The notes beneath the pieces are model-generated. The model saw nothing but the letters and a program-made list of their open reading frames with translations. It was not told the DNA's origin and searched no databases. The position numbers were made by a program, and so were the translations under genes. Of a stretch of 64,000 nt of DNA, positions 1 through 64,000 are shown one piece after another; within the stretch, counting starts at the first letter, position 1; every line of letters starts with the position of its first letter. The DNA is from Fimbriimonadaceae bacterium (GTDB lineage Bacteria > Armatimonadota > Fimbriimonadia > Fimbriimonadales > Fimbriimonadaceae): NCBI GenBank assembly GCA_019454105.1, contig CP075364.1, forward strand, positions 1,491,362 through 1,555,361, given 5' to 3'.

Positions 1-2
1 CG

Positions 3-821
3 TGGATCTTTGTCGGCCAATGGTATGACCTTGGGCTACTGGCGAGCACGGCCTTGGCTTTCGCCGCCATGTGCCTGGTCAGCTCGGCGACCTACATCGC
101 GAACGACGTCCGCGACGTGGAAAAAGACCGCCTCCATCCCAACAAGAAGAACCGACCGTTGGCCAGCGGTCAAGTTCCAACGTCGGTCGCCGTTGTGCTG
201 TCCGGTGTTCTCGCTGTCGCTGGATTGGGCATCGCTTGGGCTATCAGCCCGACCTCGGGCCAGATCGTCCTCGCGTATCTTGGTCTCCAAGTCGCATACA
301 ACCTCAAACTCAAGGCGATGCCCGTGCTCGATGTGTTCTGCATCGCGACTGGGTTCATTGTTCGGGCCGTGCTGGGGGCCGCAGCGATCCAAGTGTCGCT
401 CTCGGGCTGGTTCTTGCTTTGCACAGGGGCCCTCGCCCTGATGCTCGGGTTCGCCAAGCGACGCAACGAGTACATCATTCAACACGAGAACGACGTCGAG
501 ATCCGCGAAAGCCTCGTGCACTATTCGCTTCAAGCGCTTGACATGCTCGTTGTGCTCTTCGCCGGGCTCGCGGCCATGTGTTACGCGGTCTATTCAGTTG
601 AGAGCAAAGCGGCACAAGCCCACCCTTCGTTGATCCTGACCGCCCCGTTCGTCGTCTATGGCATCTCTCGGTACGTCCTGTTGGTGTTCCGTGCCAACGA
701 GGGCGGAGAACCCGCTGACTTGTTGTTCGGCGACAGGCACATCGTTGCGGCCGTCATTGGGTTCATAGCGGCCGCTGCCGCCGTCTTAAGCGGACTGAAC
801 TTACCGTTCCTCGACCACTGA
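3..821 (+). CDS. UbiA-family polyprenyl-phosphate transferase (5' truncated)
   Basis: Integral-membrane prenyltransferase of the UbiA superfamily, most like decaprenyl-phosphate phosphoribosyltransferases, which move a phosphoribosyl group onto a polyprenyl phosphate for envelope glycans. The frame is open to the left window edge, so the true start lies outside; the first in-window start-like codon is TTG at 54. The first Asp-rich motif (NDVRDVEKDRLHPNKK) near the visible N-terminus is the Mg2+/substrate site of the family. About seven hydrophobic segments follow, and a charged loop (FAKRRNEY) stands where the second motif is expected. It converges on epsI with a 10-base gap. The substrate is inferred from resemblance and from the polysaccharide genes nearby; a quinone or heme prenyltransferase is less likely. 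Confidence 0.82.
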   Translation, partial: WIFVGQWYDLGLLASTALAFAAMCLVSSATYIANDVRDVEKDRLHPNKKNRPLASGQVPTSVAVVLSGVLAVAGLGIAWAISPTSGQIVLAYLGLQVAYNLKLKAMPVLDVFCIATGFIVRAVLGAAAIQVSLSGWFLLCTGALALMLGFAKRRNEYIIQHENDVEIRESLVHYSLQALDMLVVLFAGLAAMCYAVYSVESKAAQAHPSLILTAPFVVYGISRYVLLVFRANEGGEPADLLFGDRHIVAAVIGFIAAAAAVLSGLNLPFLDH

Positions 822-831
822 GCCCAGGGTT

Positions 832-1485
832 CTAAAGGACGCCGTTGCTCGTCTTATAGGCTTCGTCAATATAGGCTCCGGCGAACGACTTGACGTCCTC
901 CTCCGTCGCCCCCGGCCATTGGGCAATGAACCGATAGGAGAAACCAATGTGCTTACTGCCAGTCGTCAGTTCGTTCCAGAAAAAGTCACGGCTCGCTGCG
1001 CTGGTCGTCGCGTGATATCCGCTAGGTCCATGAAAGATGAACATCGCAGGGACATCGGACGACATGCCTTCGCGCTTGATTCGAACATAGAACGCTGGAA
1101 CCTGCCCACGGGACTGGGTAGAAACCAGGACTTCCTTCTCTTCGGTGATCGTCCATCCTTGGGCGACAAAGCACCAACGCTGGTCGTGGAACGATTCCAT
1201 CTGGTTTCCAGCGATGACGACGACATTGAAGCCCAAGTTGCCGCGGATATAGTTCTGCTCGCCGATCCCGATCGGGTCGAGCTCGTCGTAAGTCTTTTGG
1301 TCCTGCTTTCTCGTGATCTTTGAGCCTGGGTTGTCCGGAACGAAAAGCCAGTCCCCGACCTTGGTCGGCAGCATGTCGATCAACCAAGACTCCGGCGGAC
1401 GCTTACCCTGAGTCAGGGCGTTCAGGTTGTTGAAGGCTCCAAATCCCAGGAGCAGGGCGAGAAGGACGAACATGCGGGCGTACAT
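832..1485 (-). CDS. epsI: EpsI-family exosortase-associated protein
   Basis: Companion protein of exosortase systems (EpsI/DUF3485), thought to help processing or export of PEP-CTERM proteins or exopolysaccharide; its biochemical role is unsettled. One N-terminal hydrophobic anchor (YARMFVLLALLLGFG) precedes a roughly 190-residue soluble domain. The family signature is visible in the conserved DQRWCF and FHGPSGYH-like segments. I chose the ATG at 1485, three bases after the stop of the upstream exosortase; the frame also extends back to 1536 inside that gene. The exosortase-epsI order on one strand is typical, and the tight spacing implies one transcript with the exosortase. Confidence 0.82.
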   Translation of the reverse strand: MYARMFVLLALLLGFGAFNNLNALTQGKRPPESWLIDMLPTKVGDWLFVPDNPGSKITRKQDQKTYDELDPIGIGEQNYIRGNLGFNVVVIAGNQMESFHDQRWCFVAQGWTITEEKEVLVSTQSRGQVPAFYVRIKREGMSSDVPAMFIFHGPSGYHATTSAASRDFFWNELTTGSKHIGFSYRFIAQWPGATEEDVKSFAGAYIDEAYKTSNGVL

Positions 1486-1487
1486 GG

Positions 1488-2396
1488 TTACTTGTATCCG
1501 AGTTTCTTGGACATCCATCCGAGGATGAGGAAGCAAAGGAGAAGGGCGATATAGCCGCTGTAGTCGTGGAACTGCATGCCGGCCTCGCTCCCATAGCTGT
1601 TACCGACAATGCCGATCAAGAAGATGCGAATGCCATTGATCAGGACGCTCAGCGGGATGGCCACTGCCGCTAGGATCAAATTGGCCCACCATCGCAACCT
1701 CGCGATCAACATGAAGAAGATCACGGCCGCCGTGATGGCGATCGTCGTTTTGAGTCCGCTGCAAGCGGCAGCCACGTAGAGATGGAAGTTGTCAAGGAAG
1801 ATGACGGTCGGCTCGAACCGGATCGGATTGAACTGGAACACCTTCAGCAGGACATAGGCCACGTTGGTGGACATGATCTGAAGGGGCATGGTCGTCTGGT
1901 CGATGATCCGGTCAAAAATCGGCAACCCGAGTGTCAAGAAGAGCACGGCCGGCAACAGCGCCAGGAGCCACTTCCAACCAGCCACGAAAAGTACGCCCAG
2001 CGCCACCGTCGCCACCAAGAGCACGGAGAGCAAGGAAGGCATGATCGCTCTTGAAGCGACCAAGCTGACCCAAAGCACGGCGCCCAAGGGCACCAAGGCC
2101 CACCAAGCTCCTTTGACTGGGATCCCCTTGATCCTGTCCCAGCGATCCCATACCAAGTAAGCAGCGCAGAGCGGCATCAGCAGGCCATGGGCATAGTAGG
2201 AGTCCATGTCAAGCCAGCGCTTCTTGAGCTCGGGCACTAAAGGCCCGAAGCAGAAGACCAGCGCGAACAGCAACACGAGCGTCAGCTGGAAAGTCCGATT
2301 GGCCAAAAGGGCCATCAAGTCGAATGAACGCTTGGCGGGTTCTGAAGCCCCTGCCTGCGCCCCTGGCGCCCCCTGCAACGAGTCTTGAACTGACAT
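1488..2396 (-). CDS. xrt: Exosortase (EpsH/Xrt family transpeptidase)
   Basis: Multi-pass inner-membrane cysteine transpeptidase-like protein that recognises C-terminal PEP-CTERM-type sorting signals. About eight hydrophobic helices are visible in 302 residues, the usual size. The three expected catalytic elements are present in order: the Cys in AACSGL, the Arg in NGIRI, and a His in the FHDYSG segment of the last periplasmic loop. It lies downstream of glmS and the sugar transferase on the same strand (105-base gap) and directly upstream of epsI. This is the classic exopolysaccharide-linked arrangement. No protein encoded in this window shows an obvious PEP-CTERM tail, so its substrates must lie elsewhere. 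Confidence 0.88.
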   Translation of the reverse strand: MSVQDSLQGAPGAQAGASEPAKRSFDLMALLANRTFQLTLVLLFALVFCFGPLVPELKKRWLDMDSYYAHGLLMPLCAAYLVWDRWDRIKGIPVKGAWWALVPLGAVLWVSLVASRAIMPSLLSVLLVATVALGVLFVAGWKWLLALLPAVLFLTLGLPIFDRIIDQTTMPLQIMSTNVAYVLLKVFQFNPIRFEPTVIFLDNFHLYVAAACSGLKTTIAITAAVIFFMLIARLRWWANLILAAVAIPLSVLINGIRIFLIGIVGNSYGSEAGMQFHDYSGYIALLLCFLILGWMSKKLGYK

Positions 2397-2501
2397 TCCT
2401 TTACCTCAACGTCGACAGGCCGCTCGATGCTCCCTGTCCAGTGTCATGAGCGAGCCACCCTCTAGGCCCCTGGCGAAGATACCTGCCCAAATCGATCTCA
2501 A

Positions 2502-3272
2502 CTAGAATGCCCCCTTGCGCTGAAAGATGGAAAGGAGCGTCCGCCATACGACGAACAGGTCGCGGCGAAGCGAAGCTGTCCAGTAGTACTCCTCGTCCAG
2601 GGCGATCCTTTCGGAGTAATCAAGGTCGCTCCTTCCAGAGCACTGCCACAACCCCGCACATCCCGGCTTCATCGCATAGTAGATCGAGGCCTTGTCACCA
2701 TATTTCTCGATCTCTTTTGGCACGATCGGCCTCGGCCCGACGATGCTCATATCGCCCTTGAGCACGTTCATGAGCTGCGGCAGTTCATCGATCGTGGTTG
2801 ATCGGATGAACTTGCCAATCTGGAGAAGCCTCGGGTCGTTCTCGATCTTGAAGGTCTTCTTGTACTCCTCCATGAGGTCGGGTCGGGACTGCAAAATTTT
2901 CTCAGCGTCCTTGCGCATGGACCGGAACTTGTAGATCGTGAACTTTCGCCCGCCTTCTCCGAGCCTGACTTGGCGAAAAATGAAGGGAAAACCGTCGTTG
3001 ATCACGATGGCGAAGGCCACGAGGAGCATCAATGGGAAGAGGAGGAACAAGCCCAAGGCGCTGACCAAGACGTCAAAAGTCCGCTTACCAAACCGGTAAA
3101 ACCGATGGGTATAGCGGGGCCGAGAGCCGTCGGGTCTCAACAAGAGCCCGTCGCCAGCCGGTTCCGATCCCATGGTCGCGCCCTGTTCAGCCATGCTTGT
3201 TTCCGTCGACTCGGTACTAACCTCATTCTTGGTCGGCTGACCGGTTTCCTTTGCCAAAGGCGCAGTCTGCAT
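2502..3272 (-). CDS. Undecaprenyl-phosphate sugar phosphotransferase (WcaJ/ExoY type)
   Basis: Initiating sugar-1-phosphate transferase that loads the first sugar (often glucose or galactose) onto undecaprenyl phosphate for exopolysaccharide assembly. The protein has a polar N-terminus of about 60 residues, one hydrophobic hairpin (VLVSALGLFLLFPLML), then the bacterial sugar transferase domain. Family motifs are visible: KRTFDV, IYKFRSM, KFIRSTTIDELPQL, SIVGPRP and the late GLWQCSGRS region. At 256 residues it is the short form without the N-terminal multi-TM domain. It lies between glmS and the exosortase on one strand. The exact sugar cannot be read from the sequence. Confidence 0.88.
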   Translation of the reverse strand: MQTAPLAKETGQPTKNEVSTESTETSMAEQGATMGSEPAGDGLLLRPDGSRPRYTHRFYRFGKRTFDVLVSALGLFLLFPLMLLVAFAIVINDGFPFIFRQVRLGEGGRKFTIYKFRSMRKDAEKILQSRPDLMEEYKKTFKIENDPRLLQIGKFIRSTTIDELPQLMNVLKGDMSIVGPRPIVPKEIEKYGDKASIYYAMKPGCAGLWQCSGRSDLDYSERIALDEEYYWTASLRRDLFVVWRTLLSIFQRKGAF

Positions 3273-3382
3273 CAGGTCCTATCCTCTTCAAATCGACCCA
3301 CTTGGGCCACAAGTGCGACGGGCCCTCGACAAGAGAAGCCAGGCCGCATTTTGGCAGATATCGGCAGATTTGCCCCGCCGCT

Positions 3383-5215
3383 TTACTCAACGGTGACCGA
3401 CTTAGCCAGGTTCCGGGGTTGATCGATCTCGCATCCGCGCAAGCGGGCTACGTGGTAAGCGAACATCTGGAGCGGAACCACGCTCAAGAGCGCGTTCAGG
3501 TACGAGGATCGACCCGCAGGCACTTTGATGACGGCCTCAGAAACACCGTCGAGGCTCGTGTCGTCGTCGGTGGTCACGGCCAGGACAAATCCGCCTCGCG
3601 CCTGCACCTCCCGAATATTGCTGGCCAGCTTCTCTCGAACTTCTGGGTCTGTCGCCCCAAACACGGCCAGCGTTCCCGGCTCGATGAGCGCCAACGGACC
3701 GTGCTTCAGCTCTCCTGCCGGGCTCTCTTGGGTCGGGACATAGGCCACTTCTTTTAGCTTGAGCGCAGCTTCTCGGGCCACGTGGGCGTCGGCGTTCCGT
3801 CCCAAAAAGAACACAAGCGGCGCCCCAACGAACCTCTCGGCCAGCTCCTGCACTTGAGGCTCGAGTATCAGGCACCGATCCATCCGGCTCTCGAACTCCC
3901 GAAGGTCTTGGACCAGTTCTCCGACCCGGATCCCTGGCATCTCGCGAACTTGAGCGATGTAAAGGGCCAGGAGTTGGAGGACAAGCGACTGGGCGACATA
4001 GGCCTTGGTGCTCGCGACACTGATCTCGGGCCCGGCCTGAGTGAAAAGCACCCGGTCGCACTCCCTGGCAATACTGGATCCGACAACATTGACGATCCCT
4101 AGCGTGCGGATCCGCCGCGATTTGCAGAGCCGAAGGGCAGCCAAGGAATCGGCAGTCTCGCCAGACTGGCTGATGAAGACCGCGAGCGACCGGTCCGAGA
4201 GCAATGGATCGCCGTACCTGAACTCGCTGGAATAGAACACGTCCGTGGGCAGTCGGAGCATCATTTCGAGCAGGTACTTGCCCAACAGCCCCGCGTGGTA
4301 CGCCGTTCCGCAGGCAATGATGTTGACCCGGTCGATCTCTTGCCACACATGGTCGCTAAAGACCTGCTCCAGCCTGACCCTTCCTGCTTCGTCCAGCCTG
4401 CCAGCCAAGCACTGGCGGACGACCAGAGGCTGCTCGTGGATCTCCTTGAGCATGAAGTGCTCATATCCACCCTTCTCGGCGGCCTCTACGTCCCAGTCGA
4501 TGGTCATGGGCTCGTACGGGGCCGGGCGTCCCTCGAGGTCTGTGACGACCACTCCGTCCCTCGTGAGCATCGCCACCCGATCGTCCTCAATGATCACCAC
4601 CTTTCTTGTGTAAGGCAGAAGGGCTGGCACGTCGCTCGCGACCATGCTCTCGCCCTCGCCGAGACCGACGATCAGAGGAGAGGCGTTCCGGGCGGCGACG
4701 AACTTTTCGGGTTCGCGCCGGCTCAGCACCACGAAAGCGAACGCGCCTCGGAGCCGCCTGACAGCCCGCCTGACCGATTCCTCAAGAGTCAAGCCGGAAG
4801 CGTGCTCCCTCCCAATGAGATGGGCGGCGACTTCGGTGTCCGTCTCGCTCCTGAAAACATGGCCTTCGGCCATCAATTCGGCCTTCACTTCCAGGTAGTT
4901 TTCAATGATCCCGTTGTGGATCAAGGCAATGTCGCCGAATTGATCGAAGTGAGGGTGGGCGTTCAGGTCGGTCGGGGCCCCGTGGGTCGCCCAGCGGGAG
5001 TGGGCGATGGCCAGACCCGAGTCTGGCGACCCGTCCTCAAGCAACTTGCCCAACTCAGTGAGCTTTCCCGCCCTCTTGAGCACATGGATGGTGCTGTCGC
5101 CGTTCAAGTAAGCGATCCCGGCACTGTCATAGCCTCGGTACTCAAGCCTCTTGAGCTGGTCAAAGACCACGTCGACCGCCTTACGCGGCCCAATGTAGCC
5201 CGCGATCCCACACAT
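3383..5215 (-). CDS. glmS: Glutamine--fructose-6-phosphate aminotransferase
   Basis: Cytosolic enzyme making glucosamine-6-phosphate from fructose-6-phosphate and glutamine, the entry to UDP-GlcNAc for peptidoglycan and LPS. The N-terminal glutaminase domain starts MCGIAGYIG; the nucleophile must be Cys2, so the start is the ATG at 5215, not the in-frame one at 5224. HSRWATHG and HNGIIENY are standard substrate-loop motifs. Two SIS domains follow (SQSGETADSL and the STKAY segment) and the end is AKSVTVE, as expected. The length of about 610 residues is normal. It is divergent from the GT4 gene and upstream of the sugar transferase. No glmS ribozyme fits in the short 5' gap. Confidence 0.97.
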   Translation of the reverse strand: MCGIAGYIGPRKAVDVVFDQLKRLEYRGYDSAGIAYLNGDSTIHVLKRAGKLTELGKLLEDGSPDSGLAIAHSRWATHGAPTDLNAHPHFDQFGDIALIHNGIIENYLEVKAELMAEGHVFRSETDTEVAAHLIGREHASGLTLEESVRRAVRRLRGAFAFVVLSRREPEKFVAARNASPLIVGLGEGESMVASDVPALLPYTRKVVIIEDDRVAMLTRDGVVVTDLEGRPAPYEPMTIDWDVEAAEKGGYEHFMLKEIHEQPLVVRQCLAGRLDEAGRVRLEQVFSDHVWQEIDRVNIIACGTAYHAGLLGKYLLEMMLRLPTDVFYSSEFRYGDPLLSDRSLAVFISQSGETADSLAALRLCKSRRIRTLGIVNVVGSSIARECDRVLFTQAGPEISVASTKAYVAQSLVLQLLALYIAQVREMPGIRVGELVQDLREFESRMDRCLILEPQVQELAERFVGAPLVFFLGRNADAHVAREAALKLKEVAYVPTQESPAGELKHGPLALIEPGTLAVFGATDPEVREKLASNIREVQARGGFVLAVTTDDDTSLDGVSEAVIKVPAGRSSYLNALLSVVPLQMFAYHVARLRGCEIDQPRNLAKSVTVE

Positions 5216-5309
5216 GGGGGCCATGGTAGCACAGGCCCCAGCAAACCTAGGGGTTCTTCAAGCGGTAGGACGGAGCCTCAAGGGTAGACTTACCGACCAT
5301 TGGTCTAGC

Positions 5310-6509
5310 ATGCGTCGGCCCAAGCTCGCTTACATCGTTTCTCACCCCATCCAGTACCAGGCCCCGCTGTTCCGCTATATCAACGAGCACTCGAACATCG
5401 ATCTGACGGTCCTGTACCAGAGCGACGTCTCGCTCAAGCCCTATTTCGACGCCCAAATGGGCACCCAAGTCCAATGGGACGTGGATTTGCTGGGCGGATA
5501 CAAGCACCAGTTCTTACCCATGGTCGGATCCAACGCAGTGACGAACTTTGGGCCGGTCAACTACGGCGTCCATGCTGTCTTGAGCGATGGCGGGTACGAC
5601 GCCCTTTGGACCCATGGTTACGCTCACCCGGTGACGTGGCGAGGGCTCGCGGCGGCCCGTCGGCTCGGCATGAAGACGATGGTAAGGATCGAGAGCACCG
5701 ACGAAGTCGCACTTCGAAGGGGCCTCAGCTCCAGGGTCAAAGAATCGATGCTCAACTGGCTCTTCCAGCGAGTTGACGCCTTTCTCTCGATCGGATCTCT
5801 CAACCGGGACTACTTCATCAAGCGGGGAGTGCCCGCGGAAAAGGTCTTCATGGTCCCCTACTCGGTGGACAACCAGTTCTTCCAAGCCAAGGTGGGCGAA
5901 GCCAGGGCTGGCCGGGAGGGCCTTCGAATGGATCTTGGCCTCCAGCCGGGAAGGCCCGTGATCCTTTACGCTTCAAAGTTCACGAAGAGAAAGCGGGCCA
6001 TTGATTTGCTTGAGGCGTACATCGGCCTTTCGACCAACGGCGAAGAGCCGCACCCCTACCTCGTGATGGCAGGAAACGGAGAGGAGTTCCCTGCTGTCGA
6101 AGCCCGAGCCAGACAGACCGGCTGGTCGTCGATCAAGCTAGTCGGGTTCAAGAATCAAACCGAGCTCCCGGGCCTCTTCGACCTCTGCGACGTCTTCGTG
6201 CTCGTGAGCGACGCCGAACCTTGGGGCCTGATCTTCAACGAAGTCATGAACGCTGGAAAGGCCGTCATCGGGAGCGACGAGGTCGGGTGCCGCGTCGACT
6301 TGATCCATGACGGCGAAAACGGCTATATCGTGAAGGTCGGCGATGTCCAAGCCTTGACCGATAGGCTCCGCCGGATCACCTCCGACCCCGAGCTTGCGAT
6401 CAAGATGGGGCAAAAGAGCCTCGAGATCATCAACGGTTGGGGTTACCGAGAGGATCTTCGTGGACTTGAACAGGCCCTGGATCACGTCTTGTCGGCCCAC
6501 CGAGCCTGA
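5310..6509 (+). CDS. GT4-family glycosyltransferase
   Basis: Retaining GT-B glycosyltransferase, probably acting on polysaccharide. The N-terminal Rossmann half begins IVSHPIQYQAPLFRYI. The C-terminal half has VILYASKFTKRKR, the donor-site region (LFDLCDVFVLVSDAEPWGL) with the E-x7-E-type end EPWGLIFNEVM. About 400 residues is standard for the family. I chose the ATG at 5310 (MRRPKLAYIVS); the frame extends upstream to 5214, but that extension is not family-like and overlaps the divergent glmS start. The 77-base gap to ugd suggests cotranscription, consistent with a UDP-glucuronate-containing polymer. The sugar donor and acceptor are unknown. Confidence 0.85.
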   Translation: MRRPKLAYIVSHPIQYQAPLFRYINEHSNIDLTVLYQSDVSLKPYFDAQMGTQVQWDVDLLGGYKHQFLPMVGSNAVTNFGPVNYGVHAVLSDGGYDALWTHGYAHPVTWRGLAAARRLGMKTMVRIESTDEVALRRGLSSRVKESMLNWLFQRVDAFLSIGSLNRDYFIKRGVPAEKVFMVPYSVDNQFFQAKVGEARAGREGLRMDLGLQPGRPVILYASKFTKRKRAIDLLEAYIGLSTNGEEPHPYLVMAGNGEEFPAVEARARQTGWSSIKLVGFKNQTELPGLFDLCDVFVLVSDAEPWGLIFNEVMNAGKAVIGSDEVGCRVDLIHDGENGYIVKVGDVQALTDRLRRITSDPELAIKMGQKSLEIINGWGYREDLRGLEQALDHVLSAHRA

Positions 6510-6586
6510 CAGAACCCTCGCGCCCGGGCCCCCGGATGCCGATCACGGATAATGGGTCGGGCCAAGAGGCTGCGGACGAAAGGCAA

Positions 6587-7876
6587 ATGAAAGTTTCAAT
6601 CATCGGGACAGGTTATGTCGGGCTGGTGACTGGAGTCGTGCTGGCCGACATGGGCAACGACGTCCTCTCTTGCGACAAAGACGCCGACAAAGTGGCCAAG
6701 CTTCGACAAGGGATCCCTCCGATCTATGAGCCAGGCGTCGAGGAAATTCTCAAGAGGACCCTTTCCGATGGCTTCTTCAAGGTCACCGATTCCGTCGCTG
6801 AGGCGACGAAGCACGGGGATGTCGTCTTCATCGCCGTCGGCACCCCGCCTGGCCCCGATGGAACTCCAGACTTGACCGCAGTCAAGGCCGTCGCTCACGA
6901 GATCGCCAAGAATATCGACAAGTACACGATCGTGGTCAACAAATCCACCGTCCCAGTCGGAAGCGGCGACATGGTCGAGAACATCATCCTGGAGCAGGGC
7001 GTGCCCAAGTCGCTCTTCGACGTGGTCAGTAATCCCGAGTTCCTTCGAGAAGGCTCGGCGATCTGGGACACAAGGAACCCTGACCGAATCGTGATCGGCG
7101 CAAAGAACCGCGAAGCCGCCGTCAGGCTCTTGGAGCTTTACGCCCCACTTGAAGCCCCGAACATCATCACCGACCTCAACTCGGCCGAGCTCATCAAGTA
7201 CGCCAGCAACAGCTTCCTCGCGCTCAAAATCAGCTTCATCAACGCCGTGAGCCGGGTCTGCGAGCTGTGCGGAGCCGACGTCAACGATGTGGCCAAAGGA
7301 ATGGGCACAGACCAAAGGATCGGTAAGCAGTTTCTCCAAGCAGGTCTCGGATGGGGCGGGTCGTGCTTCCCCAAGGACGTCGAAGGACTCGTCAAGGTGG
7401 CTCAGAACCTCGGCTACGACTTCGAGATGCTGAAGGCGGCCCAGGCTGTGAACCGGGATCAGGTTTGCCACTTCATGGATCGCGTCGAGCGTAGGCTTGG
7501 CGGGTTCCAAGGCAAGACGGTCGCACTGCTTGGCCTCGCCTTCAAGCCGAACACCGACGATATCCGGGACGCGAAATCGCTTGACATCATTGAGACCCTC
7601 CTCAAAGGAGGGGCGACGGTCCGAGCGTTTGACCCTGTGGCCATGGACAACGTCAAGGAGGTCTTCCCTCACGTCAACTACGTCGACCATGTCTACGAGA
7701 CGGCCGAAGGGGCTGACTGCTTGATCCTTGTCACCGAATGGAACGAGTTCAAGCAGCTTGACCTCGATCGGGTCGGAAAGTCCATGAAAGGCAAGATCCT
7801 CTTCGACGGTCGACGCTGCTTCAGCAAGCAAGTGGCGGAGAGAGCGGGCTTCGACTATTACACGATTGGCAGCTAA
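6587..7876 (+). CDS. ugd: UDP-glucose 6-dehydrogenase
   Basis: NAD-dependent four-electron oxidation of UDP-glucose to UDP-glucuronate, supplying acidic sugar for exopolysaccharide. The Rossmann motif is at the very N-terminus (MKVSIIGTGYVG), which fixes the ATG at 6587 just after AAAGG. VGTPPGPDGTPDL, NPEFLREGSAI and the catalytic cysteine segment GWGGSCFPKD are all present, followed by the UDP-binding C-terminal domain (LGLAFKPNTDDIRD). The length of 429 residues is normal. Its TAA stop shares bases with the TAG stop of the converging gene (CTAA at 7873-7876). Confidence 0.96.
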   Translation: MKVSIIGTGYVGLVTGVVLADMGNDVLSCDKDADKVAKLRQGIPPIYEPGVEEILKRTLSDGFFKVTDSVAEATKHGDVVFIAVGTPPGPDGTPDLTAVKAVAHEIAKNIDKYTIVVNKSTVPVGSGDMVENIILEQGVPKSLFDVVSNPEFLREGSAIWDTRNPDRIVIGAKNREAAVRLLELYAPLEAPNIITDLNSAELIKYASNSFLALKISFINAVSRVCELCGADVNDVAKGMGTDQRIGKQFLQAGLGWGGSCFPKDVEGLVKVAQNLGYDFEMLKAAQAVNRDQVCHFMDRVERRLGGFQGKTVALLGLAFKPNTDDIRDAKSLDIIETLLKGGATVRAFDPVAMDNVKEVFPHVNYVDHVYETAEGADCLILVTEWNEFKQLDLDRVGKSMKGKILFDGRRCFSKQVAERAGFDYYTIGS

Positions 7877-8388
7877 CGCCGGACAATCTCGCCGGCGACG
7901 GTCACAGCCAGCGCGCCTTGGGGCACGCTGGTGCCGTGGGCGTTCCAAGTCTTGTCCGCAGACTCAAAGACCATGGGTGTCGCACCGTCCGGGACGTCCT
8001 CCGGATGCTTGCCAGCCAGCGCGCTGTTGAACGCATAGCCGTACTCGCCGAGGGCGGCGCCAGGCGCCTGAAGCTTTTTCTTCGCCTCCTCTTGGGGCAG
8101 GTCGCGAGTCTGGAGCCGGATCCAGGCTTCGTCCATCCAGCGGTCAGCTGGCGGAAGCGCGCCTTCGCTGTCGGCATAGAGCTTCAAAGATCGATGAATC
8201 GCCCGGAGGTTGTCCTCGCTGCCGCCCGTGTAAGTCGCCTTGTCCTGACCTCGGAAGAATCCGGCACGGACAAAGTCGTTGACGACCGACAACACCGGGG
8301 CGACGAAGACGACACCCAGGACAAGGGCCGTGGCGACCACGGCGATCCACGCCCATTGACGGGGCTTTCGGGTCTTGGGCTTCTCCAT
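7873..8388 (-). CDS. Membrane-anchored protein, pilin-like/DUF1559-like fold (uncharacterised)
   Basis: I do not recognise a named family. A short basic N-terminus is followed by one membrane helix (residues about 12-36 from the ATG at 8388), then a soluble part. That part begins with a helix pattern (NLRAIHRSLKLYADSEG) like the segment after the helix in DUF1559/type II pseudopilin-like proteins of Armatimonadota and Planctomycetota. It lacks a prepilin cleavage site, so it is more likely an inner-membrane-anchored relative than a pilin. The start at 8388 rather than 8427 avoids overlap with the divergent desulfhydrase gene. It converges with ugd, sharing stop bases. Confidence 0.55.
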   Translation of the reverse strand: MEKPKTRKPRQWAWIAVVATALVLGVVFVAPVLSVVNDFVRAGFFRGQDKATYTGGSEDNLRAIHRSLKLYADSEGALPPADRWMDEAWIRLQTRDLPQEEAKKKLQAPGAALGEYGYAFNSALAGKHPEDVPDGATPMVFESADKTWNAHGTSVPQGALAVTVAGEIVRR

Positions 8389-8417
8389 GAGTGCCCATTT
8401 TGCACCTTGTGCCGGAT

Positions 8418-9389
8418 ATGATCCCATCCATGGACGGAGGACGGATTCGATTGTGCCAGTTGCCGACGCCCGTCCATCAGTTGCACCGGCTCAGCCAGGA
8501 GCTCGATATCGACCTCTGGATCAAGCGAGACGACCTCACCGGATTTGCCGGAGGCGGCAATAAGGGACGCAAGCTCGAGTACCTCATGGCCCAAGCCCTG
8601 AAACAGAACGCCGAAGTGATCGTGACTTGCGGGTCCCGACAGTCTAATTTCGTCCGTCAACTTGGCGGGGCCTGTGCCGTCCTTGGCCTCCGATGTGTGG
8701 CCGCCGTCATGAGATTGCCCTACGAGGGGCCGCTGGGCAAGCCTGCGGCCCCGTGCCCTGCCGAAGGAGGCAACGTCGTTCTCGACGACCTCTTTGGGGT
8801 CGAGCTCTATCTTTACGACGACGGGCCTTGGGAAGACCTCTTCGGCCACGCTTCTGACCTGGCCGCCCGCGAACGTGAAAACGGCCGATCTGTGTTCGAA
8901 GTCCCGATCGGTGGGAGCTCACCCCTGGGGGCCTTTGCCTTTGCAGAAGCCGCCTGCGAGGTCGAGACCGATTTCGACGCGATCGTGGTGCCCACCAGTA
9001 GTGGCAGCACCCATGCTGGCTTGGCCTGGGCTTTCCACGGAACGTCAACGAAGGTCTTCGGGATCGCCTGCGACCCAGAACAAGACTTGTTGGACGATGT
9101 TTGCCGGCTAGCGGGAGGGATCGATGAATTGACGGGGACCAAAAAGGGGCTCCTTCTCCAGGATCTAAGTCTCAACCGGGAGTATGTCGGAGAGGGCTAC
9201 GGGGTCGCGAGCCGGGCTGGAATCGAGGCCCAGCGGCTCATGGCCCGTCGAGAAGCCATCCTCCTTGACCCTGTCTATTCGGCCAAGGCGTTCTCAGGGC
9301 TTCTCGGACTCGCTCGGTCGGGCGAGCTCGGTGGCAAGACCTTGTTCTGGCACACGGGCGGGTTCCCGTCCCTTTTCGCCACGCCATAG
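8418..9389 (+). CDS. D-cysteine desulfhydrase / ACC deaminase-like PLP enzyme
   Basis: Fold-type II PLP enzyme of the 1-aminocyclopropane-1-carboxylate deaminase/D-cysteine desulfhydrase family, releasing ammonia and a keto acid from small D- or cyclopropyl amino acids. The N-terminal LPTPVHQL and WIKRDDLTG match family starts; the PLP lysine lies in GGGNKGRKLEYL. The phosphate-binding turn is SSGSTHAGLAW, and HTGGFPSLFA closes the protein. Similarity to E. coli DcyD supports desulfhydrase more than ACC deaminase, but substrate is not decided. The start is uncertain: GTG at 8391, ATG at 8418 or ATG at 8430; I prefer 8418 for length. Its 3' end overlaps the converging DUF2752 gene by 96 bases. 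Confidence 0.82.
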   Translation: MIPSMDGGRIRLCQLPTPVHQLHRLSQELDIDLWIKRDDLTGFAGGGNKGRKLEYLMAQALKQNAEVIVTCGSRQSNFVRQLGGACAVLGLRCVAAVMRLPYEGPLGKPAAPCPAEGGNVVLDDLFGVELYLYDDGPWEDLFGHASDLAARERENGRSVFEVPIGGSSPLGAFAFAEAACEVETDFDAIVVPTSSGSTHAGLAWAFHGTSTKVFGIACDPEQDLLDDVCRLAGGIDELTGTKKGLLLQDLSLNREYVGEGYGVASRAGIEAQRLMARREAILLDPVYSAKAFSGLLGLARSGELGGKTLFWHTGGFPSLFATP

Positions 9390-9848
9390 CCACCTTGGGA
9401 CGCGGTCCTGCAAGGGGTACTGGGTGGTCATGAACCTGAAGCCGCCGACGACCAAGACCACGACGATCAAGGCCGTCACCACGGTCGTGACCGGCTTCGA
9501 ATCGCTCTGAAAACGTCGGCCCCGCGCCCAACCATAAAGGCAAGCGAAAGCTGAAAGCGTGAAGGCGACATAGAGCACTGGCCCGAGAAGGTTTGACTGC
9601 CAAGACTTGGCCAAGTCTCCTTGAAGAAGGGCCGTCCAACTGGTCGTGAGTCCGCAACCCGGACACGGCCGGCCAAAGAGCACGACCGAACCGCAGGGCG
9701 GCAGACCGAGCTGCTGGTGGGTGCCGTGCCCGGCCGGATCAGGCTTGAGCACCCAGGCACCGAGCCCGGTCGCGACGGCCCAAACCAAGAACCAGACCAA
9801 CTGGCCTCTCAGTCCCTTTCGGTCAGAGACGGGTTCAAAGAGCTTCAT
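9294..9848 (-). CDS. DUF2752 membrane protein
   Basis: Small membrane protein of the DUF2752 family, function unknown. The signature is clear: PCGSVVLFGRPCPGCGLTTS, with cysteines in the CPxCGLT motif (about residues 52-70) at the membrane face. Three hydrophobic helices are visible, followed by a charged tail (REPARVPEQGLATELARP) of about 27 residues that is encoded entirely inside the 3' end of the converging PLP-enzyme gene. That tail is longer than needed for the fold and may be an extension produced by loss of an earlier stop. The 5' end overlaps truB by 14 bases on the same strand. Confidence 0.78.
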   Translation of the reverse strand: MKLFEPVSDRKGLRGQLVWFLVWAVATGLGAWVLKPDPAGHGTHQQLGLPPCGSVVLFGRPCPGCGLTTSWTALLQGDLAKSWQSNLLGPVLYVAFTLSAFACLYGWARGRRFQSDSKPVTTVVTALIVVVLVVGGFRFMTTQYPLQDRVPRWLWRGEKGREPARVPEQGLATELARPSESEKP

Positions 9849-10707
9849 GGAGCGCTTCTTCTGGCAAGACGCACTCGGGATGTAGGACGCTTCCCTCCAC
9901 CCTCGCGACGCTTAGGACGCGGCCATCGGGATCAACGAGCCCGACATGAGACTCGGGCGGGGCCTCTTGCACTCGAACGAACTGCCCAGTCCTCACCCGG
10001 GCCACTTGGCCCCAGTTCAACCTGAGCAGCGGCATGGGGGGCAACGCCTGGTCAAGCGGAATCAACCCAGAGGGTGTGACGTCTTCGAGGAGCACCGAGT
10101 CTTCGATGTGGAACTTGCCGACTTGAGTCCTTTCGAGGGCGACGACGTGAGCCCCGCACCCGACTGCCTGACCCAAGTCATGGGCCAGGGTCCTGACGTA
10201 AGTTCCTCCCGAACAAACGATCCGAAAGTCGGCCTCGGAACCGTGCACACCCACTAACTCGAACTCATCCACGAAGACCCGCCTTGACTGTCGGGCCACT
10301 TCCTCCCCCTTGCGAGCATAGTCGTACATCGGCCTTCCCGCCACCTTAACGGCGCTGAAGACCGGCGGTAACTGGTCTACCTCGCCTCTGAAGGAGGGTA
10401 AGCAATCCTGAACCCTGTCCGCCAGGCTATTGGGAACGTCCAAGGTCGTGACCACGGTGCCTTCGGAGTCGTAGGTGTTGGTCTCCTCTCCGAACCGAAA
10501 AGTGCCGACATACTCCTTCGGCTCAAGTGGGAGGTATTGCAAGAATCGAGTGGCAGGCCCAACGGCTAGGACCAGGAGTCCAGTCGCGATCGGATCGAGA
10601 GTCCCAGCGTGCCCGACCCTTCGAGTTCCGAGCCGCTTTCGGACTTGATGCACCACGTCGTGGGACGTGATCCCTTCCGGCTTGTCGATCAGGAGGACCC
10701 CAAGCAC
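9835..10707 (-). CDS. truB: tRNA pseudouridine(55) synthase
   Basis: Converts U55 of tRNA T-loops to pseudouridine. The N-terminal GVLLIDKPEGITSHDVV and the catalytic aspartate motif GHAGTLDPIATGLL are textbook TruB, followed by TRFLQY, KEYVG and a PUA-like C-terminal part. The length of 290 residues is normal. It overlaps nrnA by 19 bases at its 5' end and DUF2752 by 14 bases at its 3' end. The nrnA-truB pairing is widely conserved next to ribosome-maturation genes, though infB and rbfA are not in this window. Confidence 0.96.
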   Translation of the reverse strand: MLGVLLIDKPEGITSHDVVHQVRKRLGTRRVGHAGTLDPIATGLLVLAVGPATRFLQYLPLEPKEYVGTFRFGEETNTYDSEGTVVTTLDVPNSLADRVQDCLPSFRGEVDQLPPVFSAVKVAGRPMYDYARKGEEVARQSRRVFVDEFELVGVHGSEADFRIVCSGGTYVRTLAHDLGQAVGCGAHVVALERTQVGKFHIEDSVLLEDVTPSGLIPLDQALPPMPLLRLNWGQVARVRTGQFVRVQEAPPESHVGLVDPDGRVLSVARVEGSVLHPECVLPEEALHEAL

Positions 10708-11696
10708 TCCCTCATCGCCTCCACGATCGTCCTTTCAGCCTCCTCCAGCGGCATGTCCAGGGTCACGCCGCTCGCATTCCTGTGCCCGCCACCGCCTAGC
10801 CTCTGGGCGACCGCTGCCACGTCGTATTCCCCTTTGGAACGAAGGCTCCCTTTGGCGACGCCGTTTGCCCCCGCCCGGACCACGGCCGCGATCTTCACCC
10901 GGTCGATGCTCAGAATCTCGTTCACGATGCCCTCGGTGTGCTCGTCCGTCGCCCCAAGCGTCAGATACAGCTCGGGCTTCAACGTGGCCCAGGCAATAGC
11001 TCCCTGTTCCGTATGCTGGAGTTGGTTCAGAGCCGCCCCAAGCAACCGGACCGCTGCTTCGCTACGGGACGAGTAAACATGATGGGTGACCCGGCTCAGG
11101 TTGGCCCCGGCCTCGATAAGCCTGGCCGCCTGGTGAAGCGATTCGGCCGTGGCGTTCGGATACCGAAAGCAGCCGGTGTCGGTGACGATCCCGGTGAGGA
11201 GGCACTCGGCGATCTCCGGGGTCAGCCCAGGCCCTGCCTGGTCGAGCAGGTCGGTGAGGATGCACGCAGTCGCCGGGGCCCTCGTATCGACAATCCGGAG
11301 GTCTCCAGGGCTTTCATGAGGCACGTGGTGGTCGACAATGATCAGCCTGGACAAGGAGCGGAACGTGTCTTGGTGCCTTCCCAGCCGATCGAGCGAATCT
11401 AAGTCGACGACGATTCCCAAATCAAACTCCTTATCGGGGCTTTCCAGCCTGATTCGGTCGACCGCGGGCAAGAACTCGAGATACGACGGGGGCGAATGGT
11501 GGCAAAGGACATCGTTCGCCACTCCCAAAGCGGAGAGCCAAAGAGACACCCCCAGGGCCGAGCCGATCGCGTCTCCATCTGGGTTTAGGTGTGTGCCGAT
11601 CACGACACGTTCGGCACCCCGCGACCAATCGACAAACCTGTCGACCATGTCCGGAGTGAGGGTTGGGATCGGACCGACGCCGCTCACTTGGCGCAT
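10689..11696 (-). CDS. nrnA: DHH-family nanoRNase/pAp phosphatase
   Basis: Bifunctional oligoribonuclease and 3'-phosphoadenosine-5'-phosphate phosphatase of the NrnA family, clearing 2-5-mer RNAs and pAp in the cytosol. DHH-domain metal motifs are visible in order: HLNPDGDAIGSAL, the VVDLD segment, VDHHVPHE and a later VTDTGCFRY. The DHHA1 substrate-binding loop is GGGGHRNASG near the C-terminus. The length of 335 residues is standard. It is translationally linked to truB (19-base overlap). It is shorter than RecJ, and a separate RecJ is encoded at 32 kb, so the NrnA assignment is preferred. Confidence 0.93.
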   Translation of the reverse strand: MRQVSGVGPIPTLTPDMVDRFVDWSRGAERVVIGTHLNPDGDAIGSALGVSLWLSALGVANDVLCHHSPPSYLEFLPAVDRIRLESPDKEFDLGIVVDLDSLDRLGRHQDTFRSLSRLIIVDHHVPHESPGDLRIVDTRAPATACILTDLLDQAGPGLTPEIAECLLTGIVTDTGCFRYPNATAESLHQAARLIEAGANLSRVTHHVYSSRSEAAVRLLGAALNQLQHTEQGAIAWATLKPELYLTLGATDEHTEGIVNEILSIDRVKIAAVVRAGANGVAKGSLRSKGEYDVAAVAQRLGGGGHRNASGVTLDMPLEEAERTIVEAMRECLGSS

Positions 11697-11726
11697 TTTA
11701 GCCGCATTCCTCTCAAAATTCCAGGC

Positions 11727-12734
11727 TCAACCGCTCTTTCGGCCACGTTGAAGGGCGACCGCCAGCAATATGATCGCCCCTTTCGCGAATCCTTGCCAAT
11801 TAGGGTTCACGTTCGTGATCACGAGCATGTTGTTGATGATCCCCAGTACGAGGACTCCAGCGGCCGTCTTGAGGACGTTCGCTTGCCCGCCGGCCAAACT
11901 CGTTCCCCCGATCGCGACAGCGGCGATCGCGTCGAGCTCATAGAAAACAGCCGTCTGCGACGACGACACTGAGTTGAGACGGGCTGCCAGGAACACGGCC
12001 CCGAGGCCGGTCAAAAGTCCGAGGGTCATGAAGCTGCCGAGCTTGACCCACCGAGTCCGGACTCCCGCCAGGTTGGCGGCCTGCTCGTTGCCGCCGACAG
12101 CCACGAGGTTCCGTCCAAAAACCGTCCGCTCAAGAAACCACCATCCTGCCAGCGAGACGATCAGAAAGACCAGGATCGGCCAAGTCAGGACGAGTTGAGC
12201 TCCAGAGGAGTCTGTGACCATCGGCAGTGGGATTCCCTGGCTGGCGAACGACTCGAAGAGGCCTTGGCTCTTCCCTGCGACCTGGCCCGCGTCCGCTGCC
12301 ACCAGCGCCATGCTTCGGTACCCCACCAAGCCGCACAAGGTGACCACAAACGGCGTGACACCGCCCCAGGCGACAAGAACACCGCTCAGGGCCCCTCCCA
12401 AGGTTCCGACCAGAAGCATGACCAGGACGCCTGTTAAGACGGCGGGCAACTCAGATCCTGGCCCCATGGCTTGGTTCATCGCTTGAAGCCCGACGACACC
12501 GCAGAGAGCGGCCAGACTGCCGACCGAGAGATCGATACCGCCGGCCACGATGACGAGGGTCATTCCGACCGCGATGATGCCGACGACAGCGTTTTGGCTG
12601 AGAAGGTTGCGCAGGTTCTCAGGCCGGAAAAAGACACCCGGCTGAAGGAAGGCGTTCGCCGCTACGAGCAAGGCCAAAGCGATGAAGACGCCGTTTGTTT
12701 GAAGGAACCGGAGTACCGGGGCACTGTCTGGCAA
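11727..12734 (-). CDS. RbsC-type ABC transporter permease (orphan)
   Basis: Inner-membrane permease of the ribose/galactose/autoinducer-2 importer class (BPD_transp_2). Visible family features include NLLSQNAVVGIIAVGMT, VAGGIDLSVGS, TPFVVTLCG, the cytoplasmic VGGNEQAANLAGV coupling helix and AVAIGGTSLAGGQ. About ten hydrophobic helices fit in 335 residues. Normally such permeases sit beside an RbsA-type ATPase and a periplasmic sugar-binding protein. Neither is found next to it here, so partners must be encoded elsewhere. The substrate cannot be inferred from the permease alone. It is downstream of tRNA-Gln on the same strand. Confidence 0.9.
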   Translation of the reverse strand: MPDSAPVLRFLQTNGVFIALALLVAANAFLQPGVFFRPENLRNLLSQNAVVGIIAVGMTLVIVAGGIDLSVGSLAALCGVVGLQAMNQAMGPGSELPAVLTGVLVMLLVGTLGGALSGVLVAWGGVTPFVVTLCGLVGYRSMALVAADAGQVAGKSQGLFESFASQGIPLPMVTDSSGAQLVLTWPILVFLIVSLAGWWFLERTVFGRNLVAVGGNEQAANLAGVRTRWVKLGSFMTLGLLTGLGAVFLAARLNSVSSSQTAVFYELDAIAAVAIGGTSLAGGQANVLKTAAGVLVLGIINNMLVITNVNPNWQGFAKGAIILLAVALQRGRKSG

Positions 12735-12772
12735 GGGGCCAGAAGTCTAGCCGATCAGGGCCTCAGTGGTTT

Positions 12773-12846
12773 TGGCTGCCCGACAGGGACTCGAACCCCA
12801 ACTATCGGAACCAGAATCCGGTGTCCTACCATTAGACGATCGGGCA
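12773..12846 (-). tRNA. tRNA-Gln (anticodon CUG)
   Basis: Read on the minus strand, the molecule has a 7-bp acceptor stem (TGCCCGA/TCGGGCA), a D arm with AATGGTAGG, an anticodon loop TTCTGGT giving CUG, a T arm with TTCGAGT, discriminator G and an encoded CCA (12773-12775). The core closely resembles bacterial tRNA-Gln. The outermost anticodon-stem pair would be C27-A43, a mismatch where E. coli has C-G. It lies between the permease and the STAS-like gene. Confidence 0.93.
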
Positions 12847-12951
12847 GGCCGGTTGGGATTGTGACCCAATCGCCCTTCGCCAGGAGGGTCCCGACGCCGG
12901 ACGGCAGCCCCAAGGGATCGACTCCCCTGGCGGCCGCCATCCCGCGTTCGC

Positions 12952-13299
12952 TCAAGCCGCCGCTGAGTAAGCGTAGTACCGCTCGACGCCCTCCAGCACT
13001 TGCTGAAGGCGGTTGTGAGTGTGCATGGCGACCTCGTCTTCGTTCCGAGTCACCATCACGATTTGGGACGCCCCGCTCGCCAGGGCAGTCTCACGGGCCT
13101 CGGTGAAGGCCTCTTGAGCAAAACCGTCCATTTTGCGGGCATAGGCATAGTCGATCACGAACTGGAACCCGTTAGGTCGTTCCGAGTCCAAAAGACGATG
13201 GAGATCTTCGAGAAAGGCGCGGCATTCACCGGCAGTGATGCAGCCTCCGAACGAGGCTTCAAGCACCGATGTCGAGGGGTTCCAATTCAAGCTGTACAT
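12952..13299 (-). CDS. Small STAS-like protein (uncharacterised)
   Basis: A 115-residue soluble protein with no clear named match. The pattern of short strands and amphipathic helices (VLEASFGGCITAGECRAF, then FQFVIDYAYARKMDG, then SQIVMVTRNEDE) resembles the STAS/SpoIIAA-like fold or the small activator-response proteins of that fold. I chose the ATG at 13299; a TTG at 13314 is possible. It is divergent from clpP with about 265 bases between, which holds no other gene I can support. The functional assignment is fold-level inference only. Confidence 0.6.
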   Translation of the reverse strand: MYSLNWNPSTSVLEASFGGCITAGECRAFLEDLHRLLDSERPNGFQFVIDYAYARKMDGFAQEAFTEARETALASGASQIVMVTRNEDEVAMHTHNRLQQVLEGVERYYAYSAAA

Positions 13300-13565
13300 T
13301 GTCTCAAGTACCAATCGCAGGAGGGTTGGCCCGAACTCTCAAGCCCCAAACCCACAGTTCGTTTGTTCACCATCGCGCCGGTCTCTTACCTGGCAGGCCT
13401 TGGGGTATGGGCCCAACACTAGGGTTCCTATCGGGGAATGAGCACCGCCACACGGCTGACCGACAATCCAAACGAGTCCCGAGCGAGGGCCACGGCTGTC
13501 AGCCGAGCCACCGCTTGGGCAAGTAATATTCGAAAGGTCGATCTTGGGGTCGATCGGAGTCAAGG

Positions 13566-14165
13566 ATGAGCGAAAGCAACATGGGTGTACCGTTTGTCAT
13601 CGAGCAGACCGCGCGCGGCGAGCGCAGTTACGACATTTGGAGCAGACTGCTCAAGGATCGTATCGTTTTTCTGGGTACAGCGGTCGACGACTATGTCGCC
13701 AACCTGATTATCGCCCAACTGCTCTTTCTGGAAAAGGAAGACCCGGACAAGGACATCGACTTCTACATTCACAGCCCAGGCGGCATGGTGAGCGCCGGAC
13801 TCGCCATCTACGACACGATGCGCATGATCAAACCGGACGTCTCGACGACGTGCGTTGGTCAAGCCGCCAGCATGGGAGCCGTCCTCTTGGCAGGCGGGGC
13901 CAAGGGCAAGCGGTTCGCCCTTCAAAACGCGCGGGTCATGATCCACCAGGTGAGCGGTGGAGCCCAAGGTCAGCTCGCAGACATGAAGATCGCGATCCAA
14001 GAAGCTGACCGATACATGAAGATCTTGACTAAGATTATTGCCGATGCTTGCGGCAAGGACGTCGAAACAGTCGGCAAGGACATGGACCGCGACTACTGGA
14101 TGAGCGCCGATGACGCGGCTTCTTACGGTATCGTGGATAAAGTTCTCGCCCCGGGCGAACGATAA
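13566..14165 (+). CDS. clpP: ATP-dependent Clp protease proteolytic subunit
   Basis: Serine peptidase subunit that forms the tetradecameric ClpP barrel. The catalytic serine is in [11 protein letters not shown], the histidine in [10 protein letters not shown], and an Asp lies in the following segment; DFYIHSPGG is the usual substrate-groove strand. The length of 199 residues is normal. GGAG about ten bases upstream supports the ATG at 13566. clpX follows after 21 bases with its own AAGAAGGA site, so the two form an operon. Confidence 0.97.
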
Positions 14166-14186
14166 TCCTCCAAGAAGGACTCGGTA

Positions 14187-15503
14187 ATGGCTAAACCAGA
14201 CGAGCGTCGCGACCGTTGTTGTCTTTGTGGGAAAGGGAAAGAGCAGGTTCCCAAACTCATCGTGGGTCTCCATGGTGCTGTCTGCTCTGACTGCGTCGAT
14301 CTCTGCAACGACATCCTGCAAAACGAAGGCGGATCTCCGCGAGAAGGCACCAAGGGGGTCGCGTCAGACCCAGCAGTCAAGCCGAAGGCGGCCAGCGTCC
14401 CGAGCGGCCTGAACCCGGCCAAGCTGCCAAAGCCCAAAGAGATCGTCGGCTTCCTGGATCAGTACGTTATTGGCCAAGACCTGGCCAAGCGGGCGCTCTC
14501 GGTGGCTGTCTACAACCATTACAAGAGGGTCCAAGACCGGGACACCGACGGAGTCGAGCTTCAGAAGAGCAACATCCTCATGGTCGGCCCGACCGGATCT
14601 GGCAAGACTTTGCTAGCCCAAACCCTGGCGAGAATGCTCCATGTGCCGTTCGCCATCGCCGATGCGACTGCCCTCACCGAGGCCGGATACGTGGGCGAAG
14701 ACGTCGAGAACATCCTCCTCAAGCTCTTTCAGTCTGCGGAACAGATGGACTCTCGGAACGCCAAGGAGCTTTGTGAGCGCGGGATCATCTATGTCGATGA
14801 GATCGACAAGATCAGCCGAAAATCGGACAATCCCTCGATCACACGGGACGTCAGCGGCGAAGGGGTGCAACAAGCCCTGCTCAAGATCCTTGAGGGGACC
14901 CAAGCCAATGTCCCGCCGCAAGGCGGGCGGAAGCACCCTCAACAGGAGTACCTTCAGGTCGACACCAGGAACATCCTCTTTATCTGCGGGGGCGCCTTCG
15001 AGGGTCTCAGCGACATCATTCTCCGGAGACAAAAGGAGAACGTCATGGGGTTCCGAGCCGACCCGCAGAGCAAGTCGGACCGAACCAAGGACATTCTCCG
15101 CGCCGTCAACCCCGAAGACCTGCTCAAGTTTGGCTTGATCCCAGAATTCATCGGACGCCTCCCGGTCATCACGACTTTGGACGAGTTGGACGAAGAAGCC
15201 CTGATCAAGATCCTTACGGAACCCAAGAACGCGATCATCAAGCAATACTCCAAGTTCTTCGAGCTCGATGGGGTCGAACTCGTGCTGGAGCCCGGCGCAT
15301 TGCACGAGATCGCCCAAGAGTCGCTTCGCCGTAAGACTGGAGCTCGGGCCTTGAGATCGATCATCGAGCAGACGATGCTGGAAGTGATGTACGAGGTGCC
15401 GAGCAACGACCAGATCAAGCGGGTCGTCGTGCCGGCAGGCGTCCTGAGCCAAAACCGGCGACCGTTGCTCTTGACTGCCGAAGAGATCAAGCAAGCGAGC
15501 TGA
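14187..15503 (+). CDS. clpX: Clp protease ATP-binding unfoldase subunit
   Basis: Hexameric AAA+ unfoldase feeding substrates to ClpP. The N-terminal zinc domain has two CxxC pairs (CCLCGKG and VCSDCVDLC). Walker A is GPTGSGKT, Walker [11 protein letters not shown], and the pore and sensor regions ([21 protein letters not shown]) are intact. The ClpP-docking loop reads ENVMGFRAD, so the usual IGF/LGF tripeptide is MGF here. The length of 438 residues is normal. A strong hairpin lies just past the stop at 15516. Confidence 0.97.
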
Positions 15504-15515
15504 AAATCGCTCTCA

Positions 15516-15549
15516 GCGACCCAAGAGACTACTTCTTGGGTCGCTTCTT
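15516..15549. terminator. Bidirectional hairpin terminator after clpX
   Basis: An 11-bp perfect inverted repeat (GCGACCCAAGA / TCTTGGGTCGC, 15516-15526 and 15534-15544) with a 7-base loop is followed by TTCTT on the plus strand. On the minus strand it is followed within ten bases by a TTTT run. The right arm codes for the last residues (KKRPKK) and stop of the converging gene, so one structure can end both transcripts. Confidence 0.75.
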
Positions 15550-16974
15550 GACTGGTTGAGCCCTCGACCCAGACCGACTCGTCAGAGCATTCGCCGTGTC
15601 GCGAGGCTGGGTCAGGTTTCGAGAAGCCGTGAAGTCTTGACGGTAGCGAAGTTGCCTGACGGCCAAGTGCTCGATGTCTGCGAGCCGTGCGCGGTCTCTG
15701 ATGCCGTACTTCGCGGCCAGGGACTCGACCACACCCGCGACATCACGAATGTTGCCTATGTTGACTTTCCGGTCCATGAGGGTCGCCAGTCCAGCCTCAG
15801 ACCGGAACACGTCTCCGGCCCTTACCTGCTGACGTACGCCACCGAGCGAGACATTGAGGATTTCGTTCGCAGGGAAGAACTGCTCGTAAGCCGATCGCAA
15901 TTGCGCGGTTTGGAAAGGTTCTCGGCGGCCCGCGCGCTGGAACACAGCGATCAGCCGCTTGTCTCGGATGATCGCGAGGGCTGCCTCATAGCCAGTGAGT
16001 TCTTGCCCTGACTCTAGGTCGATGGCGACCAAAAAGCCGTCGTCCGTCACCTCAAGCCCGAACCGACGGAAATCGTCTTCGAACGCACGAGGCTGGCTCT
16101 GCTTATACGACCTGAGAAGTCTTCCCAACGACCCGCGGCCATCAACCAGACTCGCGAACTGGATGAGCCCGACGCTCACGAATCCTGTGTCATAGGTATT
16201 GACCGAGTCGAAGCCTCCTTCCAGAAGAGAGACGGCCGACATGATCTTCAAGTCGCGCAAGTTGATTCCGGCCAAGGTCGCGAGACGGTTCAGCTGGTTC
16301 GGCTCCAGGGCCGAGACCGGAGTGCCTGCGGACATGACTCCCTCAGCGAACCGATAGTACGCGTACTTTCGGCGAACCTTGACATGGTCTTCATAGGTGA
16401 GCGTCAAACCCTCATCGAAAACAACCATATGGCGCATGGGTTGGGCGGGCGCGACAAGCCTTGGCGGTGCGCCGACCAAAGCTAAGAGCCCTGGCGGGCA
16501 TGGCAATGGATCCGGTGGAGGGATCGGCGAAACCTCTGTCACTCCCTCACCTTTTCGACTGGAGGGCTTCACAGCCGGGGCGCCGCTGGCAGGATCCGAA
16601 CCTCCTTGATTGAGCCTGAGACATTCGGCGTTGGCCCACAGTTCGTCCGCGGCATATCGCCTTTCGATCCAAGACGTCCAAGCGCGTTGCTCCGGAGTCG
16701 TCCCGGTCAGGTCTTTCTTGGGATCGACCTTCCCTGGCTGGATGATTTTATAGACCTCGCGGATCCAAACTGATCCATCGGGTGTCTGACGCGGTTGCCA
16801 AGCGCATTCCAGGTCTCCGGAACGGCCGATCGTGTACCGCCCGTCCGCAGACCAGTACTCGACGATCTGCTGCCGCTCGGCCCTCTGAAAGAGCTCTTGT
16901 CCTTGAATCCCAGCCACGGCGAAAACCAAGCCGATCCAAGCAACGCTCTTGAGCTTCCCGTAATGATCAGTCAT
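15529..16974 (-). CDS. Secreted protein with lysozyme-like domain (putative)
   Basis: No named family recognised. A signal peptide is likely (hydrophobic residues about 11-24). A polar N-terminal region (to about 180, with a Pro-rich stretch near 150-175) precedes a helical domain. Its core reads SLLEGGFDSVNTYDTG then SVGLIQFA. Glu252 and Asp262 followed by a GLIQF-like strand recall the E...GLxQ pattern of lysozyme-like muramidases, so peptidoglycan cleavage or binding is plausible. The tail is basic (PVKKRPKK). It converges on clpX and is downstream of nothing obvious. The muramidase idea is inference from one motif; it could equally be a non-catalytic binding domain. Confidence 0.6.
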   Translation of the reverse strand: MTDHYGKLKSVAWIGLVFAVAGIQGQELFQRAERQQIVEYWSADGRYTIGRSGDLECAWQPRQTPDGSVWIREVYKIIQPGKVDPKKDLTGTTPEQRAWTSWIERRYAADELWANAECLRLNQGGSDPASGAPAVKPSSRKGEGVTEVSPIPPPDPLPCPPGLLALVGAPPRLVAPAQPMRHMVVFDEGLTLTYEDHVKVRRKYAYYRFAEGVMSAGTPVSALEPNQLNRLATLAGINLRDLKIMSAVSLLEGGFDSVNTYDTGFVSVGLIQFASLVDGRGSLGRLLRSYKQSQPRAFEDDFRRFGLEVTDDGFLVAIDLESGQELTGYEAALAIIRDKRLIAVFQRAGRREPFQTAQLRSAYEQFFPANEILNVSLGGVRQQVRAGDVFRSEAGLATLMDRKVNIGNIRDVAGVVESLAAKYGIRDRARLADIEHLAVRQLRYRQDFTASRNLTQPRDTANALTSRSGSRAQPVKKRPKK

Positions 16975-17003
16975 CGTGTCTCACCGGACTTGAGAGATTT
17001 GTA

Positions 17004-17612
17004 TCATACTCTGAGGCGAGACCCTTCACACATCGCGACAAAGTTTGCGACAATTTGTAGACCATGGTCCGTCAGCACGGACTCCGGATGAAACTGGACG
17101 CCCTCAATAGGGAGCGACTCATGCCGAATTCCCATAATCTCACCGTCGTCTCCACTTGTGGCCGATATGATGAAGTTGGGGGGCGTTTCTTGCCTCAGAA
17201 CCGAAAGCGAATGGTACCGAACCGCGTTGAAAGGGCTGGGAACGCCCTTGAAGACGCCTAATCCGTCGTGCACGATCGGAGAAACCTTACCGTGTCGAAT
17301 TCTCGATGCACGTTCGACACGGCCACCTTGCACAGATCCGATAGCCTGATGCCCGAGACAGACCCCGAAGAGTGGACGCTGGAACATCACAGAACCTGAC
17401 GTCGTGGCCGCTCTCACGATATCAAGGCACACTCCCGATTGTTCCGGTCGGCATGGCCCCGGAGAGAGAAGCACACCGCTGGGATCCATCCGAGCGATCT
17501 CGTCAAGATCTACCTGGTTGTTCCGGCGAACTTCGACTTCCTCGCCCAATCTGCCAATGTATTGAACTAGGTTGTAGGTAAAGCTATCGAAATTGTCGAC
17601 GACCAAGACCAC
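17004..17612 (-). CDS. trpG: Anthranilate/aminodeoxychorismate synthase glutaminase subunit
   Basis: Class I glutamine amidotransferase that supplies ammonia to anthranilate synthase (TrpE) or aminodeoxychorismate synthase (PabB). DNFDSFTYNLVQY at the start, the oxyanion strand LLSPGPCRP, nucleophile GVCLGHQAIG and the C-terminal His/Glu FHPESVLTD complete the triad. The length of 202 residues fits the stand-alone form. No trpE/pabB partner is adjacent, so it may be shared by tryptophan and folate pathways, as in some bacteria. TrpG and PabA cannot be separated from sequence alone. It is divergent from the membrane protein at 17671. Confidence 0.92.
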   Translation of the reverse strand: MVLVVDNFDSFTYNLVQYIGRLGEEVEVRRNNQVDLDEIARMDPSGVLLSPGPCRPEQSGVCLDIVRAATTSGSVMFQRPLFGVCLGHQAIGSVQGGRVERASRIRHGKVSPIVHDGLGVFKGVPSPFNAVRYHSLSVLRQETPPNFIISATSGDDGEIMGIRHESLPIEGVQFHPESVLTDHGLQIVANFVAMCEGSRLRV

Positions 17613-17670
17613 GAGATGCCTTCAGGGTACCCCCAGGCCAGGCGAGAACGGTTACAATACCGCCGGATTC

Positions 17671-19191
17671 ATGGCAGAAGCCGCTGAGCAAACCCCGCAG
17701 ATCGACCGAAAGGCGATCCTTGTCTTTGCTGCGGTCTTGATAGTCGCCCTGATCCCAGCCTGGATCGGTCCGGTCACTCTCGACTACCCGATGCACATCG
17801 CAAGAGCCTTCATCATGGCCCAGCCCCATGACGGCACGGGAGTAAGCGAGTTCTATAAGATCGACATTCAGCCTGTGCCCAACCTTGGAATGGACTTCCT
17901 GGTCTCAGCCCTTATCAAGTTCTTACCAGTTCAAATCGCATCGACGCTCTTTATCACTTTGGTCGTTGTTCTGTTAGCGACCGGAGCCTTTGCATTTTCC
18001 GCGGCCGTCCACAGAAGAGTCACCCTTGCAGCGTTCTTGCCGCTTCTGGCCTTGTACGACCAGTGGTTTCTCATGGGGTTCGCCAATTATCTTCTCGGTT
18101 TAGGAATCGGTTTATGGGCCTTGGCCGTTTGGGTTCATCTCTCATCCACAGGACGGCGACACCAACTGATTGTCTTGGCAGTGGTCATGAGCGTCCTTCT
18201 GATCGTCTGCCACCTCATGGCGTTTCTCGTGACGGCCGCAGCCATCGCTCTGATCGAGCTTGAAAAGCGACACCCCACCCCTAAGCTCTACCGCATTGTT
18301 TTGGTCGGCTCTTGTCTGCTTTGTGCAGCCATTGTTTTTGTCTCCACCATTCGAGGGCGTGACTACTGGGGATCGATGGCCAAGATCGAAGGGACTATGC
18401 AGATCGTCGCTCCAACGATCGATCCCATATCATGGCTTGTGATCACGTTGCCCGTTCTGGCCTTAGCCGTCTTAACGGTCGCTCGCAGAGGAGGGCTGGG
18501 ATTGGTTCACGCCCAGATCCCCCTCATGTTTGTCACCCTCTTCTTCATTGGCCCCACTCAGTTGGCTGGAACCGCATTTACGACAGAACGCGTCTCTTTA
18601 CCCTTACTGCTTCTCTTCTTAGCCCTCATCGACTTCCGGAACACATCCCTAGGGCTTCGCCAGTCCGTAACGGGTGGCCTTGTAGTCCTTATGTTCTTAA
18701 AGGTATTTGTGACGTCGTTCTATTTTCTTGCCGGAAACGAGGCCCTTTCTAGCCTCCTGAAGGCGCTCTCACAAATACCCGAGCGCTCAACCATTTTCTC
18801 GGCCGACATGGGGTTGCCAAACCGCCCGCCCTGGCGAGCCATCCATCAGCACATTCTCAATATGGCTACCGTCGACAAACCCCGGCTCGTCGCGCAACTC
18901 TTCACACGCCGACTTCAGCAACCTATTCTATTCAATGAATCAGTGCTTATCGCCAAGGACTTCCAAGGCAACAATCCACTAGAAATCGTTCAATGGAGCC
19001 AAGTTCCAGAATTGGTCGCAAGAGGCAGGTTGGTTCAGGCAGAACTGAATTCTCGAGGCTTACCGGCAACCGACGCCTATCTCGTTGTGTATCGCCCCAA
19101 AGACAAGGCACCACAATCAGAGATTATCCCAGAAGGGTCGACTCTCGTAGCCACCGGTGACTTCTTCTCGATACTACGACTTGATCGCTAA
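17671..19191 (+). CDS. Polytopic membrane protein, possible GT-C-like (uncharacterised)
   Basis: About ten or eleven hydrophobic helices in 506 residues, then a soluble C-terminal part of about 130 residues. The first loop contains TLDYPMHIARAF. An acidic residue in the first extracytoplasmic loop is typical of GT-C glycosyltransferases, but no family motif settles it. I chose the ATG at 17671 (MAEAAEQTP). A TACAAT hexamer at 17653-17658 could be its -10 element, implying a very short leader. Codon use is more AT-rich than neighbouring genes. It shares stop bases (CTAA, 19188-19191) with typA. Confidence 0.7.
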   Translation: MAEAAEQTPQIDRKAILVFAAVLIVALIPAWIGPVTLDYPMHIARAFIMAQPHDGTGVSEFYKIDIQPVPNLGMDFLVSALIKFLPVQIASTLFITLVVVLLATGAFAFSAAVHRRVTLAAFLPLLALYDQWFLMGFANYLLGLGIGLWALAVWVHLSSTGRRHQLIVLAVVMSVLLIVCHLMAFLVTAAAIALIELEKRHPTPKLYRIVLVGSCLLCAAIVFVSTIRGRDYWGSMAKIEGTMQIVAPTIDPISWLVITLPVLALAVLTVARRGGLGLVHAQIPLMFVTLFFIGPTQLAGTAFTTERVSLPLLLLFLALIDFRNTSLGLRQSVTGGLVVLMFLKVFVTSFYFLAGNEALSSLLKALSQIPERSTIFSADMGLPNRPPWRAIHQHILNMATVDKPRLVAQLFTRRLQQPILFNESVLIAKDFQGNNPLEIVQWSQVPELVARGRLVQAELNSRGLPATDAYLVVYRPKDKAPQSEIIPEGSTLVATGDFFSILRLDR

Positions 19192-21017
19192 GACACAGTA
19201 GCGGCCCTTCGTTCCGCCACACGCCGCTCACTGTGGTCAAGGATCTTCTTGCGGAATCTTAGCTGCTTAGGAGACACCTCCAACAGCTCGTCGTCTCGCA
19301 GCCATGCCAATGCCTGCTCAAGAGAAAAGTCCTTGTGGGCGTCAAGGACGGTCGTTGCGTCAGAGGTAGCAGAACGCATGTTCGTGGCAGCTTTTTGAAG
19401 CGTGGCGTTGACGATCATATCCTCATCGCGGCTACACGCCCCAACAATCATTCCACCGTATACTTCCGCGCCGACTTGATAGAACAGTGTTCCGCGCTCT
19501 TGAATGTTCTCATACGCGTACCGCGTGAGCTTCCCCGGATCCTTGGCGATCAAGGACCCCTGCACTCGGCTCTGAATCTCTCCACGGTAGACTTCGTAAC
19601 CTTCGAACATTGAACCAAGGAGACCAGTCCCCTTGGTCAAGGTTAGAAAGTTTGTCCGAAACCCGATCAGGCCACGTGTCGGGATCGAGGCGACGATCTT
19701 TGTCCGACCATTACCCAAAGACTGCATGTCTTGCACTTCAGCCCTTCGTCGCGCAAGTTCTTCTAGAACGCCTCCGATCGCTTCGTCTTCAACTTCCGCT
19801 GTAAGCTGCTCCACGGGCTCCAATCGCTTGCCCAAATCGCTCTCCTTAAAGATGACTTCTGGCCGTGCGATCGCTAGCTCGTAACCCTCCCGGCGCATGG
19901 TCTCGATGAGGACAGCCAACTGCATCTCGCCTCGGGCCGCCACCTTGACAGTGTCGGCCGGGGCGTTGCGGTCGATCTTCAACGACACGCTGACTTTCTC
20001 CTCTTTCTCCAGCCGCTCTCTGATCTTATGTATCGTCAAGAACTTTCCGCCGTCTTTACCAGACAAGGGTGAGTTGTTGGCATAGAAGTTCATAGTCAGC
20101 GTCGAGGGCTCGACTTCGATCCTGGGCAACGGCTCCACGAAGTCCGAGGCGCACACGGTGTCGCCGATCAAGACGTCATCAAGGCCGCTCACCATGACAA
20201 TCTCACCAGCCTCCACAGACTCCCTTTCGACCATCTTCAGCCCTTCATAAACCCAAAGCTTGGTCACATTGAACCCTTGCTGAAGATGTTCGCCAACACA
20301 CACAAGTCGATCCCCAACATGCATCCTGCCTCGCAGCAGTTTCCCGCCGAACAACCGGCCCAGATAGTCGCTATAATCCAGGTTGTTGATCTGAAGGCGG
20401 ACGGGGCCGTCTTCTTGTACCTGCGGGGCTGGTACATGCTTAATAATGGCCTCGAAGAGGTGCCGCATGTCGGTCTCGGTCCCGTTCGGCTCCAACCGGG
20501 CAAAACCTTGGGAACCAGAGCAGTACAGGTGAGGAAAGAACAGATCCTCTTCATCGCATCCTAAGTCGATAAAGAGGTCAAGCGTCTTGTCGTAGGCGTC
20601 CGTGGGCCGCGCTCCGTCGCGATCGATCTTGTTGATCACGACAATGGGCTTTAACCCGTTATCAAACGCCTTCTTGAGGACGAACCTCGTTTGAGGCATG
20701 GGCCCCTCACAGGCATCGACGACCAAGAGGACGCCATCAACCATGCTGAGCACTCTTTCGACTTCGCCTCCAAAATCAGCGTGGCCAGGGGTGTCGACGA
20801 TGTTGATCTTCGTGCCTTGATAGGTGCAACTCGCGACCTTCGAAAGGATGGTGATGCCGCGCTCGCGCTCGAGATCGTTCGAGTCCATGACCCGCTCCTT
20901 GACCGATTCATTGTCGCGGAACAGGCCGGCTTGCCTGAAAATCGCATCGACCAGGGTCGTCTTGCCATGGTCGACGTGGGCGATGATTCCTAGGTTTCGG
21001 ATCGATTCAGCGGCCAT
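19188..21017 (-). CDS. typA: Ribosome-associated GTPase TypA/BipA
   Basis: Translational GTPase that binds ribosomes and aids assembly and stress adaptation. G1 is [10 protein letters not shown]2 includes [10 protein letters not shown]3 is [11 protein letters not shown] and G4 is [11 protein letters not shown]. Domains II and III follow, with the TypA-specific C-terminal domain ([19 protein letters not shown]). The length of 609 residues is normal. The start ATG at 21017 gives the standard N-terminus. It converges with the membrane protein, sharing a CTAA stop tetranucleotide, and is divergent from the VOC gene with about 80 bases between. Confidence 0.96.
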
Positions 21018-21096
21018 GGCGAAGGCACAGGGTACCTGCAGTCAACAGACGGCCCTGGCGCCCAGCTTGACGGAGTCGTCGGGTAAGTTGCGGCTC

Positions 21097-21453
21097 GTGA
21101 TCCGAAAAGCCCACGCCATGTTCTACTCGTCGGACGCCAAGGCGACACGCGAGTTCTTGCGCGACGTGCTCGAGCTGCCTGCTCATGATATCGGCGATGA
21201 ATGGCTCATTTTCGATATGCCGTCGGCAGAAATCGGCGTGCATCCATCCGGCGAGGGATCTTCACCGGCAGGGACGCATGATGTCAGTTTCGTCTGCGAC
21301 GACATTCACGGAACCGTCGCGATGCTGTCATCAAAGGGTGTTAACTTCTTGCAAGAGGTTGAAGACCACGGATACGGCTGGGTGACTTATCTAAAAATCC
21401 CTGGAGAAGTCACCGTTCAACTCTATGAGCCCAAGTATCAGCTTGGTTGCTAG
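21097..21453 (+). CDS. VOC (glyoxalase/extradiol dioxygenase-like) family protein
   Basis: Small vicinal-oxygen-chelate fold protein of 118 residues with two beta-alpha-beta-beta-beta units. [19 protein letters not shown] is the typical first unit; the second has [16 protein letters not shown] and a final strand [10 protein letters not shown], with Glu in the expected metal position. The GTG at 21097 is the likely start; ATG at 21118 would cut into the first strand. It may be a glyoxalase I, an antibiotic-binding protein or an unknown lyase. It converges with the S9 peptidase and shares a CTAG stop tetranucleotide. Confidence 0.82.
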
Positions 21454-23537
21454 CCACGAGCGAAAGACCCCACACCAAGCCGCTCCATGAAGAACTCCAT
21501 CATCCTTCTCCAGTCAACGCCCGAATGACCTGCATCTGGCCCGACTTGTAACTCGAAAGTCCGGCCAGCTTTCCGCAAACCATCGACCACCATCAAGGTG
21601 TTGAGCGGATGTGTGTTCTCGTCCGAGGTTCCATAGTAGAGCATAAGCCAACCCTTCAGATCCCTAACATAAGTGAGAGCGGACCCGCGATCATACGCTT
21701 CCTTGTTCTCCTCCAATAAGCCCATGTACCGCTCCACATAAACTGTGTCGTAATTGCGCCAATCACTGACACAGCTTGAGGAGCATGCTGCGGCGAAAAC
21801 CTCGGGATGGCGCAGGAGCAGCATCAAAGACGCATATCCTCCGTAGCTCGTACCATGGACGGCCACTCTTTCAGGGTCAACCCATGGGCGGGAGGCAAGA
21901 GCGCGAATTCCGGCGGCCAAGTCATCGATCTCGGTGATGCCCATGTTCGCATAGAGAGGGTCACTGAATTCCTTTCCCCTGCCGCCCGTCCCTCGGTTGC
22001 TCAACTCTGCGCAAATGAATCCGAAGGCCGTCATCGCGTCCGGCCTGGAGAAGTCCTCGCTATGGTCGGTACCGTGCGGATCGAGCGGCCCACCGTAGAC
22101 TGAGAGCAAAACTGGGTACTTGCGCCCAGGGTCAAACCCGCGTGGCTTGCTGATCCGCCCATAGAGCCGCGTCTTGCCGTCCGCCGCCAAGTATTCAATT
22201 CGCTCGGGCACCGAAAAACCGGCTTCGACCGCCTTTGACACATCTCCCGATCCGAGCACCTTGATCTCCTTTCCGCCGGGCCCCACGACGGCCGTGACCG
22301 GTGGGGAGTCCAAGGCTTGCCTCACCATGACAAACGACTCGCCGTCGGGAGACAACCGGATCTCATGGTGCCGATCAGCTTTCGTGCGCAAGAGGTTCGT
22401 CTTGCCATCCAGGGTCGCGGTCCAAAGCTGAAGCATAGCCGGGTTCTGTCCTCCGCGCCCGAGGTAATGAACCTTTCCCCGGTCGAGGTCTATCCGAAGC
22501 ACCCGGGCCAGGTCGTGGCGGTTATCGGTCACTGGCGAGAGGGAACCCGTCGCCAAGTCAAGCATCGCCAGGTTCAAGAATCCGTTCCGATGATGCTCGT
22601 AGAGGGCTTTGCCCTTCCACTTCCCTCCACCCGGCATCCTCTCCAAGAACCAAAGCCCGAGTTTGTTCTCAGTGTAGGTGGCCGGCCATTCCTCTCGAAC
22701 GATGACCTTTGTCGCCCCCTTCTCGGGGTCATAGCGGCACAGTTCCATCGATTTCTGGCGCCGATCGGTCCGACGGAAATAGAGCCCACCTGGACCCCAC
22801 TGAAGATCGTAGACGTATTCCGTGTCCGGGCCGCGCGCCGGAATCTCGTCAAGTCTTCCTCCCTTGACGTCATAGACAAACACCGCGACTTTCGGGTTGG
22901 GAGAACCCGGACGGGGAAAGGCCTGGGGTTCGAACTCTGGCCAAGGCGTGGTCTGCCGGCTCACCACCATGTTGTCTCGGACTTGGCTTTCGTCGAAACG
23001 ATACATCCAGACCCAGCGGCCATCGTCAGAAACGCCGAGGGCCTCGTTCTGTCCCAGTTCTTCGCCATAGACCCAGCTAGCCGTGCCAAACCGGATCCGC
23101 TTGCTGGGGTCTCCATTCTTCGTGATCGGCCTCGCCTCGCTTCCCTCGACCGTCAGCCAGACGTTGCCGTCTTGGTAGAACGCCTTCGTCTTGCCGTCCA
23201 GGCTGAAGGCCTCGGCGAACTGGAGCCCCCGTCCTGGGCGTCGTCGTCCGTCGTTCGGGTGTCGGGCTCGCCTCGGCTCTTGCCAGGCCGGCGGCGGGGC
23301 GTCGACTGGCTCATCATTGCCTGATCCCACGTCGAGAATTCTCCATCCGCTGGCCGAGCGATGGGCCAGCTTTGTGTCTGAGACCCAGCGCGTCTCAACG
23401 GCTCCGGTGCGGGCTGTGCTGGCCCAGTCGCGCGAGAACTTCTGGTACTCCTCCCACTCCGGGGCTGCGAGGAGTCGGTGCTGTCCGAAGGCGACTGGCG
23501 AAATGGCGAGGGCGGCAATGAGCAATGGCCTTCCCAT
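21450..23537 (-). CDS. Secreted S9 family prolyl oligopeptidase (DPP-IV-like)
   Basis: Serine peptidase with an N-terminal beta-propeller and C-terminal alpha/beta hydrolase. A signal peptide is visible from the ATG at 23537 ([15 protein letters not shown]). The hydrolase part has the S9 oxyanion region ([15 protein letters not shown]), the nucleophile elbow [11 protein letters not shown], an Asp in [10 protein letters not shown] and His in DAGHSGVDW. About 695 residues agrees with DPP-IV-like enzymes, which cut dipeptides after Pro or Ala. It is probably periplasmic or secreted and serves peptide scavenging. It sits upstream of nothing on its strand; DUF554 lies 26 bases upstream on the same strand. 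Confidence 0.92.
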
Positions 23538-23563
23538 GGACACCCCAGAGATTGGCACGGGAC

Positions 23564-24325
23564 TTAGATGGTTTGCTCGCCTGCCACTATCGTCCGCTCG
23601 AACCGGGACGCCAAGACCGGTGCCAGAACGAGGCCAGGGAGGAAGACTTCGGTCGGGATCTTCTTGATCTGGAGCAATCCGAGACCGACGGCCAGCATCA
23701 TCGCCCCACCGGCGGCGGTCGCCTCATCAATCAGTTCACGGCGCTCGGCGACCCGCTGCAAAGGTCGGGCCAGGGCTGTGAAAAGCGACTGCACCACCAG
23801 CACGACAGCGGCCGAGGCCAGGACACCCGCACCAAAGGCAGGCGAGGTCGCTGCCAAGAAGACGCTGGCAATACCATCAAGAAGAGACTTTAATGAGAGA
23901 AGGTCGATCTTCCGTTCAAGGCCGTCTTGGATGCAGCCCAAGAGCGTCATTGGACCGACGCAATAGAGCACTGACGCTGTGACAAAGCCTTCGTTGAACC
24001 CTCCTTCGCTGCCAAGCAGCTGCCTGGCGAGTTCAGCCAGCGAGGCCAAGCCCACGTCGATTCCGATCAACTTGCCCAGCACGCCGCCGATCGCGACAGA
24101 AGCCGCCACGACCAATACGTTGCGGCCCGACAGGAACATCTTCACCCCGAGGCCGACCGTCACAAGCCCTAAGCCGGTCAGGGCCACGCCCTGGAGCCCA
24201 TCGGGGAGAGCCCGACCCAGAGCCAGGCCCAAGAGCGACCCCAAGACCACGGTCAACGTGTTGAGCAACGTCCCGCGGAACGGGAGCCTTTCTGAGGAGA
24301 AAGTCAATGGCCCCAGGGTACCCAT
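23564..24325 (-). CDS. DUF554 membrane protein
   Basis: Integral-membrane protein of the DUF554 (YqgA-like) family, transport or channel function suspected but unproven. Signature segments are GTLLNTLTVVLGSLLGL near the start and FVTASVLYCVGPMTLLGCIQDGL in the middle; about seven hydrophobic helices are visible. The ATG at 24325 leaves an unusual 15-residue polar leader before the family start, so a downstream start (for example TTG at 24307) is possible. A hairpin covers the ATG region. It lies between the agmatine deiminase-like gene and the S9 peptidase on one strand. Confidence 0.88.
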   Translation of the reverse strand: MGTLGPLTFSSERLPFRGTLLNTLTVVLGSLLGLALGRALPDGLQGVALTGLGLVTVGLGVKMFLSGRNVLVVAASVAIGGVLGKLIGIDVGLASLAELARQLLGSEGGFNEGFVTASVLYCVGPMTLLGCIQDGLERKIDLLSLKSLLDGIASVFLAATSPAFGAGVLASAAVVLVVQSLFTALARPLQRVAERRELIDEATAAGGAMMLAVGLGLLQIKKIPTEVFLPGLVLAPVLASRFERTIVAGEQTI

Positions 24326-24336
24326 ACCCCGGGGCC
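24309..24336 (-). terminator. Hairpin over the DUF554 start codon
   Basis: GGCCCC/GGGGCC outer arms (24309-24314, 24331-24336) and GGGTA/TACCC inner arms with a CCCA loop form an eleven-pair stem with one A-C mismatch. It falls just after the agmatine-deiminase-like gene stop (24347) and includes the ATG at 24325. It could terminate the upstream gene or mask DUF554 translation. There is no long T run. Confidence 0.45.
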
Positions 24337-24346
24337 TCCGAGACTC

Positions 24347-26230
24347 TTAAGGTCGGACGCGAACCTGGACGAAGTCGAAGAACGACCGGTACACAGCCGC
24401 GGCAGGCGCGGTCTGGGCGTTGGCCACTTTGAGCTCGATCCTGCCATCGGCCCGAACGTACTTGGTGGCGTCCAAGCCCGTCACCACACGTTGGACGTCG
24501 GTCTGTCCCAGGGTGTAGTCGTCAATCTGATCGAACTCGTTCGTGGTCCAGTTCCGGAGCCAGAGCCGTGCCCGGGTCGTCGTCGCGGAACGCGAAACGA
24601 TCTCCGCCTCTAGAGTGAGCGGGCTTGCAATGGTCGTGGAGTAGCCCAAGTTGAACTCGATCTGGGGACGGCCAAAGACGTCCGGTCGAGTTGGAGCCTC
24701 GCGGGTCACGGTCATGACGACCCCGTCGCGGACTGCGAGGTCGGCGATCGAGCCGCCTGAGATCGAACCTCGCTCGAAGGCGATGTCGACAGGGGCCAAG
24801 CCCTGGGCGCCCAAAATGGCGAACGTACCGTCGCTGACGTCTTCGCCCGTGTTCGAACTTCCGTCCCGGGCTACGACTTTGATCTTTGCGGCCGGCGCAT
24901 AGACGTCCGGCACGGTCCAATCGTACTCGCCGTCAGGCTGGGTGGCCGAGGCGATGGTCATCGGATAAGTCAAGCCTCCGTCGAGCGACAAGAGGATGTC
25001 GACCGAGGCAACGGCCACGTCGTCGTCGTTGACCCATCGCACTTTCTGAACCAAGCCGGGAGCCAGTTGCTCGCCGCCGTTCGGTGAGACCACGTAGGCG
25101 GTCGGGTTCGCGCCGCCCAAGGGCTTCGGGACGTGCATGACCACGCAATGGAAGACGCCAGCCGAGGTCGCAAGCGCCTGACCATTGACCTGGACGACCC
25201 GCTTATCAGGGGCCGCCGCCCTCCAAACATCGAAAGCCGCTTGGTTGTAGCTCCCCACGGAATAGGTCGGAACGACGATCACCCCGTTGCAGACCAGGAC
25301 GTTCGTGTAGGTGTAATGGACATTGGACTGACGAAAGGCGGGAATCCGATAGACCTGATAGCCGAGGCCCTGGAAGTAGACCGCTGCCGAGTCGCAGATC
25401 GTCGCCTGCACAGAACCGGGCTCGAGCGGCCATTCGCTGATCATCACCTTGTTCGGAGCGAACACTTGCACCCACATATCGATGTGCTGGGTGAGGTCTA
25501 CGGTGGTCGGGAATGGTTGGAAGAGCGTCGTCTGTGATCGCTGGTAATCCTGCCAAAGCTGAACGATCTGCTGTTCAGTCAGGGTCGGGTTCTCGTTGTT
25601 GATCAGTCGGGTCGCAAAGCCCCGGTCCACCGAGTCAAGGTGGTAGTTTCCGCCGCCGTGGATCAGGGGGATCTGATACACCGCATGGTTCTTGTAGCCA
25701 CCGAACGAAATCGGCATGAGATTATCGTTCGGCCGTGGGCGGTTATAGGTGTGCTTGACGATCGCCCTCACCCCGCCTTGATAGATGTATCGGGGGCCGT
25801 AGTCGCGGCACCAGATCGTGTCGGTGGTGAAGACAATAAACTCGACCCGGCCCATGTTGACGCCGTTGGCCTGGAGGGAGGCAAAAGCAGTGTCCCGCTC
25901 GCCGATCGTGTCCACGTAGACGTAAACCTTGCCGTCCCCGTCTGGGCTCGTGACCTCGCGGGCCAACTGGGCCAGGATGGAGTTCTGGGCTCCGGACCCT
26001 TCCCACGCCACGATGATCCCATCCATCGGCTCGTATTCGGCAACGGCCCTCACGGGGCCGGTCGGCGGCGGCGTGCCGGGCGGATCGGCCAACGGGAAGA
26101 CATTCAGATAGGCGCGTTCGGACGGAGTCAGGCTTCGCGGGACGTCCACTCCATCGGGATAAAGGCCTCGATTTTGGGCCCAGGCCCCGGCAAAGGCCAG
26201 GGTCGTCAAAAGCACAGCGGCGGGCTTCAT
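24347..26230 (-). CDS. Secreted agmatine deiminase-like protein with C-terminal beta domains
   Basis: Peptidyl-arginine-deiminase/agmatine deiminase superfamily (guanidino-group hydrolase) with a signal peptide (MKPAAVLLTTLAFAGAWA). Catalytic-domain markers are EYEPMDGIIVAWEG, DTIWCRDYGPR, the HGGGNYHLDS segment, QHIDMW and the nucleophile region GVFHCVVMHVP at about residue 360. After about residue 380 there is a long extension: a Ser/Gly-rich FN3-like unit (VRWVNDDDVAVASVDILLS) and a further beta-rich domain to the end. Cytosolic agmatine deiminases are about 370 residues, so secretion and a beta tail are unusual; secreted PAD-like enzymes of this layout occur in Bacteroidota and relatives. 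The substrate could be agmatine, arginine or peptidyl-arginine. Confidence 0.85.
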   Translation of the reverse strand: MKPAAVLLTTLAFAGAWAQNRGLYPDGVDVPRSLTPSERAYLNVFPLADPPGTPPPTGPVRAVAEYEPMDGIIVAWEGSGAQNSILAQLAREVTSPDGDGKVYVYVDTIGERDTAFASLQANGVNMGRVEFIVFTTDTIWCRDYGPRYIYQGGVRAIVKHTYNRPRPNDNLMPISFGGYKNHAVYQIPLIHGGGNYHLDSVDRGFATRLINNENPTLTEQQIVQLWQDYQRSQTTLFQPFPTTVDLTQHIDMWVQVFAPNKVMISEWPLEPGSVQATICDSAAVYFQGLGYQVYRIPAFRQSNVHYTYTNVLVCNGVIVVPTYSVGSYNQAAFDVWRAAAPDKRVVQVNGQALATSAGVFHCVVMHVPKPLGGANPTAYVVSPNGGEQLAPGLVQKVRWVNDDDVAVASVDILLSLDGGLTYPMTIASATQPDGEYDWTVPDVYAPAAKIKVVARDGSSNTGEDVSDGTFAILGAQGLAPVDIAFERGSISGGSIADLAVRDGVVMTVTREAPTRPDVFGRPQIEFNLGYSTTIASPLTLEAEIVSRSATTTRARLWLRNWTTNEFDQIDDYTLGQTDVQRVVTGLDATKYVRADGRIELKVANAQTAPAAAVYRSFFDFVQVRVRP

Positions 26231-26441
26231 GGCGGGCTCGCAGTGTACCTTTCAGACCCTGCCGTCCGAACCCGGCAACAGCGCTGGGAGGCCTTGTCAC
26301 GGTACTGGTCACGATACGGTCACAGGATCTGGCCCAAAGTCTTCACAAGCCTCGGGCCGAAACCCTTGCCCAGGCTGCAAACAAGACAGGAGGCAACCTT
26401 ATCGAGCACGAAAACTTAAGAATCTGGAGAAAAGAATCTAC

Positions 26442-26469
26442 AGCCCGCGACTCGGCCAAGTCGCGGGCT
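26442..26469 (-). terminator. Hairpin terminator downstream of fba
   Basis: A perfect 11-bp stem (AGCCCGCGACT / AGTCGCGGGCT) with a 6-base loop lies 13 bases past the aldolase stop. On the minus strand it is followed by a T-rich stretch including TTCTTTTC. The rest of the 26231-26482 gap shows nothing I can assign. Confidence 0.7.
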
Positions 26470-26482
26470 CAAACTTTGTGGC

Positions 26483-27574
26483 TCAGGCCACCGTCACTTC
26501 GTCGCAAAGGTAGACGTCCTGGATCGCGTTGAGCAGGGCGACACCCTCGGCCATCGGCTTCTGGAACGCCTTCCTTCCCGAGATGAGCCCAGTGCCGCCG
26601 GCTCGCTTGTTCACGACCGCTGTCGTGACAGCATCTTGGAGGTCGTTGGACCCGCTCGCCCCACCGCTGTTGATGAGACCGGCCCGTCCCATATAACAGT
26701 TCGCGACTTGGTACCGGGTCAGGTCGATCGGGTGGTCTGTGGTGAGTTGAGAGTAGATCCTCTCGTCCAGCTTCCCATAGCTCGAGCCGCCGGTGTTCAG
26801 GGCCTTGAAGCCTCCGTTGCATTCGGGCATCTTTTGCTTGATGATGTCCGCTTCGATCGTAACCCCGAGGTGGTTGGCCTGGCCGGTGAGGTCGGCGGAA
26901 AGGTGGTAGTCCACGCCGTCCTTCTTGAACTGATTGTTCCGGAGATAGCACCAGAGGATCGTCGCCATCCCAAGGTCGTGGGCGCGACTGAAGGCCTCGC
27001 TGACCTCGACGATCTGGCGGCCGCCCTCGTCGCTGCCAAAGTAGATCGTGGCCCCGACTGCGGCAGCGCCCATCTCCCAAGCCTGTTCCACTTGGGCGAA
27101 CAGGATCTGGTCGAACTTGTTCGGATAGGTGAGGAGCTCGTTGTGATTGATCTTGACGATGAATGGGATCTTGTGGGCGTATTTCCGGCTGCAGGCGCCG
27201 AGCACCCCAAGGGTCGAGGCGACAGCGTTGCACCCGCCCTCAATCGCCAGCTTCACAATGTTCTCAGGGTCGAAGTAGGCCGGGTTCTTGGCAAAGCTCG
27301 CCCCGGCGCTGTGTTCGATGCCCTGGTCGACCGGGAGAATGCTGAGATAACCCGTGCCCGCCAACCTTCCGTGACCGAAAAGCGATTCGAGGCTTCGGAG
27401 CACCTGGCTGTTCCGGTCGGTCTGAACCATGACCCGGTCGAGAAAGTCTGGGCCGGGGAGATGGAGCATCGACCGGTCGATGGTATTGCACTCGTGCTTG
27501 AGAAGGTCGTCCGAACCGAGGATCTTGGTGATCCGATCGATTTCCGAGCCTGACCGGGGGAGAGTCGTGGCCAT
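26483..27574 (-). CDS. fbaB: Class I fructose-bisphosphate aldolase (FbaB/DhnA type)
   Basis: Schiff-base aldolase interconverting fructose-1,6-bisphosphate with DHAP and glyceraldehyde-3-phosphate. The N-terminal segment [21 protein letters not shown], the GATIYFGSD strand and the phosphate-binding [11 protein letters not shown] loop are typical of the archaeal/bacterial DhnA family. The Schiff-base Lys is expected in the VNKRAG or VKINHN region; I cannot place it with certainty. At 363 residues it is slightly longer than E. coli FbaB (350). AGGA lies just upstream of the ATG. With tpiA at 44 kb, glycolytic genes here are scattered rather than clustered. Confidence 0.93.
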
Positions 27575-27632
27575 GATAGTCCTATTCTAGCTTGTCGGTT
27601 CAGCGAGCCCTAAGATATAGGGGGGTGCAGCA

Positions 27633-28688
27633 TCAGTGGACAGCCCTACCAGATTCGCCCCTGAAGAGCTTGCCTTCAAGGTCCAAGATGTAACCGTCCA
27701 ACCTTTGGACAGCCTCGTTCCATCCTTGACCCACCACGAAGCGGCCGTCTCGGGAGACGGCGACCGCCGACTCAAGCCTTGAACCCGTCCCGAACAGCGC
27801 CCGACCGGCCAGCGATGTCAAGTCCGCCGTCCCCGTGCTCGGCTTGTGCAAGAACGCCCGCCGCACTGAGCCTGCGAAGTAAAGCCCGACCGTCGTGTTC
27901 CCATCTTGAGAGACCCCTAACGCGGTCGCCGACAGGCCCCAAGTCGGCAAGAAACGCATGCCGTCGGCCAGAGACCAAGAGAATGCGTGCGACTGGCCGA
28001 TGCTGTCGAGCGCCGTACCGACAACAGCCAAGCCCCCGTCGGCCACTGCCCGTGCCTCGGCTCGGCGGGCCCAGGGCGAGTAGATTGGGATGATCGCCAC
28101 GTCGTTCCAAACGCAAGCCACTTGGAGCATCGAAGGGGTCATCGACCATCCTGCCACCCAGTTTCCGTCTCGAGTGCAGCCCAGCGCCGCGCTGGCGGGT
28201 CCCCCCAGGGTTGAGAGTGCGGCCAGTTGACCGGCCCGCCAGCGAAAGGCTTGCTCCGATTGTCCGAAGACTTCGTTCCCCGCCCCATTGACGGCCAAGG
28301 CCTCGGTCGGTTGGCCGCTGAGGGCACCGAGATCGACCAGGCCAGTGGCGGCGATCCATCGAAAGCCTTTGGAGCGAGGTTGAGGATCGGTCGACCAGCC
28401 CACGACGACCAGTCCGTTCGCCGAGACGCCGGTCGCCGCGCCGCTCAGGCCCCCGAACGAGCCAAGGTCTTGAAATCCCGTTGAATCTCTCCAGCGAAAA
28501 GGCCTTGAGACGCCGCCGGACCCGGTGGCTTGGCCCACGACGGTCTTGCCGTCGTCGCTGACCGCAGCCGGAGCCGCAACGGGGAAGCTCGGGCCAAGGC
28601 TCCCGATCCAGCGCAAAGTCGGCTCGGCCCCCTGAGCCTGGGACATGGCCAAAATGAACGTCATGCCAGCGATGTCCCGTCGTTTCAT
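27633..28688 (-). CDS. Secreted HAF-repeat protein
   Basis: A protein built of repeated extracellular HAF-type units (approximate pattern: ATGVSANGLVVVGWS, AFRW, DLG). At least six such units are readable between residues 35 and 330. From the ATG at 28688 the start is MKRRDIAGMTFILAMSQAQGA, a plausible signal peptide. HAF proteins are usually secreted or surface-exposed and their function is unknown; some carry PEP-CTERM tails, but this one ends in GESGRAVH without one. The frame extends upstream to 28724 but that leader is not signal-like. It is downstream of the lipoprotein gene on the same strand. Confidence 0.78.
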   Translation of the reverse strand: MKRRDIAGMTFILAMSQAQGAEPTLRWIGSLGPSFPVAAPAAVSDDGKTVVGQATGSGGVSRPFRWRDSTGFQDLGSFGGLSGAATGVSANGLVVVGWSTDPQPRSKGFRWIAATGLVDLGALSGQPTEALAVNGAGNEVFGQSEQAFRWRAGQLAALSTLGGPASAALGCTRDGNWVAGWSMTPSMLQVACVWNDVAIIPIYSPWARRAEARAVADGGLAVVGTALDSIGQSHAFSWSLADGMRFLPTWGLSATALGVSQDGNTTVGLYFAGSVRRAFLHKPSTGTADLTSLAGRALFGTGSRLESAVAVSRDGRFVVGQGWNEAVQRLDGYILDLEGKLFRGESGRAVH

Positions 28689-28750
28689 GACAGGCATTTT
28701 GACGGGCATGGTGGCCAACCACAAGCCGACGGAAGTTCACGTGAAGAGGA

Positions 28751-28779
28751 GCCCTGTCCCCTTTGATGAAGGACAGGGC
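28751..28779 (-). terminator. Hairpin terminator after lipoprotein gene
   Basis: Perfect 9-bp arms GCCCTGTCC/GGACAGGGC separated by 11 bases lie 17 bases past the stop of the gene ending at 28796. On the minus strand the sequence after it is TCCTCTTC, so the U tract is weak. It also insulates the HAF gene further downstream. Confidence 0.6.
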
Positions 28780-28795
28780 TTAGGCGCCTACATGC

Positions 28796-29986
28796 TCACT
28801 GAGCGACCAGGAGCTTTCTAGCGTTCGGAACCGTGACCGAACTGACCGGGGCAGAGCCATCGGGCTTGCCAATGTTCGTCCCAGACTGTTCGATGCGGTA
28901 CGAGTAGACCTTGCCCAGGGACTTGTCTGTCACGAGGAGGAAGTTGCCGCTCGGGTCGACTTCAACGCCATCCAGGGTGACTGGTCCAGTGCTGAGTGTG
29001 ACGTCCCCCAGATCCGAGAAGTTCCCCGAGGAGAGCTTGTACACCTGCACCTTGTTGCTGCCTGTGCCGATCAAGAAGCCATACCCGGACACAGAGCCCT
29101 TGCCCAACGCGAAGTCGGCCGCGCGCCCAGACGCCGCAGTCGCCACCGTTGGGGAAGTAACCTTATCCTTGAGGGTGGAGTTTGGCGCGAATGACGTCAA
29201 ACACGCTTTGCCGCTGTCATCGCCCGCCATGTAGAAGTAGCTTCCGTCCTCCTCAATGTCGCCGTTTCGGGTGGGAGTGGCCGAGCTGAATGGTGGGCCC
29301 GTGAAAGTCACGTTAGGCACAGTCGAAACGTCCCAGCGTGAGGCTCCGAACATCGCGTCAGTCGCGAACAGGGTGGATCCAATGACGGCCATGTCCGAAT
29401 GCCAACCACTACTGTTGGAGAAGAGGGTGACTAGGTTGGTGATAGCTTGAACTTGTTGGCTCGCATCGAGATCGAGTTGGAACACGTGTCCTGATGCGAT
29501 TCCAAACGGCACCATGGTCGTCACAACCAATCGGCTTCCGACCGACTGAACGCCAGTGACCCGCGCGCCCACATTGCTCGTGATATTACTGTTCAAGTTG
29601 GTCATGGTCGGCGGGCCCATCGCTCCGCCAGGAACATTCGGGACACGCCAGACCTGCCTGTTTGATCCAACCCAAAGGATCTTGTTGGTCGAGTCGTAGT
29701 CCATGTCCGTCCCTTCCTGGCCGACAGGGGCCGTGTCTTTGATCGAAAGGATGCCGAGCGAGTTGACGGCAATCTTGGTGACTTTCGCAGAAGCCAAGTC
29801 GTCGTCAAGGACGAAGATCTCTCCTAGAACCGACGGGCCGGAAGACGATCCGCCCCCGCCACAGCCTGCGTTTAAGGTCAGGGCGGCCATGGCCGCGAGC
29901 ACGCCCACGAAGGGGGAGTAATCGTAGAGGCCCCGCTGAAATGCGGGGAGCCTGGACGACGAGTTGTTGTTGTGTTTTTTCAGCAT
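28796..29986 (-). CDS. Putative beta-propeller lipoprotein (uncharacterised)
   Basis: A 396-residue protein with a long polar N-terminus, a hydrophobic helix and a lipobox-like LNAGC at about residue 42, followed by a Gly/Ser linker. The mature part has repeated strand patterns with WVGSNRQVWRV, TDMDYDST and VEVDPSGNFLLVTD, as in NHL/SMP-30-like beta-propellers. No catalytic residues stand out. The N-terminus before the helix is longer than usual for a lipoprotein signal, so a start further inside is possible, but no better Met is visible before the helix. It is likely an outer-surface or periplasmic binding protein. It is divergent from uvrC. Confidence 0.68.
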   Translation of the reverse strand: MLKKHNNNSSSRLPAFQRGLYDYSPFVGVLAAMAALTLNAGCGGGGSSSGPSVLGEIFVLDDDLASAKVTKIAVNSLGILSIKDTAPVGQEGTDMDYDSTNKILWVGSNRQVWRVPNVPGGAMGPPTMTNLNSNITSNVGARVTGVQSVGSRLVVTTMVPFGIASGHVFQLDLDASQQVQAITNLVTLFSNSSGWHSDMAVIGSTLFATDAMFGASRWDVSTVPNVTFTGPPFSSATPTRNGDIEEDGSYFYMAGDDSGKACLTSFAPNSTLKDKVTSPTVATAASGRAADFALGKGSVSGYGFLIGTGSNKVQVYKLSSGNFSDLGDVTLSTGPVTLDGVEVDPSGNFLLVTDKSLGKVYSYRIEQSGTNIGKPDGSAPVSSVTVPNARKLLVAQ

Positions 29987-30001
29987 TTTGCGGTTTCCGG
30001 A

Positions 30002-30013
30002 CCCTCATGAGGG
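30002..30013. promoter_or_regulatory. 12-bp perfect palindrome in the divergent lipoprotein-uvrC region
   Basis: CCCTCATGAGGG is perfectly self-complementary and lies 16 bases upstream of the lipoprotein start and 120 bases from uvrC. It is a possible dimeric repressor site; no family can be named from it. Confidence 0.3.
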
Positions 30014-30132
30014 CCGTGAAAACAGCATCGTCCACAAGCTGTGACCGAACCGTGACGGAGTTGCGCGAGTCACCGTGACGATCCAAGGCCCGGCCCGCCC
30101 CCGGCCCGATGACGTAGAACTGAGAGCGTTCC

Positions 30133-31983
30133 ATGCCTCGTAAGGGCCTGCCCGAGTCCGTCGCCGAAAAGCTCAAGCAGCTTCCGGCCCAGCCCGGTTG
30201 CTATATCTATCGCGACCAGGACGGCTCGGTGCTGTACGTCGGCAAGGCCGTGAGCCTGAAAAACCGGGTGCGCACTTACTTCCAGGCCAGCGCCCGCCAC
30301 GGCACGCGCATCGAGCGCATGGTCCGAAAGGTCGCCGACCTCGAGTGGATCGTCGTCGACAGCGAGGTCGAGGCCCTCGTTCTCGAGTGCAACCTGATCA
30401 AGGAGCACCGCCCTCCCTTCAACGTCCGCATGCGGGACGACAAGAGCTACCCCTTCGTCACCATCACCAAGGAGAAGTTTCCCCGGGTGCTCTTCACCCG
30501 CAATCCCAAACGGGGCAAAGGCAAGGTGTTCGGCCCCTACACCAGCGCTTGGAGCGTCCGGGACACCCTGCAACTCCTCCACAAGGTCTTTCCCCTCATC
30601 CCTTGCGGCAAGAGTTGGAGTGGCAGGGCTGAGCAGCGCCCGTGCCTCTACTACCACATGGGCCAGTGTCTGGCCCCGTGCGCCGGTCTCAGCGATCCCC
30701 AGGAGTACGGTCAGGTCATCGCTCAAGTCGAGCGGTTCCTGCAAGGCAAAGAGGAAGGGCTGATCAAGGATCTCCGGGCCGACATGGAGACGGCGTCCGA
30801 AGCCCTCGAGTTCGAGAGGGCAGCCCGCGTCCGCGACCGGATCCAGGCCATCGAACGGACCCTCGAAAAACAGAAAGTGCTGAGCGACGATGGTCAAGAC
30901 CGGGACGTGATCGCGGTGGTGCGAGACGACCGGGGGTCCGCCGTACAGATGCTCTATGTCCGGGGCGGCAAGCTCATTGGACAGCGCCAGTTCATGCTCG
31001 ACGGCTCTAGCGAAGTCTCCCCGGGCGAGGCCGTCGGCGAGTTTGTCAAGCAGTATTACGCCCAGGCTCCAGACGTGCCCCGCGAGGTGTTGCTTCCAGT
31101 CGAGATCGAAGAGCGGCAGATCGTCCAGCAATGGTTGCGCCAACGGCGGGGGGCGGCGGTCACGGTCGAAGTGCCGCAAGGCGGCGAAGGTCTGCGCTTG
31201 GTCGACCTCGCCGCGGCCAACGCTGAACAGGCTCTCCGCTCCTATCAGTTAGAGCTCGACCAAAAGGAGGCATGGGCCGAGCAGGCGGCCGAAGAACTGG
31301 CCGAGTCGCTCGGCCTCGGGGCCCCTCCAGTCCGGATCGAAGGCTATGACATCTCGAACATCCAGGGGACGGCCCCCGTTGGGTCGATGGTCGTCGTCGA
31401 GGGAGGGTTCCCAGCAAAGAGCGAGTACCGGCGGTTCCGCATCAAGTGGCACCCAGAGAGCCCCGACGACTTCGCCATGATGCACGAAACGATCATGCGG
31501 CGGCTCCGCAAATACCTGGACAACGACCCGAAGTTCTCCCGACTTCCGGACCTGATCCTCATCGACGGGGGCAAAGGTCAGCTAGGGGCCGCGATCCGGG
31601 CGCGAGACGAGCTCGGATTGGCCGTCCCCATGGTCGGACTCGCCAAGAAACAGGAGATCCTCTACCTTCAAGACGGGGCAGGCGAAGTCTATCGCGAAGT
31701 CGTCTTGCCCTTGAGTTCGCCCGGGCTCATGTTGCTCAGGAAGCTCCGCGACGAGGCCCACCGGTTCGCCCTGACTTTTCACCGCAAAGTGCGGGACAAG
31801 CGCGTGCAGGGGAGCGTGCTCGATGAGATCCCGGGAGTCGGCCCGAAACGGCGCCGGCTCCTGCTCCGGAGCTTCGGGTCGATCGAAGGCATCCGCCGTG
31901 CGACCATTGACGAGATCGCGGCAGTGCCGACCCTGACCCGGCGCCAGGCCGAGGCGATTTCCGAGTTCCTGCGAGCGGATTGA
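30133..31983 (+). CDS. uvrC: UvrABC excinuclease subunit C
   Basis: Dual-incision nuclease of nucleotide excision repair. Domain order is standard: GIY-YIG nuclease at residues about 15-90 (GCYIYRDQDG, LYVGKAVSLKNRV), a UVR domain around 200-235 (FERAARVRDRIQAIE), the RNase H-like endonuclease (IEGYDISNIQG, LILIDGGKGQL) and C-terminal tandem HhH motifs (LDEIPGVGPKRRRLLL). The length of 616 residues is normal. The ATG at 30133 starts the protein. recJ follows after 31 bases on the same strand, so the pair is probably cotranscribed. Confidence 0.97.
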   Translation: MPRKGLPESVAEKLKQLPAQPGCYIYRDQDGSVLYVGKAVSLKNRVRTYFQASARHGTRIERMVRKVADLEWIVVDSEVEALVLECNLIKEHRPPFNVRMRDDKSYPFVTITKEKFPRVLFTRNPKRGKGKVFGPYTSAWSVRDTLQLLHKVFPLIPCGKSWSGRAEQRPCLYYHMGQCLAPCAGLSDPQEYGQVIAQVERFLQGKEEGLIKDLRADMETASEALEFERAARVRDRIQAIERTLEKQKVLSDDGQDRDVIAVVRDDRGSAVQMLYVRGGKLIGQRQFMLDGSSEVSPGEAVGEFVKQYYAQAPDVPREVLLPVEIEERQIVQQWLRQRRGAAVTVEVPQGGEGLRLVDLAAANAEQALRSYQLELDQKEAWAEQAAEELAESLGLGAPPVRIEGYDISNIQGTAPVGSMVVVEGGFPAKSEYRRFRIKWHPESPDDFAMMHETIMRRLRKYLDNDPKFSRLPDLILIDGGKGQLGAAIRARDELGLAVPMVGLAKKQEILYLQDGAGEVYREVVLPLSSPGLMLLRKLRDEAHRFALTFHRKVRDKRVQGSVLDEIPGVGPKRRRLLLRSFGSIEGIRRATIDEIAAVPTLTRRQAEAISEFLRAD

Positions 31984-32014
31984 CCTCAACCGACGGACCG
32001 AGTAGGATGCCTCT

Positions 32015-33742
32015 GTGAAGGTCGAGACTCGTTTGGGCAAGCGGTGGGCGGTCGCGCCGCGCGACCCTCAAGCTGAGGAGGCTCTCTCCCGAGAACTTGG
32101 CCTCCATCCTCTCGTGGCGGCAGTCCTGGCAAGTCGCGGCCATTCAGACCCCCGACAGGCCGAGCGCTTTCTCGACCCAAGCCTCGAACAGCTGCACGAC
32201 CCCAGGCTCTTGCCCGACTTCGAGCCCGCCGTCCGAGCCGTGCTCGGAGCCAGGGAGCGCAAGGAGACGATCTATGTCCACGGCGACTATGACGTCGACG
32301 GGGTGTCGAGCGCGGCCCTTTTCACCCGGTTCCTCACCCGGATCGGGTGCACGGTCGTGCCGCACGTGCCCCACCGTACCCGTGAGGGCTACGGCATTCA
32401 TCTCGATGCGGTTGGGTGGGCTAGGGAACATGGGGCGAGCCTGTTCCTCACCTGTGACTGCGGGATCAGCGCCCATGAGCAGGTCCGGGCGGCCAACGAG
32501 GCGGGGATGACCGTCGTCGTCACCGACCACCATCAAGTCGGTTCCAGCCTCCCTGAAGCGGCCGCGGTCGTAAACCCGCACCGGCACGACTCGCCATATC
32601 CATGGCGCGAGTTAAGCGGGGCCGGGGTCGCGTTCAAACTTGGGCAGGGGATCGCCCGCGAGCTTGGCCTGCCAGAAGAAAAATACTTCCGGGCCTATCT
32701 GGATCTGGCCGTGCTCGGCACAGTCGCCGACATCATGCCTTTGCTTGACGAGAACCGGGTCATCACCCATCACGGACTGGCCCACCTTCGCCACACCAGG
32801 AAGACTGGCCTCCAGGCTCTCATGGAGGTGAGCGACCTCTCCGATCCCAAGAAGGCGCTGACGGCCTATCACATCGGTTTCCAACTAGGCCCACGGCTCA
32901 ACGCGGTCGGCAGGATCGACGATGCCTCCACGGCCCTTGACCTGCTTCTCACCGAGGAACCGGCCGAGGCGAGGCGCCTGGCTCGCGAGCTTGACGACGC
33001 GAACACACGGCGAAAGGCGGCGGAGAAGAGGGCCATCGAAGAAGCGGTGGCAAGGGTCGAGGCCGAAGGGCTCGGAGACCGCCTGACGATCTTGGTCGCC
33101 GACCCAGACTGGCACCCTGGATTGATCGGACTGGTTGCGGGGAGGCTGGTCGAGCGGTTTCGGCGCCCCACTTTCGTTGTCTCCATCGACGGCGACTCCG
33201 CCAAGGGATCGGCTCGATCGATCTCGGGCTTCCACTTGAAGGAAGCGCTGGACGCTGTGCGCCCCTTGTTGTTGTCTGGCGGCGGCCACGAATTGGCGGC
33301 CGGCTTCTCCTTGGAGGCGGGACGTCTGGACGACCTCCGGACCGCCCTTGAGTCGCACGCGGTCTCGGTCATCTCTCCGGACGATCTGGTGCCTCGCCTG
33401 ACCATCGACGCCGAGGTCAGCTCTGCCGAGGCCGGACCGTCAGCGGCCAGCGCCCTCCATTCTCTCGAGCCGTTCGGCAACGGGAACCCCGACCCCGTGC
33501 TGTGCGTCCGGGGCGTCAACTTGTCCTCGGTCGTACCGACCCGGAATCCAGAGCACGCCCAAGTGACACTCGAGACCAACGATGGTCCTCGGCGGGGCAT
33601 GGCCTTTGGCATCGGTCAGGACTTGGCCTCACTTGAACCGGGCGCGAGGGTCGACGTGGCGTTCCGGATCGAGGCTAACGAGTTCAACGGCAAGACGACG
33701 GCGCGATGGATCGTCGTCGACGTTCAGGAATCTGAATCCTGA
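32015..33742 (+). CDS. recJ: Single-stranded-DNA-specific exonuclease RecJ
   Basis: 5'-3' ssDNA exonuclease of the DHH superfamily, active in recombination and mismatch repair. The start is GTG at 32015. Motif I is HGDYDVDGVSSAAL, motif III is VVTDHHQVG, and later metal motifs include NAVGRIDDAS. The DHHA1 domain has SARSISGFHLKEAL and LSGGGHELAAGFSLE, and an OB-like C-terminal region closes the protein. The length of 575 residues is within the RecJ range. Its 3' end overlaps the converging PDZ gene by 19 bases. Confidence 0.95.
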   Translation: MKVETRLGKRWAVAPRDPQAEEALSRELGLHPLVAAVLASRGHSDPRQAERFLDPSLEQLHDPRLLPDFEPAVRAVLGARERKETIYVHGDYDVDGVSSAALFTRFLTRIGCTVVPHVPHRTREGYGIHLDAVGWAREHGASLFLTCDCGISAHEQVRAANEAGMTVVVTDHHQVGSSLPEAAAVVNPHRHDSPYPWRELSGAGVAFKLGQGIARELGLPEEKYFRAYLDLAVLGTVADIMPLLDENRVITHHGLAHLRHTRKTGLQALMEVSDLSDPKKALTAYHIGFQLGPRLNAVGRIDDASTALDLLLTEEPAEARRLARELDDANTRRKAAEKRAIEEAVARVEAEGLGDRLTILVADPDWHPGLIGLVAGRLVERFRRPTFVVSIDGDSAKGSARSISGFHLKEALDAVRPLLLSGGGHELAAGFSLEAGRLDDLRTALESHAVSVISPDDLVPRLTIDAEVSSAEAGPSAASALHSLEPFGNGNPDPVLCVRGVNLSSVVPTRNPEHAQVTLETNDGPRRGMAFGIGQDLASLEPGARVDVAFRIEANEFNGKTTARWIVVDVQESES

Positions 33743-34713
33743 ACACCGACGATGACTTCGACCTCCCTCTCGGTCTTGCCGGATCGGATCCTCAACTGAA
33801 GTTTGTCTCCGACGGCTGATCCGAAGAGGAGCCGAGCAAACTCCACCGGGGTCCTCACGGCCTGGCCATTGGCCGAAACGATCACCTCGCCAGCCTTAAG
33901 TCCCGCCCGAGCCGCGGGCGAGTCAGGCATGACCGCTTCCAGCAAGACCCCTTCAGTCGCGGCCTTGAAGAAGACGCCGATGCTCGGATGGCGAACTTTG
34001 TGATCGGCAGAAAGGAATCCAAGCACGACCCGTTGGAGGACAGCCGGGCTCAAAGCATAAGCTACGGTCATCCCCTGAGGGCCATAGAGGGCCGTCGCCG
34101 CGCTGTCGGCCTCCGCCGCCGCTTTCATCGGTTGGCCCGCGGACGGGGCTAAGCTGGCCCGCTCTCCGATGAGAGTCGCACCAAGGACCCCAGCCAGTCC
34201 GCCCGTCTCGGTGAAGACCGGGGAGCCGCCCACCGGGCCCACGGCGCTTTCAAGCCGGATCTCGGCCAGCGGGGTATAGCGGAGGGACGGCCGAACGACG
34301 CCGATCCGGTCTGCAGAGACGAACTCGGCCCTCACGGGGCCGTTGGGGGTCGCCACGATCAACCGGGCACCAGGCTCTATCTGGGCCAGGATCCGCGTTC
34401 CGGAGTTGGCTTGGGGAACCCAGTCCTCTGACTTGAGAAGGAGCATTTGGGTGGTCTCGTCAGTCGCCACCACGACGAGCGTCACCGGTCGGGTCGGTCC
34501 GGCCCAACCAACGATGGTCGGAGTGGAGACGGACGATCGAGCGGCCAAAAAGAGGCCCTTCGGGTCGATGAGCACGGCGTGCCCGAGGGTCACGCCCCCG
34601 GAGTCAAGCCTCAGCAGGTTCGGTTGGATCCGCTCCCAGACTGGATCAGCGGCAAGAGCCTTGGTCTGATCTAGGGCCGCGAGCCCGAGGAGGCTAACCG
34701 CCAAAAACGACAT
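33724..34713 (-). CDS. HtrA-like PDZ protein lacking a catalytic triad
   Basis: Layout of a DegS/HtrA protease: N-terminal hydrophobic signal or anchor (MSFLAVSLLGLAAL), trypsin-like fold, one PDZ domain (about residues 245-325, including VMPDSPAARAGLKAGE). The protease half keeps the scaffold, but all three catalytic positions look lost. The His site, normally NNHVV, is AARSSV; the Asp site before LLLK is TTQM; and the Ser loop, normally GNSGGP, reads GPVGGSP. It is therefore probably a pseudo-protease that senses or binds peptides through PDZ. It overlaps the anti-sigma-like gene by 20 bases at its 5' end, which ties it to sigma regulation. Confidence 0.78.
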   Translation of the reverse strand: MSFLAVSLLGLAALDQTKALAADPVWERIQPNLLRLDSGGVTLGHAVLIDPKGLFLAARSSVSTPTIVGWAGPTRPVTLVVVATDETTQMLLLKSEDWVPQANSGTRILAQIEPGARLIVATPNGPVRAEFVSADRIGVVRPSLRYTPLAEIRLESAVGPVGGSPVFTETGGLAGVLGATLIGERASLAPSAGQPMKAAAEADSAATALYGPQGMTVAYALSPAVLQRVVLGFLSADHKVRHPSIGVFFKAATEGVLLEAVMPDSPAARAGLKAGEVIVSANGQAVRTPVEFARLLFGSAVGDKLQLRIRSGKTEREVEVIVGVQDSDS

Positions 34714-35431
34714 CGGCTTGTCGGCTCACTTCGACGGCTTGGTGACCGCCGGTCGAGGGGTCGGGTGACTCGGTGACGATCACGACCACGGGTTCTGGCG
34801 ACGAACCAGCTTCTCGCTCGATCGGCGCCGGACTGTCGAACCGGACAGGGGCGCTCCAGTCACTGTCATCGTGAGACGTCCATTTCGCCAAAATCAAGCT
34901 CTTGTTGGGCGGTTGTGCGCCCAACGATCGGGACCGTTCAGTCCGTCTTGCCAGGGCCGACTGTGAGCCGGGCCTGCGTTCCGCTTTCGGACCCTCCAAT
35001 CCGGCCACCACTGGTTGGACGGCAGCGGCCGGCGTCGCTTCGACTGCTGGAGCCCGATCACTCTCGGCCATGGCGATCCTTTCTGACGGGCCAGAATCGC
35101 TCGCTACCATCGGAACCGAAGTCTTTTCCAACTGGGGCTCGCTTCGATTCAAGCTCAGCCATGCCCCGACCATGGCCACTGGCGCCAACGCCCAGCCCCA
35201 GGCCCATGGCCAGGGAGCGGGTCGCTTCATTCCACTTTCTAAGACGGCCCGGCGCAGATGCTCCGTCGTCAATTGACATTCCGGAGTCTCTCTCAGCTCT
35301 CTGAGGCCGGCTTTGAGCCGACGGGCCTCAAGGGCCTGGCCCCTTTCCTTCTCTGGCATGGAACAAAGTAGAGCCTCAAATTCCGCGTCTGAGAGTTCAA
35401 AGGCCGCTACAAGGTGCCGGTCGATCCTCAC
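34694..35431 (-). CDS. Putative membrane anti-sigma factor
   Basis: A 245-residue protein with a cytoplasmic N-terminal helical region (about 1-70), one membrane helix (about 74-94, WAWGWALAPVAMVGAWLSL) and a low-complexity Pro/Ala/Ser-rich periplasmic part. The order and 4-base overlap with the upstream ECF sigma gene fit an anti-sigma factor. The usual zinc-binding HxxxCxxC of ZAS anti-sigmas is absent, so the fold would be a zinc-less type. It overlaps the PDZ gene downstream by 20 bases. Assignment rests on context and topology rather than a family motif. Confidence 0.62.
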   Translation of the reverse strand: MRIDRHLVAAFELSDAEFEALLCSMPEKERGQALEARRLKAGLRELRETPECQLTTEHLRRAVLESGMKRPAPWPWAWGWALAPVAMVGAWLSLNRSEPQLEKTSVPMVASDSGPSERIAMAESDRAPAVEATPAAAVQPVVAGLEGPKAERRPGSQSALARRTERSRSLGAQPPNKSLILAKWTSHDDSDWSAPVRFDSPAPIEREAGSSPEPVVVIVTESPDPSTGGHQAVEVSRQADVVFGG

Positions 35432-36120
35432 AGGGCTCCTCCCTCCTGCATCATGGCGAGGACTTTGTCGCGGAGGGCCCGTCGGGCTCTCAGGACACGC
35501 AGTTTCGCCCCGCCGACTGTGCAGTTCAAGGTCGAGGCGATGTCTTTATAGTCCCACTCTTCTATATCGCGCATCACGATCATGTTGCGGTGGTGGTCGG
35601 GCAAAGCCCCAATGGCTTGGCGCAAGGCCTTCGACCTGCGTTCTGACTCCAGATTTTCCACGGGGTCGTCGGTGTCTCCGACCGTCATCCATGCCAAGGC
35701 CCCAGCCGCTTCCTGAGCCTCGAGAGAGGCTCGTCGCTGGCTCATCCGAGCCCGGTCGGTCGACAGGTTCATCGCGATCCTCAGCAACCAGGTGGTGAAC
35801 TTGGCCTCGTCCCGATAGCGGTGGAGGTTCTGGTAGGCGCGAGTGAAGACTTCTTGGACCACGTCCTCGGCATCGTCCCGCCTCCCGGACGATTGGTAAG
35901 CGAACCTGAAGACCAGTCCTCTATGGCGCTCGAACAGCAGCTCAAAGGCGTCGAAATCGCCGCCCCTGGCACGGGCGACAAGAGCCTCGTCCGAGTCCCG
36001 CGCTTCTGTCGAATCGGCGAGCGCGTTCGTGGTCGGCGCCTGAAGATTCAGCCTCAAAGCATGCCTCGCGATCATCTCTCTTGACATTCGACGAAGGAAA
36101 GATGGTTCGGTTTCAAGCAA
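35428..36120 (-). CDS. ECF-type RNA polymerase sigma factor
   Basis: Sigma-70 family, group 4. Region 2 runs from about residue 48 to 130 (FDAFELLFERHRGLVFRFAY, DAEDVVQEVFTRAY, FTTWLLRIAMNLS), and region 4 is at about 165-220 (LPDHHRNMIVMRDIEEWDY, NCTVGGAKLRVLRARRAL). The region between is longer than usual and acidic. The TTG at 36120 follows AAGGA at suitable spacing; ATG at 36087 or 36075 are alternatives. It is first in a three-gene operon (sigma, anti-sigma-like, PDZ), with ATGA-type overlaps indicating coupled translation. ECF operons of this shape usually respond to envelope stress. Confidence 0.9.
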   Translation of the reverse strand: MLETEPSFLRRMSREMIARHALRLNLQAPTTNALADSTEARDSDEALVARARGGDFDAFELLFERHRGLVFRFAYQSSGRRDDAEDVVQEVFTRAYQNLHRYRDEAKFTTWLLRIAMNLSTDRARMSQRRASLEAQEAAGALAWMTVGDTDDPVENLESERRSKALRQAIGALPDHHRNMIVMRDIEEWDYKDIASTLNCTVGGAKLRVLRARRALRDKVLAMMQEGGAL

Positions 36121-36192
36121 GATTCCTTGCCTTGAACCTCAATGCAGGCCCGAATTGGGGACAGTGGCCTACCGGCATGCAACAATCGGGCC

Positions 36193-36618
36193 GTGGACGA
36201 GAACCGGCAGGCCCCTGAGGACGGCCACGAAATGTCCGAGGCCGATCAGGAGAAGCTTCGCAAGATCGAAGCCGAGATCGAGCGGCTTGGACGCGAGACC
36301 CAGTTCGCAGATCCCCACGATCGCGAATTCGAGTCCCGGCTGAGAGGGATCGAGGAGAAAGCTGAGTCGGCCCGAGTCCGACAACGGGGCGCGGAGATCG
36401 AAAGAAATCGAAGCTCTTCGGTCGGGGGAGACTCTGGGCGCGGGCTTGGGATCGGGCTCAGCATCGCCTACGCCATCCTGGGCCTCACGATGCTCGGCTG
36501 GGGGGTCGGCTGGCTCTTGGACCGCGGTACCGACCGCGTGCTTTGGCAAGGACTCGGAACGGTGTTCGGGGCCACTCTGGCCGTGGCCTACGCGCTCAAG
36601 GTCATGAACCGCGCGTGA
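36193..36618 (+). CDS. atpZ: AtpZ/AtpI-like F-ATPase accessory protein
   Basis: Small two-helix membrane protein preceding atpI and atpB. About 80 polar, heptad-rich residues come before the membrane helices (IGLSIAYAILGLTMLGWGVG then GLGTVFGATLAVAYALKVM), the latter matching the AtpZ/AtpI fold thought to help c-ring assembly or Mg2+ homeostasis. The start is unsure: GTG at 36193 or ATG at 36232 in the same frame. Its stop overlaps the next start as GTGA. The coiled-coil-like N-terminal region is longer than typical AtpZ (about 80-100 residues). Confidence 0.72.
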   Translation: MDENRQAPEDGHEMSEADQEKLRKIEAEIERLGRETQFADPHDREFESRLRGIEEKAESARVRQRGAEIERNRSSSVGGDSGRGLGIGLSIAYAILGLTMLGWGVGWLLDRGTDRVLWQGLGTVFGATLAVAYALKVMNRA

Positions 36619-36974
36619 CGACCCGGCAAGTCGTGGTGTCCTGGATCGTCCTCGCCGCTGCCGCGAGCCTGGCCTCTTGGGGTTTCCGAGGCGCGCCGGC
36701 CGGCCTTGGCATGGTGCTAGGGCTGGTCGGCACGACCGTCGGGATGCTGGGCTGGTGGTTCGCGATCCGATTGTTGGGATCGGTGCACCAGGACAAGAAG
36801 GTCAGCCCGATCGAGACGTTCCTGAGCCTGTCGCTCTTGCTCTTGAAGCTACCAATAATGCTTATGGCCTGGCGCACAGCGGCCTCGGTGGGACCGCCTG
36901 CCCCCGATTTCTTTCTCTACGGACTCGCGTTGGTATACTTCGCGACCATCCACTGGGCGTTGTCGCAACGCTAG
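36615..36974 (+). CDS. atpI: ATP synthase subunit I-like membrane protein
   Basis: A 119-residue protein with four hydrophobic helices, starting at the GTG that overlaps the preceding stop (GTGA at 36615). It is placed where AtpI/AtpR is usually found, between atpZ-like and atpB. Sequence is poorly conserved in this family, so the call rests on size, topology and position. It may chaperone c-ring assembly or carry ions. The next gene starts within 18 bases. Confidence 0.7.
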   Translation: MTTRQVVVSWIVLAAAASLASWGFRGAPAGLGMVLGLVGTTVGMLGWWFAIRLLGSVHQDKKVSPIETFLSLSLLLLKLPIMLMAWRTAASVGPPAPDFFLYGLALVYFATIHWALSQR

Positions 36975-36992
36975 GTGAGGGTTGCGCGTCAC

Positions 36993-37817
36993 ATGGAAGT
37001 TTGGATCGGGACAAGTACCAGTTGGCTCGCCGCCGCTGGGGAGCACGGCGGAAAAGAACACCACGGGCCCGGATTTTGGGGGCTCGTTTTTTACATCGGC
37101 CTCGTCCTGGCGATCTTGTTCGGCCTGATGTCTTTCGCGAAGACCGGACTGAAGAGCCGAGTCTTCACCAAACCCACGCTCTTCGGCCTGCCGGTCCTCG
37201 GCGCCTTCGAGCAGATCTACCTCTTCATCGAACAGCTTTGTGTCGGCACGATCGGGGCTCACGGCAGGAAGTACGTGGTCATGATCATGGTCTTTTGGAT
37301 GTTGGTGTTCTTCTCGAACCTGGTCGCGCTGTTCTTCCCGACCGCTCCGACCGCCGACCTCAGTTTCAACCTTGGACTGGCCCTCGTCTCCATCGGGTAT
37401 GTCCAATGGGAGGGCATCAAGGCGAACGGGCTTTTCGGCCACTTTCGTCACTTTGCCGGCCCCAAACTTGGGGGAATGCTGATCCTCATCAGCCTGATCA
37501 TCTTCGTCATTGAGATCATCTCCGAACTGATGAAGAACGTGTCACTGAGCTTACGGCTCTACGGCAACATCGATGGCGGCCACCGGGCGGCCGACGCCAT
37601 GAACGAACTCGGGAAAAACATCATCCCCCTGGGCGGGGACACTGGCCTCAGCATCCCCATCGGAGCCTTCCTCATGCCCATCAAGCTCCTCACCTGCGTC
37701 GTGCAGGCCATGATCTTCTGCCTCCTCACTTGCGTCTACCTCTCCTTGGTCACGCACCACGAAGACGAGCACCACGAAGAGGGCCACGGCCAGCCGGTGC
37801 CGGCGGGAGCCCATTAA
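36993..37817 (+). CDS. atpB: F-type ATP synthase subunit a
   Basis: Membrane stator subunit carrying the proton half-channels. About six helices are visible, and the essential Arg is in the conserved SLSLRLYGNIDGGH segment. C-terminal Gln/His-rich helices and an HHEDEHHEEGH tail follow. I prefer the ATG at 36993, with GAGGG upstream; GTG at 36975, directly after the previous stop, is possible. About 274 residues is normal. It is followed by an A-rich leader and atpE. Confidence 0.93.
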   Translation: MEVWIGTSTSWLAAAGEHGGKEHHGPGFWGLVFYIGLVLAILFGLMSFAKTGLKSRVFTKPTLFGLPVLGAFEQIYLFIEQLCVGTIGAHGRKYVVMIMVFWMLVFFSNLVALFFPTAPTADLSFNLGLALVSIGYVQWEGIKANGLFGHFRHFAGPKLGGMLILISLIIFVIEIISELMKNVSLSLRLYGNIDGGHRAADAMNELGKNIIPLGGDTGLSIPIGAFLMPIKLLTCVVQAMIFCLLTCVYLSLVTHHEDEHHEEGHGQPVPAGAH

Positions 37818-37855
37818 CAAAGTTTGCACCCATCAACGAAACAAGGAAAACAAAC

Positions 37856-38065
37856 ATGACTGGTAACGTACTCGGACTCGGAATCGGAATCGCCGCGCTC
37901 GGCGTGGGAATTGGACTCGGCTTGATCGGCTATGGAGCCATGGGGGGTATGGCCCGGCAGCCGGAAGCCATCGGCAAACTGCAGGTCAACATGCTGATCG
38001 CCCTCGCGTTCGTCGAGCTCGTCTTCCTCTTGACCGTCTTCATCGTCCCAGGCTCGCTCAGGTAA
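37856..38065 (+). CDS. atpE: F-type ATP synthase subunit c
   Basis: Proteolipid of the rotor ring: two helices in 69 residues joined by the polar loop ARQPEA. The ion-carrying Glu is in LIALAFVELVFLL in helix two. It is not followed by the Ser/Thr typical of Na+-binding c subunits, which suggests proton coupling. The 5' leader (37818-37855) is A-rich and looks unstructured, with AAGGA before the ATG, and a strong hairpin follows the stop. Both features fit high expression of c relative to other subunits. Confidence 0.95.
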   Translation: MTGNVLGLGIGIAALGVGIGLGLIGYGAMGGMARQPEAIGKLQVNMLIALAFVELVFLLTVFIVPGSLR

Positions 38066-38085
38066 GCCTCGAACGACTGCTCCCC

Positions 38086-38115
38086 GGCTCCGTCCCGCTC
38101 GAGCGGGGCGGAGCC
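38086..38115 (+). promoter_or_regulatory. Intercistronic hairpin between atpE and atpF
   Basis: A 13-bp stem with one T-G wobble (GGCTCCGTCCCGC / GCGGGGCGGAGCC) and a TCGA loop, 21 bases after the atpE stop and 35 before the atpF GTG. No T tract follows, so it is more likely an RNA-stability or processing element, or a partial attenuator, than a full terminator. Confidence 0.6.
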
Positions 38116-38149
38116 CCAGACCTCAACCACACTACCGGAAACAGACTCA

Positions 38150-38773
38150 GTGAGCCAACAAGAAGACAAGAAAGGCGGCATGCCCATCGGAGTGGCGCTC
38201 ATCGTCGGCGCGGCCTTGATGTTCGCAGGGATGTACGTCTCGACCGCGAAACTCATCGACCTCTCGGCGCTGGCAGAACAAGGAATTCCCCTCGATCTCG
38301 GCAAGACGATCGCGACGGTCGGCGTCCTCCTGATCCTGTTCCCGGTCATTAAGTTCTTCTTCGTGGCGCCTCTCATGGAGGCGATCCAGACCCGCAACAC
38401 AGAACTCGAAAAGACTTTCAGCGAAGCTGAAGAACTGCGGACGGAAATGGCGTCGATGAAGTCGGACTACGAGCGCCGCCTTGCCGACACTGAGGCCAAA
38501 GCCCGCGAACAGATTCAGGCCCAGATCCGCGAAGCCCAAGAACTGCGCAAGTCGCTCATGGCCGAAGCGACGTCGAGGGCCGACGAAATGGTCAAGCGCG
38601 CCCAGGACGAGATCGAAGCCGAGCGGCAGAAGGCCCTTGGCGGCATCCGGTTACAGGTCGCCAACCTGTCGCTCATGGCGGCGGAAAAGATCCTCAAGGA
38701 AAGCGTAGACACCGAGCGGAACCGGAAGATTGTCGAAGAGTTTATCGACACGGTCGAGGTGCCCGCCTCGTGA
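38150..38773 (+). CDS. atpF: F-type ATP synthase subunit b
   Basis: Peripheral stalk subunit: a membrane helix and a long alpha-helical, charged stalk with heptad pattern (ELEKTFSEAEELRTEM and onwards). It starts at GTG 38150. Two hydrophobic segments are visible before the stalk (GVALIVGAALMFAGMY and GVLLILFPVIKFFFVAPL), while b normally has one. The first may be a signal-like or extra helix. The length of 207 residues is longer than the usual 160. The stop overlaps atpH as GTGA. Confidence 0.9.
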   Translation: MSQQEDKKGGMPIGVALIVGAALMFAGMYVSTAKLIDLSALAEQGIPLDLGKTIATVGVLLILFPVIKFFFVAPLMEAIQTRNTELEKTFSEAEELRTEMASMKSDYERRLADTEAKAREQIQAQIREAQELRKSLMAEATSRADEMVKRAQDEIEAERQKALGGIRLQVANLSLMAAEKILKESVDTERNRKIVEEFIDTVEVPAS

Positions 38774-39324
38774 CCGACGCCCGGGTCGCCCGGCGGTACG
38801 CGCGCGCCCTTTTCGGCGCGGCGGTCCGAGCCAACATCGTGGCCAGCGTCGAAGACGACCTGGCGCTCCTGTCGGCCATGACCCGGAACAGCCCGGACTT
38901 TAAGCGCTTTCTGCACAGCCCGACCGCTTCAAAGGACCAAAAGCTCGAGCTCTTTGGAAGGATCTTTAGCGACCGGGTCACGGCGACGACGATGAGCTTC
39001 ATCCGGCTCGTGATCGAAAAGGGACGAGAGGACAGTTTTGAGCACATCCGGATCGCCTACACGGAGCTCCGCCGCGAGAAAGAGGGAGTCGTCGCCGCCC
39101 AGGTGGTCAGCGCCTTCGAACTGAACGAAGACGAAAAGCGCCGACTGATCGACAAATTAACTCGAGAAAGCGGCAAGACCATCGAGCCCGTCTTTCTTGT
39201 CGATTCATCTCTTATCGGCGGTGTGTCCGTCGAGATGGGCAACTACGTTCTGGATGGCTCCATCAGCGGGTCGCTGAACCGGTTGCGCGAGACCTTGATC
39301 TACGATTTACTGAAGCAAAACTAA
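38770..39324 (+). CDS. atpH: F-type ATP synthase subunit delta
   Basis: Stator subunit linking b to the alpha/beta head (OSCP-type). N-terminal [14 protein letters not shown] is the family start, and the C-terminal Ile/Leu-rich region with [19 protein letters not shown] matches the conserved SLDGSIRGRLERL end. The length of 184 residues is normal. It starts at GTG 38770 overlapping the atpF stop. A 19-base gap leads to atpA. Confidence 0.93.
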
Positions 39325-39343
39325 CACCCCGAAGACCACGACC

Positions 39344-40873
<1,530 letters not shown>

Positions 40874-40883
40874 TCGATCCAAG

Positions 40884-41750
40884 ATGGCAACCCTCAAGCA
40901 GATCCGCCAACGCATCAGGACAAGCAAGAACATCCAGCAGATCACGCGCGCGATGAAACTTGTCGCAGCGGCGCGCCTGACCAAGGCCAAGACCAGGGTC
41001 GAAGAGGCCCGGCCATACAGCGAGAAGATGCGTGAGTTCATGGGGAGCATTGGCGGCGCCGGTGAGCTTCCCCCTCACCCACTTTTGGAACGAAGACCAG
41101 TCAAGAAGACTTTGCTGCTTCTCGTCACGGCCGACCGCGGTCTGGCAGGATCCTACAATACGAACCTCTTGCGCCGGGCCGGTGACTGGCTCAAGGCCCA
41201 AGACGGACCAACAGCCTTGTTCTGCGTCGGAAAGAAAGGCTCGCAGTTCTTCAGCAAGAGAGGGTACGAGGTCTTGGGGCAGCACTCGGTTCCAACCGCG
41301 GGGGCGGGCCTTGACGACGCCCTCCACGTGACGAACCAGGTGCGGCAGCTTTTTGAGTCGGGTGAAGTCGACGCGATTTATGTCTGCTACGCGAAATTCT
41401 TCTCGCCGATCCGGCAAGTGCCGCAGATTGTCCAGCTCTTGCCCATCGAACCTCCAAAAAGCGACGAACCAAGCGAGAGGATCCAGAGCAAAGAGTACGT
41501 GTTCGAGCCTGAACCGGGACAACTCCTCTCTCTCCTTTTGCCGAAGTACCTTCTCACCGTCGTGTTCCAAGCCTTGTTGGAGTCCAGCGCGAGCGAACAT
41601 GGCGCCCGGATGACGGCCATGACAAGCGCGACAGACAACGCAGGCAAAATGATCGGCAATCTGACCTTGACGGCTAACCGGGTTCGTCAGGCTGGGATCA
41701 CCAAGGAGATCCTTGAGATCGTCGGCGGGGCCGAGGCTCTCAAGGGCTAG
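40884..41750 (+). CDS. atpG: F-type ATP synthase subunit gamma
   Basis: Central-shaft subunit with coiled-coil N- and C-terminal helices. Family starts and ends are visible: IRQRIRTSKNIQQITRAMK at the N-terminus and NRVRQAGITKEILEIVGGAEAL at the C-terminus. The length of 288 residues is normal. It is the last ATP synthase gene on this strand: the following gene converges on it, sharing a CTAG stop tetranucleotide. No atpD or atpC is present in the window. Confidence 0.95.
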   Translation: MATLKQIRQRIRTSKNIQQITRAMKLVAAARLTKAKTRVEEARPYSEKMREFMGSIGGAGELPPHPLLERRPVKKTLLLLVTADRGLAGSYNTNLLRRAGDWLKAQDGPTALFCVGKKGSQFFSKRGYEVLGQHSVPTAGAGLDDALHVTNQVRQLFESGEVDAIYVCYAKFFSPIRQVPQIVQLLPIEPPKSDEPSERIQSKEYVFEPEPGQLLSLLLPKYLLTVVFQALLESSASEHGARMTAMTSATDNAGKMIGNLTLTANRVRQAGITKEILEIVGGAEALKG

Positions 41751-43051
41751 GCTGCTTCGGCGGAAGGCGGTGTCGCGAGCGTGACCCGGTCACGCCCGTC
41801 CTCCTTGCTTTTGTAAAGAGCCTCGTCTGCTGCCTCGATCATCGCGGAGGTCGAGACATAATCGGGATCAAAGCACGAGACCCCGACACTGATTGTCACC
41901 CGACGGCGCGGCCATTCGGCGGAAGCGACCGTCTTTCGAATTCGTTCAGCGACGGCCATGGCCTCTTTTTCTGTCGCATCAGGCAAGATGATCATGAACT
42001 CCTCCCCGCCGAATCTCCCGGCAACGTCCCCTGGTCGGACTGCCTCCGAAAGGATCGATCCAATCTGCCGCAAGACCTCGTCCCCTTGCTGGTGTCCAAA
42101 GCTGTCGTTGTAGTGTTTGAACTTGTCAACGTCGATCAGGAGCACGGCAAATGACCGGCCGCGTTCTTTTCCAAGACGCCATTGGACGTTCATGGTCTCT
42201 TCGAGGATCCTCCTGTTTGGGAGTGCCGTCAATGCGTCCGTGGCCGCCAGTTGCTCAAGGGCGATATTGGCTTTCTCTAGCCGAGACTTGTTGTCCACGA
42301 GCTCATCGTTGATTTGCCGAACCTCGATCATCTTTTCATTGAGCATGCGCTCATAGCGTCGCTGTTCCGTTATGTCGGTCGAGGCGATGATGGCTCCACC
42401 GCGGTTCCCGAACCGCAGGGCCCTGCTCGATAGGATTCTCTCCTCGCCAAACTGACCTAGGGTGTGCCACTCAAAGGCGGTTCCTCCTTGCCCGACGAAG
42501 GCCAATGACACTTGGTGCGCCAGCACCTGACGATCAACTTCTCTTGTCGCAAGTTCCAATAGATTTTTTAAATACATTACGTGACTGGGTATTCCCCAGA
42601 GATCGATAGAAGATTGATTGATCTCGAACACATTCAAGTCCTCGTCACAGGTCAAGCAAGGTACCGGAATGTTCTCAAAGAGCTCTTGAAACCTTTGGCT
42701 GGCCACGGCCAAAGTGGCGTTGGCCGTTTCCGAGACCTCGAGGGCGCCCTCAAGTTCTCTTCGCGCTTCTTTCAAGCTCTCCTCAGCTTGCAGAAGTTCG
42801 CTCTCACGCTCGTTCAAGTTCGCTCGGAGCCGCCCGAAGGCAATGGAAGCCAAGACCACCGCCCCAACAAAGATGACTGTCTCGACGAGCAGTTGGACTA
42901 CAAGCGAGTCGCCGACCGTACGCCTCACCCCTGACGCCAGGGCGAGGCCAACTATCAGGATCCATGTCCCTAGGCCGACCCAAATCCACACGAGCGGAGC
43001 CCAAAGCGACGCTCTCGATCGCCCTCTCTTCTCAGCCATTGCCGAGCCCAT
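41747..43051 (-). CDS. Membrane PAS-GGDEF diguanylate cyclase
   Basis: Two N-terminal membrane helices (about residues 17-40 and 50-70), a coiled-coil linker, a PAS domain (about 115-235, starting FQELFENIPVPCLTCD), a second coiled coil and a GGDEF domain from about 270. The active loop is GGEEF (about 348-352), which is competent for c-di-GMP synthesis. RPGD five residues before it is an intact inhibitory I-site, so product feedback is expected. It is last in the osmC-tpiA-thioesterase-GGDEF run on the minus strand. The signal sensed by the PAS domain is unknown. ATG at 43051 or 43039 could be the start. Confidence 0.93.
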   Translation of the reverse strand: MGSAMAEKRGRSRASLWAPLVWIWVGLGTWILIVGLALASGVRRTVGDSLVVQLLVETVIFVGAVVLASIAFGRLRANLNERESELLQAEESLKEARRELEGALEVSETANATLAVASQRFQELFENIPVPCLTCDEDLNVFEINQSSIDLWGIPSHVMYLKNLLELATREVDRQVLAHQVSLAFVGQGGTAFEWHTLGQFGEERILSSRALRFGNRGGAIIASTDITEQRRYERMLNEKMIEVRQINDELVDNKSRLEKANIALEQLAATDALTALPNRRILEETMNVQWRLGKERGRSFAVLLIDVDKFKHYNDSFGHQQGDEVLRQIGSILSEAVRPGDVAGRFGGEEFMIILPDATEKEAMAVAERIRKTVASAEWPRRRVTISVGVSCFDPDYVSTSAMIEAADEALYKSKEDGRDRVTLATPPSAEAA

Positions 43052-43085
43052 GGATAAGATTGTCGGTACGAACCAGGTTCGAAGC

Positions 43086-43628
43086 TCATGTCGTTGAAAG
43101 TCGAGACTCTAACTCTGAGTCATTCATAGACATGAGGGACTGGGTCAGGTCTTCCAGCTCTTTGAGCCGAGCCGTGCGGGTTTGCCTCCGGAACTGGCCG
43201 AGGATGGCGGCGATCTTCTCATCCCGAGTCTCACAGACTAGCCTGGGCACCGGACTCGGTCGTCCGTCCTCGATGGCCACCATCGTGACCCGCGCCGTGT
43301 TGGTGGAGCGCGTGAGCCCAGTCCGCAAGTTCGTGGCCGATATGGCGATCGTGACTTCCATACTGGTCCGTCCAGCGAACGAGACGACTCCTTCCATCGT
43401 GACAAGCTCCCCGACCTCGATCGGCTCGTGAAAGTCGACCCGGTCAAAGGAAGCGGTCACACAGACCTTTCCGCTGAACTTCTGCGCGGTAGCACTGGCG
43501 GTGAGGTCGATCATCGAGAGGATCGCTCCTCCGAAAACATTGCCGAGGAAGTTCGCCTCAGTCGGGGTCATGACCTGGGCGAGTTTGGTTCTCGACTCGC
43601 CGACGCTTTTTGCTGCCGCGTCCATCAC
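43086..43628 (-). CDS. Acyl-CoA thioesterase, hotdog fold (YciA/BACH-like)
   Basis: Hydrolyses acyl-CoA thioesters. The hotdog core is visible in NFLGNVFGGAILSMIDLTAS, with Asp at the catalytic position, followed by the strand VDFHEPIEVGELVTMEG. A C-terminal 50-residue helical tail is longer than YciA. It overlaps tpiA by 4 bases at its 5' end, so the two are translationally coupled. The acyl-chain preference is unknown. Confidence 0.88.
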   Translation of the reverse strand: MMDAAAKSVGESRTKLAQVMTPTEANFLGNVFGGAILSMIDLTASATAQKFSGKVCVTASFDRVDFHEPIEVGELVTMEGVVSFAGRTSMEVTIAISATNLRTGLTRSTNTARVTMVAIEDGRPSPVPRLVCETRDEKIAAILGQFRRQTRTARLKELEDLTQSLMSMNDSELESRLSTT

Positions 43629-44416
43629 GAGGCCGCTATGATCCGGGCGAAAGAGTCGGCCTGCAACGAGGCGCCGCCAACGAGCCCGCCGTCAATTTGA
43701 GGCATATGGAACAGCTCGAAGGCGTTCTCAGGCTTCACGCTTCCTCCATAGAGGATCCTTACCTCTTCCGCCGCTTCTGGGCCACCGATCTGGCCCAAGA
43801 GGCCTCGTATGAGTCCACAAACCCTGTCCGCCTCTTGCGCGTCGCACGTCTGCCCGGTCCCGATCGCCCAAACCGGCTCGTAGGCCACCACCAGTCCATA
43901 AAGCTCGTCCGAACTGACCCCCCCAAGGCCCCGTTCCAGTTGGCGCAAGATCACCGAGTCGGTCTCACCGGCCGCCCGCTCATCGGAAGTCTCGCCCACG
44001 CAAAGGATCGGGGTCACGGCATAGTAGAGCAGAGCTTTGATCTTGAGGTTCACCGTTTCATCGGTCTCACTGAAATGAGACAGTGTCGTCAACGGCACCT
44101 CGACCTTTCCGAATCGACCACGAGTCTCGGAATGGCCGACGATGCAAAACGAGGCGCAGAAGTCGGCCAGCATCTTCGGGCTCACCTTTCCCGTGAAGGC
44201 GCCTTCGTCCTCCCAAAAGCAGTCTTGGGCCCCCAGCTTGACATGGCTCCGCTTGAGGAGCTCCGCGACCTTTGGCAGAGCCAAGAACGGCGGACACAGC
44301 GCCACATCGACCTCAGGATGCGATTCGGCCGCGGGAACGACACCCTCGACCAAAGCCGCAGCTTCGGCCACCGTCTTATGCATCTTCCAGTTTCCGACGA
44401 CCAGCTTGGTGCGCAC
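43625..44416 (-). CDS. tpiA: Triosephosphate isomerase
   Basis: TIM-barrel enzyme interconverting DHAP and glyceraldehyde-3-phosphate. VVGNWKMHKT supplies the active Lys, VGHSETR the catalytic His and VAYEPVWAIGTG the catalytic Glu; ILYGGSVKPEN is the phosphate loop. The length of 263 residues is normal. It is separated by nine bases from the osmC-like gene and overlaps the thioesterase gene by four. Confidence 0.96.
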   Translation of the reverse strand: MRTKLVVGNWKMHKTVAEAAALVEGVVPAAESHPEVDVALCPPFLALPKVAELLKRSHVKLGAQDCFWEDEGAFTGKVSPKMLADFCASFCIVGHSETRGRFGKVEVPLTTLSHFSETDETVNLKIKALLYYAVTPILCVGETSDERAAGETDSVILRQLERGLGGVSSDELYGLVVAYEPVWAIGTGQTCDAQEADRVCGLIRGLLGQIGGPEAAEEVRILYGGSVKPENAFELFHMPQIDGGLVGGASLQADSFARIIAAS

Positions 44417-44425
44417 GAAAGTATC

Positions 44426-44881
44426 TTAGCCCCGAACGACTGTCGGCTCGACGATTATCTCGACCGAGCCCCGGATGGCGTTCGTAATGATGCAATAGCT
44501 GTCCGCTTTATGGGCCATGTCTTCCGCCAAGGTCGCTTGCTCGTCGGTCGCATCGGGGGCCAAGCTGATCCGTGGCCGAAGGGTCACCTTCTTGTAAGTG
44601 AATTTGGGCCCTTCCTCGGTCACTTCTCCCACCGCATGCGTCTCGATCCCATTCAAGGGGATCTTGCGGTTAGCGGCAATGATCCCAAAGGTGATCGTGT
44701 AACAAGCAGCGACGCTCTTGGCCAGAAGTTCCTCGGGATTCGTACCCGGATGTACCCCACCGCCAAACTCCGGCGGGACGCTGACGGGACTCGCAATGCT
44801 TGATCGATCGCCAGACACCTGCCCCTTGCCGTCGCGGCCTCCCTGCCAACTCACCGTCACCGGATACTCATGAAGCTTCAT
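44426..44881 (-). CDS. OsmC/Ohr-family peroxidase-like protein
   Basis: Thiol-dependent hydroperoxide reductase family. The two redox Cys sites lie in AKSVAACYTITFG and ADSYCIITNAIRG; the Arg in the N-terminal strand region (GGRDGKG) is also expected. GVHPGTNPEELL is typical. The ATG at 44881 gives 151 residues; the frame extends to 44890. It heads the tpiA-thioesterase-GGDEF gene run, possibly sharing a promoter, and is divergent from the phytase gene. Confidence 0.87.
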   Translation of the reverse strand: MKLHEYPVTVSWQGGRDGKGQVSGDRSSIASPVSVPPEFGGGVHPGTNPEELLAKSVAACYTITFGIIAANRKIPLNGIETHAVGEVTEEGPKFTYKKVTLRPRISLAPDATDEQATLAEDMAHKADSYCIITNAIRGSVEIIVEPTVVRG

Positions 44882-44944
44882 CAGACTCATTGTGGCCCGT
44901 CGGCCCTGGGGGCCCGGGGGTCAGGACCGACCATACTCTGGGCC

Positions 44945-45967
44945 ATGTGGAGCCTGCTGTTGACACTCGCCGCGCTGACGTCCGACGACCTCCCATTGAG
45001 CCCGAAGGTGACGACTGAGCCAGTCTCAAAAGACGCCGACGACCCCGCTATTTGGATCCATCCCTCGAACGCGGAGAAGAGCCTGATTCTTGGCACCGAC
45101 AAGGTGGAGAAGGAAGGCGGTCTTTTCGTCTTTGATCTCGACGGCAAGGTCGTCCAGAAGTTTCAAGGTTTGGACCGTCCGAACAACGTCGATGTGGATT
45201 ACGGATTTGCTCTGGACGACAAGACCGTGGACATCGCCGTCGTCACAGAGCGCCACAAGAAGAGGCTGAAGATCTACGCGATCGATCGAAGCAGTGGCCA
45301 ACTCTCGGACGTCAGCGGCGATACGGGCGTGTTCCTTGACCGAGACGACCAGAATGCCGTCCCCATGGGCATCGGTATCTACCGCAGACCGACCGACGGA
45401 GCGTTCTTCGCCGTCGTGAGTCCGAAGGGCGGGCCCCAAGATGGCTACCTCGGTGTCTTCGAGCTCATCGCCAAGAACGGCAAGATCGACACGAAACCCG
45501 TCGGCAGCTTCGGACGGTTCAGCGGCGATGGGGAAATCGAGGCCGTCTGCGTCGACGACGAACTTGGGTTCGTGTACTTCAGCGATGAGGGTGCTGGACT
45601 TCGCAAGGCGGTCATCGACCCCGCTTCACCCGCTTTCGGTCAAGAATTGGCGGTCTTCGGCACCGAAGGCTACCAAGGCGACCGTGAAGGGCTGGCGATC
45701 TACGACTCCACCCATGGACGCGGCTGGCTCCTCAGCTCGGACCAAATCGAAGGAGGGAGCCGACTCTTTGTCTACGACAGGCTTGGGGCCAACCCCATGG
45801 TCACCGTGGTGCCGACCGTCGCCGACTCCACTGACGGGATCGAGGTCGTCGCACGGCCCATGGGCGAGAAGTTCCCCGAAGGCTTCGTGGTCATGATGAA
45901 CAGCAAAGGCCAAAACTTCATGCTCTTCGATTGGCGCGACGTCCGTCGCGGATTCCCCGGATTCTGA
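44945..45967 (+). CDS. phy: Secreted beta-propeller phytase
   Basis: Releases phosphate from inositol hexakisphosphate. The ATG at 44945 opens a short signal peptide (MWSLLLTLAALTS). Beta-propeller phytase markers are DADDPAIWIHP, ILGTDKVEKEGGL, FGRFSGDGEIEAVCVDDEL and YQGDREGLAIYD, which include the acidic residues that bind Ca2+. About 340 residues is normal for this family. It is probably secreted for phosphate scavenging. waaA follows three bases after the stop, so they may share a transcript. Confidence 0.92.
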   Translation: MWSLLLTLAALTSDDLPLSPKVTTEPVSKDADDPAIWIHPSNAEKSLILGTDKVEKEGGLFVFDLDGKVVQKFQGLDRPNNVDVDYGFALDDKTVDIAVVTERHKKRLKIYAIDRSSGQLSDVSGDTGVFLDRDDQNAVPMGIGIYRRPTDGAFFAVVSPKGGPQDGYLGVFELIAKNGKIDTKPVGSFGRFSGDGEIEAVCVDDELGFVYFSDEGAGLRKAVIDPASPAFGQELAVFGTEGYQGDREGLAIYDSTHGRGWLLSSDQIEGGSRLFVYDRLGANPMVTVVPTVADSTDGIEVVARPMGEKFPEGFVVMMNSKGQNFMLFDWRDVRRGFPGF

Positions 45968-45970
45968 CCG

Positions 45971-47230
45971 TTGTTCCTGCTCTACAACCTGCTCCTCACC
46001 CTGACCGCGCCTCTCTGGGGCACGTGGATGATTCTGCGTGCCCGCCGGCGGCGGGAGCCGGTGGACTGGAGCGAGCGCGTCGGGGCCTTCCCGTTCTCGC
46101 TGCCCCGCGGGAAGCCTCGGCTCTGGTTGCACGCCGTCTCGGTCGGGGAGGTCATGGCCGCCCTGCCCATCCTGCGGGCCGTCCGCGAGCAAGACCGCGG
46201 GCTTGAGATTGTTCTGAGCGTGACCACCAGCAGCGGCCACCAGACCGCCCGGGAGCGGGCCGAAGGCCTGTATGACCGGCTCGTCTACTTCCCCATCGAC
46301 GTGCCCCGCTTCACCCTGAACGCGATGGTGCGGGTGAAACCGACAGTCGTCGCGGTGATGGAGACCGAGCTCTGGTTCAACTTTCTCTGGGCGGCCAAGG
46401 CGGTGGGAGCGACGACAATGATCGTCAATGGACGGATCAGCGACCGCTCGTTCCCCCGCGCCCAAAGAGTGGCTTTCTTCTATCGTCGCTTGCTGGCGAT
46501 GGTCGATAGGTGCCTGGTGCAGACTCCAACCGACGCCGAGCGGATCCAAGCCCTGGGAGGAAGGGGAGTCGAGGTCTTGGGCAACACCAAGTTCGACGAG
46601 GCCCTCCAGGGCACGGGCGCGGATCCCGACCACTGGCGGCGGGAACTGGGAGTGAGGGATGGCCTGCCGGTGGTGGTGGTGGGATCGACCCGGAGCGAAC
46701 TGGAAGAGACTTGGGCGGTGGCGGCGCTGAGGGGGCTCCAGGCGCAGGCAGTGTGGGCCCCCCGTCACCTCGAACGAGCCGAAGCCGTTGGCGAAATGGC
46801 CCAGGCGGCCGGTTTGCGGGTCGCGCGGCGCTCCGAAGGAGGAACCTTGGCCGGGGCCGACGTGCTCGTTCTCGACACATATGGGGAACTAGCCCAGGTC
46901 TACTCGATCGCAGACGTGGCCATCATCGGTGGGGGGTTCGACCGTCTCGGGGGCCAGAACATCCTCCAACCCCTCGCCCACGGCACGCCTGTGGTGCACG
47001 GGCCCCACATGGAGAATTTCCGTGACGTGGCCAAGGCCGCGACGGAGGCGACTGTGGTCGCCTCTTCTCCGGAAGAACTCGGCTCTCTGGTCCGCGGGCT
47101 GCTTGACGATCCGGCGCGGCGAGGGGCCATGGGCTTGGCCGCCCGCGAGTTGGTCGCCCAAAGCGCAGGAGCCTCCTCACGCTATGCGGCCGCCATCCTT
47201 CATGCGGCGGCCCGCCCAGAGTCCGGATAA
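45971..47230 (+). CDS. waaA: Kdo transferase (3-deoxy-D-manno-octulosonate transferase)
   Basis: Attaches Kdo residues to lipid A precursor at the inner membrane, so it implies an LPS-bearing outer membrane. An N-terminal membrane helix (LFLLYNLLLTLTAP) precedes GT-B domains with GEVMAALPI, the VSVTTSSG strand, ETELWFNFL, TDAERIQALG, VVGSTRSEEL-like region and GGGFDRLGGQNILQPL. The length of 419 residues is normal. The start is TTG at 45971. It directly follows the phytase gene. Confidence 0.93.
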   Translation: MFLLYNLLLTLTAPLWGTWMILRARRRREPVDWSERVGAFPFSLPRGKPRLWLHAVSVGEVMAALPILRAVREQDRGLEIVLSVTTSSGHQTARERAEGLYDRLVYFPIDVPRFTLNAMVRVKPTVVAVMETELWFNFLWAAKAVGATTMIVNGRISDRSFPRAQRVAFFYRRLLAMVDRCLVQTPTDAERIQALGGRGVEVLGNTKFDEALQGTGADPDHWRRELGVRDGLPVVVVGSTRSELEETWAVAALRGLQAQAVWAPRHLERAEAVGEMAQAAGLRVARRSEGGTLAGADVLVLDTYGELAQVYSIADVAIIGGGFDRLGGQNILQPLAHGTPVVHGPHMENFRDVAKAATEATVVASSPEELGSLVRGLLDDPARRGAMGLAARELVAQSAGASSRYAAAILHAAARPESG

Positions 47231-47374
47231 TCAACAGCGACCGTCGGCAAGCGGTCGAAGCTCCTGCCGACGTCCCGGCCTTCAAGACCGGTCCGGCTAC
47301 CAGGTTTCCCCGGATCGGCGGCTTGACCCAAACCTCGCCGAGACGCGTGCCGGTATAACTGACCGCTAACTCCC

Positions 47375-48217
47375 GTGAGGCTCGGCAACACTTTGAGACG
47401 CGCGTTCACCCTGATCGAACTGCTCGTGGTCATCGCCATCATCGCGATCCTGGCCGCCCTCCTGTTCCCCGTGTTTGCCCAAGTCAAGGAATCTGCCCGC
47501 AAGACGGCTTGTCTCAGCAACGTCCGGCAGGTCGCCTTCGCGACCTTCATGTACGCCACCGACGACAACGACCGCTTCCCCGCTTGGGCAGCCCGGGCCG
47601 CGCCCATCAACGGCGGAAACACCGACTATCTGCCTCCGGACGTCCAAGTGAGCGGCTACACCAAGAACCGCCAGATCTGGGCCTGCCCCAGCGACGACGG
47701 GCCCCGCGACAACCCCCTCGGCATGCCCTTCTGGAACGGCGACCACCAAAGGAACCCCACCAAGAGGAGCTACGCCTATGTCGGCCCGATCCGGACGCTA
47801 CAAGCCAGGCGGCTCGACTCGAACACCGGCATCTTCGACTTCACCGGGACAGGGAATTGGGTGACCACGGGCCGCTCCACCACCGAACTCAACGCGCCCG
47901 CCGAGACCGTCGCGTGGGTCGAGCAATGGAGCCCCGCCGTGCGCGACCAGTACTACGGCACGGTCTGGGGCAGCGGCTTCATCGAGTGCAACACCTCCAA
48001 GCTGGCGGGAAGGAACTACCCGCCCAAGGGGCCCGTCGACCAACCGCCGCCCGGCTGCGTCACCGAGTACCGGGGCCAGCCGACCCCCGGCCATGGCGGC
48101 AAAGGCCACTACGCCTTCGCCGACGGCCACGCCAAGATCCAGTCCTGGCCGCAGATCCGCCGCAACGACTTCTATCTCTTCAAAGTCGCTAAACCAATCG
48201 AGACCTTCGACCCCTGA
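47375..48217 (+). CDS. DUF1559-like prepilin-type protein with H-X9-DG motif
   Basis: Type IV pilin-like N-terminus with the prepilin cleavage and methylation motif ([15 protein letters not shown]), followed by an [21 protein letters not shown] region and a beta-rich globular part. The C-terminus contains H-X9-DG ([14 protein letters not shown]). That combination is widespread in Armatimonadota and Planctomycetota and functionally unknown. It starts at GTG 47375. The 144-base upstream gap has an 8-bp hairpin (47242-47272) but no RNA family I can name. Confidence 0.87.
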
Positions 48218-48281
48218 TCCGGCCTCAAATCCATACGCCAGACTTCCCGCTGAGACGGTTCACCACGGCGCAAGGATCGCC

Positions 48282-48790
48282 CTACCGCGTCTGCCAGCTC
48301 TTCCAGTAGTCGGGGTCCTCGATCGCGACCGCGTCCTCGGTCATCCAGAGCGGGTGGAAGGTGTCGAGCATGACGGCCAGCTCTTCGGTCTTGGTGTGAC
48401 CGAGGCTGCGCTCCACCGCCCCGGGCTGCGGCCCGTGGGGGATGCCGAGCGGGTGCATCGTGATCGACCCCTCCTCGATCCCTTTGCGCGAGCCGAACTT
48501 GTCGTTGCAGTAGTAGAGCACCTCGTCGCTGTCCACGTTCGAATGGTTGTAGGGGATCACGATCGCCTCGGGGTGGAAGTCCAGCGCCCGCGGGCAGAAC
48601 GAGCACACCACGAAGTTCCACCCCGTGAACGTCTGGTGGATCGGCGGCGGCAGGTGCAGCTTGCCCGTGATCGGCTGGAAGTCGTTGATGTTGAACGACC
48701 AAGGATAGACATAACCGTCCCAGCCCACGATGTCGAACGGGTGGAACCTGTAGTGGTACTTGGTGTACCGGCCCCGGGCCTTCACCACCT
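48282..48790 (-). pseudogene. Truncated second copy of hmgA (3' half)
   Basis: Encodes about 168 residues nearly identical to the C-terminal part of the HmgA protein at 51894-53051, from VVKARGR to the final SWQTR and stop. Nucleotide differences from the intact copy are mostly at third codon positions. The homology ends at the stop codon on one side and at about 48790 on the other; upstream of that, the frame reads unrelated sequence to the preceding gene. There is no start codon of its own in the homologous part. It lacks the N-terminal domain and is very unlikely to be active. Both repeats have the same orientation. Confidence 0.85.
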
Positions 48791-48820
48791 TGGGGTAACC
48801 CACGGCCTGGCCGTGCGTCT

Positions 48821-49930
48821 TCAGTGTTCGCTGGCAACGGCGGAGACAATTGCGTCTGAAGAGCTTTGCCGCGACCATACGAGACGCAACTTTTTCAATC
48901 GAGGGTCGATTCGGCAGACCTTAAGAACAGGGTGCAGGTTCGTCGGACGTAGCGTCACAACAACCCCTTCTAAGCCCCCGCCGTTGGAACGCACCGTCAT
49001 TCTCGACTGATCTGGGTTGTCGCCATAGTCGAGGTAAGTGACGACCTTTGCGACAACGTTACTCGTCCCAGTGAATGGGTCGAAAAGCGTTAGCTCCTCA
49101 ACCCTAGCGAGTTTCTGACGATCTGTTACCTGATCGACCCAGTAAAAATACCTCTCGTCGAGAACCAACGCGCTGCGCTCGGTCGCGAGCCAGAAAGCCT
49201 GCCTGTATGTGGAGGTCTTCTTCAGCCGTCGCAAAACTCGCCGCTTATTCTCAGTGTACAGCCAGCTCTCGCGTTCACCCAGCACAAGCAGTCCCGACCC
49301 GTGGCGCGCGATCAGGAAGACGCCCGCTTTCTTGAGCCTGGTGTCAAGAACCCACCTTGATCGAGGTCTCAGATCGTTGCCGTATTCTTGCACTTGTCCA
49401 TTGTCAAAAACGAGCGCCTCGCCTTCTGACTTGCCGGGAAAGACAGCCGCTCGGTCGTATCCGAACGCCTCGGACTTTACGTCCGGGAGGTCTGCCCGGA
49501 CCAGCTGCCCTTGCCGCCGAACGGCCGACGCGTCCGCGCCCGACATGAGGTCGTGAAAATCCTTCGACCAAATCCGTAGCGTTTTTCCACTAACCCATGT
49601 AGCGCGGGTGTCCTCGAACTTAGCCTTAGGACTCGAAGAGCGGCCCGTCTGCAGGTCAAGAATTCTTACCGTACCAACTTGGCCCTTCGACTCCGAAACC
49701 AGCAAGAACTTCCCACCGGCGCCCAGTTCGAAGTCCCGAACCTTGGCGGATATCTGGAGCCCCCGTGGTTCGGGATTCTGAATCGGACTTTGCTCCTCGA
49801 ACAGAGTGACGTGCCGGGTGTCAAACTCCCGGCTTGTTCCTCGCCTCATGCTATAAATCACATCTATCGAAGGTAGCTGGTGCTGGTGTCTGGTGGCCAG
49901 TGCTGTCGCGCAAAGTGCGGTTAACATCAT
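48821..49930 (-). CDS. Secreted protein of unknown family
   Basis: A 369-residue protein with a weak signal-like start (MMLTALCATALAT). Repeated strand-like segments (GGKFLLVSESKGQVG, LLVLGERESWLYTEN, ALVLDERYFYWVD) suggest a beta-propeller or similar all-beta fold; no named family is recognised. Its start overlaps the PA14 gene stop by four bases (ATGA), so the two are a unit. Its stop lies 31 bases before the hmgA fragment begins, with a CACGGCCTGGCCGTG palindrome in between. Confidence 0.62.
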   Translation of the reverse strand: MMLTALCATALATRHQHQLPSIDVIYSMRRGTSREFDTRHVTLFEEQSPIQNPEPRGLQISAKVRDFELGAGGKFLLVSESKGQVGTVRILDLQTGRSSSPKAKFEDTRATWVSGKTLRIWSKDFHDLMSGADASAVRRQGQLVRADLPDVKSEAFGYDRAAVFPGKSEGEALVFDNGQVQEYGNDLRPRSRWVLDTRLKKAGVFLIARHGSGLLVLGERESWLYTENKRRVLRRLKKTSTYRQAFWLATERSALVLDERYFYWVDQVTDRQKLARVEELTLFDPFTGTSNVVAKVVTYLDYGDNPDQSRMTVRSNGGGLEGVVVTLRPTNLHPVLKVCRIDPRLKKLRLVWSRQSSSDAIVSAVASEH

Positions 49931-51800
49931 CTCAAGTCAATGTCAACGTCTATAACGTTGGAAAGGAGGCCGGACACGAAGACTCGTTGCGCCGGGAAGA
50001 TGACCGTCTTCTCGGGACCGGTTTGGGCACCCCCTATCCGGTATCGCCCGCCATCGACAAGCGACTGGCTCCAGGAAACAGTTGCGCCGGAATTCTGGCC
50101 CAGACGACCAAGTCGCCAGCGCGAGTCGAAGAAGTAGCTTCCGGTAGCCCACCAACCTTGGTTCCAGTACACGCTTCTCTTCTGGAATGCCTGAGCGATA
50201 GAATGACAACGCTTGAACTGAAACTTAGCTGGATCTCCGGAGAGTCCCTTGACGGAACTAGAAAGGATATTCTTCCCTTCTTGGGAACCAAGGTCCTCTA
50301 TGCGAAGGTAAACGTTTCGCGTCGAAATCTTGTTCTTTGCTACCTCAGTGGCTGTCGGAGGTCTGACGAAGAGTTCTATCCTTACATTAGTAGGTGCCGA
50401 AATACTTGACAAGCCAGATAACCACTTGACTGACTTACCCGCCTTTGAAGTCAGCGGCTGATTTTGAGGAGATATGAAGGCTCGCCAAAAGCCATTTTGG
50501 TACATAAGACCGGCGTCAACGTCGACTTCGTGATCCGTCTCGTTTCCAGCGGTTCCACGGATTGAACTGCAGCCGAGGTAAAGATATGCTGTATCGGCAG
50601 AGTCTTTCCCGCCTAACAGGTCGGGGGACATCACCGTCGTGGTCACAGACGGTATCGCGAATTCACCCCTTGCGTAGGCATAACCAGGCTTCGCCATGGT
50701 GCGGTGAAATGGGCCCGTGTGGTGGGGAGGCGGCGGGAGATCCGGGTCATCGTTCAGCCATTCGTTCTCCGTCATAAGTGCGATCACGGAGCTGTCTCGC
50801 AGAACGTACGCGGTTCCATCCTCGTCGGCCGCACCCTGCGATTCGCGAACGCTCAAGGTTTGGTAGTCGTAGACGGATTCATCGGGTCCGAGGACTTCGA
50901 GAGGATCGCCAGGCTCCAGCGGCTCTCCAAAGCCCAACTCATAGCCTTCGGCGACAGCCGGCAGGATCAAGAGTGGGTCGCGTGTGTTCCACCGCGGGGT
51001 GTCCGGGTCGGCAAGGGCGCTTTCTTCCGGAGTCGGGGACGACAAGGTCGGCATCCCTGTCACGGCATTAGTGTAAACGGCCTTCGAACGAACAAACCGC
51101 TCTTGCCCGTTCGAAATGGTGCCGACGGCATATAGATAATAGTAAGAACCTGGATAACTCAGTTCGGTAATAGGTTGCTGGCCGTTCGTCGGCGAGTCGA
51201 AGTTCTGTGCGCCCGGCTGGTCTGAGTAGAACGTGTGGTATCCAACCGCGCCTGGAACGCTTCGAATGTAAGTCGCGATGGTGCCTGGCCCGGACGAGAC
51301 AACGTTCTGGAAGGGCGGCGCGACCGGATCGACCGCCGCCGTCAGTTCGCTCTCCTGGAACTCCCGCCAGACCGGGTTGGCGAACTGGCGCCAGACGACC
51401 CGGTGGGTGGTCGGGGACGGGCTCCTCACCGTCACCAGCAGGGGGTACGGCTGGCCCGCGTTCAGAGTCACCGGCTGGGGCGGCACAAGGTCGACCGGGC
51501 CCGACTTTCGCGAGACCACCATCCCGTTCACCTTGATCCCCACAGTCGCGTTGTTAGTCACCTCCGACGTGAAGAGCTTCGGGCCGCCTTGCGGCGGCGT
51601 GAAGTAGCCCGACCACCGGACCGAATAGCCGTCCGCCGTCCCGGTCTCCGGCGGCGGCACGACGGACGCGACGATCGTGGGGTCGATCCGGCTCACTTCG
51701 TGCTGCGAGAAGCCGTTGTTCTCAAAGTATTCGGCGGTCAGGCCCTGCGGGGGGGGGGCGTCAGTGCGGCGAGGGCGCAAAGGAAGGCGGCGACGGTCAT
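49927..51800 (-). CDS. PA14-domain secreted protein, frame broken at poly-C tract
   Basis: From residue about 15 the protein starts GLTAEYFENNGFS, a typical PA14 carbohydrate-binding module (strands including SVRWSGYFTPPQGG and the TNNATVGIKVNGMVV loop, to about residue 140). A long region of about 450 residues with FN3-like and unassigned beta segments follows. The long open frame begins only at a TTG (51780) with no signal peptide. An ATG at 51800 in another frame encodes MTVAAFLCALAALTPPP, an ideal signal peptide, which would join the PA14 frame if the ten-C run had nine Cs. A 4-base overlap links it to the next gene. It is either phase-variable, frameshifted or affected by a sequencing error. 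Confidence 0.72.
51749..51758 (-). repeat. C10 homopolymer at signal-peptide junction
   Basis: Ten consecutive G on the plus strand (C on the coding strand) immediately after the signal-peptide codons of the PA14 gene. One base fewer would restore one continuous frame from the ATG at 51800. Confidence 0.9.
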
Positions 51801-51846
51801 GCCCGTATTGTGACCGGCCAGCGCCTCAGAAGAGAAGCTTGTTAAG

Positions 51847-51871
51847 AAAAATCCCCGGATCCTTAAGGATC
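51847..51871 (-). terminator. Terminator after hmgA
   Basis: The 14-bp palindrome GATCCTTAAGGATC (51858-51871) is followed on the minus strand by CGGGGATTTTT. It sits 22 bases after the hmgA stop and about 46 bases before the PA14 ATG, so it probably separates the two transcripts. The hmgA fragment at 48.3 kb has no such element. Confidence 0.6.
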
Positions 51872-51893
51872 TTCGGTGCCGCTGACCAGCCCG

Positions 51894-53051
51894 TTACCGC
51901 GTCTGCCAGCTCTTCCAGTAGTCGGGGTCCTCGATCGCGACCGCGTCCTCCGTCATCCAGAGCGGGTGGAACGTGTCGAGCATCACCGCCAGTTCCTCCG
52001 TCTTGGTGTGCCCGAGGCTGCGCTCCACCGCCCCGGGCTGCGGCCCGTGGGGGATGCCCAGCGGGTGCATGGTAATCGAGCCCTCCTCAATCCCCTTGCG
52101 CGAGCCGAACTTGTCGTTGCAGTAGTAGAGCACCTCGTCGCTGTCCACGTTCGAATGGTTGTAGGGGATCACGATCGCCTCGGGGTGGAAGTCCAGCATC
52201 CGGGGGCAGAACGAGCACACCACGAAGTTCCACCCCGTGAACGTCTGGTGGATCGGCGGCGGCAGGTGCAGCTTGCCCGTGATCGGCTGGAAGTCGTTGA
52301 TGTTGAAAGTCCAAGGATAGACATATCCGTCCCAGCCCACGATGTCGAACGGGTGGAACTTGTAGTGGTACTTGGTGTGCCGCCCGCGCGCCTTCACCAC
52401 CACATAGAAGTCGCCCGCCTCGTCGTATGTCTTGAGCTCCACCGGCGGATGGATGTCCCGTTCTGAGTAGGGCGCTTCCTCCAAGAGCTGACCATATTGA
52501 TTGCGATAGTTCTTGGGGATCGTGACCGGCCCGTAGCTCTCGATCGTCAGCATCCGCACCGGCAGCGAGTCGAAGGCGATCTTCCAGATCGTCCCGCGCG
52601 GGATCACAAGGTAGTCGCCCGGCTTGAACGGCACGTCGCCGTACATCGAGTGCAGCGTCCCGCTCCCGTCGTGGACGAAAAGGATCTCGTCCGCCTGCGC
52701 GTTCTTGAAAAAGTCGGCCATCTGTTCGGCGACCAAAGACTGGCTCCAGACCACGTCGTTGTTGCCCATCAGCGGGATGCGCCCGCTGATCGCGTCGCCG
52801 CAGGGCTTGAGCTTGCTGGTCTTGAAATGGCGGTGGCGCAGGGCCTCGTCCTTCAGGTATCGCGGCGCGACCGGGCCCATGTCCTCCCAACCCGCGACCT
52901 CGGTCGGCAGGTTGATGTGGTACATCGTGCTCATCATGTCGCTGAAGCCGTGGGTGCTGAAGAGCTGCTCCGAATAAAGCCCCCCGTCCGGCTTGCGGAA
53001 CTGGACGTGCTTCTTGGCCGGCAGGTGGCCGAGTCGGTGGTATCGCGGCAT
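51894..53051 (-). CDS. hmgA: Homogentisate 1,2-dioxygenase family protein
   Basis: Non-heme Fe(II) ring-opening dioxygenase of tyrosine/phenylalanine degradation, converting homogentisate to maleylacetoacetate. The bicupin pattern is clear: HDGSGTLHSMYGDVPFKPGDY with PRGTIWKI in the N-terminal cupin; FHPFDIVGWDGYVYPW, PYNHSNVDSDEVLYY and MHPLGIPHGPQPG in the C-terminal half, which carry the expected His and acidic iron ligands. The length of 385 residues matches the short bacterial form. No hmgB/C or hpd is nearby, so it stands alone. Its 3' part is duplicated at 48282-48790. Confidence 0.88.
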   Translation of the reverse strand: MPRYHRLGHLPAKKHVQFRKPDGGLYSEQLFSTHGFSDMMSTMYHINLPTEVAGWEDMGPVAPRYLKDEALRHRHFKTSKLKPCGDAISGRIPLMGNNDVVWSQSLVAEQMADFFKNAQADEILFVHDGSGTLHSMYGDVPFKPGDYLVIPRGTIWKIAFDSLPVRMLTIESYGPVTIPKNYRNQYGQLLEEAPYSERDIHPPVELKTYDEAGDFYVVVKARGRHTKYHYKFHPFDIVGWDGYVYPWTFNINDFQPITGKLHLPPPIHQTFTGWNFVVCSFCPRMLDFHPEAIVIPYNHSNVDSDEVLYYCNDKFGSRKGIEEGSITMHPLGIPHGPQPGAVERSLGHTKTEELAVMLDTFHPLWMTEDAVAIEDPDYWKSWQTR

Positions 53052-53096
53052 GGTGCACTTATTCTACGCCCTGGGAGCACGGGCCGTCGATCCCGG

Positions 53097-54059
53097 TCAG
53101 GGAGCGCCGACGCCTTGGATCAGAAGGCCGCCCGCCTTCGTCCCGGCGACCAGCAAAAGCCCTCGCCCAGGCTGGCGAACGGTGGCTGCAGCAAGAAAGG
53201 CCTCGCTCCTCGGACCAAGCTGGGAGCGCACAGTCGATTCGGCCAGACTGCGCCACACCTCGGGAAGGCTCGGCAAAGGCGTGCCAGGATCAGGCATCGC
53301 GGCCAGCAGTCCCGGATGGTCGCGGTCGAGCGACTGTCTCCAGTCCGCCAAAGCCGCGCGGTAGGCCTCCTGGTCGGCGCGGAACCGCTCACTCAGCAAG
53401 CGGGCGACCTCGACCAAGTCCTGCAATCGCCGCTCGGGGCTTGCCTGGCCCCAGCCCGCAGCCTCCAGGTGTAGGGCCGACAAAGGCTGGACGTCCGCCG
53501 GGGGGTCTGAGGAGGGCTGGCCGACCTTGTCTGCCCCGTCGCGGGTGGGCGTCAGGGGATGAGACTTGAGGCTTTCGAGGGTCGCAGCGTTCAGCTTCGG
53601 CGGAAGGTCGATCCCGACCCAATCGTTCCCGTCCGAGAGCCAGATTCGCTGGGCAGGGACCAGGACAAACCTTGCTGACTCCATACCCGCGACGGCCATG
53701 GACCGAGACCCAAAGGCTTGCTGGATCAGCGGTGCGACCTGAGGGGAGTCCGCGGTCCAGGTCAGGTCGGAGCGCCTTCCTTCCCTGAGGGCGCCGCGGA
53801 TGGCCTCGATGATCTTCTGGCTCTGAGAGTGTCCGCCAAGCGAGCCGTCCAGGATGGTGACTCTGTCGCCAACCGTGTGCACCGTCGCACGGACCTGCTG
53901 GGCACGCAGGTCTAGACCAGGTTGAGCAAAGGAAACAAGGACTTCCCGTTGCTCCTGACTGAGCGGAGTGTGCGAGGCGAACACGGCCCCCCGGGGCACC
54001 ACTTCTTGATTCGGGAATACCCAGAAAGTGGCGGCCATCCAGATGGCGATGATTCTCAT
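53097..54059 (-). CDS. Secreted protein of unknown family
   Basis: A 320-residue protein with a short hydrophobic start (MRIIAIWMAATFWVFP). The middle has Ser/Arg-rich alpha/beta character and the C-terminal third is helical (QDLVEVARLLSERFRADQEAYRAALADW), ending in a Gly-rich strand (GRGLLLVAGTKAGGLLI). No catalytic motif or family can be named. It is downstream of a possible 67-residue reading frame and divergent from the secreted pair at 54.5 kb. Confidence 0.6.
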   Translation of the reverse strand: MRIIAIWMAATFWVFPNQEVVPRGAVFASHTPLSQEQREVLVSFAQPGLDLRAQQVRATVHTVGDRVTILDGSLGGHSQSQKIIEAIRGALREGRRSDLTWTADSPQVAPLIQQAFGSRSMAVAGMESARFVLVPAQRIWLSDGNDWVGIDLPPKLNAATLESLKSHPLTPTRDGADKVGQPSSDPPADVQPLSALHLEAAGWGQASPERRLQDLVEVARLLSERFRADQEAYRAALADWRQSLDRDHPGLLAAMPDPGTPLPSLPEVWRSLAESTVRSQLGPRSEAFLAAATVRQPGRGLLLVAGTKAGGLLIQGVGAP

Positions 54060-54065
54060 TTGTCG

Positions 54066-54269
54066 TTAGACGTGCTGGAGGGCGCGTTGATACGAATCCA
54101 GCTCGGTGAGGAGTTCGAGAATCTGTCCCGACGAAGCTAGGTTTATGCTCTTCGCCCCTCCGCCTCCAGGCCTTGCACCCGGACTCGTGATGCCACCGGA
54201 AGGATCCGTCTGATCATCTGCCGCGCTGAAATGAGGGGCCTGTTTTCTCTCTGCACTCCGGCCCAGCAC
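54066..54269 (-). CDS. Possible small protein (low support)
   Basis: An in-frame GTG at 54269 would give a 67-residue protein ending ILELLTELDSYQRALQHV, an amphipathic helix. It ends six bases before the next ATG (54059), consistent with coupling, but has no clear ribosome site and no recognisable family. The frame continues upstream past the GTG, opposite the 54507 gene. It could be chance. Confidence 0.25.
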   Translation of the reverse strand: MLGRSAERKQAPHFSAADDQTDPSGGITSPGARPGGGGAKSINLASSGQILELLTELDSYQRALQHV

Positions 54270-54285
54270 CGCCCGCCCCCTTCCC

Positions 54286-54323
54286 GAGGGTCGCCCGTGG
54301 CACCGGTGCCTCGGGCGACCCTC
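54286..54323. repeat. 38-bp near-perfect palindrome
   Basis: GAGGGTCGCCCG, T, GGCACCGGTGCC, T, CGGGCGACCCTC: 12-base arms around a 12-base inner palindrome, only two T-T mismatches. A second GGCACC-like copy (54325-54330) could pair instead with GGTGCC at 54305-54310. It lies in the 54060-54506 intergenic stretch (about 450 bases), which otherwise holds only the low-support frame and further small GC hairpins. Confidence 0.75.
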
Positions 54324-54506
54324 GGGCACCGCTACAAGAGCGGCAGGGCCGTTGACCCGGCTTCGTCGGCCAGTTCGCTCGGCCGCAGGCAACGCCGGCG
54401 GGCCCTGGTCTGAGTCGCACCTGCCCCACTTTGCCGACTGCCGCAGATTCGCCCAGTGAACTTCCGGGGCGCCGCGAGGCGTCATGAAGTCAGGAGGAGT
54501 CATATC

Positions 54507-55352
54507 ATGCCTGACTATGGATTTAGAACTGTCTGGGCGGCCTCGCTCGCCGCTCTTGGCACCCTTGTCGTCGCCCAAGAACCTCAAGTCACTCTCGACG
54601 GCCCGTTCGCCTTTTCGATCAAGGGCGTCGGCACCGTCCGGGTGCTTGGAAGCGCGGTGCCCCGGGCCAACACCTTCCGCAATCCGGACGGAACGCCAAC
54701 CACTGCCGAGGCTCTCGGCGTCAAGTTTCACGACCTTTGGTCGCCCGGCGGCACGGTCGCGCTGGTGCATTGGGACAGGACCGGCGCCGGTACGCAGTTC
54801 CTCGACTCCATGATGCTCAAAGCGGCGGTCAAGGTCACGGGATCAGAACATGTCGCGTTCAACGAACTTGGCAGCTATCCAATCGCGGGCTCAGCCCAGT
54901 CCGAAACCTACGTTGTCATGTTGCCGGATTTGGCCGGCCCATTCACTCTTGACATCACCCTTCCGTCCGGTATCGAGCGGCCCGTGGCCAAGGCCTCTCT
55001 CTCATCCCAAGTCGTTTGGAGCGGGCTTGACGGCTATTGGCCGCAGTTCCAGCTCCTCAATAGCGAAGACTTGACCCAGAACGCTTCTGCGGCCTTTCGG
55101 GACGCCGGGCTCGCTGAAGAAACCGGAGTCACGTTCCACCGTCCCCATCGCTACGGCTGGTACCGGCTCTATGTGCTCACCAAGTCGGGAGACCGGGTCG
55201 AACGCCGAAGGCAGGGCTCCTACAACCGAGAGTCTTACGTCAAGTTCGCCAGTCTCCCGAAGGAAGAGATCGAGACTCTCGTCCTTGTCGAAACCGAAAG
55301 GATCGTTGTTCGGATCCAGGGCCTGCGGACGTCCCCGGAGGTCGGAAAGTGA
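54507..55352 (+). CDS. Secreted protein of unknown family (first of a pair)
   Basis: The ATG at 54507 follows a strong AGGAGGAG ribosome site about eight bases upstream and opens a signal peptide (residues about 1-24, VWAASLAALGTLVVAQ). The 281-residue mature protein has alternating strands with no motif I recognise; a His-rich FHRPHRYGWYRLYVL stretch near residue 215 is unusual. Its stop overlaps the next gene start as GTGA, so the two proteins are made together. Function unknown. Confidence 0.72.
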   Translation: MPDYGFRTVWAASLAALGTLVVAQEPQVTLDGPFAFSIKGVGTVRVLGSAVPRANTFRNPDGTPTTAEALGVKFHDLWSPGGTVALVHWDRTGAGTQFLDSMMLKAAVKVTGSEHVAFNELGSYPIAGSAQSETYVVMLPDLAGPFTLDITLPSGIERPVAKASLSSQVVWSGLDGYWPQFQLLNSEDLTQNASAAFRDAGLAEETGVTFHRPHRYGWYRLYVLTKSGDRVERRRQGSYNRESYVKFASLPKEEIETLVLVETERIVVRIQGLRTSPEVGK

Positions 55353-56194
55353 TCTCAGGAGTGGCTGTCATCATCGGGGCCATGCTCGCTCCGGCCGCGC
55401 AGCAAAGCCAGGAGTGGGAGCGGACACTGCCCAACGGAACCCAGTTCCGGCTCGTCGCTGTCCGCGGGCAACTCAACGACAAGACCGTGCTTTGGGGCCC
55501 CGACGGGGGGAGCGTCTCGGCCGATTTTGAGGAAGGGATGCTGCAAAGGTTCCGTCTTCCCCCGCAGAAGGGGAGAACGCTCTTGTTCCGCGTCGTCCCT
55601 CGGGAAGGGGTGCAATTGCCAGCCGTGTTTCTGATGTCGCCGTTGTCTCCCGTTGCCCTCGGTCGGTCTTGGAGCGTCACTTCCGTCGGCCGCCCCGACG
55701 GAACGACCGTCTCTTTGCTTGCGCTCAACCTGCCCGGCGCCTCCTTGACTGGTACTGCCGACTTGGACTTGGACATACCAACGAGCTTCGAGACTGTCTT
55801 CCAATGGGACCGACGGAGTCATACGACGACCATTGGCGAGGGCCTCTACCACATGCGGCGGTCCGACCCCAAGGGCCTCTTCGACGACTCCGTCATCCCC
55901 CGGACTCCCACTGTTGATCTCTCGATCCTGACTCGAGAGCGCGCAGAAGATCTATACGTCTTTTTCGTCATGACCGATGGGCGAGAGATCCAAGCCAGCC
56001 ACAACCGGACGAAATCGGAGCCATGGAGCTTGATCCAGGTCTACCAGTTCGATGTCAAATGGAACGCGATCGAGCGCATCGAGTTGCGAATTCCCGCAAC
56101 AACGAGGTTCACGTTTAAGGGCGTTGCCATGTCTCCCGGCGCGAAGCCCACGCCGCCCGATTCCTCCTCTTGGTCGGTGCGCAAGGGCGCCTAA
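55349..56194 (+). CDS. Secreted protein of unknown family (second of a pair)
   Basis: GTG start overlapping the previous stop by four bases. A signal peptide is likely (VISGVAVIIGAMLAPAAQQ). The rest is beta-rich with Arg/Glu-rich strands (DLYVFFVMTDGREIQ and IERIELRIPATTRFTFKG). Size (281 aa) and general character resemble the upstream protein, and both have a repeated EI-E/RI-E-L-R-type ending, so a diverged paralog or partner is possible. No function can be given. A terminator hairpin follows. Confidence 0.68.
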   Translation: MISGVAVIIGAMLAPAAQQSQEWERTLPNGTQFRLVAVRGQLNDKTVLWGPDGGSVSADFEEGMLQRFRLPPQKGRTLLFRVVPREGVQLPAVFLMSPLSPVALGRSWSVTSVGRPDGTTVSLLALNLPGASLTGTADLDLDIPTSFETVFQWDRRSHTTTIGEGLYHMRRSDPKGLFDDSVIPRTPTVDLSILTRERAEDLYVFFVMTDGREIQASHNRTKSEPWSLIQVYQFDVKWNAIERIELRIPATTRFTFKGVAMSPGAKPTPPDSSSWSVRKGA

Positions 56195-56228
56195 AGCTGC
56201 CAGCCTCGGGGCTCTTTCGCTAAACCGT

Positions 56229-56260
56229 GGGCCCTCCCGGTTGGGAGGGCCCTCTTTCGC
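56229..56260 (+). terminator. Hairpin terminator after the secreted pair
   Basis: Perfect 10-bp arms GGGCCCTCCC/GGGAGGGCCC with a GGTT loop, followed by TCTTTCG. It lies 35 bases past the stop and 22 from the converging arsM stop. An 11-base direct repeat CTCTTTCGCTA occurs at 56212 and 56252. Confidence 0.72.
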
Positions 56261-56273
56261 TACCCAGAATGGC

Positions 56274-57116
56274 TCAGCCGCCGGGCTTGGTCGCCCGGAC
56301 GAAGGCGGCCATCACCCGACCGTCCACGGCCTCGCGCTCGGCTGGGCTGAGGGCTCCCAGCATTGGCCCGGCCCAAGAGCCCTCGAACTCGGCCACCCGA
56401 TAGCGGCGCGTCGGCACGATCTCCACGGACTCGAAACCCGCCTCGGCGAGCAAGCGGCGGTATTCCTCCGCCTCGAGGGCCCCGGCCACGCACCCGGCCC
56501 ACATCTCGACGCCTCGCCGCAGGGCTTCCGGCATCGCGCCCTCCACCACCACGTCCGACACCGCGAACAGCCCGCCGGGCCTGAGCACCCGGAACGCCTC
56601 GCGCAGCACCCGGCCCTTGTCGCCCGAAAGGTTGATGACACAGTTGCTGATGACCACGTCCACGCTCGCGTCGGGCAGGGGCACCGCTTCGATGTGCCCC
56701 TTCAAGAACCTCACGTTCTCCACCCCTGCCTCGGCCCGGTTCTTCTCGGCGAGGGCGAGCATCTCGTCCGTCATGTCCAGGCCATAGGCGAAACCCGTCG
56801 GCCCCACCCGCCGGGCGGATAGGATCACGTCGATCCCACCCCCGCTTCCGAGGTCTAGTACGGTCTGCCCGGGCTGGAGTTGGGCAAGGGCGGTGGGGTT
56901 GCCGCACCCAAGCGAGGCGGCGATGGCCAGTTCCGGAACCTGTCCAGACTCGCCTTCGGAATAGAGCCCCGAGGTGATGGGGTCTTCGCACCCACACCCG
57001 TCGCCGAACCCGCAGGACGCTGGATCCCCGGCCATGGCGGCCCGGGCCGCCTCGGCGTACTTCTCTTTGACGGCGCTTCGCAGGCCGTCGACGTCGCTCG
57101 GAATCGGTTTGCTCAT
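56274..57116 (-). CDS. arsM: Arsenite methyltransferase
   Basis: SAM-dependent enzyme that methylates trivalent arsenic. The SAM-binding motif is LDLGSGGGIDVILSA. Cys residues expected to bind As(III) are visible in the ASCGFGDGCGCEDP insert, SNCVINL and WAGCVAG segments. The ATG at 57116 overlaps the arsR stop by four bases; the frame extends into arsR but that is not real. 280 residues is normal. Its coupling to a metalloregulator supports arsenic as substrate. Confidence 0.93.
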   Translation of the reverse strand: MSKPIPSDVDGLRSAVKEKYAEAARAAMAGDPASCGFGDGCGCEDPITSGLYSEGESGQVPELAIAASLGCGNPTALAQLQPGQTVLDLGSGGGIDVILSARRVGPTGFAYGLDMTDEMLALAEKNRAEAGVENVRFLKGHIEAVPLPDASVDVVISNCVINLSGDKGRVLREAFRVLRPGGLFAVSDVVVEGAMPEALRRGVEMWAGCVAGALEAEEYRRLLAEAGFESVEIVPTRRYRVAEFEGSWAGPMLGALSPAEREAVDGRVMAAFVRATKPGG

Positions 57117-57472
57117 CGGTTCGTTCTCTCGGGGTCGGGGCCACAGCACGATTGGGCCGCGGCGAAGGTCTCGGCGAGCCGGGCCAGGGTGGCCCGGTCG
57201 ATGCGGCAGACGACGCGCTGGCCGCGCCTCTCGGTGGTGACCAAGCCCGCCTCGCGCAGCTCCTTGAGATGGAAGCTCAGGTTCGAGGACGGTTGCGGCG
57301 ACCCGGTGATATGGCAACAGACCTCGCCGACAGTCGGCCCGTCCGCCGGGCGCGCTCCCCCGTCGTCATCAAGGGCGACTTGAGCGCAACATTGACAAAG
57401 GAACAGGAACACGCGCGCCCGGGTCGGGTCGCCGAGCGCCTTGCAGAGCCGGGCCAGTTCGGTCGCGTCCAT
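57113..57472 (-). CDS. arsR: ArsR/SmtB-family metalloregulator
   Basis: Winged-helix repressor of about 119 residues that releases DNA on binding As(III) or similar. The HTH is in SSNLSFHLKELREAGLVTTERRG. Cys-rich sites include LCQCCAQ, EVCCHITG and a C-terminal SCCGPD, more than the three needed. It is the first gene of arsR-arsM and sits just downstream of a 28-bp palindrome that is very likely its own operator, giving autoregulation. Confidence 0.94.
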   Translation of the reverse strand: MDATELARLCKALGDPTRARVFLFLCQCCAQVALDDDGGARPADGPTVGEVCCHITGSPQPSSNLSFHLKELREAGLVTTERRGQRVVCRIDRATLARLAETFAAAQSCCGPDPERTNR

Positions 57473-57487
57473 GGGGCCATGGTATCA

Positions 57488-57515
57488 CGATATTTCGATA
57501 ACTATTGAAATATCG
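57488..57515. promoter_or_regulatory. ArsR operator palindrome
   Basis: 13-base half-sites CGATATTTCGATA and TATTGAAATATCG around an AC centre, matching at 12 of 13 positions as an inverted repeat. It begins 16 bases upstream of the arsR ATG, so it would overlap the promoter. This AT-rich palindrome stands out in a GC-rich setting and fits ArsR-family operators. Confidence 0.8.
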
Positions 57516-57576
57516 AGGCGTTTGGCCGTGGAGCGGTCGTCTCTGCCCTCGTTGGACGGGTGGACGGCGACCGGCG

Positions 57577-60500
57577 TCACCGCCAGTCGCCAATCAGCAC
57601 GAACGGAGCCCAGAAGTAGGGGTGGGCGCGGTTCTTGTCTTGCCGCAGTTTCAGCACAGCGGCGCGGAGGGCCTCGCCTTTGACACGGCCCGACGCCAGG
57701 TTCCGATAAAAGTCCACCATCAGGTCGGCGGTGCTCGCGTCGTTCACCGCCCACTGGGACACGACCTGGGTCGGGCATCCGGCCACGAAGAGCGACCAGG
57801 TCAGGCCGACCATGCCTTCGCCCGAACGCACCTCGCCACGGGCCGTGTTGCACGCCGAGAGGACGACCATCTCGGCCCGAAGGCTGAGCTGGTTGATCTC
57901 CCGGGCGGTGAGGAAGCCGTCCTCCTTGGAGCCCTGGGGCGGTTGGGCAAGGATGACGTTGCTCAAGAGCGGAGAGGCGTCGTTGACGAAGCCATGGGTG
58001 GCAAGATGGATGTAGCGGTGGTCGGGCGCAAGGGCCTTGACCCGGTCCTCTTGGGCCCCGGAGCCCACCAAGAGCGTCGCCCCCGGGAAGAGCTTCCCGA
58101 GCTCGTCCGCCTCCCGCTGGGTGCCGGGCAAGGGCACGATCGCCCCGGCCGAGGCCTCGGGGGTGTACTCGCGCGACAGCGAGTCGATGGCCCGCGAAAG
58201 CGAGTCGATCGCCCGGGAGGGGAGGTCGATCGGGCGGCTAGGCAGGTCGATGGGCCGCGATGGCTGGTCGATGGGCCGGGACGGCAAGTCGATCGGGCGC
58301 GAAGGCTGGTCGATCGGCCTCGATGGCTGGTCGATCGGGCGGCTCGGGGTGTCGATCGGCCGCTCGCCGGGCTCCAACGACAGGGCGGCGAACCGGGCCC
58401 CGGTGCCAAAGTCGGGGTTGGCGACGACGAGCAGTTCTTTCGGCACTTTCTCCCTCTTGGGGGCGGCGAGGGCGCGGGCGACCCCGGTCGCCGAATACGC
58501 ATAGGCCACCTCGTGCCGGTCGATCAGGTACTCGCCGGGGGCAGGCATCAGGACGGCAAAGGGCACGTCCCAGAGCGCGCTGTCCGGACAGACGACGATC
58601 CGCTTCTTGCCCTGGAGATGCTTGGCCACCGGGGCCAGGAGGTCAGCATAGAGACCTTGGGCCAGCTCGTCCACTTGGCCCGCGGGAGTGGCGGCCGCCT
58701 TGCGCAGAGCCGCCGCGCGCTCGCGGAGGTCAGGCAGATAGGTCTTGCGCGACGACCCGTCGATCCGCACCACGCCGCCCTCCTTCCGAAGAACCATGAC
58801 GTTGATCGCGTATTCGGACACGGCGTACTCGACCAGGGCGGTGTCGTCTGGGAGGAGCCGCCCCACCTCTTCGGCCGTGGTCGTTTCGGCCAGGCGGGCC
58901 GCTTTCAGTCCAGGACGACGGGCGTAGACCGTGTTCGTGAACTCTTCCAGCCGCCGCTCCGCCTCGCGCAGCTCTTTGGCGAGGGCTTCGTAGCGCTTCT
59001 TGGCCCCGACCTGGTTCTGGACCCCCTCTCCCAGCATCCGTGCGCCGAGCTCGTCGGCACGGGCCCGGAGCTCGCGCTCGGTCTGCCGCTCCTGGTCGGT
59101 CATGCCGGTCTCGACCACCACCCGTCCAAAGGTGAGGAGGTCGAGAAGGCCCCTGGCCTTCATCCGCTGGACGACGTCGAACGACTCGTTCGGCCGGCCC
59201 AGGCGGGTGAGCACGTCGGCGAACTGCTGGTACACCTGGGCGCGACGGCCCAGATAGCTGGCCTTCGCCTCGGTGAGGTCGCCCAGTCCGATGCGCACGG
59301 CCTCGAAACGGGTCAGGGCCTCGGTGTAGTCCTTCTCCGCCTCGGCGTACTGCTCTTGGCGGTACAAGGCTTCGGCCCGATTGGCGAGACTTGTGGCAGC
59401 GAAAGGCCGGGCGCCCTGTTCTTCATAGTCGTCGAAGGCTCTCTTGAAGAGCCTGGCCGCCCCTTCAAAGTCTCCTTCGTCGAAGGCGAGGTTGCCCAGG
59501 GAGTTCGTGACCGTGGCCGCATCCAGGGCCGCACCGGCCTCTTCGAACAATGCGGCAGCCTTATTGAGCCGTTCCCGGGCGGTGTCGAAGTCGCGGGCGT
59601 CCCGGGCCACCTCACCGAGCGACCCGAAGCACCGTGCCTGGCCGATCTTGTCGCCAAGCTCCTCATAGAGCGCGAGGGCTTCTTGGAGCCGCTGTCCGCC
59701 GAGTTCCGATTGTCCCTGACGATGGAGAACGACTCCGAGGCTCTGGAGGGCCTGAGCCGCGCCTGTCCGGTCGCCGACCAAGCGGGCCGTTTCCAAGGCG
59801 CGTTCGTAATATTTTTGAGCGACGCCCAACTGGCCGATGGACTCGCTCCAGCTGCCGAGGACGGCGAGGCGGCTGACGACGGTGCGCTGGTCGCCCATAG
59901 CCTCGGCCAAGCGAAGGGCCCGGTCGTAATAGCCGAGCGCCAGTGAAAACTGCCCGACTTCTTCGTACTCCTCGCCCAGTTTGGCCAGGGCCTCGCCCTC
60001 AAGCGGGAAGAGGTTGGCCTCGCGGGCCATGTTCGCGGCGGCCACGAGAGACTCGACCGCCCGGCGGTGGTCGCCCAGCCGCGAGCTAGCCGACCCGGCC
60101 ACGATCAAGCTGAAGGCCTCGTAAACGGTCGCCTTGGAGTCGGCGTAGACGGCCCGTGCCCGGTTGGCCCGTGCCAGGCTGTCGGCTGGGTCGGTGGCTT
60201 CGACCAGCACGGCGATCGTCAACTCCGATTCAGCCGCACCCAGCCTGTCGCCGCCTTCTGTCGAAGCCTTGAGGGCCTCCTTGAGCATGCCGAGGGCCCT
60301 GTCGGTCTGACCGAGCCGGGTCTCGATGTCCGCGGCCTCCCGAAGCACGGCGCCCTTGAGCGCCTTGTCCCCAATCTCATTGGCGGCCGTGACAGCCTCG
60401 CCCATCGCCAATCGGGCCTCGTCCAACTGGCCGGACATTCGGTGGGCCTTCGCCAGCCCGCGCGCTGCCAAGACCCGGCCGGGCCGGTCGCCTTGGCTTT

Positions 60501-60723
60501 TGGCCAAGCTCAGGGCCTCGCCGAACCTGGAGAAGGCCTCCGAAGTCTTCCCGGCGTCCAAAAGCTTTTGAGCTTCGTCGACCAACGTTCGCACGCTTTG
60601 CGACGGGGCCCGACCATCGTCGGACTGGGCGAGCGCGCCACCAGTCGGCCATGCCACAAGGCAGAGCACGACGGCTAGCGCCAGACTGATTCGACCAAGC
60701 GGGATAAACAAGCGACGACTCAT
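57577..60723 (-). CDS. Exported TPR-CHAT protein
   Basis: Signal peptide at residues about 1-33 (LALAVVLCLVAWPTGGALAQ), then around 500 residues of TPR-like helical repeats (for example ALGYYDRALRLAEAMGD, AQKYYERALETARLVGD), a coiled-coil linker, and a C-terminal CHAT (caspase-HetF-associated) domain from about residue 640. The dyad appears intact: His910 in IHLATHGFVND and Cys958 in VVLSACNTARG. CHAT proteins are caspase/separase-like peptidases, here predicted to act outside the cytoplasm. Residues 789-851 are nine heptapeptide repeats. It follows the cyclase-STAND gene by 27 bases, so one transcript is likely. Confidence 0.9.
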   Translation of the reverse strand: MSRRLFIPLGRISLALAVVLCLVAWPTGGALAQSDDGRAPSQSVRTLVDEAQKLLDAGKTSEAFSRFGEALSLAKSQGDRPGRVLAARGLAKAHRMSGQLDEARLAMGEAVTAANEIGDKALKGAVLREAADIETRLGQTDRALGMLKEALKASTEGGDRLGAAESELTIAVLVEATDPADSLARANRARAVYADSKATVYEAFSLIVAGSASSRLGDHRRAVESLVAAANMAREANLFPLEGEALAKLGEEYEEVGQFSLALGYYDRALRLAEAMGDQRTVVSRLAVLGSWSESIGQLGVAQKYYERALETARLVGDRTGAAQALQSLGVVLHRQGQSELGGQRLQEALALYEELGDKIGQARCFGSLGEVARDARDFDTARERLNKAAALFEEAGAALDAATVTNSLGNLAFDEGDFEGAARLFKRAFDDYEEQGARPFAATSLANRAEALYRQEQYAEAEKDYTEALTRFEAVRIGLGDLTEAKASYLGRRAQVYQQFADVLTRLGRPNESFDVVQRMKARGLLDLLTFGRVVVETGMTDQERQTERELRARADELGARMLGEGVQNQVGAKKRYEALAKELREAERRLEEFTNTVYARRPGLKAARLAETTTAEEVGRLLPDDTALVEYAVSEYAINVMVLRKEGGVVRIDGSSRKTYLPDLRERAAALRKAAATPAGQVDELAQGLYADLLAPVAKHLQGKKRIVVCPDSALWDVPFAVLMPAPGEYLIDRHEVAYAYSATGVARALAAPKREKVPKELLVVANPDFGTGARFAALSLEPGERPIDTPSRPIDQPSRPIDQPSRPIDLPSRPIDQPSRPIDLPSRPIDLPSRAIDSLSRAIDSLSREYTPEASAGAIVPLPGTQREADELGKLFPGATLLVGSGAQEDRVKALAPDHRYIHLATHGFVNDASPLLSNVILAQPPQGSKEDGFLTAREINQLSLRAEMVVLSACNTARGEVRSGEGMVGLTWSLFVAGCPTQVVSQWAVNDASTADLMVDFYRNLASGRVKGEALRAAVLKLRQDKNRAHPYFWAPFVLIGDWR
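58171..58359 (-). repeat. Nine tandem 21-nt repeats coding heptapeptides
   Basis: Nine in-frame units of 21 bases encode PIDTPSR, PIDQPSR (3x), PIDLPSR (3x) and AIDSLSR (2x), inside the CHAT domain between predicted strands. Units differ mainly at the fourth and fifth residues. Such arrays can change length by slippage or recombination without breaking the frame. Confidence 0.85.
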
Positions 60724-60750
60724 GGGGCCCAGTCCCGAAGTTTAGCGCTT

Positions 60751-63465
60751 TCAGGCTTGTCCGGTCGAAAATTCAAGCCCAAGGATGGCCTCGATCAAGA
60801 CTTCGACCCGAGCATTGGCCACGCGCCGGGCCGCTTCCTCTGCCTCGGCCTCCGTGAGCTTCACCACCACGTCGCCGAGCATGGACCGCACCGAGCCGAC
60901 GAGCGGCGACTGCACTTCGTCCAGCACCCGCACCGAAAGCGAGAGCGAGCGGGCGGCCAAGTGGGAGTCCCCCAGGACGTCGGCCACCTCGCCGAGATTG
61001 GCGAGGGTCGTGCCGATGCCGGATCGGCGGTCGAGCGACTGCTCGATCCGCAGCGCGTCACGGTAGCGGTCCCAAGCCTCCAGGTAGTCCTTCCGCTCAA
61101 AGGCGACGACGCCAAGGTTGTTCAGCGTCTCGGCTTCGCCGAGCGTGTCGTCCAGTTCCCTTCGAATGGCCAGGGCCTCGATCAGACGCCCGCGTGCGCG
61201 CTCCAAGTTTTCCGCCCGCTCCTCGGGCGTGCTTCCGGGGTCGCGCCGGGCCAGGACGCCGAGATTATTGAGGACGATCGCACTTCCAAGCCGGTCGCCT
61301 GTCTCTTGAAACAGACCGAGAGCCCTCATGAACCGGCTTTCGGCATCGCCGAACTCGCGCTGGCCCATCATGACCTGGCCGAGCAGGTTCTCGGTCATGG
61401 CTGTGCCCGCTTGGTCGCCGTGGGCTTCGAACTGGGCCAGAGCCTCTTTCGCAAGGGCCGCCGCTTGTTCCGACTCGCCCATGTCCTGGTGGAGACCGGC
61501 CCGTTCGTACTGGAGACGGGCCAGAAGGAGCGGCTCGGCCCAAGGTCGGGCCAAAAGGGCGGTCAGGCCCACTTCCACAGCGCGCTCCGCCTCTTTCAGG
61601 AAGCCCCGATGCTCGAAGAGCAGCCCGAGCGTCCAAGCGAGCCGGGCCGTCGGGGCCGCCTCGGGGCCGTCTTTGGCCGCTTCCAGGGCCAGCCAGAGAT
61701 TGTCCTGTTCGGGCTCCAGCCGTCCCAGCCACTCCTGGCGCTGCGGGCCCCTCGTCCAAGAGCCGGAGCGCTCGGCGAGCGACGCGAACCACTCCAGGTG
61801 CTTGGCGCTCGTCTCGGCCCTTTCGCCGCACTCGTCCAGCTTCTCGGAGGCGTACCCTTTCACCGTCTCGAGCAACCGGTACCGCTCGCGTCCCCAATCC
61901 GAGTCAAAGTTGACGAGGCTTTTGTCGACAAGCGACGTCAGCAGGTCGAGCACTTCCCAGTCTTCGACCTCCGGCCCAACGACCACGCGTTCGGCCGCCT
62001 CGAGCGTCCATCCGCCAGCGAACGCGGAAAGCCGCCGAAGAACCGCCCTCTCGGGGTCGGTCAACAGCCCATAGCTCCAGTCGACCAACGCCTTGAGGGT
62101 CTGCTGGCGCGGCATGGCCGTGCGCGACCCGCCTGTCAGGAGCCTGAACCGGTCGTTCAATCGGGACGAGATCTGGTCGATCGACATCGAGCGCACCCGG
62201 GCGGCGGCCAGCTCGATGGCGAGGGGGATGCCGTCCAGTTGCCAACAGACGCTCGCCAGGGCCTTGCAGTCCTCGGGAGCGATCGTGAACGAAGGGACGG
62301 TCAGGCGAGCGCGGTCGACGAAGAGCCGCACCGACTCGAACTCCTCGAGCTCACCGGGGGTGTAACGACGTTTCGGGTCCGGCAGCGAGAGGGACGGCAC
62401 GCGGAAGGTGGCCTCGCCCGGGATGTTCAGCGGCTCCCGGCTCGTGGCCATGACCTTGACGTCCGGGCACGACCGCAAGAGAGCTTCGATCAGATGGGCG
62501 CACCCAGCAAGAAGGTGCTCGCAGTTGTCGAGAACGAGAAGCTGGGTCTTCCGCCCAAGGCTCGCCACCAAAGCCTGGGTGATCGATTGGCCCGGCTCTT
62601 CTCGGATCCCTTGGACGGCGGCGACCTCCGCTGGCACCAGGCCTGGATCGCTCACGGCGGCCAGATCCACGAACCAGACGCCGTCTTTGAACTGATCGGC
62701 CTGTTCGGACGCAGCCTGCACCGCGAGCCGCGTCTTGCCGCTCCCTCCGCTGCCGGTCAAGGTCACGATCCGGTTGGCGACGAGCAGGCCCGAGACCCGC
62801 TCAAGTTCCTTTCTTCGCCCGACGAACGTCGTCAGTTGGGCGGGAAGATTGTTACGGGCCGCCGCTCCTTCGATGGAGCGGAGCGGTGGGAACTCGTTCG
62901 GCAGGCCGGGGCAGACGACTTGATAGACCCGCTCGGGGGAGGCCAGGTCCTTGAGCCGGACGACGCCGAGATCCTCGATGCGGAATCCGAGGTCGGTACC
63001 CTCGGTCAACGACGCGCGCACCGTTTCGGAGAGCACGGTCTGGCCGCCATGGGCCACGCCCAAGAGGCGCGCGACGCGGTTGAGGGTCGGGCCGAAGTAG
63101 TCTTGGTCGCGCTCGACGGCCGGGCCGGTGTGCACGGACATGCGGACTTTGATCGGGGTTTGAGCCGGCCACGGCTCTTGGTGGAGCGCGGTCTGGGCAG
63201 CGGCCGTGGCCCGGAGAGCTTCGATCCCGCTCGCAAAGGTCGCGCAGAAGGCGTCGCCGATCGTCTTGAAGACCTGGCCGGAGCAGGACTCGATGGCCTG
63301 GCGCATGATCTCGTCGTGCCGTGCCAGAGTGGTGCGCATGACCTCTGGGTAGGCTTCCCAAAGCCGGGTGCTGCCTTCGATGTCGGTGAAGAGGAAGGTG
63401 AAGACCCTGGGGGCCGCTCCGCCCGCTTCAGCTGGCGGGCCCGGTTCTGTCTGAGCCCCCGTCAC
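60751..63465 (-). CDS. Class III cyclase-STAND ATPase-TPR protein
   Basis: N-terminal class III nucleotidyl cyclase domain (residues about 18-185): metal Asp28 in FLFTDIEGST, Asp71 in KTIGDAF, base-contact Lys67, and transition-state Asn129/Arg133 in TLNRVARL, so it looks catalytically complete. A STAND/NB-ARC ATPase follows, with Walker A GSGGSGKT (238-245), Walker B LLVLDN (309-314) and a winged-helix region (WQLDGIPLAIELAAARVRS). About 400 C-terminal residues are TPR-like. Such proteins are usually intracellular sensors or regulators. No signal peptide is seen. It lies between the phosphoesterase and the CHAT gene on one strand. Confidence 0.92.
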   Translation of the reverse strand: MTGAQTEPGPPAEAGGAAPRVFTFLFTDIEGSTRLWEAYPEVMRTTLARHDEIMRQAIESCSGQVFKTIGDAFCATFASGIEALRATAAAQTALHQEPWPAQTPIKVRMSVHTGPAVERDQDYFGPTLNRVARLLGVAHGGQTVLSETVRASLTEGTDLGFRIEDLGVVRLKDLASPERVYQVVCPGLPNEFPPLRSIEGAAARNNLPAQLTTFVGRRKELERVSGLLVANRIVTLTGSGGSGKTRLAVQAASEQADQFKDGVWFVDLAAVSDPGLVPAEVAAVQGIREEPGQSITQALVASLGRKTQLLVLDNCEHLLAGCAHLIEALLRSCPDVKVMATSREPLNIPGEATFRVPSLSLPDPKRRYTPGELEEFESVRLFVDRARLTVPSFTIAPEDCKALASVCWQLDGIPLAIELAAARVRSMSIDQISSRLNDRFRLLTGGSRTAMPRQQTLKALVDWSYGLLTDPERAVLRRLSAFAGGWTLEAAERVVVGPEVEDWEVLDLLTSLVDKSLVNFDSDWGRERYRLLETVKGYASEKLDECGERAETSAKHLEWFASLAERSGSWTRGPQRQEWLGRLEPEQDNLWLALEAAKDGPEAAPTARLAWTLGLLFEHRGFLKEAERAVEVGLTALLARPWAEPLLLARLQYERAGLHQDMGESEQAAALAKEALAQFEAHGDQAGTAMTENLLGQVMMGQREFGDAESRFMRALGLFQETGDRLGSAIVLNNLGVLARRDPGSTPEERAENLERARGRLIEALAIRRELDDTLGEAETLNNLGVVAFERKDYLEAWDRYRDALRIEQSLDRRSGIGTTLANLGEVADVLGDSHLAARSLSLSVRVLDEVQSPLVGSVRSMLGDVVVKLTEAEAEEAARRVANARVEVLIEAILGLEFSTGQA

Positions 63466-63504
63466 GCAGAAATCATACCGTCAGGGCCGCCTCGCAAAAG
63501 GGGT

Positions 63505-63999
63505 TCAGAGACCCTCTTTTTGAGTCGGAAACCGCGAATCCTCTAACGTCTTGCTGAAGTAGGCGTTGTCGCGCTGGCCCGCAGGGAGGACGACCCGGGT
63601 CGAGAATCGGCCCTGGTCGAGGTCGCAGTCCAAGAGGCGCCCGCCACGCTGCCAGTCGCCGTAGCCCGCCCAGCCGCTCACGCGGCCATAAATCAGGTGG
63701 ACACCCTGATGGTCGCCGAGGTAGTCGTTCACGTGGTCGTGTCCGCAGAGCACGGCCCGCACCCGGCCCGAGTCGCGGTAACGGCGGAACACCTCGCCGG
63801 TGTCCGTCTCATAGCAGACGTCCTCGCCCTTGCGCCCGACGGTGCCGCCTGCTTGACGCATGGTGTGGAAGTCGAGGTCCGGCTCGTGCTCCTCGATGAG
63901 GGCGCGGAGGGTGGCGGCAGTCCGCTTGTCCTTCTCGGCGTCGGCCTCGTTCGGGCGCCCGAAGTGGGTGTCGGTGACCTGCAGGATACGGAACCGGCC
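63505..63999 (-). CDS. Calcineurin-like metallophosphoesterase, partial and apparently internally deleted
   Basis: The frame is open from the right window edge through to the stop at 63505. Visible in order: RILQVTDTHFG (metal site I), then only about 75 residues later AVLCGHDHVNDYLGD (the GHxH site). The GDxxD and GNHE motifs that normally separate these by about 150-200 residues are absent. The protein jumps from EEHEPDL straight into DFHTMRQAGGTVGRKG, a segment normally found late in the fold. The junction is in frame. It is followed, 39 bases on, by the cyclase-STAND gene on the same strand, suggesting cotranscription. Confidence 0.72.
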   Translation of the reverse strand, partial: GRFRILQVTDTHFGRPNEADAEKDKRTAATLRALIEEHEPDLDFHTMRQAGGTVGRKGEDVCYETDTGEVFRRYRDSGRVRAVLCGHDHVNDYLGDHQGVHLIYGRVSGWAGYGDWQRGGRLLDCDLDQGRFSTRVVLPAGQRDNAYFSKTLEDSRFPTQKEGL

Positions 64000-64000
64000 C

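Follow-up and report, generated by a model that had tools for sequence, protein, structure and literature searches.

A C10 tract at the end of a signal-peptide-like leader: candidate phase switch in a putative phase-variable secretome of Fimbriimonadaceae

A run of ten C separates a hydrophobic leader from the reading frame of a PA14-domain protein in a Fimbriimonadaceae genome, raising the question of whether the gene is reversibly switched, misread in the assembly or inactivated. The original prediction proposed slipped-strand phase variation. We analysed the 64,000-nucleotide stretch that carries the locus (the window), the genome from which it comes (2.74 Mb, one contig; the source genome) and genomes of relatives. 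Slipped-strand phase variation is the reading best supported by the recurrence of similar tracts genome-wide and in relatives, although nine C proved not to restore the frame and tract length alone proved unremarkable.

The C10 tract and its locus

The minus-strand run at 51749–51758 comprises exactly ten C, as had been claimed. It begins right after codon 14 of the hydrophobic leader MTVAAFLCALAALT, read from ATG 51800, and is soon followed by PPPRRA*; the leader frame thus reads MTVAAFLCALAALTPPPRRA up to a stop at 51738–51740, in agreement with the predicted frame break. The PA14 frame, which carries QGLTAEYF with CAG at 51747, differs from that of the leader. Translation of tracts of 6–13 C joined the leader to the PA14 open reading frame (ORF) only at 8 or 11 C, leaving 9 and 10 out of frame; nine C, said to restore the frame, instead led to a stop (MTVAAFLCALAALTPPPAGPDRRIL*). 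The signal peptide, described as clean, is indeed hydrophobic and signal-peptide-like, but it is short and its n-region carries no positive charge; we saw no obvious cleavage site in it. Similar protein starts occur in the lineage (MWSLLLTLAALT at window 44945; MIALFAAVLMLA in G009, a genome of another genus of the same family). Past the tract the ORF is intact, with 617 open codons and native codon usage.

The length of the tract was ruled out as evidence in its own right, as dinucleotide-shuffled windows contained a mean of 0.60 C10 runs, and at least one in 33 of 100 shuffles. A C10 in 64 kb is therefore unremarkable by chance, and the evidence lies in where the tract sits. The longest other C/G run in the window is at most 7 nt. 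The sequence TTGACA-N14–20-TANNNT occurs nowhere in the window, so a switch in a promoter spacer was not found at the PA14 locus.

The ORF past the tract encodes P0001, in which nothing apart from PA14 scored above any curated cut-off; it is solely the name of this domain that suggests carbohydrate binding. The PA14 gene and the second gene are probably in the same operon, and because the stop and start overlap by 4 nt, the OFF state may lower expression of the second gene too. A direct repeat of 507 bp (95% identity; window 48283–48789 and 51895–52401), made up of the 3′ end of the homogentisate dioxygenase-like gene, brackets the operon. In three relatives (L328, L329 and L330) the dioxygenase-like protein is 89, 86 and 83% identical, and next to its gene stands, in convergent orientation, a glycosyltransferase gene that matches the one at window 45971–47230, with the PA14 operon absent. 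A lineage-specific insertion therefore probably comprises the operon, the repeat and a prepilin-like gene at 47375, and the repeat-bracketed arrangement looks like insertion by recombination or duplication. In a search for orthologues in which to compare tract length, P0001 had no more than weak matches among 100 relatives, and the GTDB species genomes gave none. One weak relative, in genome G012, carries a normal signal peptide, MKICQLGFAVLGTLVVIGANA, shortly ahead of GPTAEYFDNSDWTQHKV (with the matching GPTAEYF), the counterpart of P0001 GLTAEYFENNGFSQHEV; this supports the idea that the PA14 part belongs after a signal peptide. Scans for tRNA, Rfam and NCBIfam matches returned nothing relevant. 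Elsewhere in the window, the minus strand at 57577–60723 encodes a 1,048-aa TPR-rich protein with RPIDQPS/RPIDLPS-type heptapeptide repeats in its second half.

Table 1 Features of the PA14 locus (window positions) and long C/G tracts at signal-peptide ends and in promoter spacers.
Feature	Position	Strand	Tract	Remarks
C10 homopolymer (sense strand C), proposed switch; signal-peptide end	51749..51758	-	C10	OFF
Leader frame	51738..51800	-		ATG 51800, MTVAAFLCALAALTPPPRRA, stop; signal-peptide-like, ends in tract (OFF state)
Secreted-protein ORF P0001	49927..51780	-		617 codons from TTG 51780; other frame than leader at ten C
PA14 domain, P0001 residues 12–114	51439..51747	-		Pfam PF07691, 30.2 bits versus cut-off 24
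Second gene	48821..49930	-		4-nt overlap of its start with the PA14 stop; matches neither Pfam nor NCBIfam
Homogentisate 1,2-dioxygenase-like gene	51894..53051	-		Upstream; conserved left flank
Truncated second copy of 3′ end of dioxygenase-like gene	48282..48803	-		507 bp, 95% identity
Signal-peptide end, L059	C1:1353928		C9	OFF; TTG start behind AGGAG
Signal-peptide end, L056	C1:1216084		G9	OFF; MKQTAILRAFTLAIVAVSSLGG, mature frame reads GASAQEPP
Signal-peptide end, L057	C1:1230901		G9	ON; MGRKKNRIVWLAFVGLTGGGYAQ
Signal-peptide end, L175	G009 (other genus, same family)		G12	OFF
Signal-peptide end, L176 and 71% identical paralogue L179	G009		G9	OFF
Signal-peptide end, L186	G009		C13	OFF
Signal-peptide end, L394	G037		G13	ON
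Signal-peptide end, L403	G117 (other family of phylum)		G9	ON
Promoter spacer, L054	L054:4987–5009 (C1:303567)		G9	TTGACA-17-TAGCGT
Promoter spacer, L055	L055:5001–5030 (C1:1190423)		G9	TTGACA-17-TAGGCT; paralogue of L054
Promoter spacer, L061	L061:3322 (C1:1747745)		G8	TTGACA-17-TACTGT
Promoter spacer, L061	L061:5001 (C1:1749424)		G10	TTGACA-20-TAACTT

Long C/G tracts in the source genome and its relatives

The source genome contains 15 C/G tracts of at least 9 nt (lengths 9–16) and 15 of exactly 8. We tested the placement of the full list of tracts of at least 8 nt against control runs from a 244-kb sample (the window plus nine 20-kb stretches), applying identical fixed classifiers to all tracts and controls. 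The signal-peptide classifier used is a strict one; a looser predecessor had flagged 94 matches among 415 short control runs. A signal-peptide junction was called when a start codon lay 24–90 nt upstream and opened a hydrophobic peptide without acidic residues, and when the downstream ORF had at least 100 codons, native codon usage and its own frame closed within 200 nt upstream. A promoter spacer was called when at least 5 of 6 positions of TTGACA and a TA-starting −10 box enclosed the tract in the spacer and an ORF followed.

Among tracts of at least 9 nt, 4/15 lay at signal-peptide junctions (3 of them out of frame) and 3/15 in promoter spacers; for tracts of 8 the counts were 0/15 and 1/15. 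Control runs gave 2 junctions and no spacers at 6–7 nt (n = 72), 5 and 1 at 5 nt (n = 342) and 33 and 6 at 4 nt (n = 1,409). Either class thus accounted for 7/15 long tracts versus 47/1,823 runs of 4–7 nt (Fisher P = 7e-8), a P value to be read as a guide because the classifier was built after the first cases had been seen, with the other genomes as the independent check. Roughly 2% of short C/G runs resemble junctions as well, so one single case could be chance. The position of long C/G tracts in this genome is non-random.

At signal-peptide ends, the source genome has three paralogues with a common junction (L056, L057 and L059), two of them OFF and one ON. Together with L175, L176 and L394 from relatives, they form one secreted superfamily with a mutual identity of about 20–30%, and P0001 falls outside it. 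Conservation of the tract position among orthologues was considered and rejected: the orthologues of L056 in G009 (47% identical) have no tract in the signal peptide, one of them carrying a G9 further upstream, so tract positions are not conserved at the family level. Many exported proteins of this family have in common a C-terminal domain of about 150 aa that ends VDIEQARW (alignment A1, profile positions ~362–511; 20 matches in the source genome); it had no Pfam match in the three proteins scanned and is possibly a sorting or surface domain.

The promoters with tract-bearing spacers in the source genome, at L054, L055 and L061, all precede small proteins with hydrophobic N-termini. Across 121 Armatimonadota genomes, 17 genomes had the poly-G spacer pattern, at 29 distinct sites, and 6 genomes had the poly-C pattern, at 8 sites, each with 0 occurrences of the reversed pattern, an imperfect control in that TTGACA is itself a promoter motif. 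A hydrophobic N-terminus was found at 23 of the 25 sites followed by an ORF, under a threshold that 36% of the source genome's genes pass (P = 8e-9). The start codon mostly lies 4–11 nt past the −10 box, which suggests that the leader RNA is very short or absent. In the source genome only six promoters combine a perfect TTGACA with a short leader ahead of ATG, one of them poly-G; with so few, they should seldom coincide by chance with the rare G8 runs.

Further G tracts of the source genome lie close to start codons. Its longest tract, a G16 (L062:5001–5016; C1:1909534–1909549), is 17–32 nt upstream of an ATG that opens a 118-aa Cys-rich exported protein, and 2.3 kb away a G8 with an adjacent TAACTT stands before another small exported protein. 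L058:5001 and L060:5001 (C1:1341008 and 1563486) each have a G9 shortly upstream of the start, with no clear TTGACA; their exported products, of ~365 aa and without a Pfam match, are paralogues with 44% identity.

Tract length differs between related copies within single genomes. In G011, near-identical copies read GATTGACATA-C10/C11/C12-TATCCT (L230, L232 and L231) with agreeing −35 and −10 boxes. These related promoters lie on contig 16, where L230, L231 and L232 have spacers with C10, C12 and C11, respectively; two of them drive nearly identical exported proteins of 486–487 aa and the third precedes a diverged gene. Near-identical copies in G091 have G9 and G8 with agreeing boxes, one copy being near a contig end, and G090 has two TTGACA-poly-G copies on one contig, G11 and G12. 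The signal-peptide-end copies in G117 have G9 (ON) and, twice, G10, the G10 copies lying at contig ends where the assembly is less sure.

A proposed reversible switch and its alternatives

The C10 locus combines an early, long and perfect homopolymer with an intact downstream frame and recurrence of the design at several loci, which are features of a translational slipped-strand locus. We consider it probable that the C10 is a slipped-strand phase switch caught in the OFF state, as part of a putative phase-variable secretome. The tract would be a hypermutable homopolymer at the signal-peptide end of a secreted PA14 protein, gaining or losing C residues by slipped-strand mispairing during replication. 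Only lengths of 8, 11, 14 and so on would fuse the leader to the PA14 frame; ON cells would export the protein, OFF cells would stop after about 20 residues, and the assembled genome would represent the OFF state. We infer that the tract slips in living populations and that ON means export. It would belong to a lineage-wide set of two kinds, in which tracts at signal-peptide ends may act as translational switches, whereas those that separate −35 from −10 boxes ahead of genes for exported proteins may act on transcription through spacer length. Similar runs in like positions precede many exported proteins of relatives, so the C10 is probably a member of a set of reversible switches.

An assembly or base-calling error, already named as the alternative in the original prediction, would mean that the true tract has 11 (or 8) C and that the gene is intact and constitutively exported. 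Ten-base homopolymers are difficult for long reads, and the three OFF tracts of the source genome are all one base short, so that adding one base restores the frame, the typical direction of under-calling. At L174 and L190, the two ends of the G009 contig, stretches of C13, C18 and C31 with an A run behind them are probably artefacts of assembly. Against this, in the source genome, every internal run of 8–9 examined in long or conserved genes keeps the frame (accC-like G9, lipoprotein C9, acyltransferase-like C8, NusA-like G8, CysS-like G8 and others), which argues against a general homopolymer error, and the OFF tracts L175 and L176 of G009 differ from the closest working length by +1 rather than −1. 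Nor would an error account for the concentration of long tracts at signal peptides and in promoter spacers. We regard an error at the C10 as unlikely and a real state as the likelier case.

A fixed frameshift, in a recently inactivated and decaying gene of a lineage-specific insertion, is improbable. It would fit the position of the operon, which is missing from close relatives, within an insertion that a duplicated gene end flanks, and the lack of a close orthologue of P0001, but the 617 codons are stop-free with native codon usage, the sole lesion is at the most slippable position, and sibling loci of the same design include some that are in frame. Long homopolymers can induce RNA polymerase slippage, and on the run of ten C either such transcriptional slippage or a frameshift by the ribosome could yield a fraction of in-frame product from fixed DNA; the DNA design would look identical, yet the promoter-spacer class and the length differences between DNA copies would stay unexplained, and we hold this to be quite improbable. 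Least credible of all is a cytoplasmic protein started at TTG 51780, which precedes any other start codon in the open frame and is the likely choice of an automatic annotator, with the out-of-frame hydrophobic leader a coincidence, given that PA14-type proteins are usually exported, that in the G012 relative a signal peptide precedes the matching start and that junctions occur at about 2% of short runs versus 4/15 long ones.

Known systems and significance

The slipped-strand reading has precedents. In Helicobacter pylori oipA, 5′ CT repeats decide expression of a surface protein (PMC10564699), and 5′ poly-G repeats do so in Neisseria hmbR/hpuAB (PMC3786947). As there, reading of the remainder of a gene for an exported protein would be gated by a slippable repeat close to its 5′ end; unlike there, the phylum is another one, the proteins are unrelated, the poly-C/G tract is at the signal-peptide end, and the variation is a predicted one. 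In porA of Neisseria meningitidis and tp0126 of Treponema pallidum, poly-G separates −35 from −10, and the optimal spacing is 17 bp (PMC7864442). The promoter-spacer siblings resemble these, with poly-G between the boxes and several spacers of exactly 17 bp; the likeness covers L054, L055 and L061, not the window tract, and differs in that most start codons come just 4–11 nt past the −10 box and that the products are small uncharacterized exported proteins rather than porins. A survey of prokaryotes described 5′ homopolymeric tracts as a general, reversible device for gene inactivation, with poly-A/T of 3–7 nt over-represented and poly-C/G generally not (PMC2831843); the tracts described here share the placement near 5′ ends but are poly-C/G of 8–16 nt.

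On a wider scale, the balance tips slightly towards a repertoire in which Fimbriimonadaceae and other Armatimonadota independently switch many lineage-specific exported proteins by poly-G/C tracts at two standard positions, the signal-peptide end and a promoter spacer of about 17 bp that is followed by a very short leader, diversifying their surface as host-associated pathogens do. The mechanism is already known; novelty appears to lie in the organism group, in the gene families and in the two-position repertoire. A non-exhaustive literature search found no report joining phase variation with Armatimonadota or Fimbriimonas, and the repertoire, if true, would be the first of its kind described in Armatimonadota.

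Automatic annotation will drop such genes, omit their signal peptide or label them as frameshift errors. Secreted families with no Pfam or NCBIfam match would gain a first functional handle. Homopolymer phase variation has been studied mostly in host-associated bacteria, and this kind is known mostly from pathogens. We infer that the heterogeneity is selected for, through escape from phages or grazers or through surface contacts; a repertoire of this sort in a largely uncultured environmental phylum would, if true, point to selection other than host immunity, for example by phages or grazers.
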